Origin: Candidatus Symbiobacter mobilis CR
GTDB taxonomy: Bacteria > Pseudomonadota > Gammaproteobacteria > Burkholderiales > Burkholderiaceae_C
Length of the DNA stretch: 64,000 nt
Reading direction: 5' to 3'
Assembly: GCF_000477435.1 (NCBI RefSeq)
Contig: NC_022576.1
Span: 1,860,001 to 1,924,000, forward strand
The position numbers and the translations under genes were made by a program. A model generated the notes under the pieces. The model searched no databases and was not told the origin of the DNA. It saw nothing but the letters and a program-made list of their open reading frames with translations. This document shows, piece after piece, positions 1 to 64,000 of the stretch (positions are counted from its first letter, which is position 1; each line of letters opens with the position of its first letter).

Positions 1-848
1 CCCCCCAAAAACAAGAGCGCGGTGAGGATCGAAATCAGCCACATATTGGCGTATTCGGCCAAGTAAAAGACCGAATACGACATGCCGGAGTATTCCACCA
101 TGTGCCCGGCAACGATTTCGGATTCGCCTTCGACCACGTCGAAGGGATGGCGATTGGTCTCCGCCAGCCCGGAGATGAAGTAGACCACGAAGATCGGCAG
201 CAGCGGGAGCCAATTCCAGGACAGGAAATTCCATCCGATGCCCGCAAACATCCCACGCGCCTGCCCCAGGACGATGTCGGTGAGATTCATGCTTGCGGAA
301 ACCATCAGGATGACGACGATGCAGAAACCCATCGCCAGTTCGTAACTGACCATTTGGGCTGATGCCCGAATCGCACCCAGGAACGGATATTTGGAGTTGG
401 AAGACCAGCCCGCGATGACGACGCCGTAGACCTCCATCGACGCAATGGCCATGACGAACAACAACCCGGCATTGATATTGGCCAAGGCAATGTCGGGGCC
501 GAAGGGAACGACTGCCCAGGCGACCATGGCCGGGAGGAGAGTGAGGACAGGAGCCAGAAAGAACAACGGCTTGTGGGCTGCAGTGGGAGCCAGAATCTCC
601 TTGGTAAGCAGCTTAAGCCCGTCCGCCATAGGCTGTAGCAGACCCCACGGGCCAACCCGGTTCGGGCCCAGCCGAATCTGCACCCAGGCAATGAATTTGC
701 GTTCCCAGAGCGTGAGGTACGCAATGGCGCCCATCAGGGGAGCGACGAGCACGCCAATCTTGATGAGCGTCCATACGGCAGGCCAAGCCGCTACCCACCA
801 CGGTGCGTCCAACAAGCCGGAACCCAGGTTGTAGAGATCGTCGATCAT
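1..848 (-). CDS. nuoH: NADH-quinone oxidoreductase subunit H (partial, 3' end outside the window)
   Basis: Membrane subunit of respiratory complex I, lying at the junction of the quinone cavity and the proton-pumping arm. I translated the minus strand from the ATG at 848; it begins [16 protein letters not shown] and carries hydrophobic segments followed by the family hallmark [20 protein letters not shown]. About 282 codons are visible before the sequence runs off the left edge; full-length NuoH is usually about 325-360 residues. The ATG overlaps the nuoG stop in an ATGA (845-848), showing translational coupling. The gene is the most distal complex I gene visible; nuoI-N presumably follow outside the window. 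Confidence 0.95.
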
Positions 849-3007
849 GCTGTAGCGTGCGAGCGGTGCGGGGCTGCGGTGGCCAGGGCGGTGGCTTGCA
901 AGCTGGGCGAACGACGAACGATGCCGTCGAGGCCGTAGATGCTGGCTACGACAGGTTTGCCCGTGCAAGACGTGGGATCCAGGGCAGCGGTGGTGTCATT
1001 CCCCAGCCGCGCCGGGTCTGTGCTCCATGTGCCTTCGTACCGTAGCCCCGGAAGGGAGCGGAGTACTTCCTCGCTGGAATTTTCCTCAAACCCGGGCAGT
1101 TCCATCATGTTGGCAAGGACCCGCAATACCTTCCACGCAGGCCGGGCAGCACCCTGTGGGCGCACCGCAGCGCGGAATGTCTGCACCCGGCCTTCCGCAT
1201 TGATGTAGGTTCCAGACGTTTCGGCAAAGGGAGCAATCGGAAGCAGTACCTTGCTGTATTCGAGGTTGGCACGGAAAGGACTCAGGGTCACCACCAGGTC
1301 GGTATTGGCGGAATCGGCGAGCCGTGCGAGGGCATCGTTCCCAGCGGCGCTATCGAATGCCGGTTCGTTGTTGAGCAGTAGCAGGGAAGCCAGCCCGCCT
1401 TCCAGCATCTGGGCTGCATTGCGCCCACCCTCGCCCGGCAGCGCGCCTACCCACTGCGCACCGACGGTGTTGGCTGCTTCCGTGAGATAGCCGACCCGCG
1501 CGCCCGTCTGCCGTCCAATCCAGTTCGCCATGGCCAACAACGCCGACGCTTTGGGGTGGTGTGCCGCTGCGTTGCCCAACAGCAATGCAGTGCGTTCGCG
1601 TCCAACCAAGCTCTGCGCGATGGCTGTGGCAAGCGGGCCTGCCGTGGCGGAGACTGGTGCAGGAACACCCTGTATCGCAGCAACCGCGACGACCACTTCG
1701 GCCAATGCACCGGTCCAATCCGTCGCAGGTGCTTCCATCCAGTGCGCTACCGGCATCGCCCAGTCTTCGCGGGATTCGACCAGACCCGAGACGATGCAAG
1801 ACTTGCGCGCCGCCTGGCGGATCCGTTGCGCGAACAGGGGATGATCCCGGCGCAAGCTCGATCCGACGAGCAACACGCTCTCCAGACTGGACAGTGCGGC
1901 GATCGTCATGCCCAGGTACCGCACCCGTTCCGGCTGGGGGAATTCCGCGTGGCGAAGCCGGTAATCGATGTGGGGACTACCCAATCCACGCAACAACCGC
2001 ACGCACAGATGCTGCTCTTCTAGCGTGGAATGCGGGCTGACCAGCGCGCCGATGGCCGCAGCCCCCTGTTTGGCGAGGATCGATTTCCATCCATTGACCA
2101 CGACGGCCAAGGCATCTTCCCACGCCACTTCCTTCCAGGTACCGCCCACTTTGACCATCGGAGACAGCAAGCGATCCTGGGTGTAGAGGGCATCGACAGA
2201 GTAGCGGTCGCGGTCGGCAAGCCAACATTCGTTGACTTCTTCGTTGTCGAAAGGCGTGACGCGCAGGACCTGGTCGTCCCGGACGCCGAGGATCAGGTTC
2301 GCACCGGTCGAATCGTGCGGGCTGATCGACTTGCGCCGGGACAATTCCCAGGAACGCCCACGGTACCGGAAAGGGCGGCTGGTCAGCGCCCCCACAGGAC
2401 AAACGTCGACGAGGTTACCGGAGAGTTCGGATTCGATGGCTCGCGACACGAAGGTTTCGATGGCACTGTGCTCGCCCCGGTGGGCCATGCCCAATTCCAT
2501 CACCCCGGCGATTTCCTGCCCAAAACGCACGCACCGCGTGCAATGGATGCAGCGGCTCATCTCTTTCATCGCAATGAGCGGGCCTACGTCTTCTTGCCCC
2601 GGAGCCACGCGCTTTTCTTCGGTATAGCGCGAATGGGCGCCACCGTAGCCCAGCGCCAAATCCTGGAGCTGGCATTCGCCGCCCTGGTCACAAATCGGGC
2701 AGTCGAGCGGATGGTTGATCAGCAAGAACTCCATCACGGCCTGCTGCGCACGCAATGCCGGTTCCGAGCGCGTCCGAACGACCATTCCCGAAGAAACGGT
2801 GGTGGCGCAAGCAGGCACGGGCTTGGACACCTTATCGACTTCGACGAGGCACATCCGACAACTCGCTGCAATGCTCAGTTTCTTGTGGTAACAGAAATGC
2901 GGGATCGACATGCCTGCCCCATGCGCAGCCTGGAGGATCGTGCTCCCAGGCAGCACCTCCAGCGGCTCGCCGTCGATGTGCATCGCGATCTTGGTGGGGT
3001 CGGTCAT
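845..3007 (-). CDS. nuoG: NADH-quinone oxidoreductase subunit G
   Basis: Large iron-sulfur subunit of the peripheral arm of complex I. From the ATG at 3007 the protein has 720 residues. The N-terminal [2Fe-2S] ligands are CYHKK...SCRMC plus a further Cys in VPAC; next comes the HxxxCxxCxxxxxC cluster motif ([14 protein letters not shown]), then a [4Fe-4S] set CIHCTRC...CPVGAL, then a long molybdopterin-oxidoreductase-like region. An upstream in-frame ATG at 3049 would add 14 residues that do not look like family sequence, so the [13 protein letters not shown] start is preferred. It lies 78 bp after nuoF and overlaps nuoH by four bases. Confidence 0.95.
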
Positions 3008-3085
3008 GTCGGTATCGATCGAAGGAATTCGCAAGGAAAGCGCAGGCAAGGTCTAGGGCAAAAACAAGGGTAAGCGGATACGCCC

Positions 3086-4441
3086 TTAGACATACGCTGG
3101 GACGATGCAGGTCTTATGGCTGATGTGGTACTCGAATTCGGGACGGAAGTGCGCCAACATGCCGCGTACGGGCATGGCAGCAGCGTCCCCCATCGCACAA
3201 ATCGTTCGGCCCTGGATGTTGGCTGCGACAGAGTCGAGGAGATCAAGGTCTTGGGGTTTGCCTTGCCCGTGTTCGATGCGACGGACAACGCGATATAACC
3301 ACCCCGACCCTTCGCGGCAGGGGGTGCATTGGCCGCAGGATTCATGCATGTAAAAGTAGCTCAACCGCTCCAGGCTCTTGACCATGCAACGCGAATCGTC
3401 GAGGACGATCACTGCGCCGGACCCCAACATCGACCCAGCCTTGGCGATGGATTCGTAATCCATCGTGCAATCCATCATGACCGAGGCTGGCAGAACGGGC
3501 GACGACGATCCGCCTGGAATGACGGCCTTGAGCTGCCTGCCGCCACGCACCCCACCGGCAAGTTCCAGCAACTTGGAAAAAGACAGCCCCATGGGGACTT
3601 CAAAGTTGCCGGGCTTTTCCACGTCCCCGGTCACAGAAAAAATCTTGGTACCACCGTTGTTGGGCTTGCCCAGCGCCACATAGGCCTGCGCCCCTTCGCG
3701 CACGATGTATGGCACCGCCGCAAAGGTTTCGGTGTTGTTGATGGTCGTCGGGCGTCCGTAGAGGCCCACGGTGGCAGGGAATGGAGGCTTGAACCGGGGT
3801 TGTCCTTTTTTGCCTTCGATCGATTCGAGCAAGCCGGTTTCTTCCCCGCAGATGTACGCGCCAAAACCGTGGACTGCATGGAGCTGGAACGCAAAGTCCG
3901 AACCCAGGATGCGTTCTCCGAGATACCCTGCCTCCCGGGCCTGGGCCAGCGCTTCCTCGAAGCGCTCGTAAGTCTGGAAAATTTCGCCGTGGATGTAGTT
4001 GTAGCCGACCGATGCACCAACGGCATAGCCAGCGATGAGCATCCCTTCGATAACGCTGTGGGGGTTGTACTGAAGGATATCGCGATCCTTGCAGGTTCCA
4101 GGTTCCCCTTCGTCGGAATTACAGACGACGTATTTCTGCCCCGGCTGGTTGGGCGACATGAACCCCCACTTCACCCCGGCCGGAAAGCCTGCACCACCGC
4201 GACCGCGTAACGCCGATTCCTTGACGGCCTGCACGACTTGCGACGGCGTCCAACCCTGCCCACCGTCGAGACCCAACACCTTGCGCAAGGCGCGATACCC
4301 ACCACGGCGCTCGTAGTCTGCCAACCCCCAGTTGTCTCCAGACAGCCCGGCGTAGAGGATCGGCTGGATGTGCCGACCATGAAAACACGTCTCCTTGCCG
4401 CTGGCGCGGAACCGCTCCAGCACTTGCGCAGCGCTCGTCAT
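3086..4441 (-). CDS. nuoF: NADH-quinone oxidoreductase subunit F
   Basis: NADH- and FMN-binding subunit of complex I that receives electrons from NADH. The 451-residue product has the glycine-rich nucleotide/FMN motif [16 protein letters not shown], the acidic stretch [15 protein letters not shown], and the [4Fe-4S] ligands [12 protein letters not shown] with a later Cys (TICAMGD). The start at 4441 ([11 protein letters not shown]) forms an ATGA overlap with the nuoE stop at 4438, the same coupling used at other junctions in this operon. A start three codons upstream (4450) is possible but less economical. Confidence 0.95.
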
Positions 4442-5091
4442 GGCTTGCATGGCGCATCCTCCGCAGATGGGGAAGAACCGGAATCACCAGCGTCCACGAC
4501 GACATGCAACGCACGCAGCCCCGCGACCAGCTCATCAAGCCGCTCTGTATGCATGAAGCTGCACATGGCACGGTCATTGACCAGCATGACGGGGGCGTCG
4601 GCACAGGCACCGAGACATTCGCATTCCTGCAAAGTGAACAGGCCGTCCGCAGTCGTCTCCCCTGCCGATACCCCCAACTTTTCTTCGAGGTGATGCAACG
4701 CTGCACTACCCCCTCGCAACTGACAAGGCAGGTTCGTACATACATTGAGTTTGTATTTGCCTACCGGTTGCTGGTTGTACATGTTGTAGAACGTGACAAC
4801 CTCATGCACGGCCATGGAAGGCATCCCTAGATACTGCGCAACCATTTCTTCGCTTTCCGCGCTGATGTACCCCTGCATTTGCTGGACGATAGCCAAGCAG
4901 GCAATCACCGCAGACTGGCGTTGTGCTGGCGGATATTTGGCAATTTCCCGTTCAAAACGGTCCCGCAGTGCAAGGGACATTTTGGCGGACATGGTTGCTG
5001 ACCTATCTGCAGAAATAACTGCCGATGTATCTACCGACATATTTGCGGAATGGGTTGCAGAATGGGTGGCGGAGTCTGCTGCGGAGGTCAT
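4438..5091 (-). CDS. nuoE: NADH-quinone oxidoreductase subunit E with a repetitive N-terminal extension
   Basis: Thioredoxin-fold [2Fe-2S] subunit of complex I that pairs with NuoF. The 217-residue product carries the ligand pattern CTNLPC followed by CECLGAC. The conserved protein begins near [17 protein letters not shown] (about residue 38), where family members usually start. The first ~37 residues are a low-complexity (Ser-Ala-x-x) repeat encoded by a 12-bp tandem DNA repeat. The ATG at 5091 overlaps the nuoD stop (ATGA, 5088-5091), supporting use of the extended start, but an internal start at 4980 would give a standard-length NuoE. Which start is used cannot be settled here. Confidence 0.92.
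4983..5090. repeat. 12-bp tandem repeat encoding (Ser-Ala-x-x)n in nuoE
   Basis: Nine consecutive 12-base units can be aligned without gaps, for example TTGCGGAATGGG, TTGCAGAATGGG, CTGCCGATGTAT and CTACCGACATAT. On the coding (minus) strand each unit gives Ser-Ala (once Ser-Val) plus two variable residues. Because the unit is a multiple of three, expansion or contraction keeps the nuoE frame. The array ends exactly at the nuoD/nuoE junction, so it may have arisen by slippage at the overlap. Confidence 0.85.
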
Positions 5092-6341
5092 CGATCCACT
5101 TCCCCAAACACGATGTCCATGGTCCCAATGATCGCCACGGTATCGGCAATCATGTGGCCTTTGCTCATTTCATCCAAGGCTGCGAGATGCACGAAAGCCG
5201 GGGGGCGGATTTTCAGGCGGTACGGCTTGTTGGCTCCGTCGCTGACGATGTAAATGCCGAATTCGCCCTTGGGATGTTCGACGGCTGCGTAGGCTTCCCC
5301 CACCGGCAGTGAGAACCCTTCGGAGAACAACTTGAAATGGTGGATTAGCCCTTCCATCGTCGACTTCATCGTCTCCCGACACGGGGGGGCTACTTTGTAG
5401 TCTTCGGTAATCACTGGGCCTGGGTTGGCGCGCAGCCACTCCACGCACTGCTTGATGATCCGGTTGGCCTGATTCATTTCCTCCATGCGAACGAGGTAAC
5501 GGTCGTAGGAGTCCCCCGTTTTGCCTACCGGCACATCGAAATGGACCCGGTCATAGGCATCATAAGGCTGCATCTTGCGCAGATCCCATGCGATGCCGGA
5601 ACCACGCAGCATCGGCCCGGTGAACCCAAGCTGGAGCGCACGCTCCGGAGTGACGACCCCGATACCCACCGTGCGCTGTTTCCATATACGGTTGTCGGTC
5701 AACAGGGTGTGGTATTCGGCCAGGGAAGCGGGAAAACGCTGCGTGAAGTCGTCGATGAAGTCGAGCAGACTGCCTTCCCGGTTCCGGTTGAGCTGGCGTG
5801 TCGATTGCGGGCTGCGGAAGCGATTGGGTGCGTGGCGGGGCATGCTGTCCGGCAGATCGCGGTACACCCCCCCAGGCCGGAAGTAGGCTGCGTGCATCCG
5901 CGCTCCGCTGACGGCTTCGTACATGTCGAAGAGGTCTTCACGCTCGCGGAACGCATACATCATCAGCGTCATGGCGCCGCAGTCCAGGGCATGGGCACCC
6001 ACCCAGAGCAGGTGGTTGAGTAGCCTGGTGATTTCAGAATACATCACGCGGATGTATTGCGCACGCAAAGGCACTTCCACGCCCAGCATCTTTTCGATGA
6101 CGAGGCAGTAGGCGCTCTCGTTGCACATCATCGACATGTAGTCGAGCCGATCCATGTACGGCAGCGTTTGCAGATACGTTTTGGTTTCTGCCAGCTTTTC
6201 CGTCGCACGGTGCAACAAGCCGATGTGTGGATCGGCACGCTGCACGACTTCCCCATCAAGCTCAAGCACCAGCCGCAACACCCCATGCGCTGCTGGGTGC
6301 TGCGGGCCAAAGTTGAGCGTGTAATTTTTGATGTCCGCCAT
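5088..6341 (-). CDS. nuoD: NADH-quinone oxidoreductase subunit D
   Basis: 49-kDa-type subunit of complex I that forms the quinone-binding cavity with NuoB and NuoH. The 417-residue product starts [20 protein letters not shown], where [10 protein letters not shown] is diagnostic, and continues with LELDGEVV...PHIGLLHR and MCNESAYC. The C-terminus DIVFGEVDR is typical. It overlaps nuoE by four bases, and the 71-bp gap after nuoC holds no gene. Length fits the family, with no sign of damage. Confidence 0.96.
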
Positions 6342-6412
6342 CTTGTCGGTGCCGTGAGCGATCTATCTGCTTGATCTGTCTAGTGGAATCTGTCTAGAGG
6401 GTTCGGTGGTGC

Positions 6413-7102
6413 TCAGGAGAGGAAGCCACCTCGGTCATCCCGACGAATGACCCGGGGAACGACTTCCCGGGGCGCAATGCTCACCGGCTCGTAGACGACG
6501 CGCCCCTGCTGTTCGTCATAGCGCATCTCCACGTGCCCTTCGAGGGGGAAATCCTTGCGCAAGGGATGCCCGACGAAACCGTAATCCGTCAGGATTCGCC
6601 GAAGGTCGTCATGACCATCGAAAACGATACCGTACAGGTCGTAGGCTTCGCGTTCAAACCAATTCGCGCAACTCCAGACCGCACACACGGTAGGAATGCG
6701 GGGAAAAGTGTCATCCGGCGCAAAGACCTTGACGCGAAGGCGATGATTGCGCGCAACGGAAAGCAGATGCAACACCACGCAGTACCGGGCACCATGGCAA
6801 GCGCCACTGTCCAACCCGCTTTCTTCTGGCGAGCCTTCTTCCTCTGCACCTTCTGCACCCTCCGCATCAAGGGTGGCGCCACCATACGTCGAATAGTCGA
6901 CTCCGCAAAGGTCAATGAGCTGATCAAAGCAAAGATCGGGGTGATCACGCAGCCGTTGACAGGCATCCAAATAGTGCGCCGCATCGACGACGATGGTCGC
7001 TTCCTCCCACGTCAAGGAAGCACTGCACACGGCAGAACCCAGCACGGTCTCGACCTTGTGCAGCAAAGCCTGTGGAGGGAGGACGCTGGCTGTCGTCGTC
7101 AT
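6413..7102 (-). CDS. nuoC: NADH-quinone oxidoreductase subunit C
   Basis: 30-kDa-type subunit of the complex I peripheral arm. From the ATG at 7102 ([11 protein letters not shown]) the protein has 229 residues and shows the family signature [17 protein letters not shown] followed by [19 protein letters not shown] and an EMRYDEQ tail. A Glu/Gly-rich insert near the middle ([16 protein letters not shown]) is unusual for the family and probably forms a surface loop. An upstream start at 7177 would overlap the end of nuoB by 14 bases and adds 25 residues unlike the family, so it is not chosen. Confidence 0.94.
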
Positions 7103-7163
7103 GTCTAGGAGAGATGGGGGTGGAGCAGAACCGGAGTACAGCAGGGTATCAAGCCAAGAGGGA

Positions 7164-7643
7164 TCAGGCACGCGCAATCGTCTGGGTACGCCGAATCTTG
7201 CTTTGGAGCTGGATCAGTCCATAAATCAGCGCTTCTGCCGTGGGGGGGCAACCCGGTACATACACATCGACGGGAACGATGCGATCGCATCCCCGAACGA
7301 CAGAATACCCGTAGTGATAGTACCCGCCGCCGTTGGCGCACGATCCCAGCGACATCACCCACTTCGGCTCGCTCATCTGGTCATAGACCTTGCGGAAAGC
7401 AGGGGCCATCTTGTTGGTCAACGTCCCGGCGACGATGATGAGATCCGCTTGTCGCGGACTGGCACGAAACACTTCGGCGCCAAAACGGCTGAGGTCATAC
7501 CGCGCATTGGCGGCGTGCATCATCTCCACGGCACAACATGCCAGACCAAAAGTCATCGGCCAGATAGAACCCGTTTTGGCCCAATTCATGACCATGTCGT
7601 AATTGGTCGTGATGAAACCTTCCTTGAACAAACCTTCGATCAT
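7164..7643 (-). CDS. nuoB: NADH-quinone oxidoreductase subunit B
   Basis: Subunit that carries the terminal [4Fe-4S] cluster N2 and passes electrons to quinone. From [16 protein letters not shown] at 7643 the product has 159 residues. All expected cluster ligands are visible: the Cys pair in LACCAVEMM, the Cys in [13 protein letters not shown] and the Cys in [12 protein letters not shown] longer frame opens at 7733 but its first 30 residues lie over nuoA and resemble nothing, so the shorter family-typical start is used. Confidence 0.96.
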
Positions 7644-7671
7644 CCGTGTTCTCCGGCCCAGCGTTTGGCCC

Positions 7672-8034
7672 TCATTCCCAATCCAGGGCGCCTTTTTTCC
7701 AGGCGTACACCAGACCGACGACCAAGATGGCAATGAATACCATGACTTCCGAAAACCCGACGAACCCCACTTCGCGCACGGATACCGCCCAGGGAATCAG
7801 AAAAGCCACTTCCAAGTCGAAAAGGATAAACAGGATGGCAACGAGGTAATACCGGACGTCAAATTTCATCCGTGCATCCCCGAATGCATCGAATCCGCAC
7901 TCATAGGGAGAATTCTTGGCTACTCCGGGACGATTAGGCCCCAGGACGAAACCCGTGACCTGGGGGCCTACCCCGAGAGCAATGCCCACAAGGAGAAACA
8001 GCAGGATGGGGAAGTACTCGGACAAATTGCTCAT
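7672..8034 (-). CDS. nuoA: NADH-quinone oxidoreductase subunit A
   Basis: Small three-helix membrane subunit of complex I, first gene of the nuo block. From [15 protein letters not shown] at 8034 the protein has 120 residues with three hydrophobic segments and the diagnostic loop [16 protein letters not shown] plus [22 protein letters not shown]. The longer frame opening at 8118 runs into the tRNA gene and is rejected. The gene starts 43 bp downstream of the tRNA-Leu 3' end, so the two may share a transcript. Confidence 0.95.
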
Positions 8035-8076
8035 TGGGTTACGGAGAATGCCTGGGAGAAATGCCCGGAAATCGCT

Positions 8077-8161
8077 TGGTGCCGTCGGCGAGACTCGAAC
8101 TCGCACAGCTTTCGCCACTACCCCCTCAAGATAGCGTGTCTACCAGTTTCACCACGACGGC
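8077..8161 (-). tRNA. tRNA-Leu (anticodon GAG)
   Basis: Folding the minus strand gives a complete 85-nt class II tRNA. The acceptor stem is GCCGTCG paired with CGACGGC, followed by an encoded ACCA end at 8077-8080. The D-arm reads GTGAAACTGGTAGACAC, the anticodon stem CTATC/GGTAG encloses the loop TTGAGGG (anticodon GAG), a variable arm follows, and the T-arm contains GTTCGAGTC. A tRNA-Leu between secG and nuoA is a familiar arrangement in related betaproteobacteria. Confidence 0.95.
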
Positions 8162-8384
8162 GCACAGTACTTGAAGCACTTTTGTCGGCGTTTTATGTCG
8201 GCGTTTTGCGCACGAAATCTTTGCCAGAAAAGATGCAGTGTACTGGAATTCATTGGGAGTATTTCCGGATTACCGTACCTATGCGTAGCACCGAATCAGC
8301 GTGGGGAATGTGACCTCGTTGCAAGAGGACTGGAGCGCGATGAGCAACGGCCCGTGCTGATAGCCTACGACATGACATGGGCCT

Positions 8385-8735
8385 TTATTGCAAAGGAATC
8401 TGCTGTACCGCTCCACTGCTCGGTGCGCTGGCAGGAGCAGCTTGCGCGGCAACAGGCGCTGCCAACACACTTTGCCCTCCCGGTTCGGTACGCAGATTGC
8501 CAAAGTACGCCAAAGCCAAGGTACAGAGAAAAAAAACCGTCGCCAACACGGCTGTGGTGCGCGAGAGAACATTGGCTCCCCCACTGGCGCCGAACAGGCT
8601 CCCGGCACTGCCACTACCAAATGCAGCCCCCATATCGGCGCCCTTGCCGTGCTGGAGCAGCACCAAACCCACCATAGCCAGTGCAGCCAACAACTGCACG
8701 ACCAGCAAGATATTCCACATCACACCCACAATCAA
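8385..8735 (-). CDS. secG: Protein translocase subunit SecG
   Basis: Small inner-membrane subunit of the SecYEG translocon. The 116-residue product begins MIVGVMWNILLVVQLLAALA and has two hydrophobic helices separated by the conserved loop LLQHGKGADMGAAFGSGSAGSLFG; the second helix is TTAVLATVFFLCTLALAYFG. The Ala/Pro-rich C-terminal tail is typical of proteobacterial SecG. It lies downstream of tpiA, its usual partner. The 223 bp between its stop and the tRNA (8162-8384) show only a short direct repeat of TGTCGGCGTTTT and no gene. Confidence 0.95.
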   Translation of the reverse strand: MIVGVMWNILLVVQLLAALAMVGLVLLQHGKGADMGAAFGSGSAGSLFGASGGANVLSRTTAVLATVFFLCTLALAYFGNLRTEPGGQSVLAAPVAAQAAPASAPSSGAVQQIPLQ

Positions 8736-8830
8736 CCACCTCCGTAATGGATCAAGAAGACGTCAGACAGTAGTGCCCTCGCCTTGACATCCCTATTTGT
8801 TGGTCCCAGTTCGATCCCAAGCCACTATCC

Positions 8831-8850
8831 AAAACCGGCCTTCAGGCCGG
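8831..8850 (-). terminator. Intrinsic-terminator-like hairpin between tpiA and secG
   Basis: On the minus strand CCGGCCT-GA-AGGCCGG forms a perfect 7-bp GC stem (8835-8850) followed by TTTT (8834-8831). The T-tract is short, so it is probably a weak or attenuating terminator that lowers read-through from tpiA into secG. Confidence 0.55.
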
Positions 8851-8904
8851 GGACACGGCTTAGAGCCTATCCAGTAGGGGCTGCGCCATCACATTGCACG
8901 CGGC

Positions 8905-8990
8905 GGCGGTGCTTGGAATCCTCATGTACCGTCAGTACATTCCGGTTCCTGCGCTCCGGCGCCACGCACACTGCTTCGGCTCGCCTGCCT
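8905..8990. repeat. Possible dispersed intergenic repeat in the tpiA-secG gap
   Basis: The 313-bp space between secG (start 8735) and tpiA (end 9049) holds no gene. It contains the small palindrome ATGTAC-CGTCA-GTACAT (8924-8940) followed by CGGTTCCTGCGCTCCGG and a GC-rich stretch. From memory this resembles a repeat seen in intergenic spaces of Burkholderiales; only one copy is in this window, so repetition is not shown here. Confidence 0.35.
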
Positions 8991-9048
8991 ACTGAAATTG
9001 GTTCTTCGAACCGGAATTCGTTTTCAATGAACCCCTGTCTTGGCCAAT

Positions 9049-9792
9049 TTAGCCAGCGACGGACGCCGCAATGCGCAAAAAGTCCGCGGCCTTGAGCGAA
9101 GCTCCGCCAATCAACCCCCCGTCGATGTCAGGCTGGGCGAGCAACGAGGCAGCATTGGCTGCGTTCATGCTTCCGCCGTAGAGTACGCGCACGGACGCAG
9201 CGCCACGCACGCCCAGTTCCTGGCGCAACAAGGCATGCACTTGCTGGGCCTGTTCCGGCGTGGCAGTCCTACCCGTGCCGATGGCCCATACAGGTTCGTA
9301 GGCAATGACGATGTCTGCCACTTGCGGGCCAAGCACGTCGGCAACGACGGCGAACTGGCTGCAAACGACGTCATCCGTGGTTCCCGCTTCGCGTTGCGCC
9401 AAGGTTTCCCCCACGCAGACGATCGGGACGATGCCCTGCGCCAGCGCACGCTGAGCCTTGGTGGCGACGAGAGCGTCGGTTTCGTGGTGGTACTGGCGCC
9501 GCTCCGAATGCCCGACGATGACATAGCGCACGCCAAACTCGCGCAACATCGCAGCAGATACTTCCCCTGTGTACGCGCCAGCCTCGTGCGCGGACACATC
9601 TTGCGCGCCGTAGGCCATCTTGCCTGCCTCGGCGAGCAAAGCCTGGCACTGACCCAGATATACCGCTGGCGCACACACCGCAACCTCGCATTGCGAGGGC
9701 CATTCCCCGGTGGAAAGAGCGTGCAGAAGCTCCGCATTGGCGCGCAAGCTCCCGTTCATTTTCCAATTCCCAGCGATCAGCTTCTTGTTCAT
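9049..9792 (-). CDS. tpiA: Triosephosphate isomerase
   Basis: Cytoplasmic glycolytic/gluconeogenic enzyme interconverting dihydroxyacetone phosphate and glyceraldehyde 3-phosphate. From the ATG at 9792 the product has 247 residues, the usual length. Catalytic residues are visible: Lys in AGNWKMNG at the N-terminus, His in [12 protein letters not shown] and Glu in [12 protein letters not shown]; the phosphate loop YGGSMN is near the C-terminus. A longer frame to 10044 is an overlap artefact with the quinone reductase gene. The start forms an ATGA overlap with that gene (9789-9792), so both are co-translated. Confidence 0.97.
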
Positions 9793-10811
9793 ACACCCTC
9801 CGACATGTCTTCCCACAGCAAAACGATTTTTCCTACATGCTCGCCGCGCTCCAACATTGCGTGCGCGAGTGCGGCATCCTGTGCCGCAAAGGTGGCATGC
9901 ACGACGGGGCGGATCACACCAGCTTCCAGCAGCGACCATACCTGCTCGCGCAACGCCTGGACGATGGCGGATTTGTACCCGACGGAACGCGGGCGCAGCG
10001 TGGATCCGGTGATCGTCAGCCGCCGCCGCATGACACGAAAACAATCGAGTGTACTGTGCGCCCCTCCTTGCACCCCGATGAGCACGAGCCTGCCGTCATC
10101 ACGCAAGCATTCGAGATTCCGTGCCGTGTAGTCGCCAGCCACCATATCGAGCACGATATCAACACCTCTCTCTATGCCCCTATCGCCTCCCGTCGCACGC
10201 AATACCTCTGCGCAGAAGTCGTGGGTTGCGTGGCAGATGGCGAGATCCGCGCCCAAGGCACGGCAAGCGGCACAGCGTTCTTCGTTGCGCGCCGTCACGG
10301 CAACCCAGGCACCGAAGGCTTTGGCGATCTGGATCGCAGCGACGCCAATGCCGCTGGCGCCGCCATGTACCAGCACACGCTCTCCCGCACGCAATCCGGC
10401 ACGGTCGATCAGATTGCTCCAAACAGTGCAGAAGGCCTCGGGCAGACTCGCAGCGCCGACGAAGTCGATGCCCCGTGGGCACGGCAAACATTGCCCTATC
10501 GGAGCCACGCAGTACTGCGCATACCCACCGGCAGTGACCAGTGCACACACTGCGTCCCCTTCCCGCAACCCCGCAGCGCGAAGCCCGGCGGAGTCACCGT
10601 CGACGACGATCCCCGCGACTTCCAGCCCGGGAATATCCGAAGCTCCAGGGGGCGGAGGGTACCGGCCCTGCCGCTGCAATACGTCCGGGCGATTGACCCC
10701 GCTGGCATGCACCGCGATGCGCAACTCCCCGCTTCGGGGAACCGGCATCGGGCGCTCTGCCCAACGCAACACCTCCGGCCCGCCGGGCGCTGCGATCTCG
10801 ATGACCTGCAT
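9789..10811 (-). CDS. Zinc-free MDR-family NAD(P)H quinone oxidoreductase (PIG3/QOR type)
   Basis: Predicted cytosolic NADPH-dependent quinone oxidoreductase of the medium-chain dehydrogenase/reductase superfamily. The 340-residue product shows the N-terminal GroES-like fold ([34 protein letters not shown]) and a Rossmann motif ([23 protein letters not shown]). The ASGVNRPD...GRYPPPPG pattern is characteristic of the TP53I3/PIG3 branch. It lacks the catalytic zinc ligands of alcohol dehydrogenases. It is translationally coupled to tpiA and lies 44 bp after pnp; its metabolic partner is not evident. Confidence 0.88.
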
Positions 10812-10855
10812 GAGATGCGTGCCGAACCCCGCCCCCCGCGTCGTCGCGTCGAAGG

Positions 10856-12982
10856 TCAGGGCCGGGGTTCCGTATTGGTAGCAGCTACCGGACGGTCTAG
10901 CAAGACTTTCATCGACAGCTTGACCCGCCCTTTTTCATCGACTTCGAGCACCTTGACCCGCACAGTCTGCCCTTCACTCAGGTAGTCAGACACCTTTTCG
11001 ACGCGCTCGTGCGCGATCTGGCTGATGTGCAGCAACCCATCCTTACCGGGGAGCAGGTTGACCAGCGCACCAAAATCGAGGAGCTTGGTCACATTGCCTT
11101 CGTACACCTTGCCGATTTCGACATCTGCGGTGATTTGCTCAATGCGCTTCCTGGCTTCTTCGGCTTTGGCAGGATCGGCAGAAGCAATGGTGATCGTTCC
11201 GTCGTCGTCGATATTGATCTGCGTGCCAGTCTCTTCGGTCAGTGCGCGGATCACAGCGCCGCCCTTGCCGATGACATCGCGAATCTTTTCCGGGTTGATC
11301 TTCATCGTGAAGAGCCGGGGAGCGAAGTTGGACACATCCGGCCGAGACTGCGCCATAGCCTGCTGCATAAGCCCGAGAATGTGCAGGCGTCCTTCCTTGG
11401 CCTGCGCCAGTGCCACCTGCATGATTTCGCGGGTGATGCCACGAATCTTGATGTCCATCTGCAAGGCAGTGACACCCGTCGTCGACCCGGCTACTTTGAA
11501 GTCCATGTCGCCAAGGTGATCTTCGTCACCAAGGATGTCCGTCAGCACGGCAAAGCGGTTGCCTTCCTTGATCAGCCCCATGGCCACGCCAGCCACGTGG
11601 GTCTTGAGCGGAACCCCGGCATCCATCAGGCTTAGGCAAGCCCCGCACACGGAAGCCATGCTCGAAGAACCGTTGGATTCGGTGATTTCCGATACCACGC
11701 GCATGATGTAGGGGAACACATCTTTGTCTGGTAGCACCGCAACCAGGGCACGCTTGGCCAACCGGCCATGGCCGATCTCGCGGCGCTTGGGCGTTCCGAC
11801 ACGCCCCGTTTCCCCGGTGGCGAATGGCGGCATGTTGTAGTGCAGCATGAAACGGTCTTCGTAGTCGCCGGAGAGCGCGTCGATGCGTTGGGCGTCACGG
11901 TCGGTACCCAGTGTGGCGATGGCCAAAGCCTGGGTTTCCCCCCGGGTAAACAGCGCCGATCCATGGGTACGAGGCAACACGCCGGTACGAATTTCGATGG
12001 GACGAACGGTGCGGGTGTCGCGCCCGTCGATGCGCGGTTCGCCGGACAAGATTTGTCCACGGACGAGGGAGGCCTCGATGTCGAACAACATCCCCTGCAC
12101 CTTGACCTCGTCGAACTCGACACCATCGGCGCGCAGCCCGTCGAGCACTTGGGTATATGCAGCACGGCAGGAGCGGGTGCGTTCCTGCTTGTTGCGGATC
12201 TGGTAGGCCGCAGTGAGCGGGCCTTCAGCCAGCGCACGGACTTTGGCGATCAACGCTTCATCCTTGGGATGGGGCTGCCAGTCCCACGGCGCAAACCCTG
12301 CTTGTTGCACCAGAGCGTGGATGGCCTCAATGGCCACGGCAAACTGCTCTTGGCCAAACACTACAGCCCCGAGCATGATTTCCTCGGGGAGCTGGTCTGC
12401 CTCGGATTCGACCATCAGCAGGGCATTGTCTGTGCCGGCAACGACCATGTCGAGGCGACTGTTCTTGCGTGCGGTCTGCCCCGGATTGAGCACGTACTGG
12501 CCATCGACGTACCCGATCCGGGCTGCACCGACAGGACCGTGGAAAGGCAATCCGCTCAAACTCAGGGCAGCACTGGTCGCCACCATCGCGGCGATGTCGG
12601 CATCGACCTCGGGGTTCAGGGACAGCGTATGCACGACGACATGCACCTCATTGAAGAAGCCATCCGGGAACAGCGGACGGATCGGACGATCAATCAGGCG
12701 GCTCGTGAGCGTTTCGTACTCGCTGGGACGCCCTTCACGCTTGAAAAAGCTGCCCGGAATCTTGCCTGCGGCGTAGGACTTTTCGAGGTAGTCCACCGTC
12801 AAGGGGAAAAAATCTTGGCCAGCCTTGCTCTCGGTCTTGGCAACGACCGTGGCCAGCACCACGGTGCCTTCCATGTCGAGCAGTACCGCAGCGGTGGCTT
12901 GCCGGGCGATTTCGCCGGTTTCCATGGTGACGCGGTGCGCGCCCCATTGGAACGTTTGGGTAGATTTGCGGAACATCGTCAT
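10856..12982 (-). CDS. pnp: Polyribonucleotide nucleotidyltransferase (PNPase)
   Basis: 3'-5' phosphorolytic exoribonuclease of the RNA degradosome. From [14 protein letters not shown] at 12982 the product has 708 residues. Two RNase PH-like domains are separated by a helical domain (first half [27 protein letters not shown]; second half [17 protein letters not shown] and GRREIGHG-like [14 protein letters not shown]). A KH domain ([20 protein letters not shown]) and an S1 domain ([20 protein letters not shown]) form the C-terminus. A longer frame to 13033 is unlikely. It follows rpsO, the standard arrangement. Confidence 0.97.
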
Positions 12983-13031
12983 GATGGTGAATCCTGTGTG
13001 CTCCCAATAGCCCAAGAGCTTGGGAGAGGGC

Positions 13032-13067
13032 AAAAAACAACCGGTTCGCTACGAAGGCAGGAACCGG
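13032..13067 (-). terminator. Hairpin with T-tract between rpsO and pnp
   Basis: On the minus strand CCGGTTC (13067-13061) pairs with GAACCGG (13047-13041) across a 13-nt loop and is followed by TTGTTTTTTG (13040-13031). This has the form of an intrinsic terminator or attenuator in the 217-bp rpsO-pnp spacer. A second short hairpin, CCCAAG/CTTGGG (13011-13024), lies just before the pnp start. In enterobacteria this leader hosts an RNase III-cleaved hairpin through which PNPase represses itself; a similar role here is inference. Confidence 0.6.
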
Positions 13068-13251
13068 CGACATAGACAACGACAACCCGTGCAGAGCCAT
13101 CGTAAAAAGGAAGAAGACGAACTACGTCGGAGCGAACCGAATGCCGACCCCAGATAGACCGACGGGGGTATGACGGGGATATCTATCGGCCAACTCAGCC
13201 ATCGTCCATACCCATCGCCACCGGTACACGGCCTGTGGCGTGGGAGCGGCA

Positions 13252-13518
13252 TTATTTGCGCAAGCCCAGCTTGGCGATCAGCGCGGAATAGCGCTCGGGG
13301 CTGCGACCCTTGAGGTAGTCCAGCAGCTTGCGCCGACGGCTGACCATCTGCAGCAGCCCGCGACGGCCATGGTGATCTTTGGTGTGGGTTTTGAAGTGGG
13401 GGGTAAGCTCGTTGATGCGGGCGGTCAGCAATGCGACCTGCACTTCGGGGCTGCCCGTATCACGCTCGTGGCGTGCGTTGTCCTGAACGACGGCGGCTTT
13501 GACGTTGGATGCAATCAT
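13252..13518 (-). CDS. rpsO: 30S ribosomal protein S15
   Basis: Small-subunit protein that binds 16S rRNA early in assembly. The 88-residue product from [11 protein letters not shown] contains the S15 core [19 protein letters not shown] and [21 protein letters not shown], ending [12 protein letters not shown]. The frame is open to 13557 but family members begin at the MIA start. The 108-bp leader up to gspF contains a GCAGGG/CCCTGC hairpin (13545-13570) that could serve as the gspF terminator or as an S15 autoregulatory structure. Confidence 0.96.
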
Positions 13519-13626
13519 GGTGTATTTCTTGGTAATGGACATGCGCAGGGCGCCCAAAAATGCACCCTGCGTGAACCCCGTACCTGCCTAGCGCATGCAC
13601 GGAACCGACGAGTGTACCTAGCAGCA

Positions 13627-14829
13627 TCAACCCACGCTGTCGGCCAATTCGAAGATTGGCAGATACATCAGGGCGACGATGCCGCCGATGAGCACGCCGA
13701 TCCCGACCATCAACAGGGGTTCGAGCAAGCGCACGGCGCGGTCGAGCGTGCGTTCGAGGTCGGTATCCAGAAAATCTGCGGAACGTTCGAGCATCTCCCC
13801 CATCTGCCCCGAGCGTTCTCCCACCGCAAGCAGCCGTTCGCTGACGACGGTCGTGAACCCTCCCTGTTGCAGGGCGACCGAGATCGGCAGCCCCTCGCGC
13901 ACGCTCTCCGTGGCATGAAGGATACGTGCGCGATCACGCATCGGCACCATTCCTGTCACCATGTCCAACGCAGACACTGCGGGAATGCCCGCACGCAAAA
14001 GCATCCCCAGCGAACGGTACAAGCGGATCAGAGCAAAGTGGCGCAGTGCCTCCCCTAGCCAGGGGATATGCCGGGCCAGGCTCCCGACTTGGCTGCGCAA
14101 TGCAGGGTGCAAGGCCAACGCGGCAACCACGCCAGCCAATGTTCCCAGCATCGCCAACGCACCGCCGGGGTGCGCGTCGATCCACAGCCCCATCCGGATG
14201 ACAAATGCCGACATGGCAGGCATGTCGGCGATACGGTCTTCAAAAACGACGCTGAACCGGGGAACGACGTAGCCCAGGAGAAAGGCGACGACGAGCAAAC
14301 CCAGCGTCAGCAACAGAGTGGGATAGATCAGCGCGCCGCCCAGTCTGCTACGCAAGGCTTGCAAACGGGTTTCGTGCGCCACGAAACGCTGCAAGGCGAG
14401 CAAAACATCCCCCGTTTGCTCGCTGGCCTCGATGGCCGTGTGCAACAAAGGGGGGAAGATGTCCGGCATCGACGCCAGCGCCTGCGAGAAAGGCAGCCCC
14501 GCTCGCAGTTGCTGCTGGAGCCGAACCAGGGCATCCCGGTGCCCGGGGTGATTTTCCTTGTGGGCCAACGTATCGACGGCCTCGATGAGCTGCAACCCCG
14601 CTCCAAGCAGGGAGACGAGTTGCTGGCAGAACACCAGCAAAGGGAACCGCTGCGAACGCGAGGAAGGACGCCGATCTTGCTGGCAGGACAACAACGTCTG
14701 CCCGCGCTGGCGCAGTTCCGCGCGCAACGCTTCCACACCGATGCCGCAGCGCTCGATCGTCAGTACCCCTTGCTCGGGGCAGTACACCTTCGCCCGCAGC
14801 ACCCCGTCAGGCCCCGGGGCCTGGCTCAT
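13627..14829 (-). CDS. gspF: Type II secretion system inner-membrane protein F
   Basis: Polytopic platform protein of the type II secretion system (or a close type IV pilus-type assembly). The 400-residue product has two repeated GspF domains: LLVFCQQLVSLLGAGLQLIEAVDTLA and LIRLYRSLGMLLRAGIPAVSALDMV. Three membrane segments are visible, including GALIYPTLLLTLGLLVVAFLLGYVVP and the C-terminal LLMVGIGVLIGGIVALMYLPIF. It overlaps gspG in an ATGA (14826-14829). No gspE, gspD or other secretion genes lie next to it here, so this may be one part of a split locus. Confidence 0.9.
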   Translation of the reverse strand: MSQAPGPDGVLRAKVYCPEQGVLTIERCGIGVEALRAELRQRGQTLLSCQQDRRPSSRSQRFPLLVFCQQLVSLLGAGLQLIEAVDTLAHKENHPGHRDALVRLQQQLRAGLPFSQALASMPDIFPPLLHTAIEASEQTGDVLLALQRFVAHETRLQALRSRLGGALIYPTLLLTLGLLVVAFLLGYVVPRFSVVFEDRIADMPAMSAFVIRMGLWIDAHPGGALAMLGTLAGVVAALALHPALRSQVGSLARHIPWLGEALRHFALIRLYRSLGMLLRAGIPAVSALDMVTGMVPMRDRARILHATESVREGLPISVALQQGGFTTVVSERLLAVGERSGQMGEMLERSADFLDTDLERTLDRAVRLLEPLLMVGIGVLIGGIVALMYLPIFELADSVG

Positions 14830-15242
14830 GGCACGATGTCGGCAGCTTCCCCTTCCCCACCCGGGGCGCCATCCTTGCCGAGGGAAAACACGTCGAAGTC
14901 TCCGTTCTGCCCAGGCGTGCGATACAGATAAGGATGGCCCCAGGGATCAGGCGGCGGGGCTTTTTTGAGGTACGGCCCCTGCCAGCGCGGTTCCGCTGCT
15001 GGGCGCACGAACAGGGCATCTAACCCCTGTTCATTGGTGGGGAAACGGCCTACGTCCAGACGGTACTGCTCGATCGCTTTGGTAAAGGCATCGATTTGGG
15101 CACGTGCCGCTTGCACCTCCGATTTGCCAATCTGACCAAAGTACCTCGGCCCCACATAGCCGACCAGCAGACCGATGATGACCATCACCACAAGCAATTC
15201 GAGCAAGGTGAAACCGGGGGTGGGACGGCGTGCAGAGAGCAT
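14826..15242 (-). CDS. gspG: Type II secretion system major pseudopilin G
   Basis: Major pseudopilin subunit, processed by prepilin peptidase and assembled into the type II pseudopilus. From MLSARRPTPGFTLLELLVV at 15242 the product has 138 residues. The prepilin peptidase site lies between Gly and Phe in TPGFTLLELLVVMVIIGLL, with the conserved Glu at +5. The C-terminal part (GRFPTNEQGLDALFVRP, DPWGHPYLY, FDVFSLGKDG) is typical of GspG including the calcium-binding loop. The frame extends upstream to 15341 but the added residues are not family-like. Confidence 0.94.
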   Translation of the reverse strand: MLSARRPTPGFTLLELLVVMVIIGLLVGYVGPRYFGQIGKSEVQAARAQIDAFTKAIEQYRLDVGRFPTNEQGLDALFVRPAAEPRWQGPYLKKAPPPDPWGHPYLYRTPGQNGDFDVFSLGKDGAPGGEGEAADIVP

Positions 15243-15429
15243 AGAGGAAGCATCTGGGGGGAAGAAGAACCAGGAGACAGGGGCTGTACGCCGAGGGCCG
15301 ACCGCGCAACCCATGCCGCAAAACCGTTGCGCTATAGTCATGTTGCTTCATATTGTTATAAGCACTGTACTTGTGCGCCATGGCAGCGCAGGCAGCGAGG
15401 CATCCTACCAAATCGATCAGGGGGGCATC

Positions 15430-17031
15430 TTGAAAAGCAATGACTTTCTCCATTCGCAGTCGGCACGCCGTAGCGCGCTGGCCTTGGCCTGTGCGGCCGT
15501 CGTGGCGGGGTTTTCGGGGTGTGGCGGCGGGGACGAACCACTCGGGCCCGTCACATTGGATATCGTCAATGCTGGCAATAGCCCCTTTGTGGGCGTGACG
15601 GTCACGGCCACCTGCGCCAACGGCGCGGCGGCGTCCGCGACGGTCGGGACTGTGTATGCGCCCGGCAGCGGAAGGCTATTCCTGCCCGAGTCATGCCAGC
15701 TCCCCGTCGTCGTCCGTGCGACCAGCGACGGAAAAATGCGCCCCATTGGCGCCAATACCGATGGCAGTGGCGACGTACCGTATCGTGTGGGCGTACATCT
15801 GCCCATTTCCGCCATGTTCGATACCGTGCATGGCCCAAGCATGACCATCACGCTGAACCCGGTGTCCACCCTGGTGCAGGCTATATCAACCCGTACCGGG
15901 CGCACCGTAGCGGAATCGCAGCGCTTTGTCGAAACAGCGCTAGGGCTGCCTGCGGGCGATGCGGGGCACGACTTGTCCGACCCCGATGTGGCCGAAGCCA
16001 GCGCACGCCTGGCGTGGGTGTCTGCGCTGGCTGCGCAGCAACTCGTCACGAACGCCACCAATTTGCAGGGGAAGACGATAGGGCAATTCCTCGTCGATGC
16101 CCTTACCAATTCCATGACAACCCCGCAAGGTACCCCTGCACTCCGCACTGCGGAGCAGGTTGCCCAGGCATTGCAGTCCCCGGTTACGGGTCTCCAAAAT
16201 CTGGCCCTCCATGCCGATGTCCCAGTAATCCAGAACGCATCCGTGCGGCTGTACAACTTGCTTGTCCAAACCTTCAATCTGGATGGACACACCACGGATG
16301 CGGACGTGCCAGCCTCGCTGAACGAGGCCAGCAACGAGCTATTCATGCAGTGGGATACGAATGCGCTGGCGCAGCAGTACACGTATCTGGTGAGCAAGAT
16401 GCAAGCCAAGACGGCTTTTGTCGCGGCAGTGCTGAGCAACCCCTCTTCCATGGCGACGGCGGACGCCCAGCGCATCGATACCGAAACCGCGATGAGTAAT
16501 CTGCTCCCCAGTGGCACTGCGGTGCGCGTGACAACGACGGTACCCACTTCGACAACCACTACCACTGGCGCAGCGACAACTACCACCGGAGCCACCACCA
16601 CTACCACTGGCGCAACGACAACCACCACCGGGGCAGCTACCACTACCACTGCCGCAACGACAACTACCACCGGAGCTACCACCACTACTACTGGCGCAGC
16701 GACAACCACCACCGGAGCCACTACCACTACCACTGGCGCAACGACCACCACTACCGGGTCGACTACTACGACAACGCAACTCCCCGCATCCGTGGTGTGC
16801 AAGGTGAGCTATTCGAGCATGGTGGGTTATATGACTGGTGTGCCCAACGCAGCAACCTGCAGTCCCACCAAGGTGAACATCGACGGAAAGCCTTCGGAAG
16901 CGGTTGTTACTGTCGAGACTGCCGTTCCTGCTGGTGCAATGCAGGTAAATTTTGCGACGGCGGCCCTTTGTGGTCCCTTTACTGGCCCGCCCGATCTGTC
17001 CGGCAAATTGGTCGTTTGCCGGGTAGAGTAG
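15430..17031 (+). CDS. Putative lipoprotein with a long Thr-rich repeat stalk
   Basis: Unknown secreted protein, 533 residues if translation starts at the TTG at 15430, preceded by an AGGGGG-like site. The first 30 residues look like a lipoprotein signal (LALACAAVVAGFSGC), with Cys31 as the likely lipidated residue, followed by GGGDEP. A globular region of about 340 residues shows no recognised fold. Residues ~372-449 are an almost pure Thr/Gly/Ala repeat, followed by a short C-terminal domain with three Cys residues. The start is uncertain because no ATG sits near the signal peptide. It may be an O-glycosylated surface protein, given the GtrA-like and membrane glycosylation-type genes downstream. 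Confidence 0.65.
   Translation: MKSNDFLHSQSARRSALALACAAVVAGFSGCGGGDEPLGPVTLDIVNAGNSPFVGVTVTATCANGAAASATVGTVYAPGSGRLFLPESCQLPVVVRATSDGKMRPIGANTDGSGDVPYRVGVHLPISAMFDTVHGPSMTITLNPVSTLVQAISTRTGRTVAESQRFVETALGLPAGDAGHDLSDPDVAEASARLAWVSALAAQQLVTNATNLQGKTIGQFLVDALTNSMTTPQGTPALRTAEQVAQALQSPVTGLQNLALHADVPVIQNASVRLYNLLVQTFNLDGHTTDADVPASLNEASNELFMQWDTNALAQQYTYLVSKMQAKTAFVAAVLSNPSSMATADAQRIDTETAMSNLLPSGTAVRVTTTVPTSTTTTTGAATTTTGATTTTTGATTTTTGAATTTTAATTTTTGATTTTTGAATTTTGATTTTTGATTTTTGSTTTTTQLPASVVCKVSYSSMVGYMTGVPNAATCSPTKVNIDGKPSEAVVTVETAVPAGAMQVNFATAALCGPFTGPPDLSGKLVVCRVE
16543..16776 (+). repeat. 21-bp tandem repeat encoding (A/T)TTTTGA units
   Basis: About eleven imperfect 21-base units made of ACN codons with GGN-GCN encode seven-residue repeats such as ATTTTGA and TTTTTGA. 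Third positions vary between units while the protein repeat is kept, which suggests selection on the protein rather than recent slippage alone. Thr-rich stalks of this type often span the cell envelope or carry O-glycans. Confidence 0.9.
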
Positions 17032-17092
17032 TCCACGCATTGCGAGATACCTACAGGGGGCGGTCTGTGCCCCCTGTTCGGTGCATGCAATC

Positions 17093-17116
17093 AGGCCGGG
17101 GTTCCGGCCTTTTTTG
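17093..17116 (+). terminator. Intrinsic terminator after the Thr-rich lipoprotein gene
   Basis: AGGCCGG-GGTT-CCGGCCT forms a perfect 7-bp stem with a tetraloop, followed directly by TTTTTTG. An additional stem, CAGGGGGC/GCCCCCTG (17054-17076), lies just upstream. Together they give a strong stop signal for the lipoprotein transcript. Confidence 0.85.
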
Positions 17117-17125
17117 TTCCCTATC

Positions 17126-17917
17126 GTGCGCTACCTGCTGCTGATTTGGTGCTCTGTCTGGGCGTTGGCTGTCCACGCCGGCACCATCTCCTATGCCGTC
17201 GACTTTCTCCCTACCGGTTTCTCCGTCCGCAATACTGGCTCCCAACCCGCCTACGCTCTCACGGCGTGGACCTTGGACGCAACAGGTTGGTGGAAGCAGG
17301 GGCGCGTTGTCGAAGGGGACCCAGCAACGTTGTCGCCTGGCGCAGAAGTACGGTGGTCGCGGCCCCCCCTCCCACCCGGCATCGCCACGGCCATCCACCA
17401 AGCCGATCCCCTGTTGCTGGTGTTTTTCGACGCAGCGGGCAGCCGTTTTGCGCAAGTGGCGTGGCGTGTTCCGCCAGGCGCGATGGCATCGCCCTTGCCC
17501 CCCTTGCCCGTAAAGCGCGAGGGTTCCGCGCTGGTAATCGACGTGCCAGCACAGGCTGCCGGTGTGGTCGCGACGTCGGCGATACGCCTCGCAGACCCTG
17601 GGGTCGTGCGACTGACTCGCCCTTTTGCGGGACACACTCCGCCCCCCTACCCCGCACGCCACGTCTGGAAAACCGGTGCTGCGATGCGTTTCGATACGGG
17701 GCAAGGGCTGCGCGGCGCATGGCTGGTGCATGAGCTGGCTTCCGGGGAACTGCGCGTGCAGATCGTCCCCGATGCACGAACCACAGGCTCGGAGCAACGT
17801 ACCCGATGGCTGGAGTGGGCGCGTTCGGCGTTCGGATGGATCGCTGCGGCTTGTGCTGTGGTGGGTGCGCTGGGGATGGTTTGGGGCACCGTGACCTTGC
17901 GGCGCAACCCGGTCTGA
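17126..17917 (+). CDS. Exported, membrane-anchored protein of unknown function
   Basis: I do not recognise this family. The frame is open from a GTG at 17081, but an intrinsic terminator sits at 17093-17116, so the GTG at 17126 is preferred; it gives 263 residues starting directly with a signal-like segment VRYLLLIWCSVWALAVHA. The middle is Pro-rich and beta-like, and a C-terminal hydrophobic helix (FGWIAAACAVVGALGMVWGTV) followed by RRNP would anchor it in the inner membrane with a periplasmic body. It ends 3 bp before the next gene, so both probably function together. There is no clear ribosome site at 17126, so the start remains open. Confidence 0.6.
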   Translation: MRYLLLIWCSVWALAVHAGTISYAVDFLPTGFSVRNTGSQPAYALTAWTLDATGWWKQGRVVEGDPATLSPGAEVRWSRPPLPPGIATAIHQADPLLLVFFDAAGSRFAQVAWRVPPGAMASPLPPLPVKREGSALVIDVPAQAAGVVATSAIRLADPGVVRLTRPFAGHTPPPYPARHVWKTGAAMRFDTGQGLRGAWLVHELASGELRVQIVPDARTTGSEQRTRWLEWARSAFGWIAAACAVVGALGMVWGTVTLRRNPV

Positions 17918-17920
17918 CCC

Positions 17921-20518
17921 ATGGCTTGGGGAACATGGAACCCACGCCAGGCGCTGGCCATCGACTGCGCCGTCGCAGTCCTAGGCGCCCTGGCAGTGGC
18001 GTCGGTGCTGGGCATCGAATTTCTGCTTTGCGGCAATCTCCCCACTGGGGGGGACACCGCTTCGCATCTGTTGTACGTCTGGACGTTCGTCCACGAACTG
18101 CTCCCCCGTGGGTACCTCACGGCGTGGATGCCGGAGGTGTTCGGAGGCTTTCCCTTCCTCTCCTACTACTTTCCCTTGCCGTTCGTGGCCATAGCCGGGC
18201 TGGCTGCGGTGCTGCCGTTCGCGCAAGCCATGAAACTGGGAATGTTCGCTGCGGCGATGGCCTTGCCCGCCGCAGCATGGTGGGGCAGCGTGCGGTTGCT
18301 GGGAATGCCCCGGCGCGTTGCAATCTGGGGGGTGTTGGGCATCCTGCCTTTTCTGTGGCAGGAGCAGCATTCGATTTGGGGCGGCAATCTGCTGTCCACC
18401 CTCGCTGGCGAATTTGCCTACGGTTACGGTGCCTTGTTTGCGGTGCTCACACTATGCGCATGGCAGCGCGCCATAGCGACAGAACGGCACTGGTGGCTGG
18501 TGGCTGCGGTGCTCGAAGTCGCCACAGGCGCCTCGCACGGCTTTGCGCTGCTGGTGACGGGGTTTGCGACGACGGCATACCTGTTCGATGCCCCCCGGTT
18601 CCTGCGCAATTTGCGCCTGCTCGTGCTGGGGCATGGGCTTGCATTCCTGCTGCTTGGCGGGTGGTTGTGGCCGATGATGGAAATGCACGCCCTGACAGTA
18701 CCCAACGATGCGTTTTTCGAGGTGCGCCAGTGGCGGGAATTGTTGCCAGCAGGCATGGAGCCTGTCGTCGGAGGAGGGCTGTTTGCCGCAATGGTGCTGC
18801 TGGCCTCGGCGCTATTGCCCGGCGCAGGGCACAGGTTTGCGCAGTCGGGAACGGATGCGCTCCGGCACGTGGCCTTTTTTGCTGTATCAACCATGCTCGC
18901 TGCGGTGGGCTTTCTGGCAGCAGGATTGGTGGGGCTGGCCAACATCCGTTTTTTTCCTTTCGTATGGTTGCTGGGTGGCTTGGCTTGCGGGTGGCTATGG
19001 GGGTATGCCTGTATGCACGTGGCGCAAGCGCTGCCCGCTGCAATACGGTGGGGATGGCATGTGCTGGGCCTTGCCGCAGCAGTGGCGTTCATCGGGCACG
19101 TGGCTGTCGGCATCGCCGTCGCCCCGGACTGGGGGTTGTGGAACCACAGCGGGCTGGAAGCCAAGCCGCAGTGGAACCGCTTGTCAACCCTGTTCCCGGC
19201 GATGTCCGGCCCCCCAGATGGCCCCCGGCTGCTGTTCGAGCACGACCCCGCCAACCACGATCTAGGCTCGACCCGCGTGCTCGAAGCGCTGCCGATGTTC
19301 TTGGGCGGGCGCCCGGTGCTCGAAGGGCTGTACATGGAATCTGCCCTGCTAGGCCCGGCGATCTACCAGCTCCAGAGCGAGGTATCCCGGCATCCTTCGT
19401 CCCCGTTGGCACGCTTTCCCAGCGCAAGCATGGATCTGGAATTGGCAGCCGAACACATGCGGTTCCTGTACGCCAACGATGTGCTCGTCCGGCATCCCGA
19501 GACTGTCTCTGCCTTTGCGGCCAGCCCCCTGTTCACTCCGGTGACCAGCGCTGCCCCTTTCCATGTCTTTCGGGTGCGTGACTTCCATACCCATCTCGTC
19601 GATCTGGTCGATCATGGTGACCAGGTATTGCGTTGGGAAAGCCGACGCCGATGGATGGAAAACGCCTTCGCGTGGTTCCGTTCACGCAGCCGGTTTGCGC
19701 GGGAATTGCCGGTGTTCCACGACGGTGTTCCCCCCACTCTTGCCACCGCTGCACCCGATGCACGGATACACGATATCCGGCTCGACAGGCACCGCATCGC
19801 GTGGAAGACCCATGCCGTCGGCAGTGCGCACCTGCTGCGGGTGGCGTGGCATCCGCGTTGGCAACTGGCTACCCGGGGGGAACTGTTCCTCGCCGGGCCG
19901 GGCCTGATGCTCGTCGTCCCACAGGAAGCGAGCGTAGTCCTCGAATACGGACACACCCCCATCGGCATCGCGGGCATGGTAGGCACCGCGCTAGGGCTGG
20001 CGGGGTTGGCATGGGCAATCTTCGCGCAGCGGCGCCAGCGTGTGCAGCACGCACCCCAGCCCTGCCTAGCGCCCAGTGGCTACTGGCCGCGTGGGTGGGT
20101 GGCAATGTTGTGGCCCTTGCTCCTCGTCGTACTGGGGGTGACGCTGCACGTCCACAACCCCGAGCGCCTCTACGCCAAGGCATGGGTCGCGATGCGCGCC
20201 CAACAGTTTCAGCAGGCAGCCGATGTGTTTGACAAAGCCTTTGCCCTGCGCCGAGGGGATGCCAAGCAGGAGGAAGCGCTGTTCTGGGCAGCCAAGGCTG
20301 CCGAACAGGCTGGGCTGCCTGCGCGTGCGATCAAGCGGTACCGCCTGCTGGTGCGGGACTTCCACGGATATTGGCTTCCGGAATCGCTCTACACCCTGTC
20401 CACCCTCGAAGCCCAGGCAGGGCGCACAGAGCAGGCTATCCCCTTGCGCCATCGGCTGCGGCAGGAATATCCGCACAACCGCTGGACACAGCGGATGGAG
20501 CAGGAGCTAGGACAGTGA
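17921..20518 (+). CDS. Large polytopic membrane protein of the PTPS_related type with a TPR-like C-terminus
   Basis: 865-residue inner-membrane protein. The N-terminal half has roughly ten hydrophobic helices; the first periplasmic loop contains GGDTASHLLYVWTF and FPFLSYYFPLPF, matching what I recall of the '6-pyruvoyl-tetrahydropterin synthase related; membrane protein' family, which is GT-C-glycosyltransferase-like and not a true synthase. A soluble central region follows, then another helix pair (near residues 685-705 and 725-745), and a C-terminal ~100 residues of TPR-like helices (FQQAADVFDKAFALRRGD...). It overlaps the GtrA-like gene by four bases. A role in transfer of lipid-linked sugar is inferred from family and neighbour only. 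Confidence 0.7.
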   Translation: MAWGTWNPRQALAIDCAVAVLGALAVASVLGIEFLLCGNLPTGGDTASHLLYVWTFVHELLPRGYLTAWMPEVFGGFPFLSYYFPLPFVAIAGLAAVLPFAQAMKLGMFAAAMALPAAAWWGSVRLLGMPRRVAIWGVLGILPFLWQEQHSIWGGNLLSTLAGEFAYGYGALFAVLTLCAWQRAIATERHWWLVAAVLEVATGASHGFALLVTGFATTAYLFDAPRFLRNLRLLVLGHGLAFLLLGGWLWPMMEMHALTVPNDAFFEVRQWRELLPAGMEPVVGGGLFAAMVLLASALLPGAGHRFAQSGTDALRHVAFFAVSTMLAAVGFLAAGLVGLANIRFFPFVWLLGGLACGWLWGYACMHVAQALPAAIRWGWHVLGLAAAVAFIGHVAVGIAVAPDWGLWNHSGLEAKPQWNRLSTLFPAMSGPPDGPRLLFEHDPANHDLGSTRVLEALPMFLGGRPVLEGLYMESALLGPAIYQLQSEVSRHPSSPLARFPSASMDLELAAEHMRFLYANDVLVRHPETVSAFAASPLFTPVTSAAPFHVFRVRDFHTHLVDLVDHGDQVLRWESRRRWMENAFAWFRSRSRFARELPVFHDGVPPTLATAAPDARIHDIRLDRHRIAWKTHAVGSAHLLRVAWHPRWQLATRGELFLAGPGLMLVVPQEASVVLEYGHTPIGIAGMVGTALGLAGLAWAIFAQRRQRVQHAPQPCLAPSGYWPRGWVAMLWPLLLVVLGVTLHVHNPERLYAKAWVAMRAQQFQQAADVFDKAFALRRGDAKQEEALFWAAKAAEQAGLPARAIKRYRLLVRDFHGYWLPESLYTLSTLEAQAGRTEQAIPLRHRLRQEYPHNRWTQRMEQELGQ

Positions 20519-20967
20519 GGGCAGTGATCGGATGGTGTGGCCGCCGCGCCCCATGGATCCAGCAGTTCGTGCGCTATGGTCTCGTTGGGGTCGGCGCGCT
20601 GGGGGTGGATGTAGGCGCCTTCACGCTGGCTCGGTATGGGGGGGCCGATCTCGTCACGGCCAATGTGCTGGGGCGGTTGCTGGGCGCGCTCGCTGCTTTT
20701 GCGGCGAACTATGCATGGACATTCGCGCTGCATGCCCATCGTGCCCCCATGCTGCGCTGCGGTGGGCGGTACGTCGTGTTGTGGGGGGCAGCCACGGTGC
20801 TCTCCACCTTGCTGCTGCACGCGCTGCTGGCCCTCGGCGTGCAGGAAACGGTGGGAAAGGTACTGGTCGAAGCGGCGATGCCGATACTCAACTTCGTCGC
20901 GGCGCGGTACTGGGTATTCCGTCAGCAGGGGATGCCGCCCGAGGGCACTGCTGGCCGCATCGCGTAG
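20515..20967 (+). CDS. GtrA-like membrane protein
   Basis: Four-helix membrane protein of the GtrA/DPMS-like family, thought to help flip undecaprenyl-phosphate-linked sugars. From the GTG at 20515 it has 150 residues: QQFVRYGLVGVGALGVDVGAFTLA (helix 1), LGRLLGALAAFAANYAWTF (helix 2), VVLWGAATVLSTLLLHALLA (helix 3) and a C-terminal helix ending FVAARYWVFRQQG. The FVRYGLVG start and N(F/Y)xxxRxWVF end are family hallmarks. The GTG overlaps the upstream stop (GTGA), indicating an operon; a second GTG at 20524 is also possible. An extended frame to 20371 lies over the upstream gene and is rejected. Confidence 0.85.
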   Translation: MRAVIGWCGRRAPWIQQFVRYGLVGVGALGVDVGAFTLARYGGADLVTANVLGRLLGALAAFAANYAWTFALHAHRAPMLRCGGRYVVLWGAATVLSTLLLHALLALGVQETVGKVLVEAAMPILNFVAARYWVFRQQGMPPEGTAGRIA

Positions 20968-20981
20968 GCGCTCCCCATCAC

Positions 20982-21026
20982 GGCCATGACTTTGCACAGG
21001 CGCACTGAATCAGAAAAGTCATGGCC
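20982..21026. other. 12-bp perfect inverted repeat after the GtrA-like gene
   Basis: GGCCATGACTTT (20982-20993) is exactly complementary to AAAGTCATGGCC (21015-21026) across 21 bases. It lacks a T-tract but could act as a transcript-end hairpin for the 17126-20967 operon, and it marks the left border of the intron/cassette region. Confidence 0.6.
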
Positions 21027-21032
21027 ATTCCC

Positions 21033-21401
21033 TCACCCCCCAGCCCCTATCCCGCTGGGCGCTTGGTGTGCATTGCGGCCTGGTCGAAAGCCGTAGCTCG
21101 ATTCCGAAAAGGTCGGGTCGAATATCGGCGTGAGCACCTGGGCGATGGCCTGTTGGATCACCCGATCCATGATGGTGGGGATGCCCAGCAGGCGTTTGCC
21201 GCCACCATGCTTGGGTATTTCTACCCTGCGCACGGCCTGCGGCTGGTATCGCCCTTCTCGGATTTGCTGCCGCACGGCTGGCCAGTGTGCGCGTGCATGG
21301 GTGGGAAAGTCTTCCATGGTCACGCCGTCATCCATTCCCACCGCACGCGGTGCAGATCTCCCCAGGTAAGAACGCAAACTTGCTGTGCATAAACGCCGCA
21401 T
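21033..21401 (-). pseudogene. Group II intron reverse transcriptase, N-terminal fragment
   Basis: 122-residue open frame starting MRRLCTASLRSYLG. It contains the RT-0/RT-1 region (VRRVEIPKHGGGKRLLGIPT, IMDRVIQQAIAQVLTPIF) and the start of RT-2 (DPTFSESSYGFRPGRNAH), then loses homology after about residue 112. The YADD active site, maturase and DNA-binding parts are absent, so it cannot be functional. Confidence 0.85.
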
Positions 21402-21641
21402 TTACCCTAAGCGCCAAACCGATGGGCTTTGCTGTCCTGTGCCAGCTCGCCTCGGCACTCTGGGCCTTCTATGCGGTTTCTGTTCGTCGTCTCGCACTTT
21501 TGCACTCGGGCTTCCTCCAGACTACTTCTCGCGAAATAGCCCTTGCCGTCGGCTAGTGATTACTATTGCTCACGTTGAGTCCAATTCGGTTCTCCCACAG
21601 GGGACTTCCACCCCATCAGTTCGCGCCCATGCTGGGCGCAC
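21058..21641 (-). mobile_element. Group II intron copy 1 (class C-attC-like), 3'-truncated
   Basis: Read on the minus strand, the element starts with GTGCGCCCAGCATGGGCGCG at 21641, a fitting 5' end for a group II intron (GTGYG consensus). It continues through a ~240-nt leader into the start of the intron reverse transcriptase. The element is broken at about 21058, inside the RT, so the catalytic RNA domains V-VI are missing. Its 5' neighbour is an attC-like hairpin at 21642-21702, the class of target used by IIC-attC introns. It runs antisense to the cassette genes, as expected for insertion into the attC bottom strand. Confidence 0.8.
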
Positions 21642-21702
21642 ACTTGGCAGTCAACCGGACCTGCGCAAAAAGCCGCGCAGGCCGCTCACTTCTACGTTAG
21701 GC
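21642..21702 (+). other. attC-like recombination site, interrupted by intron copy 1
   Basis: On the plus strand CGG-A-CCTGCGC (21656-21666) pairs with GCGCAGG-CCG (21675-21684) leaving one unpaired A, resembling the extrahelical bases of integron attC sites. The segment ends in GTTAGGC (21696-21702), a perfect match to the R' core GTTRRRY, and begins with AC directly beside the intron end, the remainder expected of a split RYYYAAC core. It precedes the PIN-toxin cassette. Confidence 0.65.
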
Positions 21703-21758
21703 ATCCACAGTGGTTACGCCGTTGATGAAATTAGTCTCTATTATTTCAATATAATTTG

Positions 21759-22241
21759 ATGGAAGCAGTAGTTTATCTTGAGTCGTCAGTAATAAGCTAT
21801 TTGACAGCTAGACCAAACAGGGATGTTATTATTTCTGGAAGGCAAGCCATTACCATTGATTGGTGGGAAAATCAGCGACAAAGATTTGCGCTTCGCATAT
21901 CTGTTTTGGTCGAAGAAGAAATTAGTCGAGGCGATTACAAAGCCGCACAGCTTCGCCTTGAAGCTGTTGCTAACATTCCGAGCCTCACTATTTCGAGTGA
22001 AGCTGCGAGGATTTCCGAATTGCTGTTGACTAGAGGAGCCATTCCGAAAGGTAGCGAAGAAGATGCTTTGCATATCGGTATAGCCGCTGCTCAGGGTGTC
22101 GACTTTTTACTTACTTGGAACTTCAAACATATCAACAATGCAGAAACTAGAGAAGCCATTATTCAACTTGTAGAATCGTGTGGTTATAAATGTCCACAAC
22201 TATGTTCACCTGAAGAATTAGGAGGAATGTCGGATGATTAA
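21759..22241 (+). CDS. PIN-domain ribonuclease toxin (VapC-like)
   Basis: 160-residue PIN-domain protein, a predicted RNA-cleaving toxin. The N-terminus MEAVVYLESSVISYLTARP corresponds to the first acidic PIN motif, with Glu in place of the usual Asp, as in the subgroup I recall as 'YIETSVVSYL'. Further acidic positions appear in LVEEEISRGD and SEEDALHIGIAAAQGVDFLLTW. The ATG at 21759 is chosen; a TTG lies one codon upstream. The gene is markedly AT-rich relative to the chromosome and overlaps a small downstream gene by eight bases. It lies in a cassette between attC-like sites, a common setting for toxin-antitoxin pairs. Confidence 0.85.
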   Translation: MEAVVYLESSVISYLTARPNRDVIISGRQAITIDWWENQRQRFALRISVLVEEEISRGDYKAAQLRLEAVANIPSLTISSEAARISELLLTRGAIPKGSEEDALHIGIAAAQGVDFLLTWNFKHINNAETREAIIQLVESCGYKCPQLCSPEELGGMSDD

Positions 22242-22404
22242 TGATCCAATTGTTAAAGAAGTTCGTTTATACCGGCAAGAACATGCAGCGCGATATGGAA
22301 ACGATTTAAATCGAATTATCGAGGCATTTAGAAAAAAGGAACAAGAGTCAGGTCGTGTTTATTTAAACCCTGGTCCTAAGCTACTTCAAAAACAAACGAC
22401 GTAG
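22234..22404 (+). CDS. Small partner protein of the PIN toxin (putative antitoxin)
   Basis: 56-residue protein read directly from the sequence: it begins MINDPIVKEVRLYRQEHAAR and ends with a basic LLQKQTT tail. The pattern 'V-x-EVR-x-x-R-x-x-HA-x-x-Y-x-x-DL-x-x-I' matches small proteins I remember immediately following PIN genes of this subgroup. The preceding AGGAGGAATG inside the toxin gene (22219-22228) supplies a strong ribosome site. Its stop overlaps nothing; an attC core begins 13 bp later. The antitoxin role is inferred from position and size; the order toxin-then-partner is the reverse of most type II modules. Confidence 0.75.
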   Translation: MINDPIVKEVRLYRQEHAARYGNDLNRIIEAFRKKEQESGRVYLNPGPKLLQKQTT

Positions 22405-22421
22405 CAAGAAGTTCTGGCCTA

Positions 22422-23427
22422 ATCGGGTAGGCAACGGCTTCTAACCGTCGCCCCCCACACCACCCACCGTGCGGGTCCGCAGTGGGCGGTTCAACAAGTC
22501 GGCTCGCTCGACAAAGTCTTTCGCTTCCTACCCATGTACCCCTGTGCCTTGCACCACAGGTCTTTCACACTCAGCAAACCTTGCTCCTGTAACCACACGT
22601 TGGATAGGGCCTGATTGATAACCGGGGTTCTGGACATCTGCCAATAGCTTTTGCTGCTGACTCCGTGCTGAATTGCCGACTTCAGGCTTACGCCCAATGC
22701 CAACAGGTTCTTGATCTTCGTGCGCCGCCAGCGCCACTGTTTCCAGTAGCACATTCGGATGCGCCTTCTGATCCACTCGTCCAGTTCGGGTACCGGGCGG
22801 TAATACTGGCTGATGCCAAAGTAGCCCGTCCACCCCCGCAAGTATTGCCCCAGTTTCTTCAGCCGGTATTCCATGGAAACGCCCCAGTTTCGCGCAGTCA
22901 GCTTCTTGATGCGGTGCTTGAAATCCGCCAGGGCCTTATCAGTCCAGCGTACTTTCTTGCCCTGGATCGTGAAGCCCAGAAAGGCGCTTTCGCTCATCGG
23001 TGCCACCTTGCTTTTGGCCAGCACCCCGGCGCGCAGGTAGCGCCCAAATTTGCTGTCGCACGGCTGGCCAGTGTGCGCGTGCATGGGTGGGGAAGCCTTC
23101 CATGGTCACGCCGTCATCCATTCGCACCGCACGCGGTGCAGATATCCCCAGGTAAGAACGCAAACTTTCTGTGCGCAAACGCCGCATTTACCCTAAGCGC
23201 CAAACCGATGGGCTTTGCTGTCCTGTGCCAGCTCGCCTCGGCACTCTGGGCCTTCTATGCGGTTTCTGTTCGTCGTCTCGCACCTTTGCACTCAGGCTTC
23301 CTCCAGACTACTTCTCGCGAAGTAACCCTTGCCGTCGGCTAGTGGTTAAGATTGCTCACGGTGAGTCCAATTCGGTTCTCCCACAGGGGACTTCCACCCC
23401 ATCAGTTCGCGCCCATGCTGGGCGCAC
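22422..23427 (-). mobile_element. Group II intron copy 2, both ends intact, RT internally deleted
   Basis: The minus-strand element runs from GTGCGCCCAGCATGGG at 23427 to ...GCCTACCCGAT at 22422, about 1.0 kb. Near the 3' end the sequence AACCGCCCACTGC/GCACGGTGGGTGGT can form the domain V hairpin, followed by a domain VI-like stem with a bulged A region (GACGGTTAGAAGCCGTTG). Removing the element joins GCCTA (22417-22421) to AC (23428-23429), restoring the attC core GCCTAAC. The reverse transcriptase is deleted between its N-terminal ~45 codons and the maturase domain (junction near 23049-23056). The 3' boundary is uncertain by one base. Confidence 0.85.
22491..23084 (-). pseudogene. Group II intron maturase/X-domain fragment (copy 2)
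   Basis: 197-residue frame with the group II intron maturase-specific domain: FLGFTIQGKKVRWTDKALAD, LGQYLRGWTGYFGISQYYRP, LDEWIRRRIRMCYWKQWRW and VWLQEQGLLSVKDLW. All RT motifs are missing because of the internal deletion; a separate short frame from 23187 holds the first ~47 residues of the RT. An intact C-terminal maturase domain could in principle still be translated, but on its own it cannot drive retromobility. Confidence 0.85.
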
Positions 23428-23490
23428 ACCTTGCAGTCAAGCGGGATGCCGCGCTTACGCGCGTCGCCCCTTACTGTTGACGGTTATCTT
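23428..23490 (+). other. Remainder of the attC-like site split by intron copy 2
   Basis: CGCGC-TTAC-GCGCG (23450-23463) forms a hairpin with outer matches GTCAA (23436-23440) to TTGAC (23477-23481). With the GCCTA left of the intron it makes an R''-L''...L' arrangement. The right-hand core is not a clean GTTRRRY (nearest GTTATCT), so this end is degenerate. Belongs to the PIN-toxin cassette. Confidence 0.5.
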
Positions 23491-23530
23491 ATAAACGTTG
23501 CTTATCTTAAACGTTCGGAGGGAAAAGAAA

Positions 23531-23899
23531 ATGAAGATCAAAGTTTTAATAGTCCTCATCGCGCTATGCATTTGTACACCTGCATTCTCCAATCCATACA
23601 CGTATCGAGTGATTGAAAAACAAGACATATCGTATGGAGCAACCAAACGAATGGTCTACAGAATCTACCTCAATACTCAAACTAATCCTGATCAAACTCA
23701 AATGAAAGAAACTGCCCAGCAGATTTGGAAGGACGGCAACCAGAAATGGAAGGAATTCACAGTGTTCATGATCTTTGGAGAAATCAAGAACTTCAACTCT
23801 GGAGCCTACGGTATTGCCGAATTTACACCTTCAGGCATGAGCAGTTTTCGTATCAACGATGTTCCTCTGCAAATGCTGGAGCTTGAAAAAAAGAAATAA
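23531..23899 (+). CDS. Small secreted protein of unknown function (cassette gene)
   Basis: 122-residue protein starting MKIKVLIVLIALCICTPAFS, a clear Sec signal peptide with cleavage after AFS and mature N-terminus NPYTYR. A good ribosome site (GGAGGGAAAAG) precedes the ATG. The mature part is hydrophilic and Lys-rich, with no motif I recognise. Base composition is far more AT-rich than the flanking chromosome, and an attC-like hairpin follows within 100 bp; both support arrival as a mobile cassette. Confidence 0.7.
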   Translation: MKIKVLIVLIALCICTPAFSNPYTYRVIEKQDISYGATKRMVYRIYLNTQTNPDQTQMKETAQQIWKDGNQKWKEFTVFMIFGEIKNFNSGAYGIAEFTPSGMSSFRINDVPLQMLELEKKK

Positions 23900-23903
23900 A
23901 ATA

Positions 23904-23991
23904 ATCCGAACCAGTAGTTGGAGCCTACCAGAAAACGCCCGTCCAGTCAGGCAACGTTTATGTGCCGGGCGGCTCATCCATAACGTTAAAT
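23904..23991 (+). other. attC-like site after the first secreted-protein cassette
   Basis: CGCCCG (23936-23941) pairs with CGGGCG (23966-23971), and GAGCC (23921-23925) with GGCTC (23971-23975), with the loop in between. The segment ends in GTTAAAT (23985-23991), matching GTTRRRY. The left core (ATCCGAAC) is only an approximate RYYYAAC, so this is a candidate, not a certain attC. Confidence 0.5.
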
Positions 23992-24017
23992 AATAAAAAA
24001 ACACAAATGAGGAAAAA

Positions 24018-24338
24018 ATGAAAAAAGCAGTTATGTCGATTATTTTCATATTTGTTTTTACACCTACGGTTTTTGGTATGAGTGCGACAACCGTAGAAAA
24101 TGGATGTGCCTGTTTGTCTGAAACATGGCTTAATGATATGACGCAGTTTGTCATATCAAAAGATATGAAAAGTTTTGAAGCATATGTTAAAACAAACAAA
24201 TGCATCATCCTGAAAAGTGGATTAAAGGTAACAGTTACGAAATCTCCCGGAATGTTTGGCGGTAAGGTTGAGTTTGTGTATAATGGGATCAAATTCTGGG
24301 CAACAAGAGAATCTCTTACAAACTACAGCGCGGAATAA
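24018..24338 (+). CDS. Small secreted protein of unknown function (second cassette gene)
   Basis: 106-residue protein with the signal peptide MKKAVMSIIFIFVFTPTVFG and a mature domain containing three Cys residues (NGCACLSETW and NKCIILK). The motif pattern resembles no family I can name. It has a GAGGAAAAA ribosome site, strongly AT-rich codon use, and ends 11 bp before the intron copy 3 boundary, so that intron probably sits in this cassette's attC. Confidence 0.7.
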   Translation: MKKAVMSIIFIFVFTPTVFGMSATTVENGCACLSETWLNDMTQFVISKDMKSFEAYVKTNKCIILKSGLKVTVTKSPGMFGGKVEFVYNGIKFWATRESLTNYSAE

Positions 24339-24349
24339 CAATCAGCTAA

Positions 24350-25083
24350 ATCGGGTAGGCAACGGCTTCTAACCGTCGCCCCCCACACCACCCACCGTGC
24401 GGGTCCGCAGTGGGCGGTTCAACAAGTCGGCTCGCTCGACGATGTATTTCGCTTCATAACCAAGTAACCCTGTGCCTTGCACCACAGGTCTTTCACACTC
24501 AGCAAACCTTGCTCCTCTAGCCACGCATTGGATATCACCTGATTGATTACCGGGGTTCTGGACATCGGCTAATAGCTGTTGCTGCTGACTCCGTGCTGAA
24601 TCGCCGACTTCAGGCTTACGCCCAATGCCAGTAAGTTCTTGATCTTCGTGCGCGGCCAGCGCCACTGTTTCCAGTAGCACATTCGGATACGCCTTCTGAT
24701 CCACTCGTCCAGTTCGGGTACCGGGCGGTAATACTAGCTGATGCCAAAGTACGCCGTCCACCCCCGCAAGTATTGCCCCAGTTTCTTTAGCCGGTATTCC
24801 ATGGAAACGCCCCAGTTTCGCGCCGTCAGCTTCTTGATGCGGTGCTTGAAATCCGCCAGGGCTTTATCAGTCCAGCGTACTTTCTTGCCCTGGATCGTGA
24901 AGCCCAAAAAGGCGCATTCGCTCATCGGTGCCACTTTGCTTTTGACCAGCGCCCCGGTGCGCAGGTAGCGCCCAAATTTGCTGTCGCACGGCTGGCCAGT
25001 GTGCGCGTGCATGGGTGGGGAAGCCGTCCATGGTCACGCCGTCATCCATTCGCACCGCACGCGGTGCAGATATCCCCAGGTAA
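24350..25083 (-). mobile_element. Group II intron copy 3, 5'-truncated, same RT deletion as copy 2
   Basis: This segment aligns with 22422-23155 of copy 2 over about 735 bases without any net insertion or deletion, including the identical RT deletion junction (CAAATTTGCTGTCGCACGG). It stops at 25083, so the intron 5' end and about 270 bases of leader are lost. The maturase frame (24734-25012) is closed by an in-frame TAG where copy 2 reads CAG (FGIS followed by stop). It is therefore a dead relic. It ends nine bases before the stop of the response-regulator gene. Confidence 0.85.
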
Positions 25084-25092
25084 CCCATCTCT

Positions 25093-25722
25093 TCACACCA
25101 GCCCGTTGCGGATGGCGTAGACAGTCAGCTCGGAATTGTTCGTCAGCTTGAGTTTTTCGAGCACCCTGGCGCGGTACACACTCACAGTCTTCGGGCTGAG
25201 CATCAGCTCCTCGGCAATGTCTGCGAGGCGTTTGCCGCTGGCGATTTTGCACAGTGTTTGCAATTCGCGCTCCGATAGGCTGTCGTGCAGGCTTTCACTG
25301 GCCGGGGCGTGGAGGTGATCGACAAGCATCTGCGCCACCGCTGGCGTGACGTACTTGCGGCCTTGCGCAACGGTGCGCACGGCAGTGATCAGTTCGGCAG
25401 GATCCCCCGCCTTGTTCAGGTAGCCATGCGCACCCGCCTTGAGGCACCGCAGCGCGTACTGGTCTTCCGGATACATCGACACGATGAGGACACGCACCGG
25501 GGATTCGGCATCGCGCAGGCTGGCCAGCACCTCGATACCGTCGCGGCCGGGCATATTGATGTCGAGCACCAGCACGTCGCAATCCACCGTGCGCAACGCA
25601 CTGCGCACTTCTGCGTAACTCCCCGCTTCCGCAGTGACCTGGATGTCCACCGCTTCCTTGAGGGTGTCGCGGATCCCCCGGCGAACCATCGCATGGTCAT
25701 CGCACAAAACGACACGGATCAT
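25093..25722 (-). CDS. NarL/FixJ-family response regulator
   Basis: Two-component DNA-binding regulator of 209 residues from MIRVVLCDDHAMVRRG at 25722. The receiver domain has DD8-9, the phospho-acceptor Asp54 (VLVLDINMPG) and Lys in LNKAGDP. The C-terminal LuxR-type HTH is SLSERELQTLCKIASGKRL...LSPKTVSVYRARVLEKL. The family resemblance is closest to UvrY/GacA-like regulators. The longer frame (to 25887) overlaps the kinase region and is rejected. It lies 86 bp downstream of a HisKA_3 kinase on the same strand, its likely partner. Its 3' end touches the cassette/intron region but the protein looks complete. Confidence 0.92.
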   Translation of the reverse strand: MIRVVLCDDHAMVRRGIRDTLKEAVDIQVTAEAGSYAEVRSALRTVDCDVLVLDINMPGRDGIEVLASLRDAESPVRVLIVSMYPEDQYALRCLKAGAHGYLNKAGDPAELITAVRTVAQGRKYVTPAVAQMLVDHLHAPASESLHDSLSERELQTLCKIASGKRLADIAEELMLSPKTVSVYRARVLEKLKLTNNSELTVYAIRNGLV

Positions 25723-25808
25723 CCTGGATTCCTCAGTGGGACGCGCCCGAGTGGGCTGCTGGCATCTAGGATCATCGCTGCGTACTCCGAAATGCTGCGC
25801 GCTATGGG

Positions 25809-26900
25809 CTAGGAAAGGGAAGCACTCAGGGGAATGCTCAGGGTGATCGACGTTCCCACACCGGGCTGCGAACTGATGTCCACCCAACCCTCGACGGTCT
25901 TGGCCCGTTCGACCATCCCACGCAGCCCGAAAGAACGCTGCTTCTCCCGATCCTGCGGAGTCAGGCCGATACCGTCGTCGCGCACTTCCAGCGTCAACAT
26001 CCCCCCGCTATCGGAAAGCTCGATCTGCACGCGGGAGCACTGGGCGTGCTTGGCGATGTTCGTCAAAGCCTCCTGGGCGGTGCGGTACGCGACGAGTAGC
26101 ACCTCTTTCGGAAGCCCTTCCGGCTCGTGCGGAATGGCGACATGGGTGTCGATGCCCGTGCGGCGCGAAAAACTGTCGGCCAGCCATGTGATCGCCGCGC
26201 TCAGCCCCTGGTCGAGGATGGCCGGGCGCAGGTTGCGCATGATCCGCTGGCTGGCTTCGATGGCCTGCTGGAGCATCTCAGTCGCAGTCCCGATGTGTTC
26301 CTGCGCATCGGCAGCAGGGCAGTGGCGCTGTAGCCAAAACAGATCGAAGCGAATCGCGGCCAGCGCGCCACCGATGTCGTCGTGAATCTCTCGCGCTATC
26401 GCTGCACGTTCCTGCTCGATGATGTGTTGCAGATGCTCCGCAAACCCTGCAAGGCGCTCGCGGGACTGCGCAAGTTCCCGGTCTGCCAACTCCTTGGCGA
26501 TGCGCGTCTGGTGCAGCTCGATCGCACGGTCGATGACGTGGTACAGCCGACCCAGGTCATCCTTGGAAAGGTAATCGCTGATGCCGGTCTGGATCGCCGC
26601 GACAGCGGCAGCCTCGCCAATCGCGCCCGAGAGCAGGATGAAGGGCACGGTCGAACCCGTAGCGTGCATGCGCTGCCAAGCATCGAGCGCCGTAAAGCCT
26701 GCCAGGCGGTAGTCTGCAAGAATGGCGTCGAAGCGTGCTCCATCCAGCGCCGCGTCGAAATCGGCGAGGGTTTCCACCCGGTCAATATGGATCGCCCGAC
26801 CACTCTTGGCCAGCTCCCTGCGGACGAGGGCGTGGTCAATGGCGGAATCTTCCAGGTGCAGCAGATGCCAAGCATCGGCGGGGTCGATATCGGTAGGCAT
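25809..26900 (-). CDS. Soluble receiver-histidine kinase (REC-HisKA_3-HATPase_c)
   Basis: 363-residue cytoplasmic sensor kinase. From MPTDIDPADAWHLLHLEDS at 26900 it has an N-terminal receiver domain (Asp63 in ILADYRL; Lys in LSKDDL), a coiled linker, a HisKA_3 dimerisation domain with the phospho-accepting His173 in IAREIHDDIGGALA, and a NarL-type ATPase domain (TAQEALTNIAKHAQ, VRDDGIGL, FGLRGMVERA). There is no membrane or ligand-binding segment, so its input is probably another kinase or phosphatase acting on the receiver. It is divergent from the chemotaxis operon. The open frame to 27341 is an antisense artefact of the che operon start. Confidence 0.9.
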   Translation of the reverse strand: MPTDIDPADAWHLLHLEDSAIDHALVRRELAKSGRAIHIDRVETLADFDAALDGARFDAILADYRLAGFTALDAWQRMHATGSTVPFILLSGAIGEAAAVAAIQTGISDYLSKDDLGRLYHVIDRAIELHQTRIAKELADRELAQSRERLAGFAEHLQHIIEQERAAIAREIHDDIGGALAAIRFDLFWLQRHCPAADAQEHIGTATEMLQQAIEASQRIMRNLRPAILDQGLSAAITWLADSFSRRTGIDTHVAIPHEPEGLPKEVLLVAYRTAQEALTNIAKHAQCSRVQIELSDSGGMLTLEVRDDGIGLTPQDREKQRSFGLRGMVERAKTVEGWVDISSQPGVGTSITLSIPLSASLS

Positions 26901-26968
26901 GTCCCGTGCTGGGGCGTCCGCAGGGCGGCGTGGAAGAGCAAAAAGTTTGGCGCTATGATTGTCCGCAG

Positions 26969-26990
26969 GCGCCGGGGTCGTCCCCGGCGC
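26969..26990. other. Perfect 9-bp hairpin in the divergent kinase / che promoter region
   Basis: GCGCCGGGG (26969-26977) pairs with CCCCGGCGC (26982-26990) around a TCGT tetraloop, followed on the plus strand by CATTTTCATTTTG. It lies in the 135-bp gap between the divergent kinase and the chemotaxis operon. It could be an attenuator or a stem in the che leader; an operator is less likely for such a GC-dense short palindrome. Confidence 0.55.
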
Positions 26991-27035
26991 ACGCATTTTC
27001 ATTTTGCCCCATCCTGTCCGGAGTGCTTTTTGTTT

Positions 27036-27479
27036 ATGGCATTTGGAGACGGCTTGTCCTCGCCGCCAACGGTGGAGTTGCCGGTCATGTTGGTGGCCGA
27101 AGTGCAGGACTCCCTTCTCGTGGTGGTTCACGATCTGGAGCGCCTGGACGGGTTGCTGACCCATGCCATGGAAAACCTCATGGAGCGCTTTACCAATGCA
27201 AGCGCCGATTTGGCAGGGCCCACGCTGATGCATTTGGCAGAACTTGATGGCGTGCGTTCCGCGCTGCGTACAGCGGTGACGGAACTCCAGTTTCAGGACA
27301 TGGCTACCCAGTTGATTGGTCATACGTCGCGCATCCTGCAAGGTTGCGCGTACCGGCTCGCAGCAGAGGCCATGGATGCGGAAGACGGCGAAGCGGTTCC
27401 CTTCGTCGAGGAAGTGCCCGAGCGACCCAACCCCGTGACCCAGGATGAAATGGAAGCGGGGTCGATCGAACTCTTTTGA
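27036..27479 (+). CDS. Small CheZ-like chemotaxis phosphatase (putative)
   Basis: 147-residue helical protein at the head of the che operon. The segment AVTELQFQDMATQLIGHTSRIL carries D88-x-x-x-Q92, matching the Asp/Gln catalytic pair of CheZ (FQDLTGQ in enterics). The C-terminus QDEMEAGSIELF is acidic, hydrophobic and ends in Phe, like the CheY-binding tail of CheZ. It is shorter than typical CheZ (about 210 residues) because the long four-helix hairpin is reduced. The neighbours cheY and cheA fit a CheY-P phosphatase. The assignment rests on motif and position; the product could also be a related adaptor. The longer antisense-overlapping frame from 26382 is rejected. Confidence 0.65.
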   Translation: MAFGDGLSSPPTVELPVMLVAEVQDSLLVVVHDLERLDGLLTHAMENLMERFTNASADLAGPTLMHLAELDGVRSALRTAVTELQFQDMATQLIGHTSRILQGCAYRLAAEAMDAEDGEAVPFVEEVPERPNPVTQDEMEAGSIELF

Positions 27480-27581
27480 GTCCGGACTGGGTCAGGGAGT
27501 GCGGAAATGGATTATTTTGGTTACTTTGGGTATTGCGGTATGCATACGGTTTGGAAATTTTGTTTGTCGGAGTGTTGATTC

Positions 27582-27947
27582 ATGTCTCTCATACTTGCTG
27601 TCGATGATTCACCGTCCATGCGCAAGATGGTGACATTCACGCTTGCCGGTGCGGGCCATCAGGTAGTGGAGGCCGTCGACGGCATTGATGCCTACGAGAA
27701 GGCGCAAACGCAGCCGTTCGACCTGGTACTGACTGACCAGAACATGCCGCGCCTTGATGGGCTGGGGTTGACACGCAAACTGCGCGAACATCCCCAGTTC
27801 AAGAATATCCCTATCCTTATGTTGACGACCGAATCCAGCGACCTGATGAAACAAGCAGGTCGCGCTGCAGGAGCTACCGGGTGGCTAGTCAAGCCTTTCG
27901 ACCCGGTTCGGTTGATCGAAGTCATCAAGAAAGTCACCAAATCCTGA
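27582..27947 (+). CDS. cheY: Chemotaxis response regulator CheY
   Basis: Single-domain receiver of 121 residues that, when phosphorylated, binds the flagellar motor switch. The acidic pair is Asp8-Asp9 (AVDDSPSMRKMV), the phospho-acceptor is Asp52 (VLTDQNMPRLDG), and Thr (MLTTES) and Lys (LVKPFDP) complete the active site. SMRKMV is typical of CheY from polar-flagellate proteobacteria. It is preceded by a 102-bp spacer after the CheZ-like gene and followed by cheA. Confidence 0.95.
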   Translation: MSLILAVDDSPSMRKMVTFTLAGAGHQVVEAVDGIDAYEKAQTQPFDLVLTDQNMPRLDGLGLTRKLREHPQFKNIPILMLTTESSDLMKQAGRAAGATGWLVKPFDPVRLIEVIKKVTKS

Positions 27948-28029
27948 GGCGTGCGCGATGGCGCGGCGCCCGCTCCTGCGGGCTGCGCCAGGTTACGAAA
28001 CGGCACACAACCATTGCGGGGAGAAATTC

Positions 28030-30198
28030 ATGGCAGAGGCACACGCAGAAGCGGGCGGATCAGGCAGCGACTTTGACCTGAGCCAGTTCTATCAAATTTT
28101 TTTCGAGGAAGCCGGAGAAAACCTCGACTTGATGGAACAAATGCTGCTCAACCTCAATTTGGAGACTGCGGACGATGAGGTGCTCAACGGCGTCTTCCGC
28201 TGCGCCCATTCGGTCAAGGGTGGTGCGGCGACCTTCGGTTTTTCGGATGTGGCAGAGCTGACCCACCAAATGGAATCGCTGCTCGATCGTCTTCGTCGGC
28301 ACGAACTGCAAACCACTTCCGCGATGGTCGATGTGCTCCTCGAATCCGCCGATGCTTCGCGCAGCCTGCTTGCACGACACCAATCTGGCGGCATGGGGGT
28401 AGCCATCCCGACTCACGATCTGGTGCAACGTATCCGCGTGCTGGCCAGCGGCGAAGACGCTCCTGCGGCGCCTCCCCCACCACCCCCTCCCTCTCCTGTC
28501 CCTATGGCTGCTCCAGTTGCCGTCCCGACCCCTGCTGCCAAGGCCAAAAACGTGTCCCGGCAACTTGTGGTCACGATCAGCCGTCTGGCCCACGCCGATC
28601 TTGCTGACGCGATTGCCGAGCTGTTCCACGACATTCCCGGTTTGGGGCGCATCGAAGGCATCCCCTGTGATCGCCCGGATACCCGCATGTTCAAGATCGA
28701 AACGGCGTCGACAGACGACGATCTGCTCGACTTGTTTGCCTTCCATGTCTCCCGCGAGCAGGTGGCGATCGACGATCAGACCCCCGTTGCCGCGCCCTCT
28801 ATTGCTGCCCCCGCCGAAGCCGCGCCTCCCGTGGCTGTCGTGCCGCAATCTGCGATGCCCGAGAACGCCAAACCGGCATCGGCCACTCCAGCAGATGAAG
28901 GGTACGGTTTCTTCGATGGCGCGCCAGGCGCCCCAGGTTCACAGGGTGCTGTGCGTCCCACCACCGACGCCGACTCGGCCCGCAGTCGAGCGGGAGCGGC
29001 CTCGGCGCGGCCTGCTCCACCTGCGATCCAACCCGAGGCTTCGACGATTCGCGTGGCGATCAGCAAAGTCGATCAGCTTATCAACCTCGTCGGCGAACTG
29101 GTCATCACGCAAGCCATGCTGGCGCAGTGCAGCCGCGCTCTCGACCCCGCAGTGCATCAGCAGATCTTGACCGGGTTGACCGACCTCGACCGCAATACCC
29201 GCGACTTGCAAGAATCGGTGATGTCGATCCGGATGATTCCGATGTCGATCGTGTTCAGCCGTTTCCCGCGCATGTTGCGCGACCTCGCCAGCAAACTTGG
29301 CAAAAAGGTCGATTTCGTAACCCAGGGGGAAGCCACCGAACTCGACAAGGGATTGGTCGAAAAAATCATCGACCCCCTCACCCATCTGGTACGCAACAGT
29401 TGCGACCACGGTATCGAAATGCCTGCAGACCGAGTGCAAGCCAAGAAGCCGGAGACAGGCACCATCACCCTATCCGCCGCCCACCAGGGTGGATCCATCG
29501 TCATCGAAGTGCGAGACGATGGGCGCGGCATGTCTCGGGAAAGAATTCTGGTCAAGGCAAGGGAACGCGGCATGGATGTTTCCGACCAGATGACTGACGC
29601 TGAGGTATGGCAACTCATCTTTGCGCCGGGTTTTTCCACTGCCGAGATCGTCACCGACGTATCTGGCCGGGGCGTGGGCATGGACGTCGTCAAGCGCAAC
29701 ATCACTGCGCTCAACGGCACCGTCGACATCGAATCATCTGAAGGCTATGGCACGCGCGTGTCCGTTCGTCTACCGTTGACGCTGGCAATCATGGACGGCA
29801 TGTCTGTAGGCGTGGGTGACGAGGTCTACATCCTGCCACTGTCTTCGGTGGTCGAATCCTTTCAGGTGCAGCCCGGCGCGGTCAGCACTGTTGGGCAAGG
29901 TGCGCAGTTGGTCAAGGTGCGCGATGAATACATGCCGGTGATCGAGCTGGAAAAAGTCTTCCAGGTTCCCCGGTTCGAAATGGATCGATCCAGCGACATC
30001 ATGGTCGTCATCGAGGCCGAAGGCAGCCGGGTCGTTCTCCTCGTCGACGAGTTGTTAGGACAACAACAGGTCGTCGTCAAGAACCTCGAAACCAACTACC
30101 GCAAGGTGCCCAACGTGTCGGGCGCGACGATCCTGGGCGATGGCAAAGTGGCGCTCATCCTGGATACCGCCGCGCTGGTGCGTCGTTCCCGCCACTAG
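28030..30198 (+). CDS. cheA: Chemotaxis histidine kinase CheA
   Basis: Cytoplasmic kinase of the chemoreceptor array, 722 residues from MAEAHAEAGG at 28030, with GGGGAGA as ribosome site. Domains: HPt P1 with His60 (FRCAHSVKGGAATFG), a Pro-rich linker (PPPPPPPSP), a P2-like CheY-docking region, a second Ala/Pro linker, the P3 dimerisation helices, an HATPase P4 (LVRNSCDHGIEMP near 451, VRDDGRGMS near 495, DVSGRGVGMDVV near 546) and a C-terminal CheW-like P5 from about 575. The extra 24 upstream codons lack family resemblance. Confidence 0.96.
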   Translation: MAEAHAEAGGSGSDFDLSQFYQIFFEEAGENLDLMEQMLLNLNLETADDEVLNGVFRCAHSVKGGAATFGFSDVAELTHQMESLLDRLRRHELQTTSAMVDVLLESADASRSLLARHQSGGMGVAIPTHDLVQRIRVLASGEDAPAAPPPPPPPSPVPMAAPVAVPTPAAKAKNVSRQLVVTISRLAHADLADAIAELFHDIPGLGRIEGIPCDRPDTRMFKIETASTDDDLLDLFAFHVSREQVAIDDQTPVAAPSIAAPAEAAPPVAVVPQSAMPENAKPASATPADEGYGFFDGAPGAPGSQGAVRPTTDADSARSRAGAASARPAPPAIQPEASTIRVAISKVDQLINLVGELVITQAMLAQCSRALDPAVHQQILTGLTDLDRNTRDLQESVMSIRMIPMSIVFSRFPRMLRDLASKLGKKVDFVTQGEATELDKGLVEKIIDPLTHLVRNSCDHGIEMPADRVQAKKPETGTITLSAAHQGGSIVIEVRDDGRGMSRERILVKARERGMDVSDQMTDAEVWQLIFAPGFSTAEIVTDVSGRGVGMDVVKRNITALNGTVDIESSEGYGTRVSVRLPLTLAIMDGMSVGVGDEVYILPLSSVVESFQVQPGAVSTVGQGAQLVKVRDEYMPVIELEKVFQVPRFEMDRSSDIMVVIEAEGSRVVLLVDELLGQQQVVVKNLETNYRKVPNVSGATILGDGKVALILDTAALVRRSRH

Positions 30199-30216
30199 AG
30201 TCATCGGAGAAGCAAG

Positions 30217-30699
30217 ATGGGAGCTACGGAAAAGAGCAACGCCACTTCCGGCGCGCGGGAGTATCTGACCTTCCGGCTCGACCGCGAAGAGTACGGGATC
30301 GACATCCTCAAGGTACAGGAAATTCGCGGGTACGAATCGCCCACGAGGATTGCCAACGCCCCGCACTTCATCAAGGGGGTCGTCAACCTTCGGGGGACTA
30401 TCGTCCCCATCGTCGACATGCGTCTGCGCTTTCAGTGTGAACAAGCCACGTACGACGCATTCACCGTGGTGATCGTCCTCAATCTGCACCAACGCATCGT
30501 CGGCATCGTTGTCGATTCGGTCAGCGACGTGATGGAAATTGCGCCCGAAAACATGCGCCCTGCCCCAGACGTGGAAAGCGTGATCGACAGCGACGCCGTC
30601 GTAGGTCTAGGCTCCATGGGGGAACGCATGCTCATCCTGCTCGACATCGAAAAACTGATGTCTGCGGACGATATGGGTCTCAATTCCGATTTGCTCTAA
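30217..30699 (+). CDS. cheW: Chemotaxis coupling protein CheW
   Basis: 160-residue adaptor linking chemoreceptors to CheA. It shows the CheW core YLTFRLDREEYGIDILKVQEI, the conserved NLRGTIVPIVDMR and a C-terminal LILLDIEKLMS. It follows cheA by 18 bp with a GGAGAAGCAAG ribosome site. Length and motifs are ordinary. Confidence 0.95.
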   Translation: MGATEKSNATSGAREYLTFRLDREEYGIDILKVQEIRGYESPTRIANAPHFIKGVVNLRGTIVPIVDMRLRFQCEQATYDAFTVVIVLNLHQRIVGIVVDSVSDVMEIAPENMRPAPDVESVIDSDAVVGLGSMGERMLILLDIEKLMSADDMGLNSDLL

Positions 30700-30760
30700 C
30701 AGGGCACTGGCAGCAGGTGCCCCGGCGAATCGCGACGGCAACAGGTTCCTCCTGATTCGT

Positions 30761-31627
30761 ATGGCTGCTGCGCTACCTGTCCCTCCTTGGGGGGAGTCCA
30801 CCCCCACCGACATGCAGGGACGCGAGTTTCCCTGGTGCGATGCAGACTTCGACAAGGTGCAGGCGCTGATCTACCAGCGCGCAGGGATCAGTCTGCACGA
30901 TGGCAAGCACGCCATGGTGTACAGCCGTCTCGCCCGCAGGCTGCGCGAAACGGGGCACCGCAGCTTTTCGGAATACCTGCACTGGCTCGAAGGGCACGAT
31001 GGGCCGGAATGGCAGGAGTTCATCAATGCGCTCACGACCAATCTGACCTCATTCTTTCGGGAGCGTCACCACTTTGACATTCTTGCGGAACATTTGCAGT
31101 CGCGCCCACACCATGGGACATGGAAGCTCTGGTGCAGTGCTGCTTCGACGGGGGAAGAGCCGTATTCGATCCTCATGACCGCGCTGGAAGCGCTGGGATC
31201 CGGCGCACGGGTCAGTCTCGTTGCCAGCGACATCGACTCGAAGGTCTTGGCCACCGCACGCGAAGGCATCTACCGCGTCGACGGGCTCAAGAACCTCAGC
31301 GAGGCCCAGTTGCAACGTTTCTTCCTACGCGGCAAAGATGCCAATCTGGGCCGCGTTCGTATCAAGCCCGAACTACAGCGGATGGTCCAATTTCTCTCCG
31401 TCAACCTCGTCCGGGACGATTGGCCGTTTCGGGAACCGTTCGATGTCGTGTTCTGTCGCAATGTCATGATTTACTTCGACTCCAAGACCCAGAGGCAAGT
31501 CCTGGAACGTATCCACCGCGTCATGGCACCCAAGGGACTGTTATTCGTTGGTCACGCCGAAAATTTCAGCGAAGCCCGAGATCTGTTCGTCCCCAAAGGG
31601 AAAACGGTATACGAGCGTCTGCCATGA
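30761..31627 (+). CDS. cheR: Chemotaxis protein methyltransferase CheR
   Basis: S-adenosylmethionine-dependent methyltransferase that methylates receptor glutamates. The 288-residue protein has the N-terminal CheR helical domain (GISLHDGKHAMVYSRLARRL), the TNLTSFFRERHHF motif, the SAM pocket (WCSAASTGEEPYSILM), ASDIDSKVL and FDVVFCRNVMIYFD. It lies 61 bp after cheW. The first in-frame ATG at 30761 is used; a start at MQGREFPW (18 codons in) is also conceivable. Confidence 0.94.
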   Translation: MAAALPVPPWGESTPTDMQGREFPWCDADFDKVQALIYQRAGISLHDGKHAMVYSRLARRLRETGHRSFSEYLHWLEGHDGPEWQEFINALTTNLTSFFRERHHFDILAEHLQSRPHHGTWKLWCSAASTGEEPYSILMTALEALGSGARVSLVASDIDSKVLATAREGIYRVDGLKNLSEAQLQRFFLRGKDANLGRVRIKPELQRMVQFLSVNLVRDDWPFREPFDVVFCRNVMIYFDSKTQRQVLERIHRVMAPKGLLFVGHAENFSEARDLFVPKGKTVYERLP

Positions 31628-31682
31628 TGCGCGCCCCCAATCAGCGCATCGTTGCGCATCCCGGCCGCTCGCGGCGTTGTGT

Positions 31683-32396
31683 ATGAGTCTGATGCAGAAC
31701 ACGGCCTTTGCTTCCTCCGGGCATCCTGGTGCCACGGGGAGTGCATCCACGGCCCCAGCCAAGCCCGGAAGTGCCAAGTCACCGCGCCTGGAACGGCTCA
31801 AGACGTTGCCCCGCAACCCCGGCGAAGCTTCCTTTTTTTACAGCGACAACCATTTCCGGTACGACGCCGTCAAGGTCCTGCCCGGCGAGTACTACGTGTC
31901 TACCGAAGACATCCTCATCACAACGGTGCTGGGGTCATGCATCGCCGCGTGCATCTGGGATTCCCGGGTGCGTGCGGGGGGAATGAATCACTTCATGCTG
32001 CCCGATGGCGAAAGCACCGAGGGGATGGGGCGCTACGGTTCCTACGCGATGGAACTGCTCATCAACCAGATGGTCAAGCTCGGTGGCCGACGCGAGACGA
32101 TGCAGGCCAAGGTGTTCGGGGGCGGACAAGTCATGGCAGGATTCACCGCCATGAACGTGGGGGAACGCAATACCGAGTTCGTGCTGGACTATCTCGCGAC
32201 CGAACGCATTCCGATAATCTCGCAAGACGTGCTCGACATTCACCCACGCAAGGTGTGTTATTTCCCCCTCAGTGGCAAGGCGCTGGTCAAGCGCCTTGCC
32301 CATGCGCATCCGGAAGCGCTGGTGGTGCAGGAACGCAAGGGGAATGTGGCCCGTGTCGTCCAGTCCACCGCAGGGGGCTCGGTCGACTTGTTCTGA
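31683..32396 (+). CDS. cheD: Chemoreceptor glutamine deamidase CheD
   Basis: Enzyme that deamidates receptor glutamines, often regulated by binding CheC/CheY or CheB homologues. From [10 protein letters not shown] at 31683 the product has 237 residues. The catalytic Cys lies in [14 protein letters not shown] and the catalytic His in [21 protein letters not shown] and [10 protein letters not shown] are family motifs. The N-terminal ~45 residues are Ala/Ser/Pro-rich and not conserved. A frame open from 31548 overlaps cheR and is not used. Confidence 0.93.
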
Positions 32397-32484
32397 ACCG
32401 GCGCCGGTCTACGTATCCGTCGGCTGCGCGCCTGGTCGTCATCCTTCACGCGGCACGTGTGGTGTCCGCAACGATCCAGGGGAG

Positions 32485-33579
32485 ATGCAATTGAAAAAGA
32501 CTCGTGTCGTAGTGGTAGACGATTCGGCGCTCGTACGGCGTCTGCTGGCAGAAATCATCAATCGGCAGCCGGACATGGAATGCGTCGGTGCTGCCAACGA
32601 CCCGCTCATCGCCCGGGAAATGATCCGGGAGCTGGATCCCGACGTCATCACGCTCGATATCGAGATGCCGCGCATGGACGGGATCGACTTTCTCGGCCGG
32701 TTGATGCGCCTACGGCCTACTCCTGTCGTCATGATTTCCACGCTGACCGAGCGCGGTGCCGACGTCACGATGCGTGCGCTCGAACTCGGCGCGGTGGACT
32801 TCGTTTCCAAGCCCCGCATTGGCATCGTCGATGGGCTCAACGAGCTGGCGACGGAGATCGTCGACAAGGTGCGCATCGCCGCTGCGGCGCGGATCAAAAG
32901 GACGGTCGCTGCGCCTGCACCAACGCAAGCATCGGCAACGGCGCCAGCGCAGCCTACAGCCGGATCTGCCCTGACGGGGCGAGTATTTACGGAAAAACTC
33001 ATCGCCATCGGCGCATCGACGGGGGGGACCGAGGCGATCAAGGAAGTCCTGGTGCCTATGCCTGCCAATGCCCCGGCCATCGTCATCACCCAGCACATGC
33101 CGGCAGGGTTCACGACAAGTTTTGCCGCACGGCTCAACGGGCTATGCCAAATTGCCGTACAAGAGGCTGTCGATGGAGAACGCATCCTGCCCGGCCATGC
33201 CTACATCGCTCCGGGGGGCAAGCAGTTTTCCATCACGCGCAGCGGCGCCAACTACGTCGCGGTAGTCGAAGACGGCGCGCTCGTCAACCGCCACAAGCCG
33301 TCAGTGGAAGTGCTGTTCCGCTCCGTGGCACAGGTCGTCGGGCGCAACGCATTTGGGGTCATGCTCACAGGCATGGGCAACGATGGCGCCAAAGCCATGC
33401 GGGAAATGAAGGATGCCGGTAGCTACAACTACGCGCAGGACGAATCCACCTGCGTCGTATTCGGCATGCCCAAGGAAGCCATTGCCCACGGTGCTGCTGA
33501 CGAAGTCTTGCCGCTGACGCAAATCGCCCCTGCCCTGCTGGGCAAGCTGGGCGCTTTGACTGATCGCTATCGAATTTGA
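32485..33579 (+). CDS. cheB: Chemotaxis methylesterase/deamidase CheB
   Basis: Response-regulator-controlled receptor methylesterase, 364 residues from [13 protein letters not shown] at 32485 behind a GGGGAG ribosome site. The receiver has Asp58 ([13 protein letters not shown]). After an Ala/Pro linker (residues ~140-163) the catalytic triad is Ser178 (GASTGGTEA), His204 (TQHMPAGF) and Asp300 ([10 protein letters not shown]). It closes the core che operon cheYAWRDB. The longer frame from 32272 overlaps cheD. Confidence 0.96.
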
Positions 33580-33687
33580 GGTAACTATCGACCGGCTGGC
33601 GCGGGATGGGCGCCCCCGGCGGATGGGCAGCACCCTGTAGCGGGGAGGCTCGGCACGAGTAGGCGAAAAAAAAGTTGCAGAAGGGGC

Positions 33688-33715
33688 TAAATTCCCCGTC
33701 AATTCTGCCGAATAA
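33688..33715 (+). promoter_or_regulatory. Sigma-28 (FliA)-type promoter
   Basis: TAAA at 33688-33691, then exactly 15 bases, then GCCGAATAA (33707-33715). This matches the flagellar sigma-28 consensus TAAA-N15-GCCGATAA apart from one inserted A in the -10 element. It lies about 50 bp upstream of the next gene's ATG and outside any coding frame. Confidence 0.75.
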
Positions 33716-33767
33716 CACCCTACGAACGGAGGAAGGACTACGGACTCATTCTGTAATCCGAGTCATC

Positions 33768-34307
33768 ATGCAACTGCCCACCATTGATCGAATACCCGGC
33801 CAGCGGCCCATCTCCGCTGATGCTGCGGCGTTCTCGACTGGCCGCGTCATACCGGTGCCCCCGGTGAACACGGCGCCGCATGGCTTGACGGAACCGGTAG
33901 CCACGCCTAGCGTCATCAACATGATCAACCGTAGCCATCAGAACGAATTGGTTCCCAACGATGGCGATGGAATCTACGCAAAGGTCTATGACCCCAGCCG
34001 TGTCGACCCCAGCCGTGGCGGCGATCCCCTGGATGCCCAAGACCCCGAAGCCAAGACTCGGCGCGTCTCGGAGACCGAGGAAGCCAAGGAACCGCCCAAG
34101 CCCCCGCTGCAAGAGCTGATCATCAACTACCTCAAGTCTTTGTGGGAGGCCAGTGCCAGCGCCATTCAGGTGCAACAGCAGGCCAAGGACGAATTGCGCA
34201 TCCAACCCAAGGAGGAGCTGCAACATCTGCCCAAGGGAGAAATGTCTACAGAGGTGTTCACCTACTCTCCCAACAAGATTCAGAAGGCCGAGAAGCCTTT
34301 GACTTAG
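33768..34307 (+). CDS. Unknown protein behind a flagellar-type promoter
   Basis: 179-residue protein from MQLPTIDRIPGQRP at 33768. It is hydrophilic, Pro-rich in the first half, with a charged helical second half (LQELIINYLKSLWEASASAIQVQQQAKDEL) likely to form a coiled coil. There is no signal peptide or membrane segment. I do not recognise the family. A sigma-28-type promoter at 33688-33715 and its place right after cheB suggest a flagellar or chemotaxis accessory role. The frame is open to 33675, but that would start upstream of the promoter's -10, so the later ATG is used even though its ribosome site is weak. Confidence 0.65.
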   Translation: MQLPTIDRIPGQRPISADAAAFSTGRVIPVPPVNTAPHGLTEPVATPSVINMINRSHQNELVPNDGDGIYAKVYDPSRVDPSRGGDPLDAQDPEAKTRRVSETEEAKEPPKPPLQELIINYLKSLWEASASAIQVQQQAKDELRIQPKEELQHLPKGEMSTEVFTYSPNKIQKAEKPLT

Positions 34308-34466
34308 GCTTTGACTTAGCTTTTGACCTAGAACGTTGCTTGGCGTTTGCACTCACCGATCTCATCGATCTGCAAGCAGCCGGGTATCGGCATAGCCCCT
34401 CGGGGTACGGCGCACATCCTGCGCTGGTTGCCGAATGCGCCAAGGTTGGGGATGACAAAAACGAAG

Positions 34467-34486
34467 CGGCCTTGGGCCGTTTTTTT
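34467..34486 (+). terminator. Intrinsic terminator after the chemotaxis region
   Basis: CGGCC-TTG-GGCCG (34467-34479) is followed by seven T (34480-34486) on the plus strand; upstream AAAAACGAAG makes it partly bidirectional, so it may also end the minus-strand ABC gene. The rest of the 215-bp gap (34308-34522) shows only short CTTTGACTTAG-like repeats just after the stop codon. Confidence 0.85.
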
Positions 34487-34522
34487 GTCTTTGGGTGATT
34501 CTGTCCACCAGCCCCGGCAACG

Positions 34523-36376
34523 CTATAGAGCGGGGGTGTCGCCAGGGCAACGGCGCAAAGGGGGCACCCCGGCGCACAGTTCCCAGCATTCCCCGTGTAG
34601 TGCAGCCAGCGTTGGCTTGTGGCCAATCGATACCAGGGTTCCGCCTTGGGCGTGGACATGGCCGAGCAAAGCGCGGTACGCCTGCTCTTCCGCCACGGCA
34701 TCGAGCGCGCTGGAGGCCTCGTCGGCAAAGACCCACCGCGCCGGGCGCAACAGCACGCGGGCAATGGCCAGCCGCTGCACCTCGCCGCCGGAGAGCGTCT
34801 GCCCCCACGCGGCGTGCTCGTCGAGCCGATCCCCCAATGCTTCCAGCCCGACCTGGCGCAGCGCCTCGCGCAAGGCATCGTCGTCGATCCGTCGGGCCTC
34901 GGGGTAGCACAGCGCGTCACGCAGCGTTCCCACGGGGAGGTACGGCTTTTGAGGCAGGAAGACCGCATCGCCGGGCCGTTCGATGCGCCCGCTTCCATAA
35001 GGCCAGATTCCGGCGATTGCACGGAACAACGTCGATTTGCCCATGCCGGAGGCGCCGCGCAACAACACGCTGCGCCCGGCGGGAACGCCCCAGTGCAATC
35101 CGTCGAGCAAAACGCCATTGCGGGGCGCGTCATCCAACGTAACCGCAGCGGTGAAAGCGTCGATGGGCACGCCAGGCGGCAGATTGATGCGTACATCTTC
35201 CATCCGCAGTTCTTCCGCTGCCGTGACGACCAGCTCCCCCTCCTCCTTCTCCTGCAACCGCGCAGCGCGCAAGGCATCGTCAAAGCCGGTCAGCCGGTCC
35301 GTCGTCGCCTTCCACGCCGCAATGCCGGTGTACTGCTCCACGAACCAGCTCAACGCGCCCTGCACTTGCCCGAACGCGCTGGCGATTTGCATCAAGGTGC
35401 CCAACTGGATGGCACCGCTCAAAAAACGGCCCGAGGCCACGAGGAACGGGAACACCACCGCCGCTTGCCCAAAAAAGCTCGTGAACCAGATCAGGTTCTT
35501 TTGCGCACGGATCAGCGCCCAGGTGTTGTCGAGCACGCGATCGAATCGCCCCTGTAGCCCGGCAAGCTCGGCGCTTTCCCCCCGGTCGAGCGCAATGGCC
35601 TCGCTGGCCTCGCGCACCCGCACCAGATGATGGCGAAAGTCCGCCTCACGGCGCTGTTGCAGAAAGTTCAGCCGAATCTGTGGCTTACCGATGCGGTGCG
35701 TGAGGTAACTGCCCGCAGCGCAATACAAGACGGCCAGCCACACCATGAAACCGGGGACGACCACCGACACGCCCGCCACATCGAAGGTGAAAGACCCGGA
35801 AAGAGTCCACAGAATGCCGACGAAGCTCGCCAAGGTCACCACGGCGTGGAGCAAACCCATGCTCAGCGACAGCGTGTAGCCCGTGAACTGCTGGATGTCT
35901 TCCTGCATCCGCTGGTCGGGGTTGTCCGGCCCCGGCGCATCGGGCGCTGCGCCGGCAAAGCGGCGCAGTTCGAGGCGGTAGTACGCCTGGTGGGAAAGCC
36001 AGCGGTCGAGGTAATGGCGCGTCATCCACGCACGCCATCGCAATTCGAGCACCTGCGTCAGATAGAACTTGTAGACGGCGGCCAGGATGAACACCGCAGC
36101 CAGGGCCGCGAAGCGCCCCAATTGCTTCCAGAACTCCTGCGCATTGCGCTCTTGCAGGGCGTCGTAGAACAGGCGGTTCCATTCGTTGAACCACACCGCC
36201 AGCCACACCAGGCCCAGATTCAGCGCGACGATGGCAGCGAGCAGCGACCACGCACGCACCTTGTGCTCCGAAGCAAAAAAAGGCCGTATCAGCGCCAAGG
36301 CGCTTGCGCCGGTGCCATGCACGGTGCGCCAGGTTTGCACGATTCGCATTGCTTTCCTTTTCCTTGCCTCAGCCAT
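34523..36376 (-). CDS. SbmA/BacA-like ABC transporter with fused ATPase
   Basis: 617-residue half-transporter. The N-terminal ~330 residues match the SbmA/BacA-like or ABC_membrane_2 fold: WFNEWNRLFYDALQERNAQEFW, LTQVLELRWRAWMTRHYLDRWL and DNPDQRMQEDIQQFT are the diagnostic motifs. The C-terminal ATPase has Walker A (RGASGMGKSTLFRAI), signature (LSGGEVQRLAIARVLL) and Walker B (RWVFADEASSALD). Relatives include YddA and Rv1819c types, implicated in uptake or export of peptides, cobalamin or long-chain lipids. The substrate is unknown here. It is followed 14 bp upstream by the nucleotidase gene in the same direction. Confidence 0.88.
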   Translation of the reverse strand: MAEARKRKAMRIVQTWRTVHGTGASALALIRPFFASEHKVRAWSLLAAIVALNLGLVWLAVWFNEWNRLFYDALQERNAQEFWKQLGRFAALAAVFILAAVYKFYLTQVLELRWRAWMTRHYLDRWLSHQAYYRLELRRFAGAAPDAPGPDNPDQRMQEDIQQFTGYTLSLSMGLLHAVVTLASFVGILWTLSGSFTFDVAGVSVVVPGFMVWLAVLYCAAGSYLTHRIGKPQIRLNFLQQRREADFRHHLVRVREASEAIALDRGESAELAGLQGRFDRVLDNTWALIRAQKNLIWFTSFFGQAAVVFPFLVASGRFLSGAIQLGTLMQIASAFGQVQGALSWFVEQYTGIAAWKATTDRLTGFDDALRAARLQEKEEGELVVTAAEELRMEDVRINLPPGVPIDAFTAAVTLDDAPRNGVLLDGLHWGVPAGRSVLLRGASGMGKSTLFRAIAGIWPYGSGRIERPGDAVFLPQKPYLPVGTLRDALCYPEARRIDDDALREALRQVGLEALGDRLDEHAAWGQTLSGGEVQRLAIARVLLRPARWVFADEASSALDAVAEEQAYRALLGHVHAQGGTLVSIGHKPTLAALHGECWELCAGVPPLRRCPGDTPAL

Positions 36377-36390
36377 TCACGGCACCCTGC

Positions 36391-37314
36391 TCAAAGCAAA
36401 CCGCCGGGGTTCCCCTCGTTATGCACCCCACTCGCCACGTGCCCGCACGGAACCACCGCCGCCGCAGAGGCCAGATGCCCGGTGTGGTCGTCGAAAAAGA
36501 AGTCCGGTTCGAACTCGCGCAGAAATTCGGCCTTCGGCAGCCCCCCCAAAAACAAGGCCTCATCCACCTCCACCCCCCAATTCATCAACGTGTTAATCGC
36601 CCGTTCGTGCGCTGGGGCGCTGCGGGCCGTCACCAAGGCGGTGCGCAATCGCATCGTCGGCGCGGCGCGCAGGCGTTGGAGTGCGGTCAGCAAGGGTTTG
36701 AAGGGGCCATCGGGCAGGGGTTGGTCGGCGTGATCGACCTCATGGCGGTGGAAGGCCTCCAGCCCCAGGCTTTGGAACACGCGCTCGGCTTCGTCGCTGA
36801 ACAGCACGGCATCGCCGTCGAAGGCAATGCGAATCTCGTTGGGGTGGGCGTCGCTGGCGTGCGCGCTGCGGGGGTAGACGAGCGCAGCAGGCACCCCGGC
36901 GGAGAGCGCTGCGCGGACGTCGCTGGAATGCGCGCTCAAAAAAAGATGGGCGTGCAGCGGGCGCAGGTAACGCCACGGCGCTTCCCCCCGCGTGAAAACG
37001 CCCCGGTCGATACGCAGGCCGTAGTGCCGTACCGACCGGAACACGCGCATCCCCGACACAGGGTCGTTGCGCGAGAGGATCACCACCTCGACGAGGCTGG
37101 GATCGGTGGCCTGCGTCCCCAGGCGAACGTCGAGCAGCTTGCGCGCCAGCGCAAAAGCCACGCCGGGCCGTGCCGGAATCTCCAGCCGTTCGCGCTGCAA
37201 AGCCATGTAGTCGCGGTCGTTGCCATGCTCGAAGACTTGGTTTTCTTCCTCGAAATCGAACAGCGCCCGGCTGGAGAGGGCGACGACGAGCTTGCCAGAC
37301 AGGGTTGCGCTCAC
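36391..37314 (-). CDS. 5'-nucleotidase (cN-I-type family)
   Basis: 307-residue product from the GTG at 37314, which overlaps the ilvA stop (GTGA). It resembles the bacterial 5'-nucleotidase family with eukaryotic cN-I homology: LVVALSSRALFDFEEEN, ENQVFEHGNDRDYMALQRER, VVILSRNDPVSGMRVFRS, RIAFDGDAVLFSDEAER and LVTARSAPAHERAINTL. The paired Asp-x-Asp/Asn and later DDH motifs fit a HAD-like phosphatase. It presumably hydrolyses nucleoside monophosphates. A longer frame running to 37821 is an antisense reading of ilvA. Confidence 0.82.
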   Translation of the reverse strand: MSATLSGKLVVALSSRALFDFEEENQVFEHGNDRDYMALQRERLEIPARPGVAFALARKLLDVRLGTQATDPSLVEVVILSRNDPVSGMRVFRSVRHYGLRIDRGVFTRGEAPWRYLRPLHAHLFLSAHSSDVRAALSAGVPAALVYPRSAHASDAHPNEIRIAFDGDAVLFSDEAERVFQSLGLEAFHRHEVDHADQPLPDGPFKPLLTALQRLRAAPTMRLRTALVTARSAPAHERAINTLMNWGVEVDEALFLGGLPKAEFLREFEPDFFFDDHTGHLASAAAVVPCGHVASGVHNEGNPGGLL

Positions 37315-38876
37315 GATTGCAAAAAGATGCGGTAGGCAGGGTTGGCCGTTTCCTCCACCCATGGGTATCCCAAGGTGGATAGGAATTGCGCAAAGGCGGC
37401 ATCGTCTGCTTGGGGAACCTGGATGCCGACGAGGATGCGCCCGTAGTCTGCGCCCTGGTTGCGGTAGTGGAACAGGCTGATGTTCCAGTTGGGCTGCATC
37501 AGGCGCAGAAACTGGAGCAACGCCCCAGGCCGTTCGGGGAACACGAAGCGCAGCAAACGCTCGTCGTGCGCCAGCGGCGAATGCCCGCCGACCATGTGGC
37601 GCAGATGCTCCTTGGCCAGGTCGTCGTGCGTGAGGTCGAGCGCATCGAACCCCTGCTGGTCCAGCACTTGTGCGATGTGCGCGGATTCGCCGCGCACCGT
37701 CGTCGTCAGCCCGACGAAAACATGCGCCTTGTTCGCGTCGCTGATGCGGTAATTGAACTCGGTGACGTTGCGTGCGCGGCTTTCCCCGCCGAGCGCGGGC
37801 AGGTCGCCGATCAGCTCGCAAAAGCGGCGGAAGCTCCCGCGCTCCTCCGGCAAGGTCACTGCGAACAGCGCTTCGCGTTCCTCGCCGACCTCGGCACGCT
37901 CGGCAACGAAGCGCAGCCGGTCGAAGTTCATGTTCGCCCCGCAGAGGATCGCGACGAAAGTCTGCCCCTGCACGCCATGCATGGCTGCGTACTGCTTCGC
38001 TGCGGCGACGGACAGCGCCCCTGCGGGTTCGACGATGCTGCGGGTGTCGATGAAGACGTCCTTGATCGCCGCGCAGACGGCATCCGTATCGACGAGCACG
38101 TAGTCGTCGACCAGCTCGCGCGCAATGCGAAAGGTCTCTTCCCCCACCAGTTTGACGGCCGTCCCGTCGGAAAACAGCCCCACATCGGACAACGTGACCC
38201 GTTCCCCGGCGGATACCGATCGTGCAAAAGCGTCCGAATCGTTCATCTGCACGCCGATCACGCGAACCTCGGGGCGCACGGCCTTGATGTAGCTGGCCAC
38301 GCCCGCAAGCAGCCCACCGCCGCCCACCGCGACGAACACAGCATCAAGCTGCCGGGGCCGCTGGCGCAGGATTTCCATCGCGACGGTGCCTTGCCCCGCA
38401 ATGACGTCGGGGTCGTCGAAGGGGTGGACGAAAGTCAGCCCTTGCTCCTGCCCAACGGTGACGGCGTGGGCGTAGGCATCGGAATAGCTTTCGCCGACGA
38501 GCACCACCTCGCCGCCCAGGGTGCGCACGGCATCGATCTTGACTTGCGGGGTCGTCGTCGGCATGACGATGACTGCGCGGGTTCCCAAGCGCCGGGCACC
38601 CAGGGCCACTCCCTGCGCATGGTTGCCTGCGGAAGCGCACACCACGCCTCGGGCCAACAGATCGGGAGCCAGGTTCGCCATCTTGTTGTACGCGCCGCGC
38701 AGCTTGAAACTGTGTACCGGCTGCTGGTCTTCGCGCTTAAGCAGCACGGTATTGCCGGTTCGCGCACTCAGCACCGGGGCGCATTCGAGCGGCGTTTCGA
38801 CCGCCACGTCATAGACGCGTGCGGTCAGGATTTTTTTGAGGTAGTCGTCGGTAGACAGGGGGGGAATGGAAGACAT
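37311..38876 (-). CDS. ilvA: Threonine ammonia-lyase (threonine deaminase), biosynthetic
   Basis: PLP-dependent enzyme converting threonine to 2-oxobutanoate, first step of isoleucine synthesis. The 521-residue product from MSSIPPLSTDDYLKKIL has the PLP lysine in QPVHSFKLRGAYNKM, the Ser/Gly loop ASAGNHAQGVALGA and the cofactor loop VAVGGGGLLAGVAS. Two ACT-like regulatory modules occupy the C-terminus (LPEERGSFRRFCELIG and FPERPGALLQFLRLM), giving isoleucine feedback control. The frame continues upstream to 39164 without family resemblance. Confidence 0.95.
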   Translation of the reverse strand: MSSIPPLSTDDYLKKILTARVYDVAVETPLECAPVLSARTGNTVLLKREDQQPVHSFKLRGAYNKMANLAPDLLARGVVCASAGNHAQGVALGARRLGTRAVIVMPTTTPQVKIDAVRTLGGEVVLVGESYSDAYAHAVTVGQEQGLTFVHPFDDPDVIAGQGTVAMEILRQRPRQLDAVFVAVGGGGLLAGVASYIKAVRPEVRVIGVQMNDSDAFARSVSAGERVTLSDVGLFSDGTAVKLVGEETFRIARELVDDYVLVDTDAVCAAIKDVFIDTRSIVEPAGALSVAAAKQYAAMHGVQGQTFVAILCGANMNFDRLRFVAERAEVGEEREALFAVTLPEERGSFRRFCELIGDLPALGGESRARNVTEFNYRISDANKAHVFVGLTTTVRGESAHIAQVLDQQGFDALDLTHDDLAKEHLRHMVGGHSPLAHDERLLRFVFPERPGALLQFLRLMQPNWNISLFHYRNQGADYGRILVGIQVPQADDAAFAQFLSTLGYPWVEETANPAYRIFLQS

Positions 38877-39005
38877 GGAAATCGGTACGGAAACCGGGAG
38901 CGTTGCGCTCCCATGAGGGGAACCGGCTACTGCCCTGGGGCGAACCGGTCGATGCCATACTACCTGAATGTGCCCATCGCGGTTCCAGATCGGAAACACC
39001 ACGCA

Positions 39006-39533
39006 ATGACCGCCCAGGAGCTTTTCGAGCAACTCCAGTTGCTTGACGAAACCGAACGCATCGAAGCCAAAAGCGCAAGCCAAGTTGGAAGATCGTTGCT
39101 TGATGCAGGGCTGTTTGCGCAAAAAGGCCGAGGCTCGGCCACCTGGTACCAACCCACCGACCACATGTTGGCAGGAAGCCCCAGCGCCTTATCTAGGGAC
39201 CCCGATGCCTTATCTAGGGACTCGAAAGTCCCGGAGGAAAGCATTGCTGCCGCTCGCCAGGCATTGCTGGCCACCCTTCCCGGCAATCTGGGCGCGCAAA
39301 TCTGCAGCCTGGGCCAACGCAGCCCGCCGCACGCCGTCCGGAAAGTCGTGCTGCATCTGCTGCGCCACAGAGCCTGTCGGCTCGAAGAACTGGGGTTGCT
39401 GCTCGGCCGGAACCCGGAGTATGTCCGGCAGAAATATGTGCATCCCCTGCTTGAGGCTGGACATATCGCGATGACCTGGCCGGACAAACCCAACGATCCC
39501 ACGCAGGCGTACCGTGCGGTGAATCTCGTGTAG
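39006..39533 (+). pseudogene. Internally deleted AlbA_2 / RecG-like ATP-binding protein
   Basis: 175-codon frame that joins the expected N-terminus of an AlbA_2-domain protein (MTAQELFEQLQLLDETERIE, AKSASQVGRS) directly to the expected C-terminal winged-helix part (LLDAGLFAQKGRGSATWYQP, LLLGRNPEYVRQKYVHPLLE, GHIAMTWPDKPNDPTQAYR). The central several hundred residues of the family are missing, so an in-frame deletion is inferred. A 15-base duplication (GCCTTATCTAGGGAC) lies near residues 60-70. It is open but almost certainly not functional as the original protein. Confidence 0.7.
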
Positions 39534-39634
39534 ATCGCAGCACGCAGTCGGGTCGTTTCTGCTCGGGTCGTGTCTGCTCGTATCCATCGGCTACCCGGTA
39601 CCCTGCAATGGGACGCAACAGACGAAAGGGGTTC
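39436..39634 (+). repeat. 199-bp direct repeat, left copy (R1)
   Basis: Bases 39436-39634 match 41162-41360 over equal length with about ten substitutions and no gaps. The copy covers the last ~33 codons of the AlbA-like pseudogene and 100 bases after its stop, ending ...GACGAAAGGGGTTC. The 175-bp gap between the pseudogene and the ATPase gene holds the rest of R1 plus a stretch with GTTCAC/GGAATCCGCA motifs also seen near the right copy. Confidence 0.92.
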
Positions 39635-39708
39635 TCGAAGTTACTCCTCGGTCACGTTCCCGGAATCCCCGTTCACATGGAACCGGAATCCGCAATCAAA
39701 GCCTGCGA

Positions 39709-40917
39709 TCACCCTGCCACCCAGTGCGCAACGGGACGCAGCAAAAAATCCTCCAGCGCGATGCCGTCGCCGCCCACCAGCAGGCTGCGCTGTGGCTGGA
39801 ATGCCTCGGCAAAGGCGGAGATGCCTGGATGCGCCAGCGGGGCGCGTCCGCTTTTTACTTCGATGGCCGTCAAGCGCCGCCCGGCCTGCACGATGAAATC
39901 CACCTCGCGGTTGCCTTCGCGCCAGTAGTGCAGCGTGCATTCGCCGCGCATGGCGGCATTGGCCAAGTGTGCGCCTACGGCAGATTCGACCAGCCGCCCC
40001 CAGAATTCGCGGTCGGCGCGGGCCTCATCCAGCGTCAGGCCACTCGTCACCGTCATCAGCGCGGTGTTAAGCACTTGCAATTTGGGGCTGGAGGCCCGGT
40101 TGCGCGCCACGTCTCTTGCGTACTTGGGCACACCGCAGACCATGCCGGCGCCAGCCAGCAGATTGAGGTAATGCGCCAACGTCGTGGTGTTGCCTGCGTC
40201 CTGCAGTTGGCCCAACATCTTGGTGTATGACAGCACTTGCCCCGAGTAGTGGCAGGCCAGTTCGAACAGGCGGCGCAGCAGCGCGGGCTTGTCCACCCGG
40301 GTGAGCAGCAGCACATCGCGTGCAATCGACGTTTCGATCAGGCTGTCTGCAACATAGCGCGCCCAGCGTTTATGCTCGCCGACCAAAGGCGCAGCGCCCG
40401 GATAACCGCCGTAGAACACGTATTGCTCCACGCTCCAGCCAAAGGCGGCGTGCATTTCCGCCAGCGACCAATGCGACAGCGGCAACACCTCGAAGCGCCC
40501 GGCCAGGCTTTCGGTCAAACCCTGCGCGATCAGCAATGGTGCCGAACCCAGCAGCACCACCTGGAGCGGACACCGAGCACGGGTGTCTTCATCCCACAGG
40601 CGCTTGACGGTTTCCGACCAGCCCGCGATCTTCTGGATTTCGTCCAGCACCAGCACCGCGCCCTCGGCGTTTTCGATGGCCAGGCGCGCAGCTTCCCACT
40701 GCTGGGCGATCCAGACCGCGCCGCGAAGCATCGGCTCGTCAGCACTGGCATAACGCACCGGCTGCGGCAGTGTCGCGGTGACTTGCTGTACCAGCGTGGA
40801 CTTGCCTACTTGCCGAGGCCCGGCCACCACTTGGATGCATCGGCGCGGCTCGTTCAGGCGACCAGCCAGCACCGCCGCCTGCGGACGCTGGAAAGTGGGT
40901 TCAGGATTGCGCACCAT
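39709..40917 (-). CDS. AAA ATPase with DUF4143 (archaeal-type ATPase family)
   Basis: 402-residue protein with an N-terminal AAA_14-type ATPase and a C-terminal DUF4143 nuclease-like domain. Walker A is VVAGPRQVGKSTLVQQV, Walker B is GAVLVLDEIQKIAGWSE, and sensor-like LLGSAPLLI follows. The C-terminal signature HYWREGNREVDFIVQAGRRLTAIEVKSG resembles PD-(D/E)xK geometry (E-x-D...E-V-K). Proteins of this type are common near mobile or addiction elements but their role is unknown. The gene lies alone, antisense to its neighbours and between the two copies of a direct repeat. Confidence 0.85.
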   Translation of the reverse strand: MVRNPEPTFQRPQAAVLAGRLNEPRRCIQVVAGPRQVGKSTLVQQVTATLPQPVRYASADEPMLRGAVWIAQQWEAARLAIENAEGAVLVLDEIQKIAGWSETVKRLWDEDTRARCPLQVVLLGSAPLLIAQGLTESLAGRFEVLPLSHWSLAEMHAAFGWSVEQYVFYGGYPGAAPLVGEHKRWARYVADSLIETSIARDVLLLTRVDKPALLRRLFELACHYSGQVLSYTKMLGQLQDAGNTTTLAHYLNLLAGAGMVCGVPKYARDVARNRASSPKLQVLNTALMTVTSGLTLDEARADREFWGRLVESAVGAHLANAAMRGECTLHYWREGNREVDFIVQAGRRLTAIEVKSGRAPLAHPGISAFAEAFQPQRSLLVGGDGIALEDFLLRPVAHWVAG

Positions 40918-41161
40918 GTTGAGTATTTTTACTCAACGTATTGAGCAAAACTGGCAGGCTGGTTGTTCCATACAGAGCGCCCCCTATGGCCCCCGGCGGC
41001 CTGGCAGGGGCCTATGCATGAAAAAAACCCAAACCAGCAAGGCGAATTCCGCCGAAAAAACAGCGCGGCACCAAATCAAAACGCGCAACACCGCCCCCTC
41101 GGTCATGTTCGCTGGAATCAGCGGTCCCCACGTTCACCGGAATATGCAGACACTATCTACC
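40918..41161. other. Non-coding gap between the ATPase and repeat R2
   Basis: No gene is visible. The region has an AT-rich promoter-like start for the ATPase (TTGAGTA...), an A-rich patch, and at 41096-41155 the motifs GGTCATGTTCGCTGGAATC and CGTTCACCGGAATATGCA. Similar motifs occur at 39653-39705 on the other side of the ATPase gene. They recall the multiple terminal repeats of IS21-family elements, but no istA/istB genes are present. Confidence 0.4.
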
Positions 41162-41360
41162 ATGTGCATCCCCTGCTTGAGGCTGGACATATCGCGATGA
41201 CCTGGCCGGACAAACCCAACGATCCCACGCAGGTGTACCGTGCGGTGAATCTCGTGTAGATCGCAGCACGAAGTCGTGGCATTTCTGCTCGGGGCGTTTC
41301 TGCTCGTATCCATCGGCTACCCGGTACCCTGCAATGGGACGCAACAGACGAAAGGGGTTC
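41162..41360 (+). repeat. 199-bp direct repeat, right copy (R2)
   Basis: Second copy of R1. It carries a truncated C-terminal piece of the AlbA-like frame (HPLLEAGHIAMTWPDKPN...) ending at 41260, and its last bases, GACGAAAGGGGTTC, form the ribosome-site region of the phytochrome gene that starts at 41364. The phytochrome gene was therefore probably once directly downstream of the AlbA-like gene. Confidence 0.92.
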
Positions 41361-41363
41361 CCT

Positions 41364-44300
41364 ATGCCTAACCAAGACATCGCAAGCTGCGTATCGGAAC
41401 CGATCCGTTTCCCCGGCGCTATTCAACCGCATGGCGCTGTGCTGGTTCTCAATGCACGAACCTGGACCGTCGAAGCAGCCAGTGAATCCTGTTCTTCTTT
41501 ATTGGGAATAGCTCCCCAAAAGATTCTGGGCCAACATCTCCAGCATATCTTTGCAGAACCCATTCTGGACCATCTCGTACGACAGGACAATCAGGCCAAT
41601 CTTGCAACGATGCCACCGGCGATGGTTTCGCTCCAGGGAAAAACCTGGAGCATTCGCCAGCATGATGGTGGCGAAAGGTTTCTCCTTCTGGATATAGAAT
41701 CGATCAATGAAGAAGCCAACTTTACCCGATACCACTATGCATTGCGGCAGGGACTTGCCACCTTGCGAAAGCATACCCAGGTCGAATCACTGACGCGGGA
41801 AGCGGCGCAAATCATTAGAAAGATTACGGGTTTCGACCGCGTGATGATCTATCGCTTCGATGAGGCATGGAACGGCCAAGTGATTGCCGAAGCCCGCGAC
41901 GAACATATCGAACCGTATCTCGGACTGCATTTCCCTGCATCGGATATTCCTACTCCAGCACGGGAGTTGTACCAGTTCAGCACAATACGCTCGATTCCCG
42001 ATGTCCACTACACACCATCGTCGATATGGGGCCACCCTGACAAGCATTCGATCGATCTTGCAGCATCCAGCCTGCGCAGCGTATCCCCCGTCCATATCGA
42101 GTATTTGTGCAACATAGGGGTGAGCGCAACATTGGTTGGTTCATTGGTCGTGAATGATACCTTGTGGGGATTGATTTCCTGCCAGAACAAAAGCAAACCA
42201 AAATACTTCGGCGTACAGGAACGCGATGCACTGGGTTGGTTTTGTGCAGATATAGGATGCCTGCTGGAAGAAAGATTGCTTCGGAGAAAGCAGGAAATCC
42301 AGGCGGAACTGGCTTTGCGGCGTAGAACGCTGGTGGAGAAAATCCGCAAGGTGGATTTTCAGACTCTGATGCAGTCTGAGGAGAAACAAGACCTGCTTGG
42401 CGTAGTCCATGCGGATGGATTCGCGCTCCAAGTCGATGACATTGTATCGGTCATCGGTACGGTTCCCACCACGGAACAAATTCGTGCAATGCAACGATGC
42501 CGAATCGAACGCCATGGCAATAGCGCATTGTTCCATACCAACTCGATTTTCCAGGATCTGGATATTGGGCCTGTTTCGCGTGGTATTGCCGGAGCACTTT
42601 GCATATCCTTGCCGAGCACCCTACAGATGACCCTGATCTGGTTTCGGGTAGAGCGATCACAGACCATGCAATGGGGTGGAGACCCCCAACAACCCCATAC
42701 CACGGACGAAACGGGGCGCATTTCTCCCCGAAAGTCATTCGCCCAATTTTTGACGACGATCGAAGGCAAAAGCCTGCCCTGGACTACAGAAGAATTGGAT
42801 TCAGCAATAGAACTCGGCTCTCTGCTCGAAATCGAATCGCTTCGAGAACACGATGCATTTTCCCAAGCGATTCTGAATTCGATCCCGTCACACATCGCAG
42901 TCCTGAACCACCATGGCGTGATCACGGCAGTCAATGCTTCCTGGAATCGGTTCGCGCAAGAAAATGGCGCCCCCGAACTGGTGGACACAACAGTCGGCAA
43001 AAATTACAAAAATTTTTGCGCTTGCCCTGACAATACCAGTACCGCAGCTCCACCGGCATGGGAAGGCATTGATGCCGTATTACAAAGTAAGCTGAATCAC
43101 TTCACACTGGACTATCCCTGCGATTCGCCAGAAGAACAGCGCTGGTTCCGTATGAATGTATACCCATTGCTGGGGTTGCGACAAGGTGCCATTGTCGCGC
43201 ATGAAAACATCACCACCAGAAAGCTTGCGGAAATTCGGCTGGAACAATTATTGGATGAGCAAAGAGCCATTCTAAGCAGCGATCTGGTTGGAATTTTCAA
43301 AATTTACCACTCGATGACGATTGCATGGACCAATACTGCGTTGTGTACCATGCTCCGATATGCGGAAGGTGAATTGCATGGTTGCTCCATGCGCCAGTTC
43401 TATTCCAGCGATACTTCGTATGCGGATTTTTGCCAGTATGCTCTGCCAGCCATGCAAACCGGTACGACATTTCGACAGGAATTGCAATTGGTTCAAAAAA
43501 ACGGTCAGCTTGGTTGGTATGCATTGCACATGGGGTTTCTCCAGCAAGGCGGCACAGCGTTGATTGGGGTGCTGATCGACGTGTCCGCACGCATCCAGGC
43601 TGAAGCAGAACAGAAAGAAATTTTGACGAGATTACAACAAATCGCCGACCGCGTTCCAGGAGTGGTCTATACATTCCAAAGAAATCGGGATGGCCAACTC
43701 TGCTTTCCGTATATAAGCAATACTATACGAGAACTGTTCCGCATCAATCCCCACGATGTACACGATGATGCCACCAAGATTATTCAGCAAGTACACCCTG
43801 AGGACCTCGATGGATTGCATTTTTCGATAGAAAAATCTGCAAGAGAGTTATCGCTATGGAATCATGAGTTCCGTATGATCTTGCAGGATGGTAGCGAACG
43901 GTGGGTCATAGCCAATGCCATGCCCCAGCCCGATGAAAATGGGGCAATTCTATGGCATGGGTTTGCCAGCGATATTACAGATCGAAAATTGATCGAAGAA
44001 GAATTGATTTCCGCAAGGGCCGAAATCGCACTCGGCGTTTCGCGACAACGGTTGCGTGAACTGGTCGTACAAAATGAAATTGCGCGAGAACAAGAAAGAA
44101 AACATATCGCACGGGAAATTCATGACGAACTTGGGCAAGTTCTCACCGGACTACGGATGAATCTGCTGCTCATGGAAATGCGCTATTGCTCGTTGGATCC
44201 GGCATTGCCCAAATTGGTATCGGACATGAAGGACATCCTGGATCAAGGAATTCGCAATGTACGCAATGTCATCTTGTACCTGCGACCAACGACCTTGGAT

Positions 44301-44717
44301 CTCGACATCCAAAATGCCATCAGCTACTTGTGCCGTGAACATCAAAGCAACACCGATCTCACTTTCGACATCGATATTCCTGAAGAAAATATTCCCATGG
44401 ACAAAAAAACATACGTTGTAGTCTATCGGATCGTCCAGGAATCCTTGAACAACATCATCCGTCACGCGACAGCAAGCAAAGTAGCCATCACTCTCACTCT
44501 CGATGTCCAGGATACCCTGGTTGTCGAAATTTGTGACAACGGGGTTGGCTTTCGTATTGAGGAAGTCGGCATGAACAAGTCTTTTGGCTTGCTGGGCATG
44601 CATGAACGGGCCATTGCCTTGGAAGGGCGTTTGGAAATCGGCAGCACACCCATGCAAGGAACGACAATCCGACTCACCCTGCCATGGAAGCCTGCATCAC
44701 CCAAGACAGGGACTTGA
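41364..44717 (+). CDS. Bacteriophytochrome histidine kinase with extra PAS domains
   Basis: 1117-residue red/far-red photoreceptor kinase. PAS-GAF-PHY core: Cys9, the biliverdin-attachment position, in ASCVSEPIRFPGAIQPHG; GAF motif ASDIPTPARELY with Asp194; His244 in SPVHIEYLCNIGV; PHY tongue motif PRKSF near 456. The usual second His (IACHH) is replaced: the sequence reads ISCQNK with Gln274. After the core, three PAS-like regions follow (about 505-620, 630-750, 755-880), then a HisKA_3 domain (His920 in IAREIHDELGQVL) and a NarL-type ATPase (IVQESLNNIIRHA, ICDNGVGF, FGLLGMHERA). Standard BphPs lack the inserted PAS domains. It is followed 36 bp later by a NarL-type regulator. Confidence 0.92.
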   Translation: MPNQDIASCVSEPIRFPGAIQPHGAVLVLNARTWTVEAASESCSSLLGIAPQKILGQHLQHIFAEPILDHLVRQDNQANLATMPPAMVSLQGKTWSIRQHDGGERFLLLDIESINEEANFTRYHYALRQGLATLRKHTQVESLTREAAQIIRKITGFDRVMIYRFDEAWNGQVIAEARDEHIEPYLGLHFPASDIPTPARELYQFSTIRSIPDVHYTPSSIWGHPDKHSIDLAASSLRSVSPVHIEYLCNIGVSATLVGSLVVNDTLWGLISCQNKSKPKYFGVQERDALGWFCADIGCLLEERLLRRKQEIQAELALRRRTLVEKIRKVDFQTLMQSEEKQDLLGVVHADGFALQVDDIVSVIGTVPTTEQIRAMQRCRIERHGNSALFHTNSIFQDLDIGPVSRGIAGALCISLPSTLQMTLIWFRVERSQTMQWGGDPQQPHTTDETGRISPRKSFAQFLTTIEGKSLPWTTEELDSAIELGSLLEIESLREHDAFSQAILNSIPSHIAVLNHHGVITAVNASWNRFAQENGAPELVDTTVGKNYKNFCACPDNTSTAAPPAWEGIDAVLQSKLNHFTLDYPCDSPEEQRWFRMNVYPLLGLRQGAIVAHENITTRKLAEIRLEQLLDEQRAILSSDLVGIFKIYHSMTIAWTNTALCTMLRYAEGELHGCSMRQFYSSDTSYADFCQYALPAMQTGTTFRQELQLVQKNGQLGWYALHMGFLQQGGTALIGVLIDVSARIQAEAEQKEILTRLQQIADRVPGVVYTFQRNRDGQLCFPYISNTIRELFRINPHDVHDDATKIIQQVHPEDLDGLHFSIEKSARELSLWNHEFRMILQDGSERWVIANAMPQPDENGAILWHGFASDITDRKLIEEELISARAEIALGVSRQRLRELVVQNEIAREQERKHIAREIHDELGQVLTGLRMNLLLMEMRYCSLDPALPKLVSDMKDILDQGIRNVRNVILYLRPTTLDLDIQNAISYLCREHQSNTDLTFDIDIPEENIPMDKKTYVVVYRIVQESLNNIIRHATASKVAITLTLDVQDTLVVEICDNGVGFRIEEVGMNKSFGLLGMHERAIALEGRLEIGSTPMQGTTIRLTLPWKPASPKTGT

Positions 44718-44753
44718 TTTGCATTGGTCCCTATTTCCTTCCATCTAGACAAC

Positions 44754-45407
44754 ATGAGCAAGATGCAAACCAATAATATTCGCATCCTGATCGTCGATGA
44801 CCATGCGATTGTGCGCAGCGGTTTGAAAATGATTTTTGAACACGTCAGCGACTTTCAGGTTGCAGGGGAAGCCTCCAACAGCAGAGAATTGCTGGAGCAA
44901 TTGAGCAAAAATGTGTATGACATTTTGCTACTCGATATGAATATGCCCGGAATGAGTGGCGCTGAATTGATCTCGCGCATCAAAGCCTGTTATCCCTGTC
45001 TCCCTATTCTGGTATTGAGCATGTACGATGAACCCCATATTGCCATGATGGCCATCAAAGCGGGGGCATCCGGATATATCACCAAGGATTGTGACCTCGA
45101 CGTCCTGCTTCCCGCAATCCGCGCAGTATCTTCGCACCAAACCTTCATTACTCCCGGGCTGGCGGCAAAGATGGTTTTTACAGAAACGCCTTCCGCCACG
45201 TCTGCATTGCACTCCTTGTTGACAAATAGGGAAATGCAGGTATTCAAATGGCTGGTAGCCGGGCTGAGCATCAATGACATTGCCGCCACGCTCGGAATCA
45301 GCAACAAAACCGTCAGCACGCACAAAGCCAAAATGATGGAAAAGTTGCATGTGTCCAGCATCGTCGAACTGACGCGCTACGCCATCCAGCACAACATCGG
45401 CGCCTGA
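44754..45407 (+). CDS. NarL-family response regulator, partner of the phytochrome kinase
   Basis: 217-residue regulator from MSKMQTNNIRILIVDDHAIV at 44754. The receiver has the acidic pair in VDDH, phospho-acceptor Asp61 (ILLLDMNMPGMSG) and Lys in ITKDCDL. The C-terminal HTH is LLTNREMQVFKWLVAGLSI...GISNKTVSTHKAKMMEKL. It directly follows the phytochrome kinase, whose HisKA_3 domain pairs with this regulator class, so a light-driven transcription switch is the natural reading. Its targets are not visible. Confidence 0.93.
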   Translation: MSKMQTNNIRILIVDDHAIVRSGLKMIFEHVSDFQVAGEASNSRELLEQLSKNVYDILLLDMNMPGMSGAELISRIKACYPCLPILVLSMYDEPHIAMMAIKAGASGYITKDCDLDVLLPAIRAVSSHQTFITPGLAAKMVFTETPSATSALHSLLTNREMQVFKWLVAGLSINDIAATLGISNKTVSTHKAKMMEKLHVSSIVELTRYAIQHNIGA

Positions 45408-45797
45408 ATCCCCACCAGACGTTGCCGCACCCACTGCGTAACAACGCCCCTCCCTCGACAAGCCGCGCCTCAGAATTTCCTGAGGATAGGTCAGGATCGA
45501 CTGACTTTTCTGCACCTGGGCGTAGGCAGAATCTTTGCCCTTGGGACTACGCAACATTGTCCCGGCTATGCATACCTACGCAACCAGTATGCAGCAGTAC
45601 GGCATGTGGGTAGTACGACGCTGGGCCGGTTTTGCGTCAGTCCCGGTTTCTTCAGCGTGAGCAAGCGCTGCAAGCATCGCCAGGCCAAGTGGAGTGGTCC
45701 CAAACCGTTGTGCAGACGGTACGTTTGCTCCAGTCTGCAACATCGTAATTTCTCCAAGCACTATCGCAACCTGTCTGCATACTACCGCATTTTTCCT
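45408..45797. other. 390-bp gap before the GGDEF hybrid kinase
   Basis: No convincing gene. A 6-bp hairpin CCTCAG/CTGAGG (45468-45485) may end the regulator transcript. The plus frame of the following gene stays open through 45606-45797, but its residues (Arg/Cys-rich) do not look like protein from this organism. A 76-codon antisense frame (45576-45806) is also open and unrecognised. Confidence 0.5.
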
Positions 45798-49910
<4,113 letters not shown>

Positions 49911-50046
49911 GCGGCATCCTGTTTTCGGATACCGTATAGGCGCATAGGCGTGAGCGATGATGTCGATACTGGTTCAATAGATTTTTGGTTGAATTTTGGT
50001 CGTGGTACCGGGGTGCCTATACCGACCACAGAATAGGGAATATTTT

Positions 50047-55089
<5,043 letters not shown>

Positions 55090-55177
55090 ATCATGCCATG
55101 TATGCCGTGACGGCAGCGCAGACGACGCTGCCTTTGCCACAGAAAATACCCCATCGTCATCAATCTTTCCTCTTCCC

Positions 55178-58100
55178 ATGACTGCTCCCACCCTCTACCT
55201 CGGCAACACCCCCTTCCAACCCAGCCATGGCAATGTGACCGGCGATGAGATCGTCCGCGATGGGGAATCGTTTTTCCGGATCTCGCATGTCGAGCGCATG
55301 GCGCCGTTTTTCCTGACCCTGGTCAGCGACAGCGACCACTGGATGTTCCTGTCGAGCAAAGGGGGGCTGACTGCGGGGCGCAAAAGCCCGGACAACGCGC
55401 TGTTTCCCTACACCACCGACGACAAGATTCATGATTCCTCGTGGAACACGGGCAGCCGCACGGTGCTGCGCGTGACCCGTGGGGGGCGGTGCTGGCTCTG
55501 GGAACCGTTCAGCGATGCCTACCGTGGCGTGTACGCCATTGAGCGCAGTCTGGCCAAGAACATGCCCGGCAACAGGTTGGTGTTCGAGGAAAGCAATGCC
55601 GATTTGCAGTTGTCTTTCGAATACGAATGGTGTACGAGCCGGAAGTTCGGCTTCGTCCGCACTGCGCGTATCCAGTACTTCGGCGATGCCGACAGTGTGC
55701 GCATCGAAGTCCTCGACGGCGTGCAAAACCTGCTACCGGCGGGCGTATCGCGGGCAATGCAGACGCAATACAGCACGCTCGTCGATGCCTACAAAAAGAG
55801 CGAGCTAGTGACCCCCGAAAACATCGGGGTGTTCTCGCTCAGTTCGATCCCGACGGACAAGGCCGAGCCGAATGAATCCTTGGAAGCCACGGTGGCCTGG
55901 TATGTAGGCCCATTCCCCCCCACGGTGCTGCTCTCTTCCCACCAGCTCGACCTCTTCCGCAGCGGCGGGGCGGTGCAGCAGGAAGAGGCCGTGCATGGCA
56001 CGCAGGGCGCGTACTTCGTCTGCGGTGCTTTCGAGCTTGCCGCAGACGCAAGCCTGCGGTGGACGATCGTGATCGACGGGCGCAAAACCCTCGTCGATCT
56101 CTGGGAACTGAAATCGCAGCACATCAACCAAACGAGGCTGGCCAGAATCCTTGATGAAGACATCACCCACAGCACCGGCACCCTCATCGCAATGGTGGCA
56201 CGTGCGGACGGATTGCAGCAGACACAAGACTCCCGCTGCACATTGCGCCACTTCTCCAACGTGCTCTTCAACATCATGCGCGGGGGCATCTTTGAAGACC
56301 ACTACCGCATCCGCACGGGGGACTTTCTCTCCTTTCTGCAACGCCGCAACGCCGACCAACTGGCCCGCCACGGCGACACCGTGCGCTCCTGGCCCACCTG
56401 TTTGCCGTACCAGGAAGCCTTGCAACGCGCCCGTGTGGTGCAAGACCCCGACTTCGAGCGCATCTGCCACGAATACCTGCCGCTGACCTTCAGCCGCCGC
56501 CACGGCGACCCGAGCCGCCCGTGGAACCAGTTCCTGATCGACGTCGAGCGCAGCGACGGGACGCGCGTGCTGAACTACCAGGGCAATTGGCGCGACATCT
56601 TCCAGAACTGGGAAGCGCTCGCCTTTTCGTACCCCGGGTTCATCGAAAGCATGATCGCCCGCTTCGTCAACGCCTCGACGGTCGATGGGTACAACCCCTA
56701 CCGCATCCTGCGCGACGGCGTGGACTGGGAAGTGCCCGACCCGCACGACCCCTGGTCGAACATCGGCTACTGGGGGGATCACCAACTCATCTACCTGCTC
56801 AAGCTGCTCGAACTCTCGCACGCCACGCATCCGCAGCGTCTCGCGGAGCTGCTCGTCTCGCCAATCTTTTCCTACGCGGACGTTCCGTACCGCATCCGCA
56901 CCTACCGGGAGCTGTGCGCCAACCCGCAGGAAAGCATCGTCTTCGACGAAGAGCGCCATCGCTGTGTGCTTGATCGCGTCGCGGCCCTCGGCACCGACGG
57001 GCAGTTGCTCCCTGCCAAAGGGGGCGGCGTCCATCTCGTTTCCCTCACCGAAAAAATGCTGCTTTCGGTGCTGACCAAGCTCTCGAACTTCGTCATCGGC
57101 GCCGGGATTTGGATGAACACGCAGCGCCCGGAGTGGAACGACGCGAACAATGCACTCGTCGGCCACGGCGCTTCGATGGTGACGCTGTACTACTTGCGGC
57201 GGACGATCGTCTTTCTGGCGCGATTGATGGCAGACGCGCCGCACCAGCACTTTGTGCTGTCGCAAGAGGTGCATGCGCTGTACCGCGACATCCTCGCTGC
57301 GTTGACCGACCATCGCCCGATCCTCGCCACCCTTGATGACACGCCCTCCCCCACGCAGCGCAGAGCACTGCTCGACGCGCTGGGCCATGCCGGGGAGACC
57401 TACCGCAAGACGGTGTACCGCGACGGCCTGACCCACGCGGGAGACACCATCGACAAGGAAGAGCTGGCCCGGTTCTGCGAGACCGTACTAGCGTATATCG
57501 ACCACTCGATCCGCGCCAACCGGCGCGAAGATGGGCTGTACCACGCCTACAACCTGCTGGCATTCGGCCCCGGCGTGATCGACGTGCAGCATTTGTACGA
57601 GATGCTCGAAGGGCAAGTCGCCGTCCTTAGTTCGGGCTACCCCGACCCCGAGGAAACACTGCGAATCCTCCAGGCTCTGCGCAACGGCCCGCTGTACCGC
57701 GAGGACCAAAACAGCCTGATGCTCTACCCGGAACGCCGCCTGCCACGGTTTGAAGACAAAAACCAGGTGCCCCTGTCCCTGCTGGAACAAGCCCCTTGGC
57801 TGCAACGCCTGGCCGACTCTGATGGCGGGGGGATCGTCGTTCGCGATGGGTACGGCGGCTGCCACTTCCACGGCACCATGCACAACGCCAAAGTGCTGGA
57901 ACAAGCGCTACGGGCATGGAAGCACCCCACGCACCCCGCGCCGAGCGAAGAAGACATCCGCGCAGCCTGCGCCTTGTACGAAGCCGTGTTCCAGCATCGG
58001 TTTTTCACCGGACGATCAGGGACGTTCTACAAGTACGAAGGTCTGGGGTCGATCTACTGGCACATGGTCGCCAAGCTGCTGCCCGCGATCCAGGAAGTCT

Positions 58101-58672
58101 TCGATTTCTACCCGGCCATGCGCAGCCAGCCGATCTTTGCCTCGTTGCGAAACACCTACTACGCAGTGCGCGAGGGGCTGGGCGTACACAAATCCCCTGC
58201 GGAATACGGCGCATTCCCGACGGACCCCTACTCGCACACGCCTCGGCATTTGGGCGCGCAACAGCCGGGGATGACAGGGCAAGTCAAGGAAGACTTCCTT
58301 TCGCGCATGAGGGAGCTGGGGGTCTGCCTGCATGGGGGGTGCATCCACCTGCGCACCGACTGGTTGCAGCGCAGCGAGTTCCTCGCCAAACCGTCGGAAT
58401 TCGGGTACATCAACGTCGCCGGTTCCCCGCTGACGATCTATCTGGAAGCCCATAGCCTGGCGTTCAGCTACTGCCAAGTGCCGATCGTCTATCACCTGGG
58501 CGCGAAGCACAGCCTACGCTGCCTGTACGCCAACGGTTCCGTGGTGGAAGCCTTCCCCGTGGACAAGCATCACCACTACGTTCTCGATGCCGGGACGAGC
58601 GCCGCCATCTGGGAACGCACCGGGCAGGTCGAGCGCATCGACGTGGAGCTGGCTCGCGTCGATATCCGATAG
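55178..58672 (+). CDS. Large uncharacterised protein, probably carbohydrate-active
   Basis: 1164-residue cytoplasmic protein. I cannot name its family with certainty. The N-terminal ~330 residues are beta-rich (SSWNTGSRTVLRVTRGGRCWLW, WYVGPFPPTVLLSS); the rest is helix-rich with motifs reminiscent of (alpha/alpha)6-barrel glycosidases: LNYQGNWRDIFQNWEAL, PWSNIGYWGDHQLIYLLKLLE, RPEWNDANNALVGHGASM and GSIYWHMVAKLLPA. The next gene is a GH94 phosphorylase, so it may act on the same glucan or oligosaccharide. No signal peptide is visible. The ATG at 55178 has no strong ribosome site. Confidence 0.6.
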   Translation: MTAPTLYLGNTPFQPSHGNVTGDEIVRDGESFFRISHVERMAPFFLTLVSDSDHWMFLSSKGGLTAGRKSPDNALFPYTTDDKIHDSSWNTGSRTVLRVTRGGRCWLWEPFSDAYRGVYAIERSLAKNMPGNRLVFEESNADLQLSFEYEWCTSRKFGFVRTARIQYFGDADSVRIEVLDGVQNLLPAGVSRAMQTQYSTLVDAYKKSELVTPENIGVFSLSSIPTDKAEPNESLEATVAWYVGPFPPTVLLSSHQLDLFRSGGAVQQEEAVHGTQGAYFVCGAFELAADASLRWTIVIDGRKTLVDLWELKSQHINQTRLARILDEDITHSTGTLIAMVARADGLQQTQDSRCTLRHFSNVLFNIMRGGIFEDHYRIRTGDFLSFLQRRNADQLARHGDTVRSWPTCLPYQEALQRARVVQDPDFERICHEYLPLTFSRRHGDPSRPWNQFLIDVERSDGTRVLNYQGNWRDIFQNWEALAFSYPGFIESMIARFVNASTVDGYNPYRILRDGVDWEVPDPHDPWSNIGYWGDHQLIYLLKLLELSHATHPQRLAELLVSPIFSYADVPYRIRTYRELCANPQESIVFDEERHRCVLDRVAALGTDGQLLPAKGGGVHLVSLTEKMLLSVLTKLSNFVIGAGIWMNTQRPEWNDANNALVGHGASMVTLYYLRRTIVFLARLMADAPHQHFVLSQEVHALYRDILAALTDHRPILATLDDTPSPTQRRALLDALGHAGETYRKTVYRDGLTHAGDTIDKEELARFCETVLAYIDHSIRANRREDGLYHAYNLLAFGPGVIDVQHLYEMLEGQVAVLSSGYPDPEETLRILQALRNGPLYREDQNSLMLYPERRLPRFEDKNQVPLSLLEQAPWLQRLADSDGGGIVVRDGYGGCHFHGTMHNAKVLEQALRAWKHPTHPAPSEEDIRAACALYEAVFQHRFFTGRSGTFYKYEGLGSIYWHMVAKLLPAIQEVFDFYPAMRSQPIFASLRNTYYAVREGLGVHKSPAEYGAFPTDPYSHTPRHLGAQQPGMTGQVKEDFLSRMRELGVCLHGGCIHLRTDWLQRSEFLAKPSEFGYINVAGSPLTIYLEAHSLAFSYCQVPIVYHLGAKHSLRCLYANGSVVEAFPVDKHHHYVLDAGTSAAIWERTGQVERIDVELARVDIR

Positions 58673-58768
58673 TGGGTAGTGGATAGTGGGTAGAGCACAT
58701 CGGCGTCCACCGTGACAATCTCGCGTTTTTCCGACCCCCAAGAACAACACCGCCTCAAGGAATCCGCC

Positions 58769-61180
58769 ATGCGCTACGGTACTTTCGACGACGAACACCG
58801 CGAGTACGTCATCACCAACCCCAAAACCCCGGTCAAGTGGATCAACTACATCGGTACCCTGGAGTTCGGGGGCATCGTCGACCACACAGGCGGGGGGATC
58901 GTCTGCAAGGGTGACCCCGCGCTCAACCGCATCACCAAGTACATCCCGCAAAACCCAGCCTCGGACTTCAAAGGGGAAACGCTGTACCTCCGGCTCCACA
59001 ACCATCCGGGGTACAAGGTCTTTTCCCCCTTCTTCGTCCCCACGCTCGATGCCTACGACAAATACGAATGCCATGTAGGGCTGTCTTACCAGCGCATCGT
59101 TTCCGAGTTCTACGGGATCCGCACGCAGGTGACGATCTTCGTTCCGCTCGGCGCGCACGTCGTCGTGCGGGACATCCAGATCACGAACATCTCCCCGGTT
59201 CCCAAGATGCTCGACGTCATCCCTGTCGTCGAGTACAGCCACTTCGATGCACTCAAGCAGCTTACCAACGCGGACTGGGTTCCGCAGACGATGACGGTCG
59301 ATGCCGTATCGGATCGCTTTGGCCACGTCATACACCGGCAGTACGCCTTCATGAAGAAGAACACGGCCATCAACTACTTCACCTCCAACTACACGGTCGA
59401 TTCGTGGGAGACCGACCGCAAGCTCTTCCTGGGCGACAACGAATACGGAACGTGGAAAGACCCCCAGGCGCTGCACAAGGTACGCCTTTCCAACCACCAG
59501 GCGCGCCGTGGGGACAACATCAGCGCCCTGCTGCACTGCCTGGGCACCCTCCAGCCTGGGGAAACGCGCCGGATCGTCACCCAGCTTGGGCAAGCGCAAA
59601 ACATTGATGCCGCACTGGATTCGATCATGCGGTTCCGCAACCCCTCCAACGTCGATCAGGCATTCGATGCACTGCATTCGTTCTGGGACGGGTACCTGGC
59701 CACGCTGCAAGCGCAGACCCCGGATGCTGCGTTCAATTCCATGGTCAACGTACACAACCCCCGGCAATGCCACACGACGGTGAACTGGTCGCGTGACTTA
59801 TCGCTGTATCAGCTCGGCTTTGGCGGGCGAGGGATGGGGTTTCGGGACAGCTCGCAAGACATCATGGGGGCGATGGCGCACATGCCCGACGTTTGCCTGG
59901 CGCTATTGCAAAAGCTGCTGAGCGTGCAAAAGGCCGATGGATCGGCTATGCACCAGTTCTATGCCTCGACGATGGAGGCCAACGAAGGCGACTCCCGCGA
60001 GAAACCCGGGCACCGCTTCTACGGGGATGACCACCTGTGGGTCGTGCTGGCGGTGTGCGCATATCTCAAAGAGACGGGCACCTTCGACCTCCTCGACCAA
60101 GAGATTCCGTACTACGAAAAAGGCGTACCCCTGGACCAGCGGCCTCGGGGCACGGTGCTCGATCACCTCGAACGCGCGCTGGCGTTCACCAAGGCGCAAC
60201 GGGGCCGCCATGGCTTGCCGTTGTTGGGGTTTGCAGACTGGAACGATACGGTCAACCTGCCTGGCAAGGCCGAAAGCCTCTTCGTCGCCAACCAGTACGC
60301 GCTGGCACTGCGGGAAATCATCGCGCTGATGGAACACCTGGGCCGCAACGACCGGTGCGCACAGTACCAAGCCGATTACGAAGAAATGCGCGAAGCCATC
60401 AACATCCATGCCTGGGACGGCGATTGGTACGTGCGCTACTTTGAGGAGGACGGCACCCCGCTAGGCTCTTCGACCAACGAACACGGCAAAATTTACGTCA
60501 ACAGCCAATCCTGGGCGGTGCTATCCGGCGTGGCCCCGGAGGAACGGGCGCATAAGGCGATGGACTCCGTGCAGCGGCTGCTCAATACCCGCTTCGGCAT
60601 CAAACTAAGCTGGCCGGGCTTCCACAGCTTTGACCCCAGCAAAGGCGGCATCACTACGTACCCCCCCGGAGCCAAAGAAAACGGTGGGGTCTTTCTGCAC
60701 ACCAACCCCTGGTGCATGATCGCCGAAACCATGCTCGGCAGGGGTGACCAGGCTTTTCAGTACTACCAGCAAATCAACCCCGCCACGCGCAACGACGCCA
60801 TCGACCAGTACGAATGCGAACCGTATTCGTACCCCCAGAACATCCTGGGCAATGAGCACCCGCAGTTCGGGCTGGCACGCAACAGTTGGCTTTCCGGCAC
60901 GGCTTCCTGGACATACCAGGCTGCCACGCAGTACATCCTGGGGGTACGCCCCACGTACAAAGGGCTGCTGATCGACCCCTGCATCCCCCGTGCGTGGAAG
61001 GACTACACCGTGCGGCGCCAGTTCCGGGGCTGCCAATACGTGGTGACCGTCCACAACCCGAAAGGGGTCTGCAAGGGGGTGCGAACGGTCGTCGTCGATG
61101 GAGCGGCCCTCGAAGGCAACGTCGTCCCCGTGTTCCAGGACGGTGCCACGCACACGGTCGAGGTGACGCTGGAGGCATGA
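58769..61180 (+). CDS. GH94-family glycoside phosphorylase (cellobiose phosphorylase-like)
   Basis: 803-residue enzyme of glycoside hydrolase family 94, which cleaves beta-glucosides with phosphate to give glucose 1-phosphate. It begins MRYGTFDDEHREYVITNPKTP, preceded by AAGGAATCC as ribosome site. Typical motifs are NYIGTLEFGGIVDHTGGG, NWSRDLSLYQLGFGGRGMGFRDSSQD, the catalytic Asp in GFADWNDTVN, KENGGVFLHTNPWCMIAE and GTASWTYQAATQYILGVRP. Cellobiose, chitobiose or cyclic glucan acceptors cannot be told apart by eye; the length is that of cellobiose/chitobiose phosphorylases. Its stop overlaps the hemC start (ATGA). An upstream frame start at 58712 is less likely. Confidence 0.9.
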   Translation: MRYGTFDDEHREYVITNPKTPVKWINYIGTLEFGGIVDHTGGGIVCKGDPALNRITKYIPQNPASDFKGETLYLRLHNHPGYKVFSPFFVPTLDAYDKYECHVGLSYQRIVSEFYGIRTQVTIFVPLGAHVVVRDIQITNISPVPKMLDVIPVVEYSHFDALKQLTNADWVPQTMTVDAVSDRFGHVIHRQYAFMKKNTAINYFTSNYTVDSWETDRKLFLGDNEYGTWKDPQALHKVRLSNHQARRGDNISALLHCLGTLQPGETRRIVTQLGQAQNIDAALDSIMRFRNPSNVDQAFDALHSFWDGYLATLQAQTPDAAFNSMVNVHNPRQCHTTVNWSRDLSLYQLGFGGRGMGFRDSSQDIMGAMAHMPDVCLALLQKLLSVQKADGSAMHQFYASTMEANEGDSREKPGHRFYGDDHLWVVLAVCAYLKETGTFDLLDQEIPYYEKGVPLDQRPRGTVLDHLERALAFTKAQRGRHGLPLLGFADWNDTVNLPGKAESLFVANQYALALREIIALMEHLGRNDRCAQYQADYEEMREAINIHAWDGDWYVRYFEEDGTPLGSSTNEHGKIYVNSQSWAVLSGVAPEERAHKAMDSVQRLLNTRFGIKLSWPGFHSFDPSKGGITTYPPGAKENGGVFLHTNPWCMIAETMLGRGDQAFQYYQQINPATRNDAIDQYECEPYSYPQNILGNEHPQFGLARNSWLSGTASWTYQAATQYILGVRPTYKGLLIDPCIPRAWKDYTVRRQFRGCQYVVTVHNPKGVCKGVRTVVVDGAALEGNVVPVFQDGATHTVEVTLEA

Positions 61181-62103
61181 GTCACTTCATCATCGCCACC
61201 CGCCAAAGCCGCCTGGCGCTGTGGCAGGCACAGCATGTCCAGTCCCTGCTGGAGCGCCTGGGCCACGAGGTCCGTGTGCTGGGAATGCTGACGCAGGGGG
61301 ACCGGATGCTCGGCGCCGCCCCACTGCCTGCAGGGGGGAAAAACCTCTTCGTCAAAGAGCTGGAGACGGCGCTGGTCGATGGCCGCGCCGATCTGGCCGT
61401 CCACTCGCTCAAGGACATGCCTGCCATCCTCCCCGAAGGGCTGATGCTGGCGTGCGTCCCTGCCCGGGATGACCCCCGCGATGCATGGATTTCACCGCGT
61501 TTTGGCTCGATCAACGAACTCCCCGCCGGAGCCACCGTAGGGACGGCCAGCTTGCGCAGAGCCGTATGGATTCGCGCCCTGCGCCCTGATCTGCGCGTGG
61601 CGCCGCTGCGCGGCAACCTCGATTCGCGGCTGCGCAAGCTCGACGACGGCGCATTCGACGGCATCGTCCTTTCCGCCTGCGGCCTGCAACGACTGGGGCT
61701 GCAGGAACGCATCCGTGCCGTGTTCGAGACGGATATCCTGCTTCCCTCGCCCGGGCAAGGCGCCCTGGGCATCGAAGTCGATGCACAGCGCAAGGATGTC
61801 CTTGATGCCCTGGCGCCGTTGGTATGCCATCGCACCTGGCTGGCCGTCGAGGCCGAGCGCGCCGTCAGCCGCACCCTGGGTAGCGGATGCTCCACCCCCG
61901 TAGCCGCGCACGCCACCATCGACGACGGCACGCTGACCCTCGAAGCAGGATGGGGCGACCCTGGCGGGCGGCTGGGTGTACTACGCGTGCGGCGCACTGC
62001 AAAGCTGAACAACTTGCACGATGCGCGGCAATTGGGCGAAGCCACTGCGCGGGCCTTGCGTTCCGACGTGCGTCGCGCAGGCGCGGAGCTGGGCGATGCC
62101 TGA
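61177..62103 (+). CDS. hemC: Hydroxymethylbilane synthase (porphobilinogen deaminase)
   Basis: Third common step of tetrapyrrole synthesis, polymerising four porphobilinogens. From MSHFIIATRQSRLALWQAQH the product has 308 residues. The dipyrromethane cofactor Cys lies in RTLGSGCSTPVAAHA; other motifs are GGKNLFVKELETALVDGRAD, AVHSLKDMPA, GTASLRRAVW, LRGNLDSRLRKLD and LPSPGQGALGIE. The ATG overlaps the GH94 stop, an unusual partner for a haem gene. Open frame further upstream (to 60886) lies inside the GH94 gene. Confidence 0.96.
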   Translation: MSHFIIATRQSRLALWQAQHVQSLLERLGHEVRVLGMLTQGDRMLGAAPLPAGGKNLFVKELETALVDGRADLAVHSLKDMPAILPEGLMLACVPARDDPRDAWISPRFGSINELPAGATVGTASLRRAVWIRALRPDLRVAPLRGNLDSRLRKLDDGAFDGIVLSACGLQRLGLQERIRAVFETDILLPSPGQGALGIEVDAQRKDVLDALAPLVCHRTWLAVEAERAVSRTLGSGCSTPVAAHATIDDGTLTLEAGWGDPGGRLGVLRVRRTAKLNNLHDARQLGEATARALRSDVRRAGAELGDA

Positions 62104-62128
62104 ACACTGGCATTCCTGAGCGCTGACA

Positions 62129-62977
62129 GTGCGCGTCGTCGTCACCCAGGCTCCCCCGCGAGCGCAAGCATGGGCTTGCTCCCTGACCCAAGCCGGGCAC
62201 GAAGTACTGCTGCTGCCTTTGCTGGAGGTCTGCGCGCTGCCCGATGCAGCGCCACTACAGCATGCATGGAGCGCCTTGCCTGGCTACGACGCCTTGGTGT
62301 TTGTCAGCCCGGCGGCGGTATCGCACTTTTTTGCCGCACGGCCCGCCGATGCCTGCGGGGAATGGGGCGCTTCCGGCAAGCCCGGCGTGTGGGTCACCGG
62401 GCCAGGAACGCGCAGCGCTGCCCTGCAACACGGCGTAACCCCGGACTGCATTGCTGCGCCGACGGCGGCTCCCTATGACTCGGAAAGGCTGTGGCAAGTG
62501 GTTGCGCCCACCGTGCGGCCTGGGATGCGCGTGCTCATCGTTCGTGGCATGGATGACGCCCAGCAACGAGGCAACGACATGGACAGCGACAGCGAACTAC
62601 ACCGCAAAACAGACCGCGCCATGTCGCATGACATGGGCAACGGGCGCGAATGGCTGGCCCAGCGCGTGCGTGAATGCGCTGGGCAGGTCGAGATCGTCGC
62701 TGCATACCGCCGCTGCGCGCCGCACTGGTCTCCACACGAACGCGAATGCGCACAAACAGCCAGCCGCGACGGTGCAGTCTGGTTGCTGGGTAGTGCCATG
62801 GCCATCGATCACCTGCACGCGCTGCTCCCCCACACAGACTGGACGGCGAGCAACGCCGTGGTGACACACCCGCGTCTGGCCGATGCAGCACGGCGTCTAG
62901 GCTTCGGCAATCTCCATACCAGCGATGCAGACATCTCCAGCGTATGCGCCACGCTGTACGCTGTCCGACCTTTCTAG
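62129..62977 (+). CDS. hemD: Uroporphyrinogen-III synthase
   Basis: Enzyme that cyclises hydroxymethylbilane with D-ring inversion. The 282-residue product from the GTG at 62129 begins MRVVVTQAPPRAQAWACSL and shows LPLLEVCALPD, YDALVFVSPAAVSHFF, VWVTGPGTRSAALQHGV, RVLIVRG and ASNAVVTHPRLADAARRLGF. Sequence divergence is high in this family, so position after hemC is important support. An Asp/Ser-rich insert (about 150-170) is longer than usual. Confidence 0.9.
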   Translation: MRVVVTQAPPRAQAWACSLTQAGHEVLLLPLLEVCALPDAAPLQHAWSALPGYDALVFVSPAAVSHFFAARPADACGEWGASGKPGVWVTGPGTRSAALQHGVTPDCIAAPTAAPYDSERLWQVVAPTVRPGMRVLIVRGMDDAQQRGNDMDSDSELHRKTDRAMSHDMGNGREWLAQRVRECAGQVEIVAAYRRCAPHWSPHERECAQTASRDGAVWLLGSAMAIDHLHALLPHTDWTASNAVVTHPRLADAARRLGFGNLHTSDADISSVCATLYAVRPF

Positions 62978-62987
62978 AATCTTTGGC

Positions 62988-64000
62988 ATGACCGAAACAC
63001 CATCCCCATCCACGCAGCCCTCCCGGCCCGATCGCGTTCTCGTCACCGTGCTGCGCCGCATGGGGTGGTGGTTGCTGGCGCTGGGAACGGGGCTGGCGCT
63101 GTTTTTCGGCGTCCTCTCTTGGCAGCGTATCGGCGCCATGCAAGAGCAGCTTGCACGCCAAAGCGCCGAAGCCATGTCCGTATCGATGGAAGCGCGCGTG
63201 CTGGCCAAGCAGGCCATCACTTTGGCGCAGGATGTGCATTCCCGCGCAGCGGTCTTCGAATCCCGCCTGGGGGAAGTGAGCGTGCAGCGTGTACGCCTCG
63301 AAGAGCTGCTAGACAACCTTTCCCGTTCCCGCGAGGAAAACCTGCTCGTCGACCTTGATGCCACGCTGCGCCTGGCCCAGCAACAGGCGCAATGGACCGG
63401 CAGCGTCGAACCCTTGCTTGCCGCGCTCCAGACCGCCGCCCGGCGAACAAAACGGGCTGCACAGCCCAGGCTGGCCGGGCTGGAACGCGCCATCGCCGCA
63501 GACATCGACCAGGTTCGTTCCACAGCCTTCAGCGACACGCCCGGTCTGTTATCGCTGATGGATGAGCTGGCGCGTATGGTCGATGGCTTGATGCTGGCCA
63601 ACGCCGTCCCCCCAGACGACACCGCCACCGTTACGCCACGCCCAGCCGTTGATACCACCGGTCAATCATGGTGGAAGCGTGGGATGCTTGCCGTCGCCGA
63701 TGAGCTGCGTTCACTGGTTCGCATCCACCGTGTGGATTCGGCAGACGCTGCCTTGCTGTCGCCGCAACAGGCGTTTTTCGTCCGGGAAAACTTCAAGCTC
63801 AAGATTCTCAACGCCAGGCTTTGTTTGCTCTCCCGCCAGGATCGGGCAGCGGTGGCCGACCTGCAAGAAGCGCAGGCTTTGCTGCGGAAGTACTTCGATG
63901 CCCAGTCGCGCAAGACCCGTGCTACGTCCGAGTTGCTGCAGCGCCTGCTCACGCGAATGCGCTACCTGCAGCTCCCCGGCATCGAAGGCACCTTCACCGC
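62988..64000 (+). CDS. hemX: HemX-family membrane protein (partial, 3' end outside the window)
   Basis: 337 codons are visible from the ATG at 62988 to the window edge. The protein starts MTETPSPSTQPSRPDRVLV, has one hydrophobic anchor (MGWWLLALGTGLALFFGVLS) and then a long coiled-coil periplasmic region (QEQLARQSAEAMSVSMEARV, VSVQRVRLEELLDNLSRS). This matches the HemX family that follows hemCD in betaproteobacteria, sometimes labelled uroporphyrinogen-III C-methyltransferase although enzymatic activity is doubtful. HemY would be expected next, outside the window. Confidence 0.88.
   Translation, partial: MTETPSPSTQPSRPDRVLVTVLRRMGWWLLALGTGLALFFGVLSWQRIGAMQEQLARQSAEAMSVSMEARVLAKQAITLAQDVHSRAAVFESRLGEVSVQRVRLEELLDNLSRSREENLLVDLDATLRLAQQQAQWTGSVEPLLAALQTAARRTKRAAQPRLAGLERAIAADIDQVRSTAFSDTPGLLSLMDELARMVDGLMLANAVPPDDTATVTPRPAVDTTGQSWWKRGMLAVADELRSLVRIHRVDSADAALLSPQQAFFVRENFKLKILNARLCLLSRQDRAAVADLQEAQALLRKYFDAQSRKTRATSELLQRLLTRMRYLQLPGIEGTFT

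Follow-up and report, generated by a model that had tools for sequence, protein, structure and literature searches.

How does a cluster of gene cassettes come to stand in a chromosome with no integron integrase beside it, and with introns in its recombination sites? The question is raised by a 64-kb window (the whole stretch of DNA that was analysed, 64,000 nucleotides) of Candidatus Symbiobacter mobilis CR, which has a genome of 2.99 Mb. At 21060-25083 of this window, three minus-strand group II intron remnants that belong to one family alternate with plus-strand AT-rich genes. The GC contents of the three plus-strand units are 0.41, 0.41, and 0.35, compared with 0.589 for the window. A sequence-only reading had described three AT-rich mini-gene units in a GC-rich context and three intron pieces that are all antisense to the genes, and both descriptions agree with what we found. 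The features are as follows:

21060..21641, minus: intron remnant 1, 5′ part (reference positions 1-575) with the start of the RT frame and without the 3′ half (RF02001 at 21371-21538, 124.4 bits; copy map)
21642..21702, plus: attC 1, R″ end removed by intron 1 (attC model 37.2 bits; R′ core GTTAGGC at 21696-21702)
21759..22241, plus: cassette 1 gene 1, PIN-domain (VapC-like) protein (PF01850, 14.5 bits, below the cut-off of 23.6)
22234..22404, plus: cassette 1 gene 2, 56-aa partner and possible antitoxin (adjoins the PIN gene)
22416..22421, plus: GGCCTA, left half of the R″ box behind cassette 1 (abuts the 3′ end of intron 2; minus-strand 3′ exon TAGGCC)
22422..23427, minus: intron remnant 2, both ends kept (RF02001, 129.3 bits; RF00029 at 22422-22491, 42.1 bits)
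23428..23490, plus: attC 2, R″ end removed by intron 2 (attC model 28.9 bits at 23429-23482)
23531..23899, plus: cassette 2, small 122-aa protein whose N terminus is hydrophobic (DUF4875, 16.2 bits, below the cut-off)
23985..23991, plus: R′-like core GTTAAAT, the sole part of 23904-23991 that fits an attC (sequence)
24018..24338, plus: cassette 3, small 106-aa protein whose N terminus is hydrophobic (homology search)
24350..25083, minus: intron remnant 3, 3′ part (RF00029 at 24350-24419, 42.1 bits; copy map and junctions)

Because two attC sites lie at intron 5′ ends and an integrase gene, cassettes, and the same introns occur elsewhere in the genome, we read the locus as a CALIN (a term reportedly due to Cury and colleagues) invaded by group IIC-attC introns, which is an already known kind of locus. 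Very probably, its cassettes belong to the pool of the genome's own integron and the introns entered at the R″ box.

attC sites and integrase genes

We searched the 64 kb with a covariance model trained on attC sites from this genome but outside the window, for which the structure was written by hand (E-values up to 10, default filters). Two matches were found in total, at 21636-21702 (37.2 bits, E = 3.6e-8) and 23429-23482 (28.9 bits, E = 7.4e-6), each directly at an intron 5′ end. The first score is to be read with the composition of the model, in which one training site is 94.5% identical over 55 nt to attC 1; the same identity over this length is shown by a site of a class 1 integron array from Citrobacter. 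The free DNA folds beat those of shuffled sequences only moderately, both for attC 1 (z = -2.03; 5 of 200 shuffles equally good) and for attC 2 (z = -1.70; 14 of 200), and the R′ core of attC 2 deviates from the consensus, which counts against our explanation. Of the places proposed from the sequence, 21642-21702 and 22417-23490 were thus recovered as containing attC sites, but a full attC at 23904-23991, whose failure also counts against our explanation, was unsupported, with no match to the model, a fold no better than chance would give (z = -0.35; 73 of 200 shuffles as good), and no plasmid match. The genome's own integron contains an intact sister attC (L021:18517-18582), and this uninterrupted site shows that the introns inserted after GT and before T in the R″ box. 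The two matches are 1.7 kb apart with no intI nearby, which agrees with the proposal of a stranded attC cluster and makes the locus a CALIN (at least two attC sites, no nearby intI) as scored with our own model rather than the published attC model.

Matches to the integrase model TIGR02249 number 11 genome-wide and none in the window, and the nearest one over the cut-off is about 0.5 Mb away. No remnant of intI or attI was found in the window. Outside it, the search for intI and attC recovered a full-length intI (46767-47711, minus strand) with cassettes and the same introns, a truncated intI (2386950-2387603, minus strand), and intI fragments elsewhere. The label "integrase-less" therefore holds for the window but not for the genome.

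Cassette genes and intron remnants

As a candidate VapC/PIN toxin-antitoxin pair, the two genes of cassette 1 consist of a PIN protein that scores 14.5 bits against a curated cut-off of 23.6 and an adjacent partner that has no Pfam match. Two of the three plasmid relatives of the PIN protein are annotated as VapC family toxins. Among 17 fetched stretches, we found five paralogues of the PIN gene, four of them with a homologue of the 56-aa partner alongside. All five lie within integron clusters, and each has either an attC match or the 3′ end of an intron next to it; none stood in an ordinary operon without cassette borders. The cassette 2 protein has 17 homologues, one of which (79% identical) is encoded in a Verrucomicrobia MAG, from another phylum. 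The cassette 3 protein has eight homologues, itself counted, and no Pfam match over the cut-off. The DNA of cassettes 2 and 3 had no match among plasmids. Judging solely from their N-terminal sequences, these two small proteins may be secreted.

The features of a group II ribozyme (GUGYG 5′ end, D1-D4, D5-D6, and AY 3′ end) are all present in intron 2, which has GTGCG...GAT ends and matches to RF02001 and RF00029, and introns 1 and 3 retain one half each. None of the three, all of them remnants, has a complete RT. The 5′ end of intron 1 is at 21641, at attC 1. Two internal deletions (373^723 and 752^989) have destroyed the RT of intron 2. Intron 3 carries both of these deletions and has lost its 5′ end 10 nt from the stop codon of the neighboring regulator gene. 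That introns 1 and 3 are the halves of a single copy is ruled out by their overlap (reference positions 305-373) and differing deletions. Introns 1 and 2 split the R″ box. They lie in the bottom strand of attC and run antisense to the cassettes, as the sequence-only reading had proposed for class C-attC introns; with its 5′ end lost, the insertion site of intron 3 is not readable. Its 3′ flank is TTAG, which departs from TRRR and counts against our explanation. We assign the introns provisionally to class IIC-attC, from the ribozyme features and the insertion site.

In the published accounts drawn on here, group IIC-attC introns such as S.ma.I2 enter the bottom strand of attC at the R″ box and cut before a T (PMC7923331; PMC4424553). 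The introns described here resemble this type in the bottom strand, the R″ box, the antisense orientation to the cassettes, and the presence of other copies behind terminators. In contrast, the copies in the window are all remnants, two of them of an RT-less lineage, and the two IBS1 sequences in the window are AAGT and AGGT rather than the reported TTGT, with GT/T kept; this departure counts against our explanation.

The sequence of intron 2 has 54 matches in the genome. Among the 17 fetched stretches, there is only one full-length copy with an intact RT, a 436-aa protein whose relatives under the name group II RT number in the thousands. In six copies YADD has been removed by the same deletion, and the second deletion is also found in five of these six; for four of the five double-deletion copies, both ends lie at attC sites, which differ from copy to copy. 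An internal block and the first deletion occur in every one of their four possible combinations, which shows that copies have exchanged sequence. In the same stretches, 11 of 18 placed 5′ ends have an attC match directly upstream (no match in the other 7), and TRRR follows 15 of the 26 placed 3′ ends (not TRRR in 11); the majority in each case favors our explanation, and the exceptions count against it. In a tree of intron 3′ ends, built to see whether the deletion copies form one clade, 12 of the 14 inner branches were open.

In our preferred explanation, cassettes from the same pool as the genome's integron would have been stranded beside a LuxR-type regulator at a gene-order break. Group IIC-attC introns would have reverse-spliced into the attC bottom strand, behind the hairpin and between GT and T of R″, and entry into this strand accounts for their orientation antisense to the cassette genes. 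The split R″ box is expected to keep IntI from excising the affected cassettes. Introns 2 and 3 would come from a lineage that lost its RT, after which the deleted form may have spread to several attC sites by retrohoming with RT in trans and/or by exchange between copies.

Gene order and alternative origins

The array adjoins the LuxR-type regulator gene, and the gene order is broken exactly at the array when compared with relatives. An empty chromosomal site for the array was sought among relatives and none was recovered: the GtrA-like neighbor was matched in 7 of 89 genus genomes (host genome included), and 18 regulator loci in relatives had no match to this neighbor or to the gene preceding it.

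These observations bear on how the array was left here. An ordinary integron or array may have stood at this place, lost intI by deletion or been severed by a rearrangement, and decayed, with the introns entering normally. We give this origin slightly better than an even chance; the break around the regulator and the truncated and fragmentary intI genes elsewhere fit it, but the window shows no intI or attI remnant.

A less probable origin, which we put forward with reservation, is arrival by intron homology, in which intron-bearing cassette DNA recombined with a resident intron behind a chromosomal gene. Introns 1 and 3 would then flank the array in the same orientation because of this event, and they do bracket it in direct orientation; the exchange of sequence among copies in this genome is also consistent with it. 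A further point in its favor is a locus at 1.01 Mb with the order terminator, intron, cassette, attC, intron, the only place where a cassette was seen with an attC-sited intron on one side and a terminator-sited one on the other (the window is not readable for this arrangement). Four relatives that were examined closely have two different genes at this place, and neither gene had a match in the host genome. Against arrival by intron homology, neither of the outer intron ends survives in the window, which makes the outer flanks that it predicts unreadable. Also, fliR (named by eye), which neighbors the regulator in relatives, is found here at a distance of 0.64 Mb and has no adjacent intron, the outer 3′ intron piece of the 1.01-Mb locus has diverged (84% to the reference), and no intermediate was seen.

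It is very improbable that the hairpins are terminators or other palindromes and the introns ordinary terminator-targeting group IIC introns: such introns are reported to insert mostly behind terminators (PMC4424553) and one copy of this family does so, but this reading is already disfavored by the attC model, which matches both hairpins and nothing else in the 64 kb, by the R″ half boxes behind intron 3′ ends, and by the near identity between attC 1 and a class 1 integron array site.

Relation to known systems and implications

CALINs with truncated group II introns have been described from Halorhodospira halochloris and the Tanatar-5 soda lake (PMC7923331). As described there, they share with our CALIN an attC cluster without a neighboring intI, truncated introns, and cassettes of the toxin-antitoxin type. 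In H. halochloris, however, the introns are group IIB and the genome is without intI, whereas the present introns are group IIC-attC, in a genome that does contain intI. It has been proposed that cassettes can form when introns at attC sites recombine with introns at terminators (Leon and Roy, 2009, as presented in PMC7923331). In line with that model, one intron family is found here at attC sites and behind a terminator, its copies exchange sequence, and the 1.01-Mb cassette lies between introns. The case differs in that this cassette is located behind a chromosomal gene and is not a new integron cassette, and in that only the product is visible.

We tentatively suggest that RT-less copies may enter attC sites through RT supplied in trans, and that recombination between attC-sited and terminator-sited copies may plant intron-flanked cassettes behind ordinary genes and so make some CALINs. 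By the same speculative reading, a mostly RT-less intron family would act as dispersed homology that moves cassettes, and some CALINs would not be leftovers of dying integrons.

The locus itself is of a known kind; the intron family across the genome is unusually large and mixing. RT-less group II introns are described as rare in bacteria (PMC4424553), and several copies of one such lineage are present here. This complete genome combines a full copy that encodes RT, many RT-less copies whose deletion junctions can be traced, a full-length intI, and an intron-flanked cassette behind a terminator, and the recombination model is therefore testable by sister-strain comparison. The finding bears on the origin of CALINs and on whether introns help to make or move cassettes.

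Layout and components of the cassette array

The window (positions 1,860,001–1,924,000) lies in a complete genome of 2,991,840 bases. Between a GtrA-family gene and a LuxR-type regulator, the minus strand carries three intron remnants and the plus strand four small genes, with GC contents of 0.57–0.60 for the introns and 0.35–0.41 for the gene units. Cassette 1 comprises a PIN gene and its small partner; the other features are as follows (R1 is an attC covariance model made for this analysis).

20371–20967: GtrA-family gene, left of the array
21060–21641, minus strand: intron 1
21371–21538: group II D1–D4 of intron 1 (Rfam, 124.4 bits)
21636–21702: attC 1 (R1, 37.2 bits, E 3.6e-8)
22422–23427, minus strand: intron 2
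22422–22491: group II D5–D6 of intron 2 (Rfam, 42.1 bits; gathering score 40)
23157–23324: group II D1–D4 of intron 2 (Rfam, 129.3 bits)
23429–23482: attC 2 (R1, 28.9 bits, E 7.4e-6)
23531–23899, plus strand: cassette 2
24018–24338, plus strand: cassette 3
24350–25083, minus strand: intron 3
24350–24419: group II D5–D6 of intron 3 (Rfam, 42.1 bits; gathering score 40)
25093–25734, minus strand: LuxR-type response regulator, right of the array

Both D5–D6 matches came from a more permissive regional search and were absent in the fast search. Compared with a full-length copy elsewhere in the genome (L024:6195-7777; 1583 nt with an open RT frame of 436 aa), intron 1 has the 5′ part, intron 2 keeps both ends but has two internal deletions, and intron 3 has the 3′ part with two deletions identical to those of intron 2. 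None of the three contains a complete RT.

Ten sites were used to train R1: nine intact attC sites from elsewhere in this genome and one from a class 1 integron array. In the window it matched only attC 1 and attC 2 (E up to 10, default filters), which adjoin introns 1 and 2 at their 5′ ends. R1 and these window sites are not independent, as one training site is 94.5% identical to attC 1 over 55 nt. A Citrobacter plasmid has, in a class 1 integron array, a site with the same identity to attC 1 over 55 nt. An uninterrupted sister of attC 1 in this genome has a visible R″ box (TCCTAAC), which places the bottom-strand insertion point at CCAAGT^TAGG, and the sequence past intron 2 (TAGGCC) is the other half of an R″ box. 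As free DNA hairpins, attC 1 and attC 2 fold only moderately better than shuffled sequences (z −2.03 and −1.70). A third attC, proposed at 23904–23991 in the sequence-only reading, did not hold up: it has an R′-like core only and gained no support from R1, folding (z −0.35), or the plasmid search. Cassettes 2 and 3 may therefore form a single two-gene cassette.

In three relatives with ORFs listed (downstream DNA was inspected in seven), a convergent fliR-like gene directly follows the regulator. The fliR-like gene of this genome is 0.64 Mb from the regulator, so the array occupies a point of changed gene order. The array may have decayed in place or may have arrived through intron recombination; the outer ends of both flanking introns (1 and 3), which would bear on this choice, are lost. 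Intron 1 adjoins a dispersed repeat of 88 bp that contains a hairpin (20974–21061), with similar copies (81–84%) at L023:8296-8384, L021:6752-6839, and L031:12983-13059 of this genome. A second low-GC stretch is present at 41000–55000 (mostly 0.47–0.56 per kb; window 0.589).

Integrases, attC sites, and cassette genes in the genome

Among 11 matches to TIGR02249 in the genome, two were over the cut-off; weaker matches carry little meaning, since this model matched below cut-off in all 14 control genomes.

46767–47711 of the genome: full intI (TIGR02249, 477 bits)
2386950–2387603: truncated intI (TIGR02249, over cut-off)

The neighborhood of the full intI contains genes with intact attC sites and introns of the window family. 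The main cassette array has two near-identical blocks of ~670 nt (L022:10187-10860 and L022:12285-12958), which may be remnants of an attC-targeting insertion sequence, putatively of the IS1111-attC type. The truncated intI and several nearby attC matches (genome positions 2386892–2394835) represent a further integron relic. Across the genome, at least 28 sites matched R1 with E no higher than 1 (best 150 of 3596 candidates): nine were used for training, 11 adjoin intron 5′ ends, and eight are in neither group.

Five paralogues of the PIN gene occur in 17 sources (350 kb, the window included). Each is near an attC match or the 3′ end of an intron, and four have a homologue of the partner beside them. 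A Verrucomicrobia MAG encodes a homologue with 79% identity to the cassette-2 protein. Features of this kind are hallmarks of mobile cassettes.

Intron targets, RT-less lineages, and mosaic copies

A DNA search with intron 2 gave at least 54 matches, several of which fall in one copy (best 40 of 81 candidates). In the same 17 sources, we placed 18 5′ ends and 26 3′ ends. An R1 attC is immediately upstream of 11 5′ ends; among the remaining seven, one follows a terminator-like hairpin and its T run, three are attC-like by eye, and three have no such structure. TRRR follows 15 of the 26 3′ ends (chance expectation by our own arithmetic, ~0.8, or ~3 with the first T required), of which those at 894633 and 2664655 have a common 3′ flank and are hence not independent; the identical 30 nt flanking them (L138 and L134) point to a duplicated segment. 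In same-genus relatives, TRRR follows six of eight placed 3′ ends, and the four placed 5′ ends include one with an R1 match, two with none, and one outside the R1-searched loci. Tiny derivatives of ~230–380 nt, with both ends kept and the middle mostly lost, are found at L030:11295-11597, L135:8008-8388, L029:13807-14137, and L027:7381-7612.

Of four RVT_1 matches in the genome, two are complete, and one of these two is in a broken-up copy without a 3′ end (2159663–2161238). In coordinates of the full-length copy, deletion junction 752^989, which removes the YADD stretch, is common to six copies, with single point differences nearby in introns 2 and 3. Junction 373^723, with an identical joint, is found in all but one of these copies; four of the five double-deletion copies have both ends, every 5′ end being at an R1 attC with its own sequence and the 3′ flanks differing. 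Copies at 2.44 and 2.60 Mb have another common junction with a near-identical ~64-nt insert.

In the same coordinates, positions 1–200 are 91.5–97% identical across 21 compared pairs. The block at 200–310 exists in two unrelated forms (identity 51–57% between and 90–100% within forms). Form A occurs without the 752^989 deletion (genome position 2156195) and with it (genome position 56866), as does form B (without it at genome position 2159663; with it in introns 2 and 3 plus three further copies). An alternative is that the identical deletion arose independently; as all four combinations occur, the sequences indicate that copies have exchanged segments, through recombination, gene conversion, or template switching. 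The RT N terminus has two unrelated forms (L024:6398-7708; intron 1, 21060–21401), and form B, common to seven copies, replaces the RT frame start of the full-length copy.

The 1.01 Mb locus and a proposed mechanism

At 1.008–1.012 Mb, the minus-strand order is pntB, a terminator-like hairpin, a ~303-nt intron remnant, TAGG, an antisense mgtC-like gene, attC, an intron 5′ piece, an IS, an intron 3′ piece, and corA (names by eye). Among 80 loci listed for the corA-like gene, named relatives are mostly Comamonadaceae, including several Rhodoferax, which suggests that the array is probably in a Rhodoferax-like betaproteobacterium; a pntB match (51–98% identity) is in the flank behind corA in 27 of the 80, and other flanks may be too short. 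Four of these 27, read in detail, have a CoA ligase-like and a nucleosidase-like gene (by eye) between corA and pntB. Queries for these genes from one relative found no match in this genome; they had no positive control, but the fliR query did give a match. This arrangement fits recombination between intron copies that imported a cassette and removed two genes, although no intermediate was seen. A further point against it is the divergence of the outer 3′ piece (84%), which makes the union of this piece with the 5′ piece into one intron a putative reading.

Passages in PMC7923331 and PMC4424553 describe group IIC introns as lacking an endonuclease and inserting behind hairpins, and IIC-attC introns as targeting R″ of the attC bottom strand. 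Beyond the observed boundaries, orientation, attC identity, deletion junctions, and mosaics, each intron would have entered the single-stranded bottom strand by reverse splicing. Copies without RT may have had it supplied in trans or spread through exchange, and split R″ boxes would hold cassettes locked in place.

CALINs, attC-targeting introns, truncated introns in CALINs, and the recombination idea already appear in passages of PMC7923331, and the window array is a further example of this kind. The genome goes beyond this in having RT-less lineages present in several copies, mosaics, and a terminator-sited intron–cassette–intron arrangement, for none of which a search of open-licence papers gave an earlier report.
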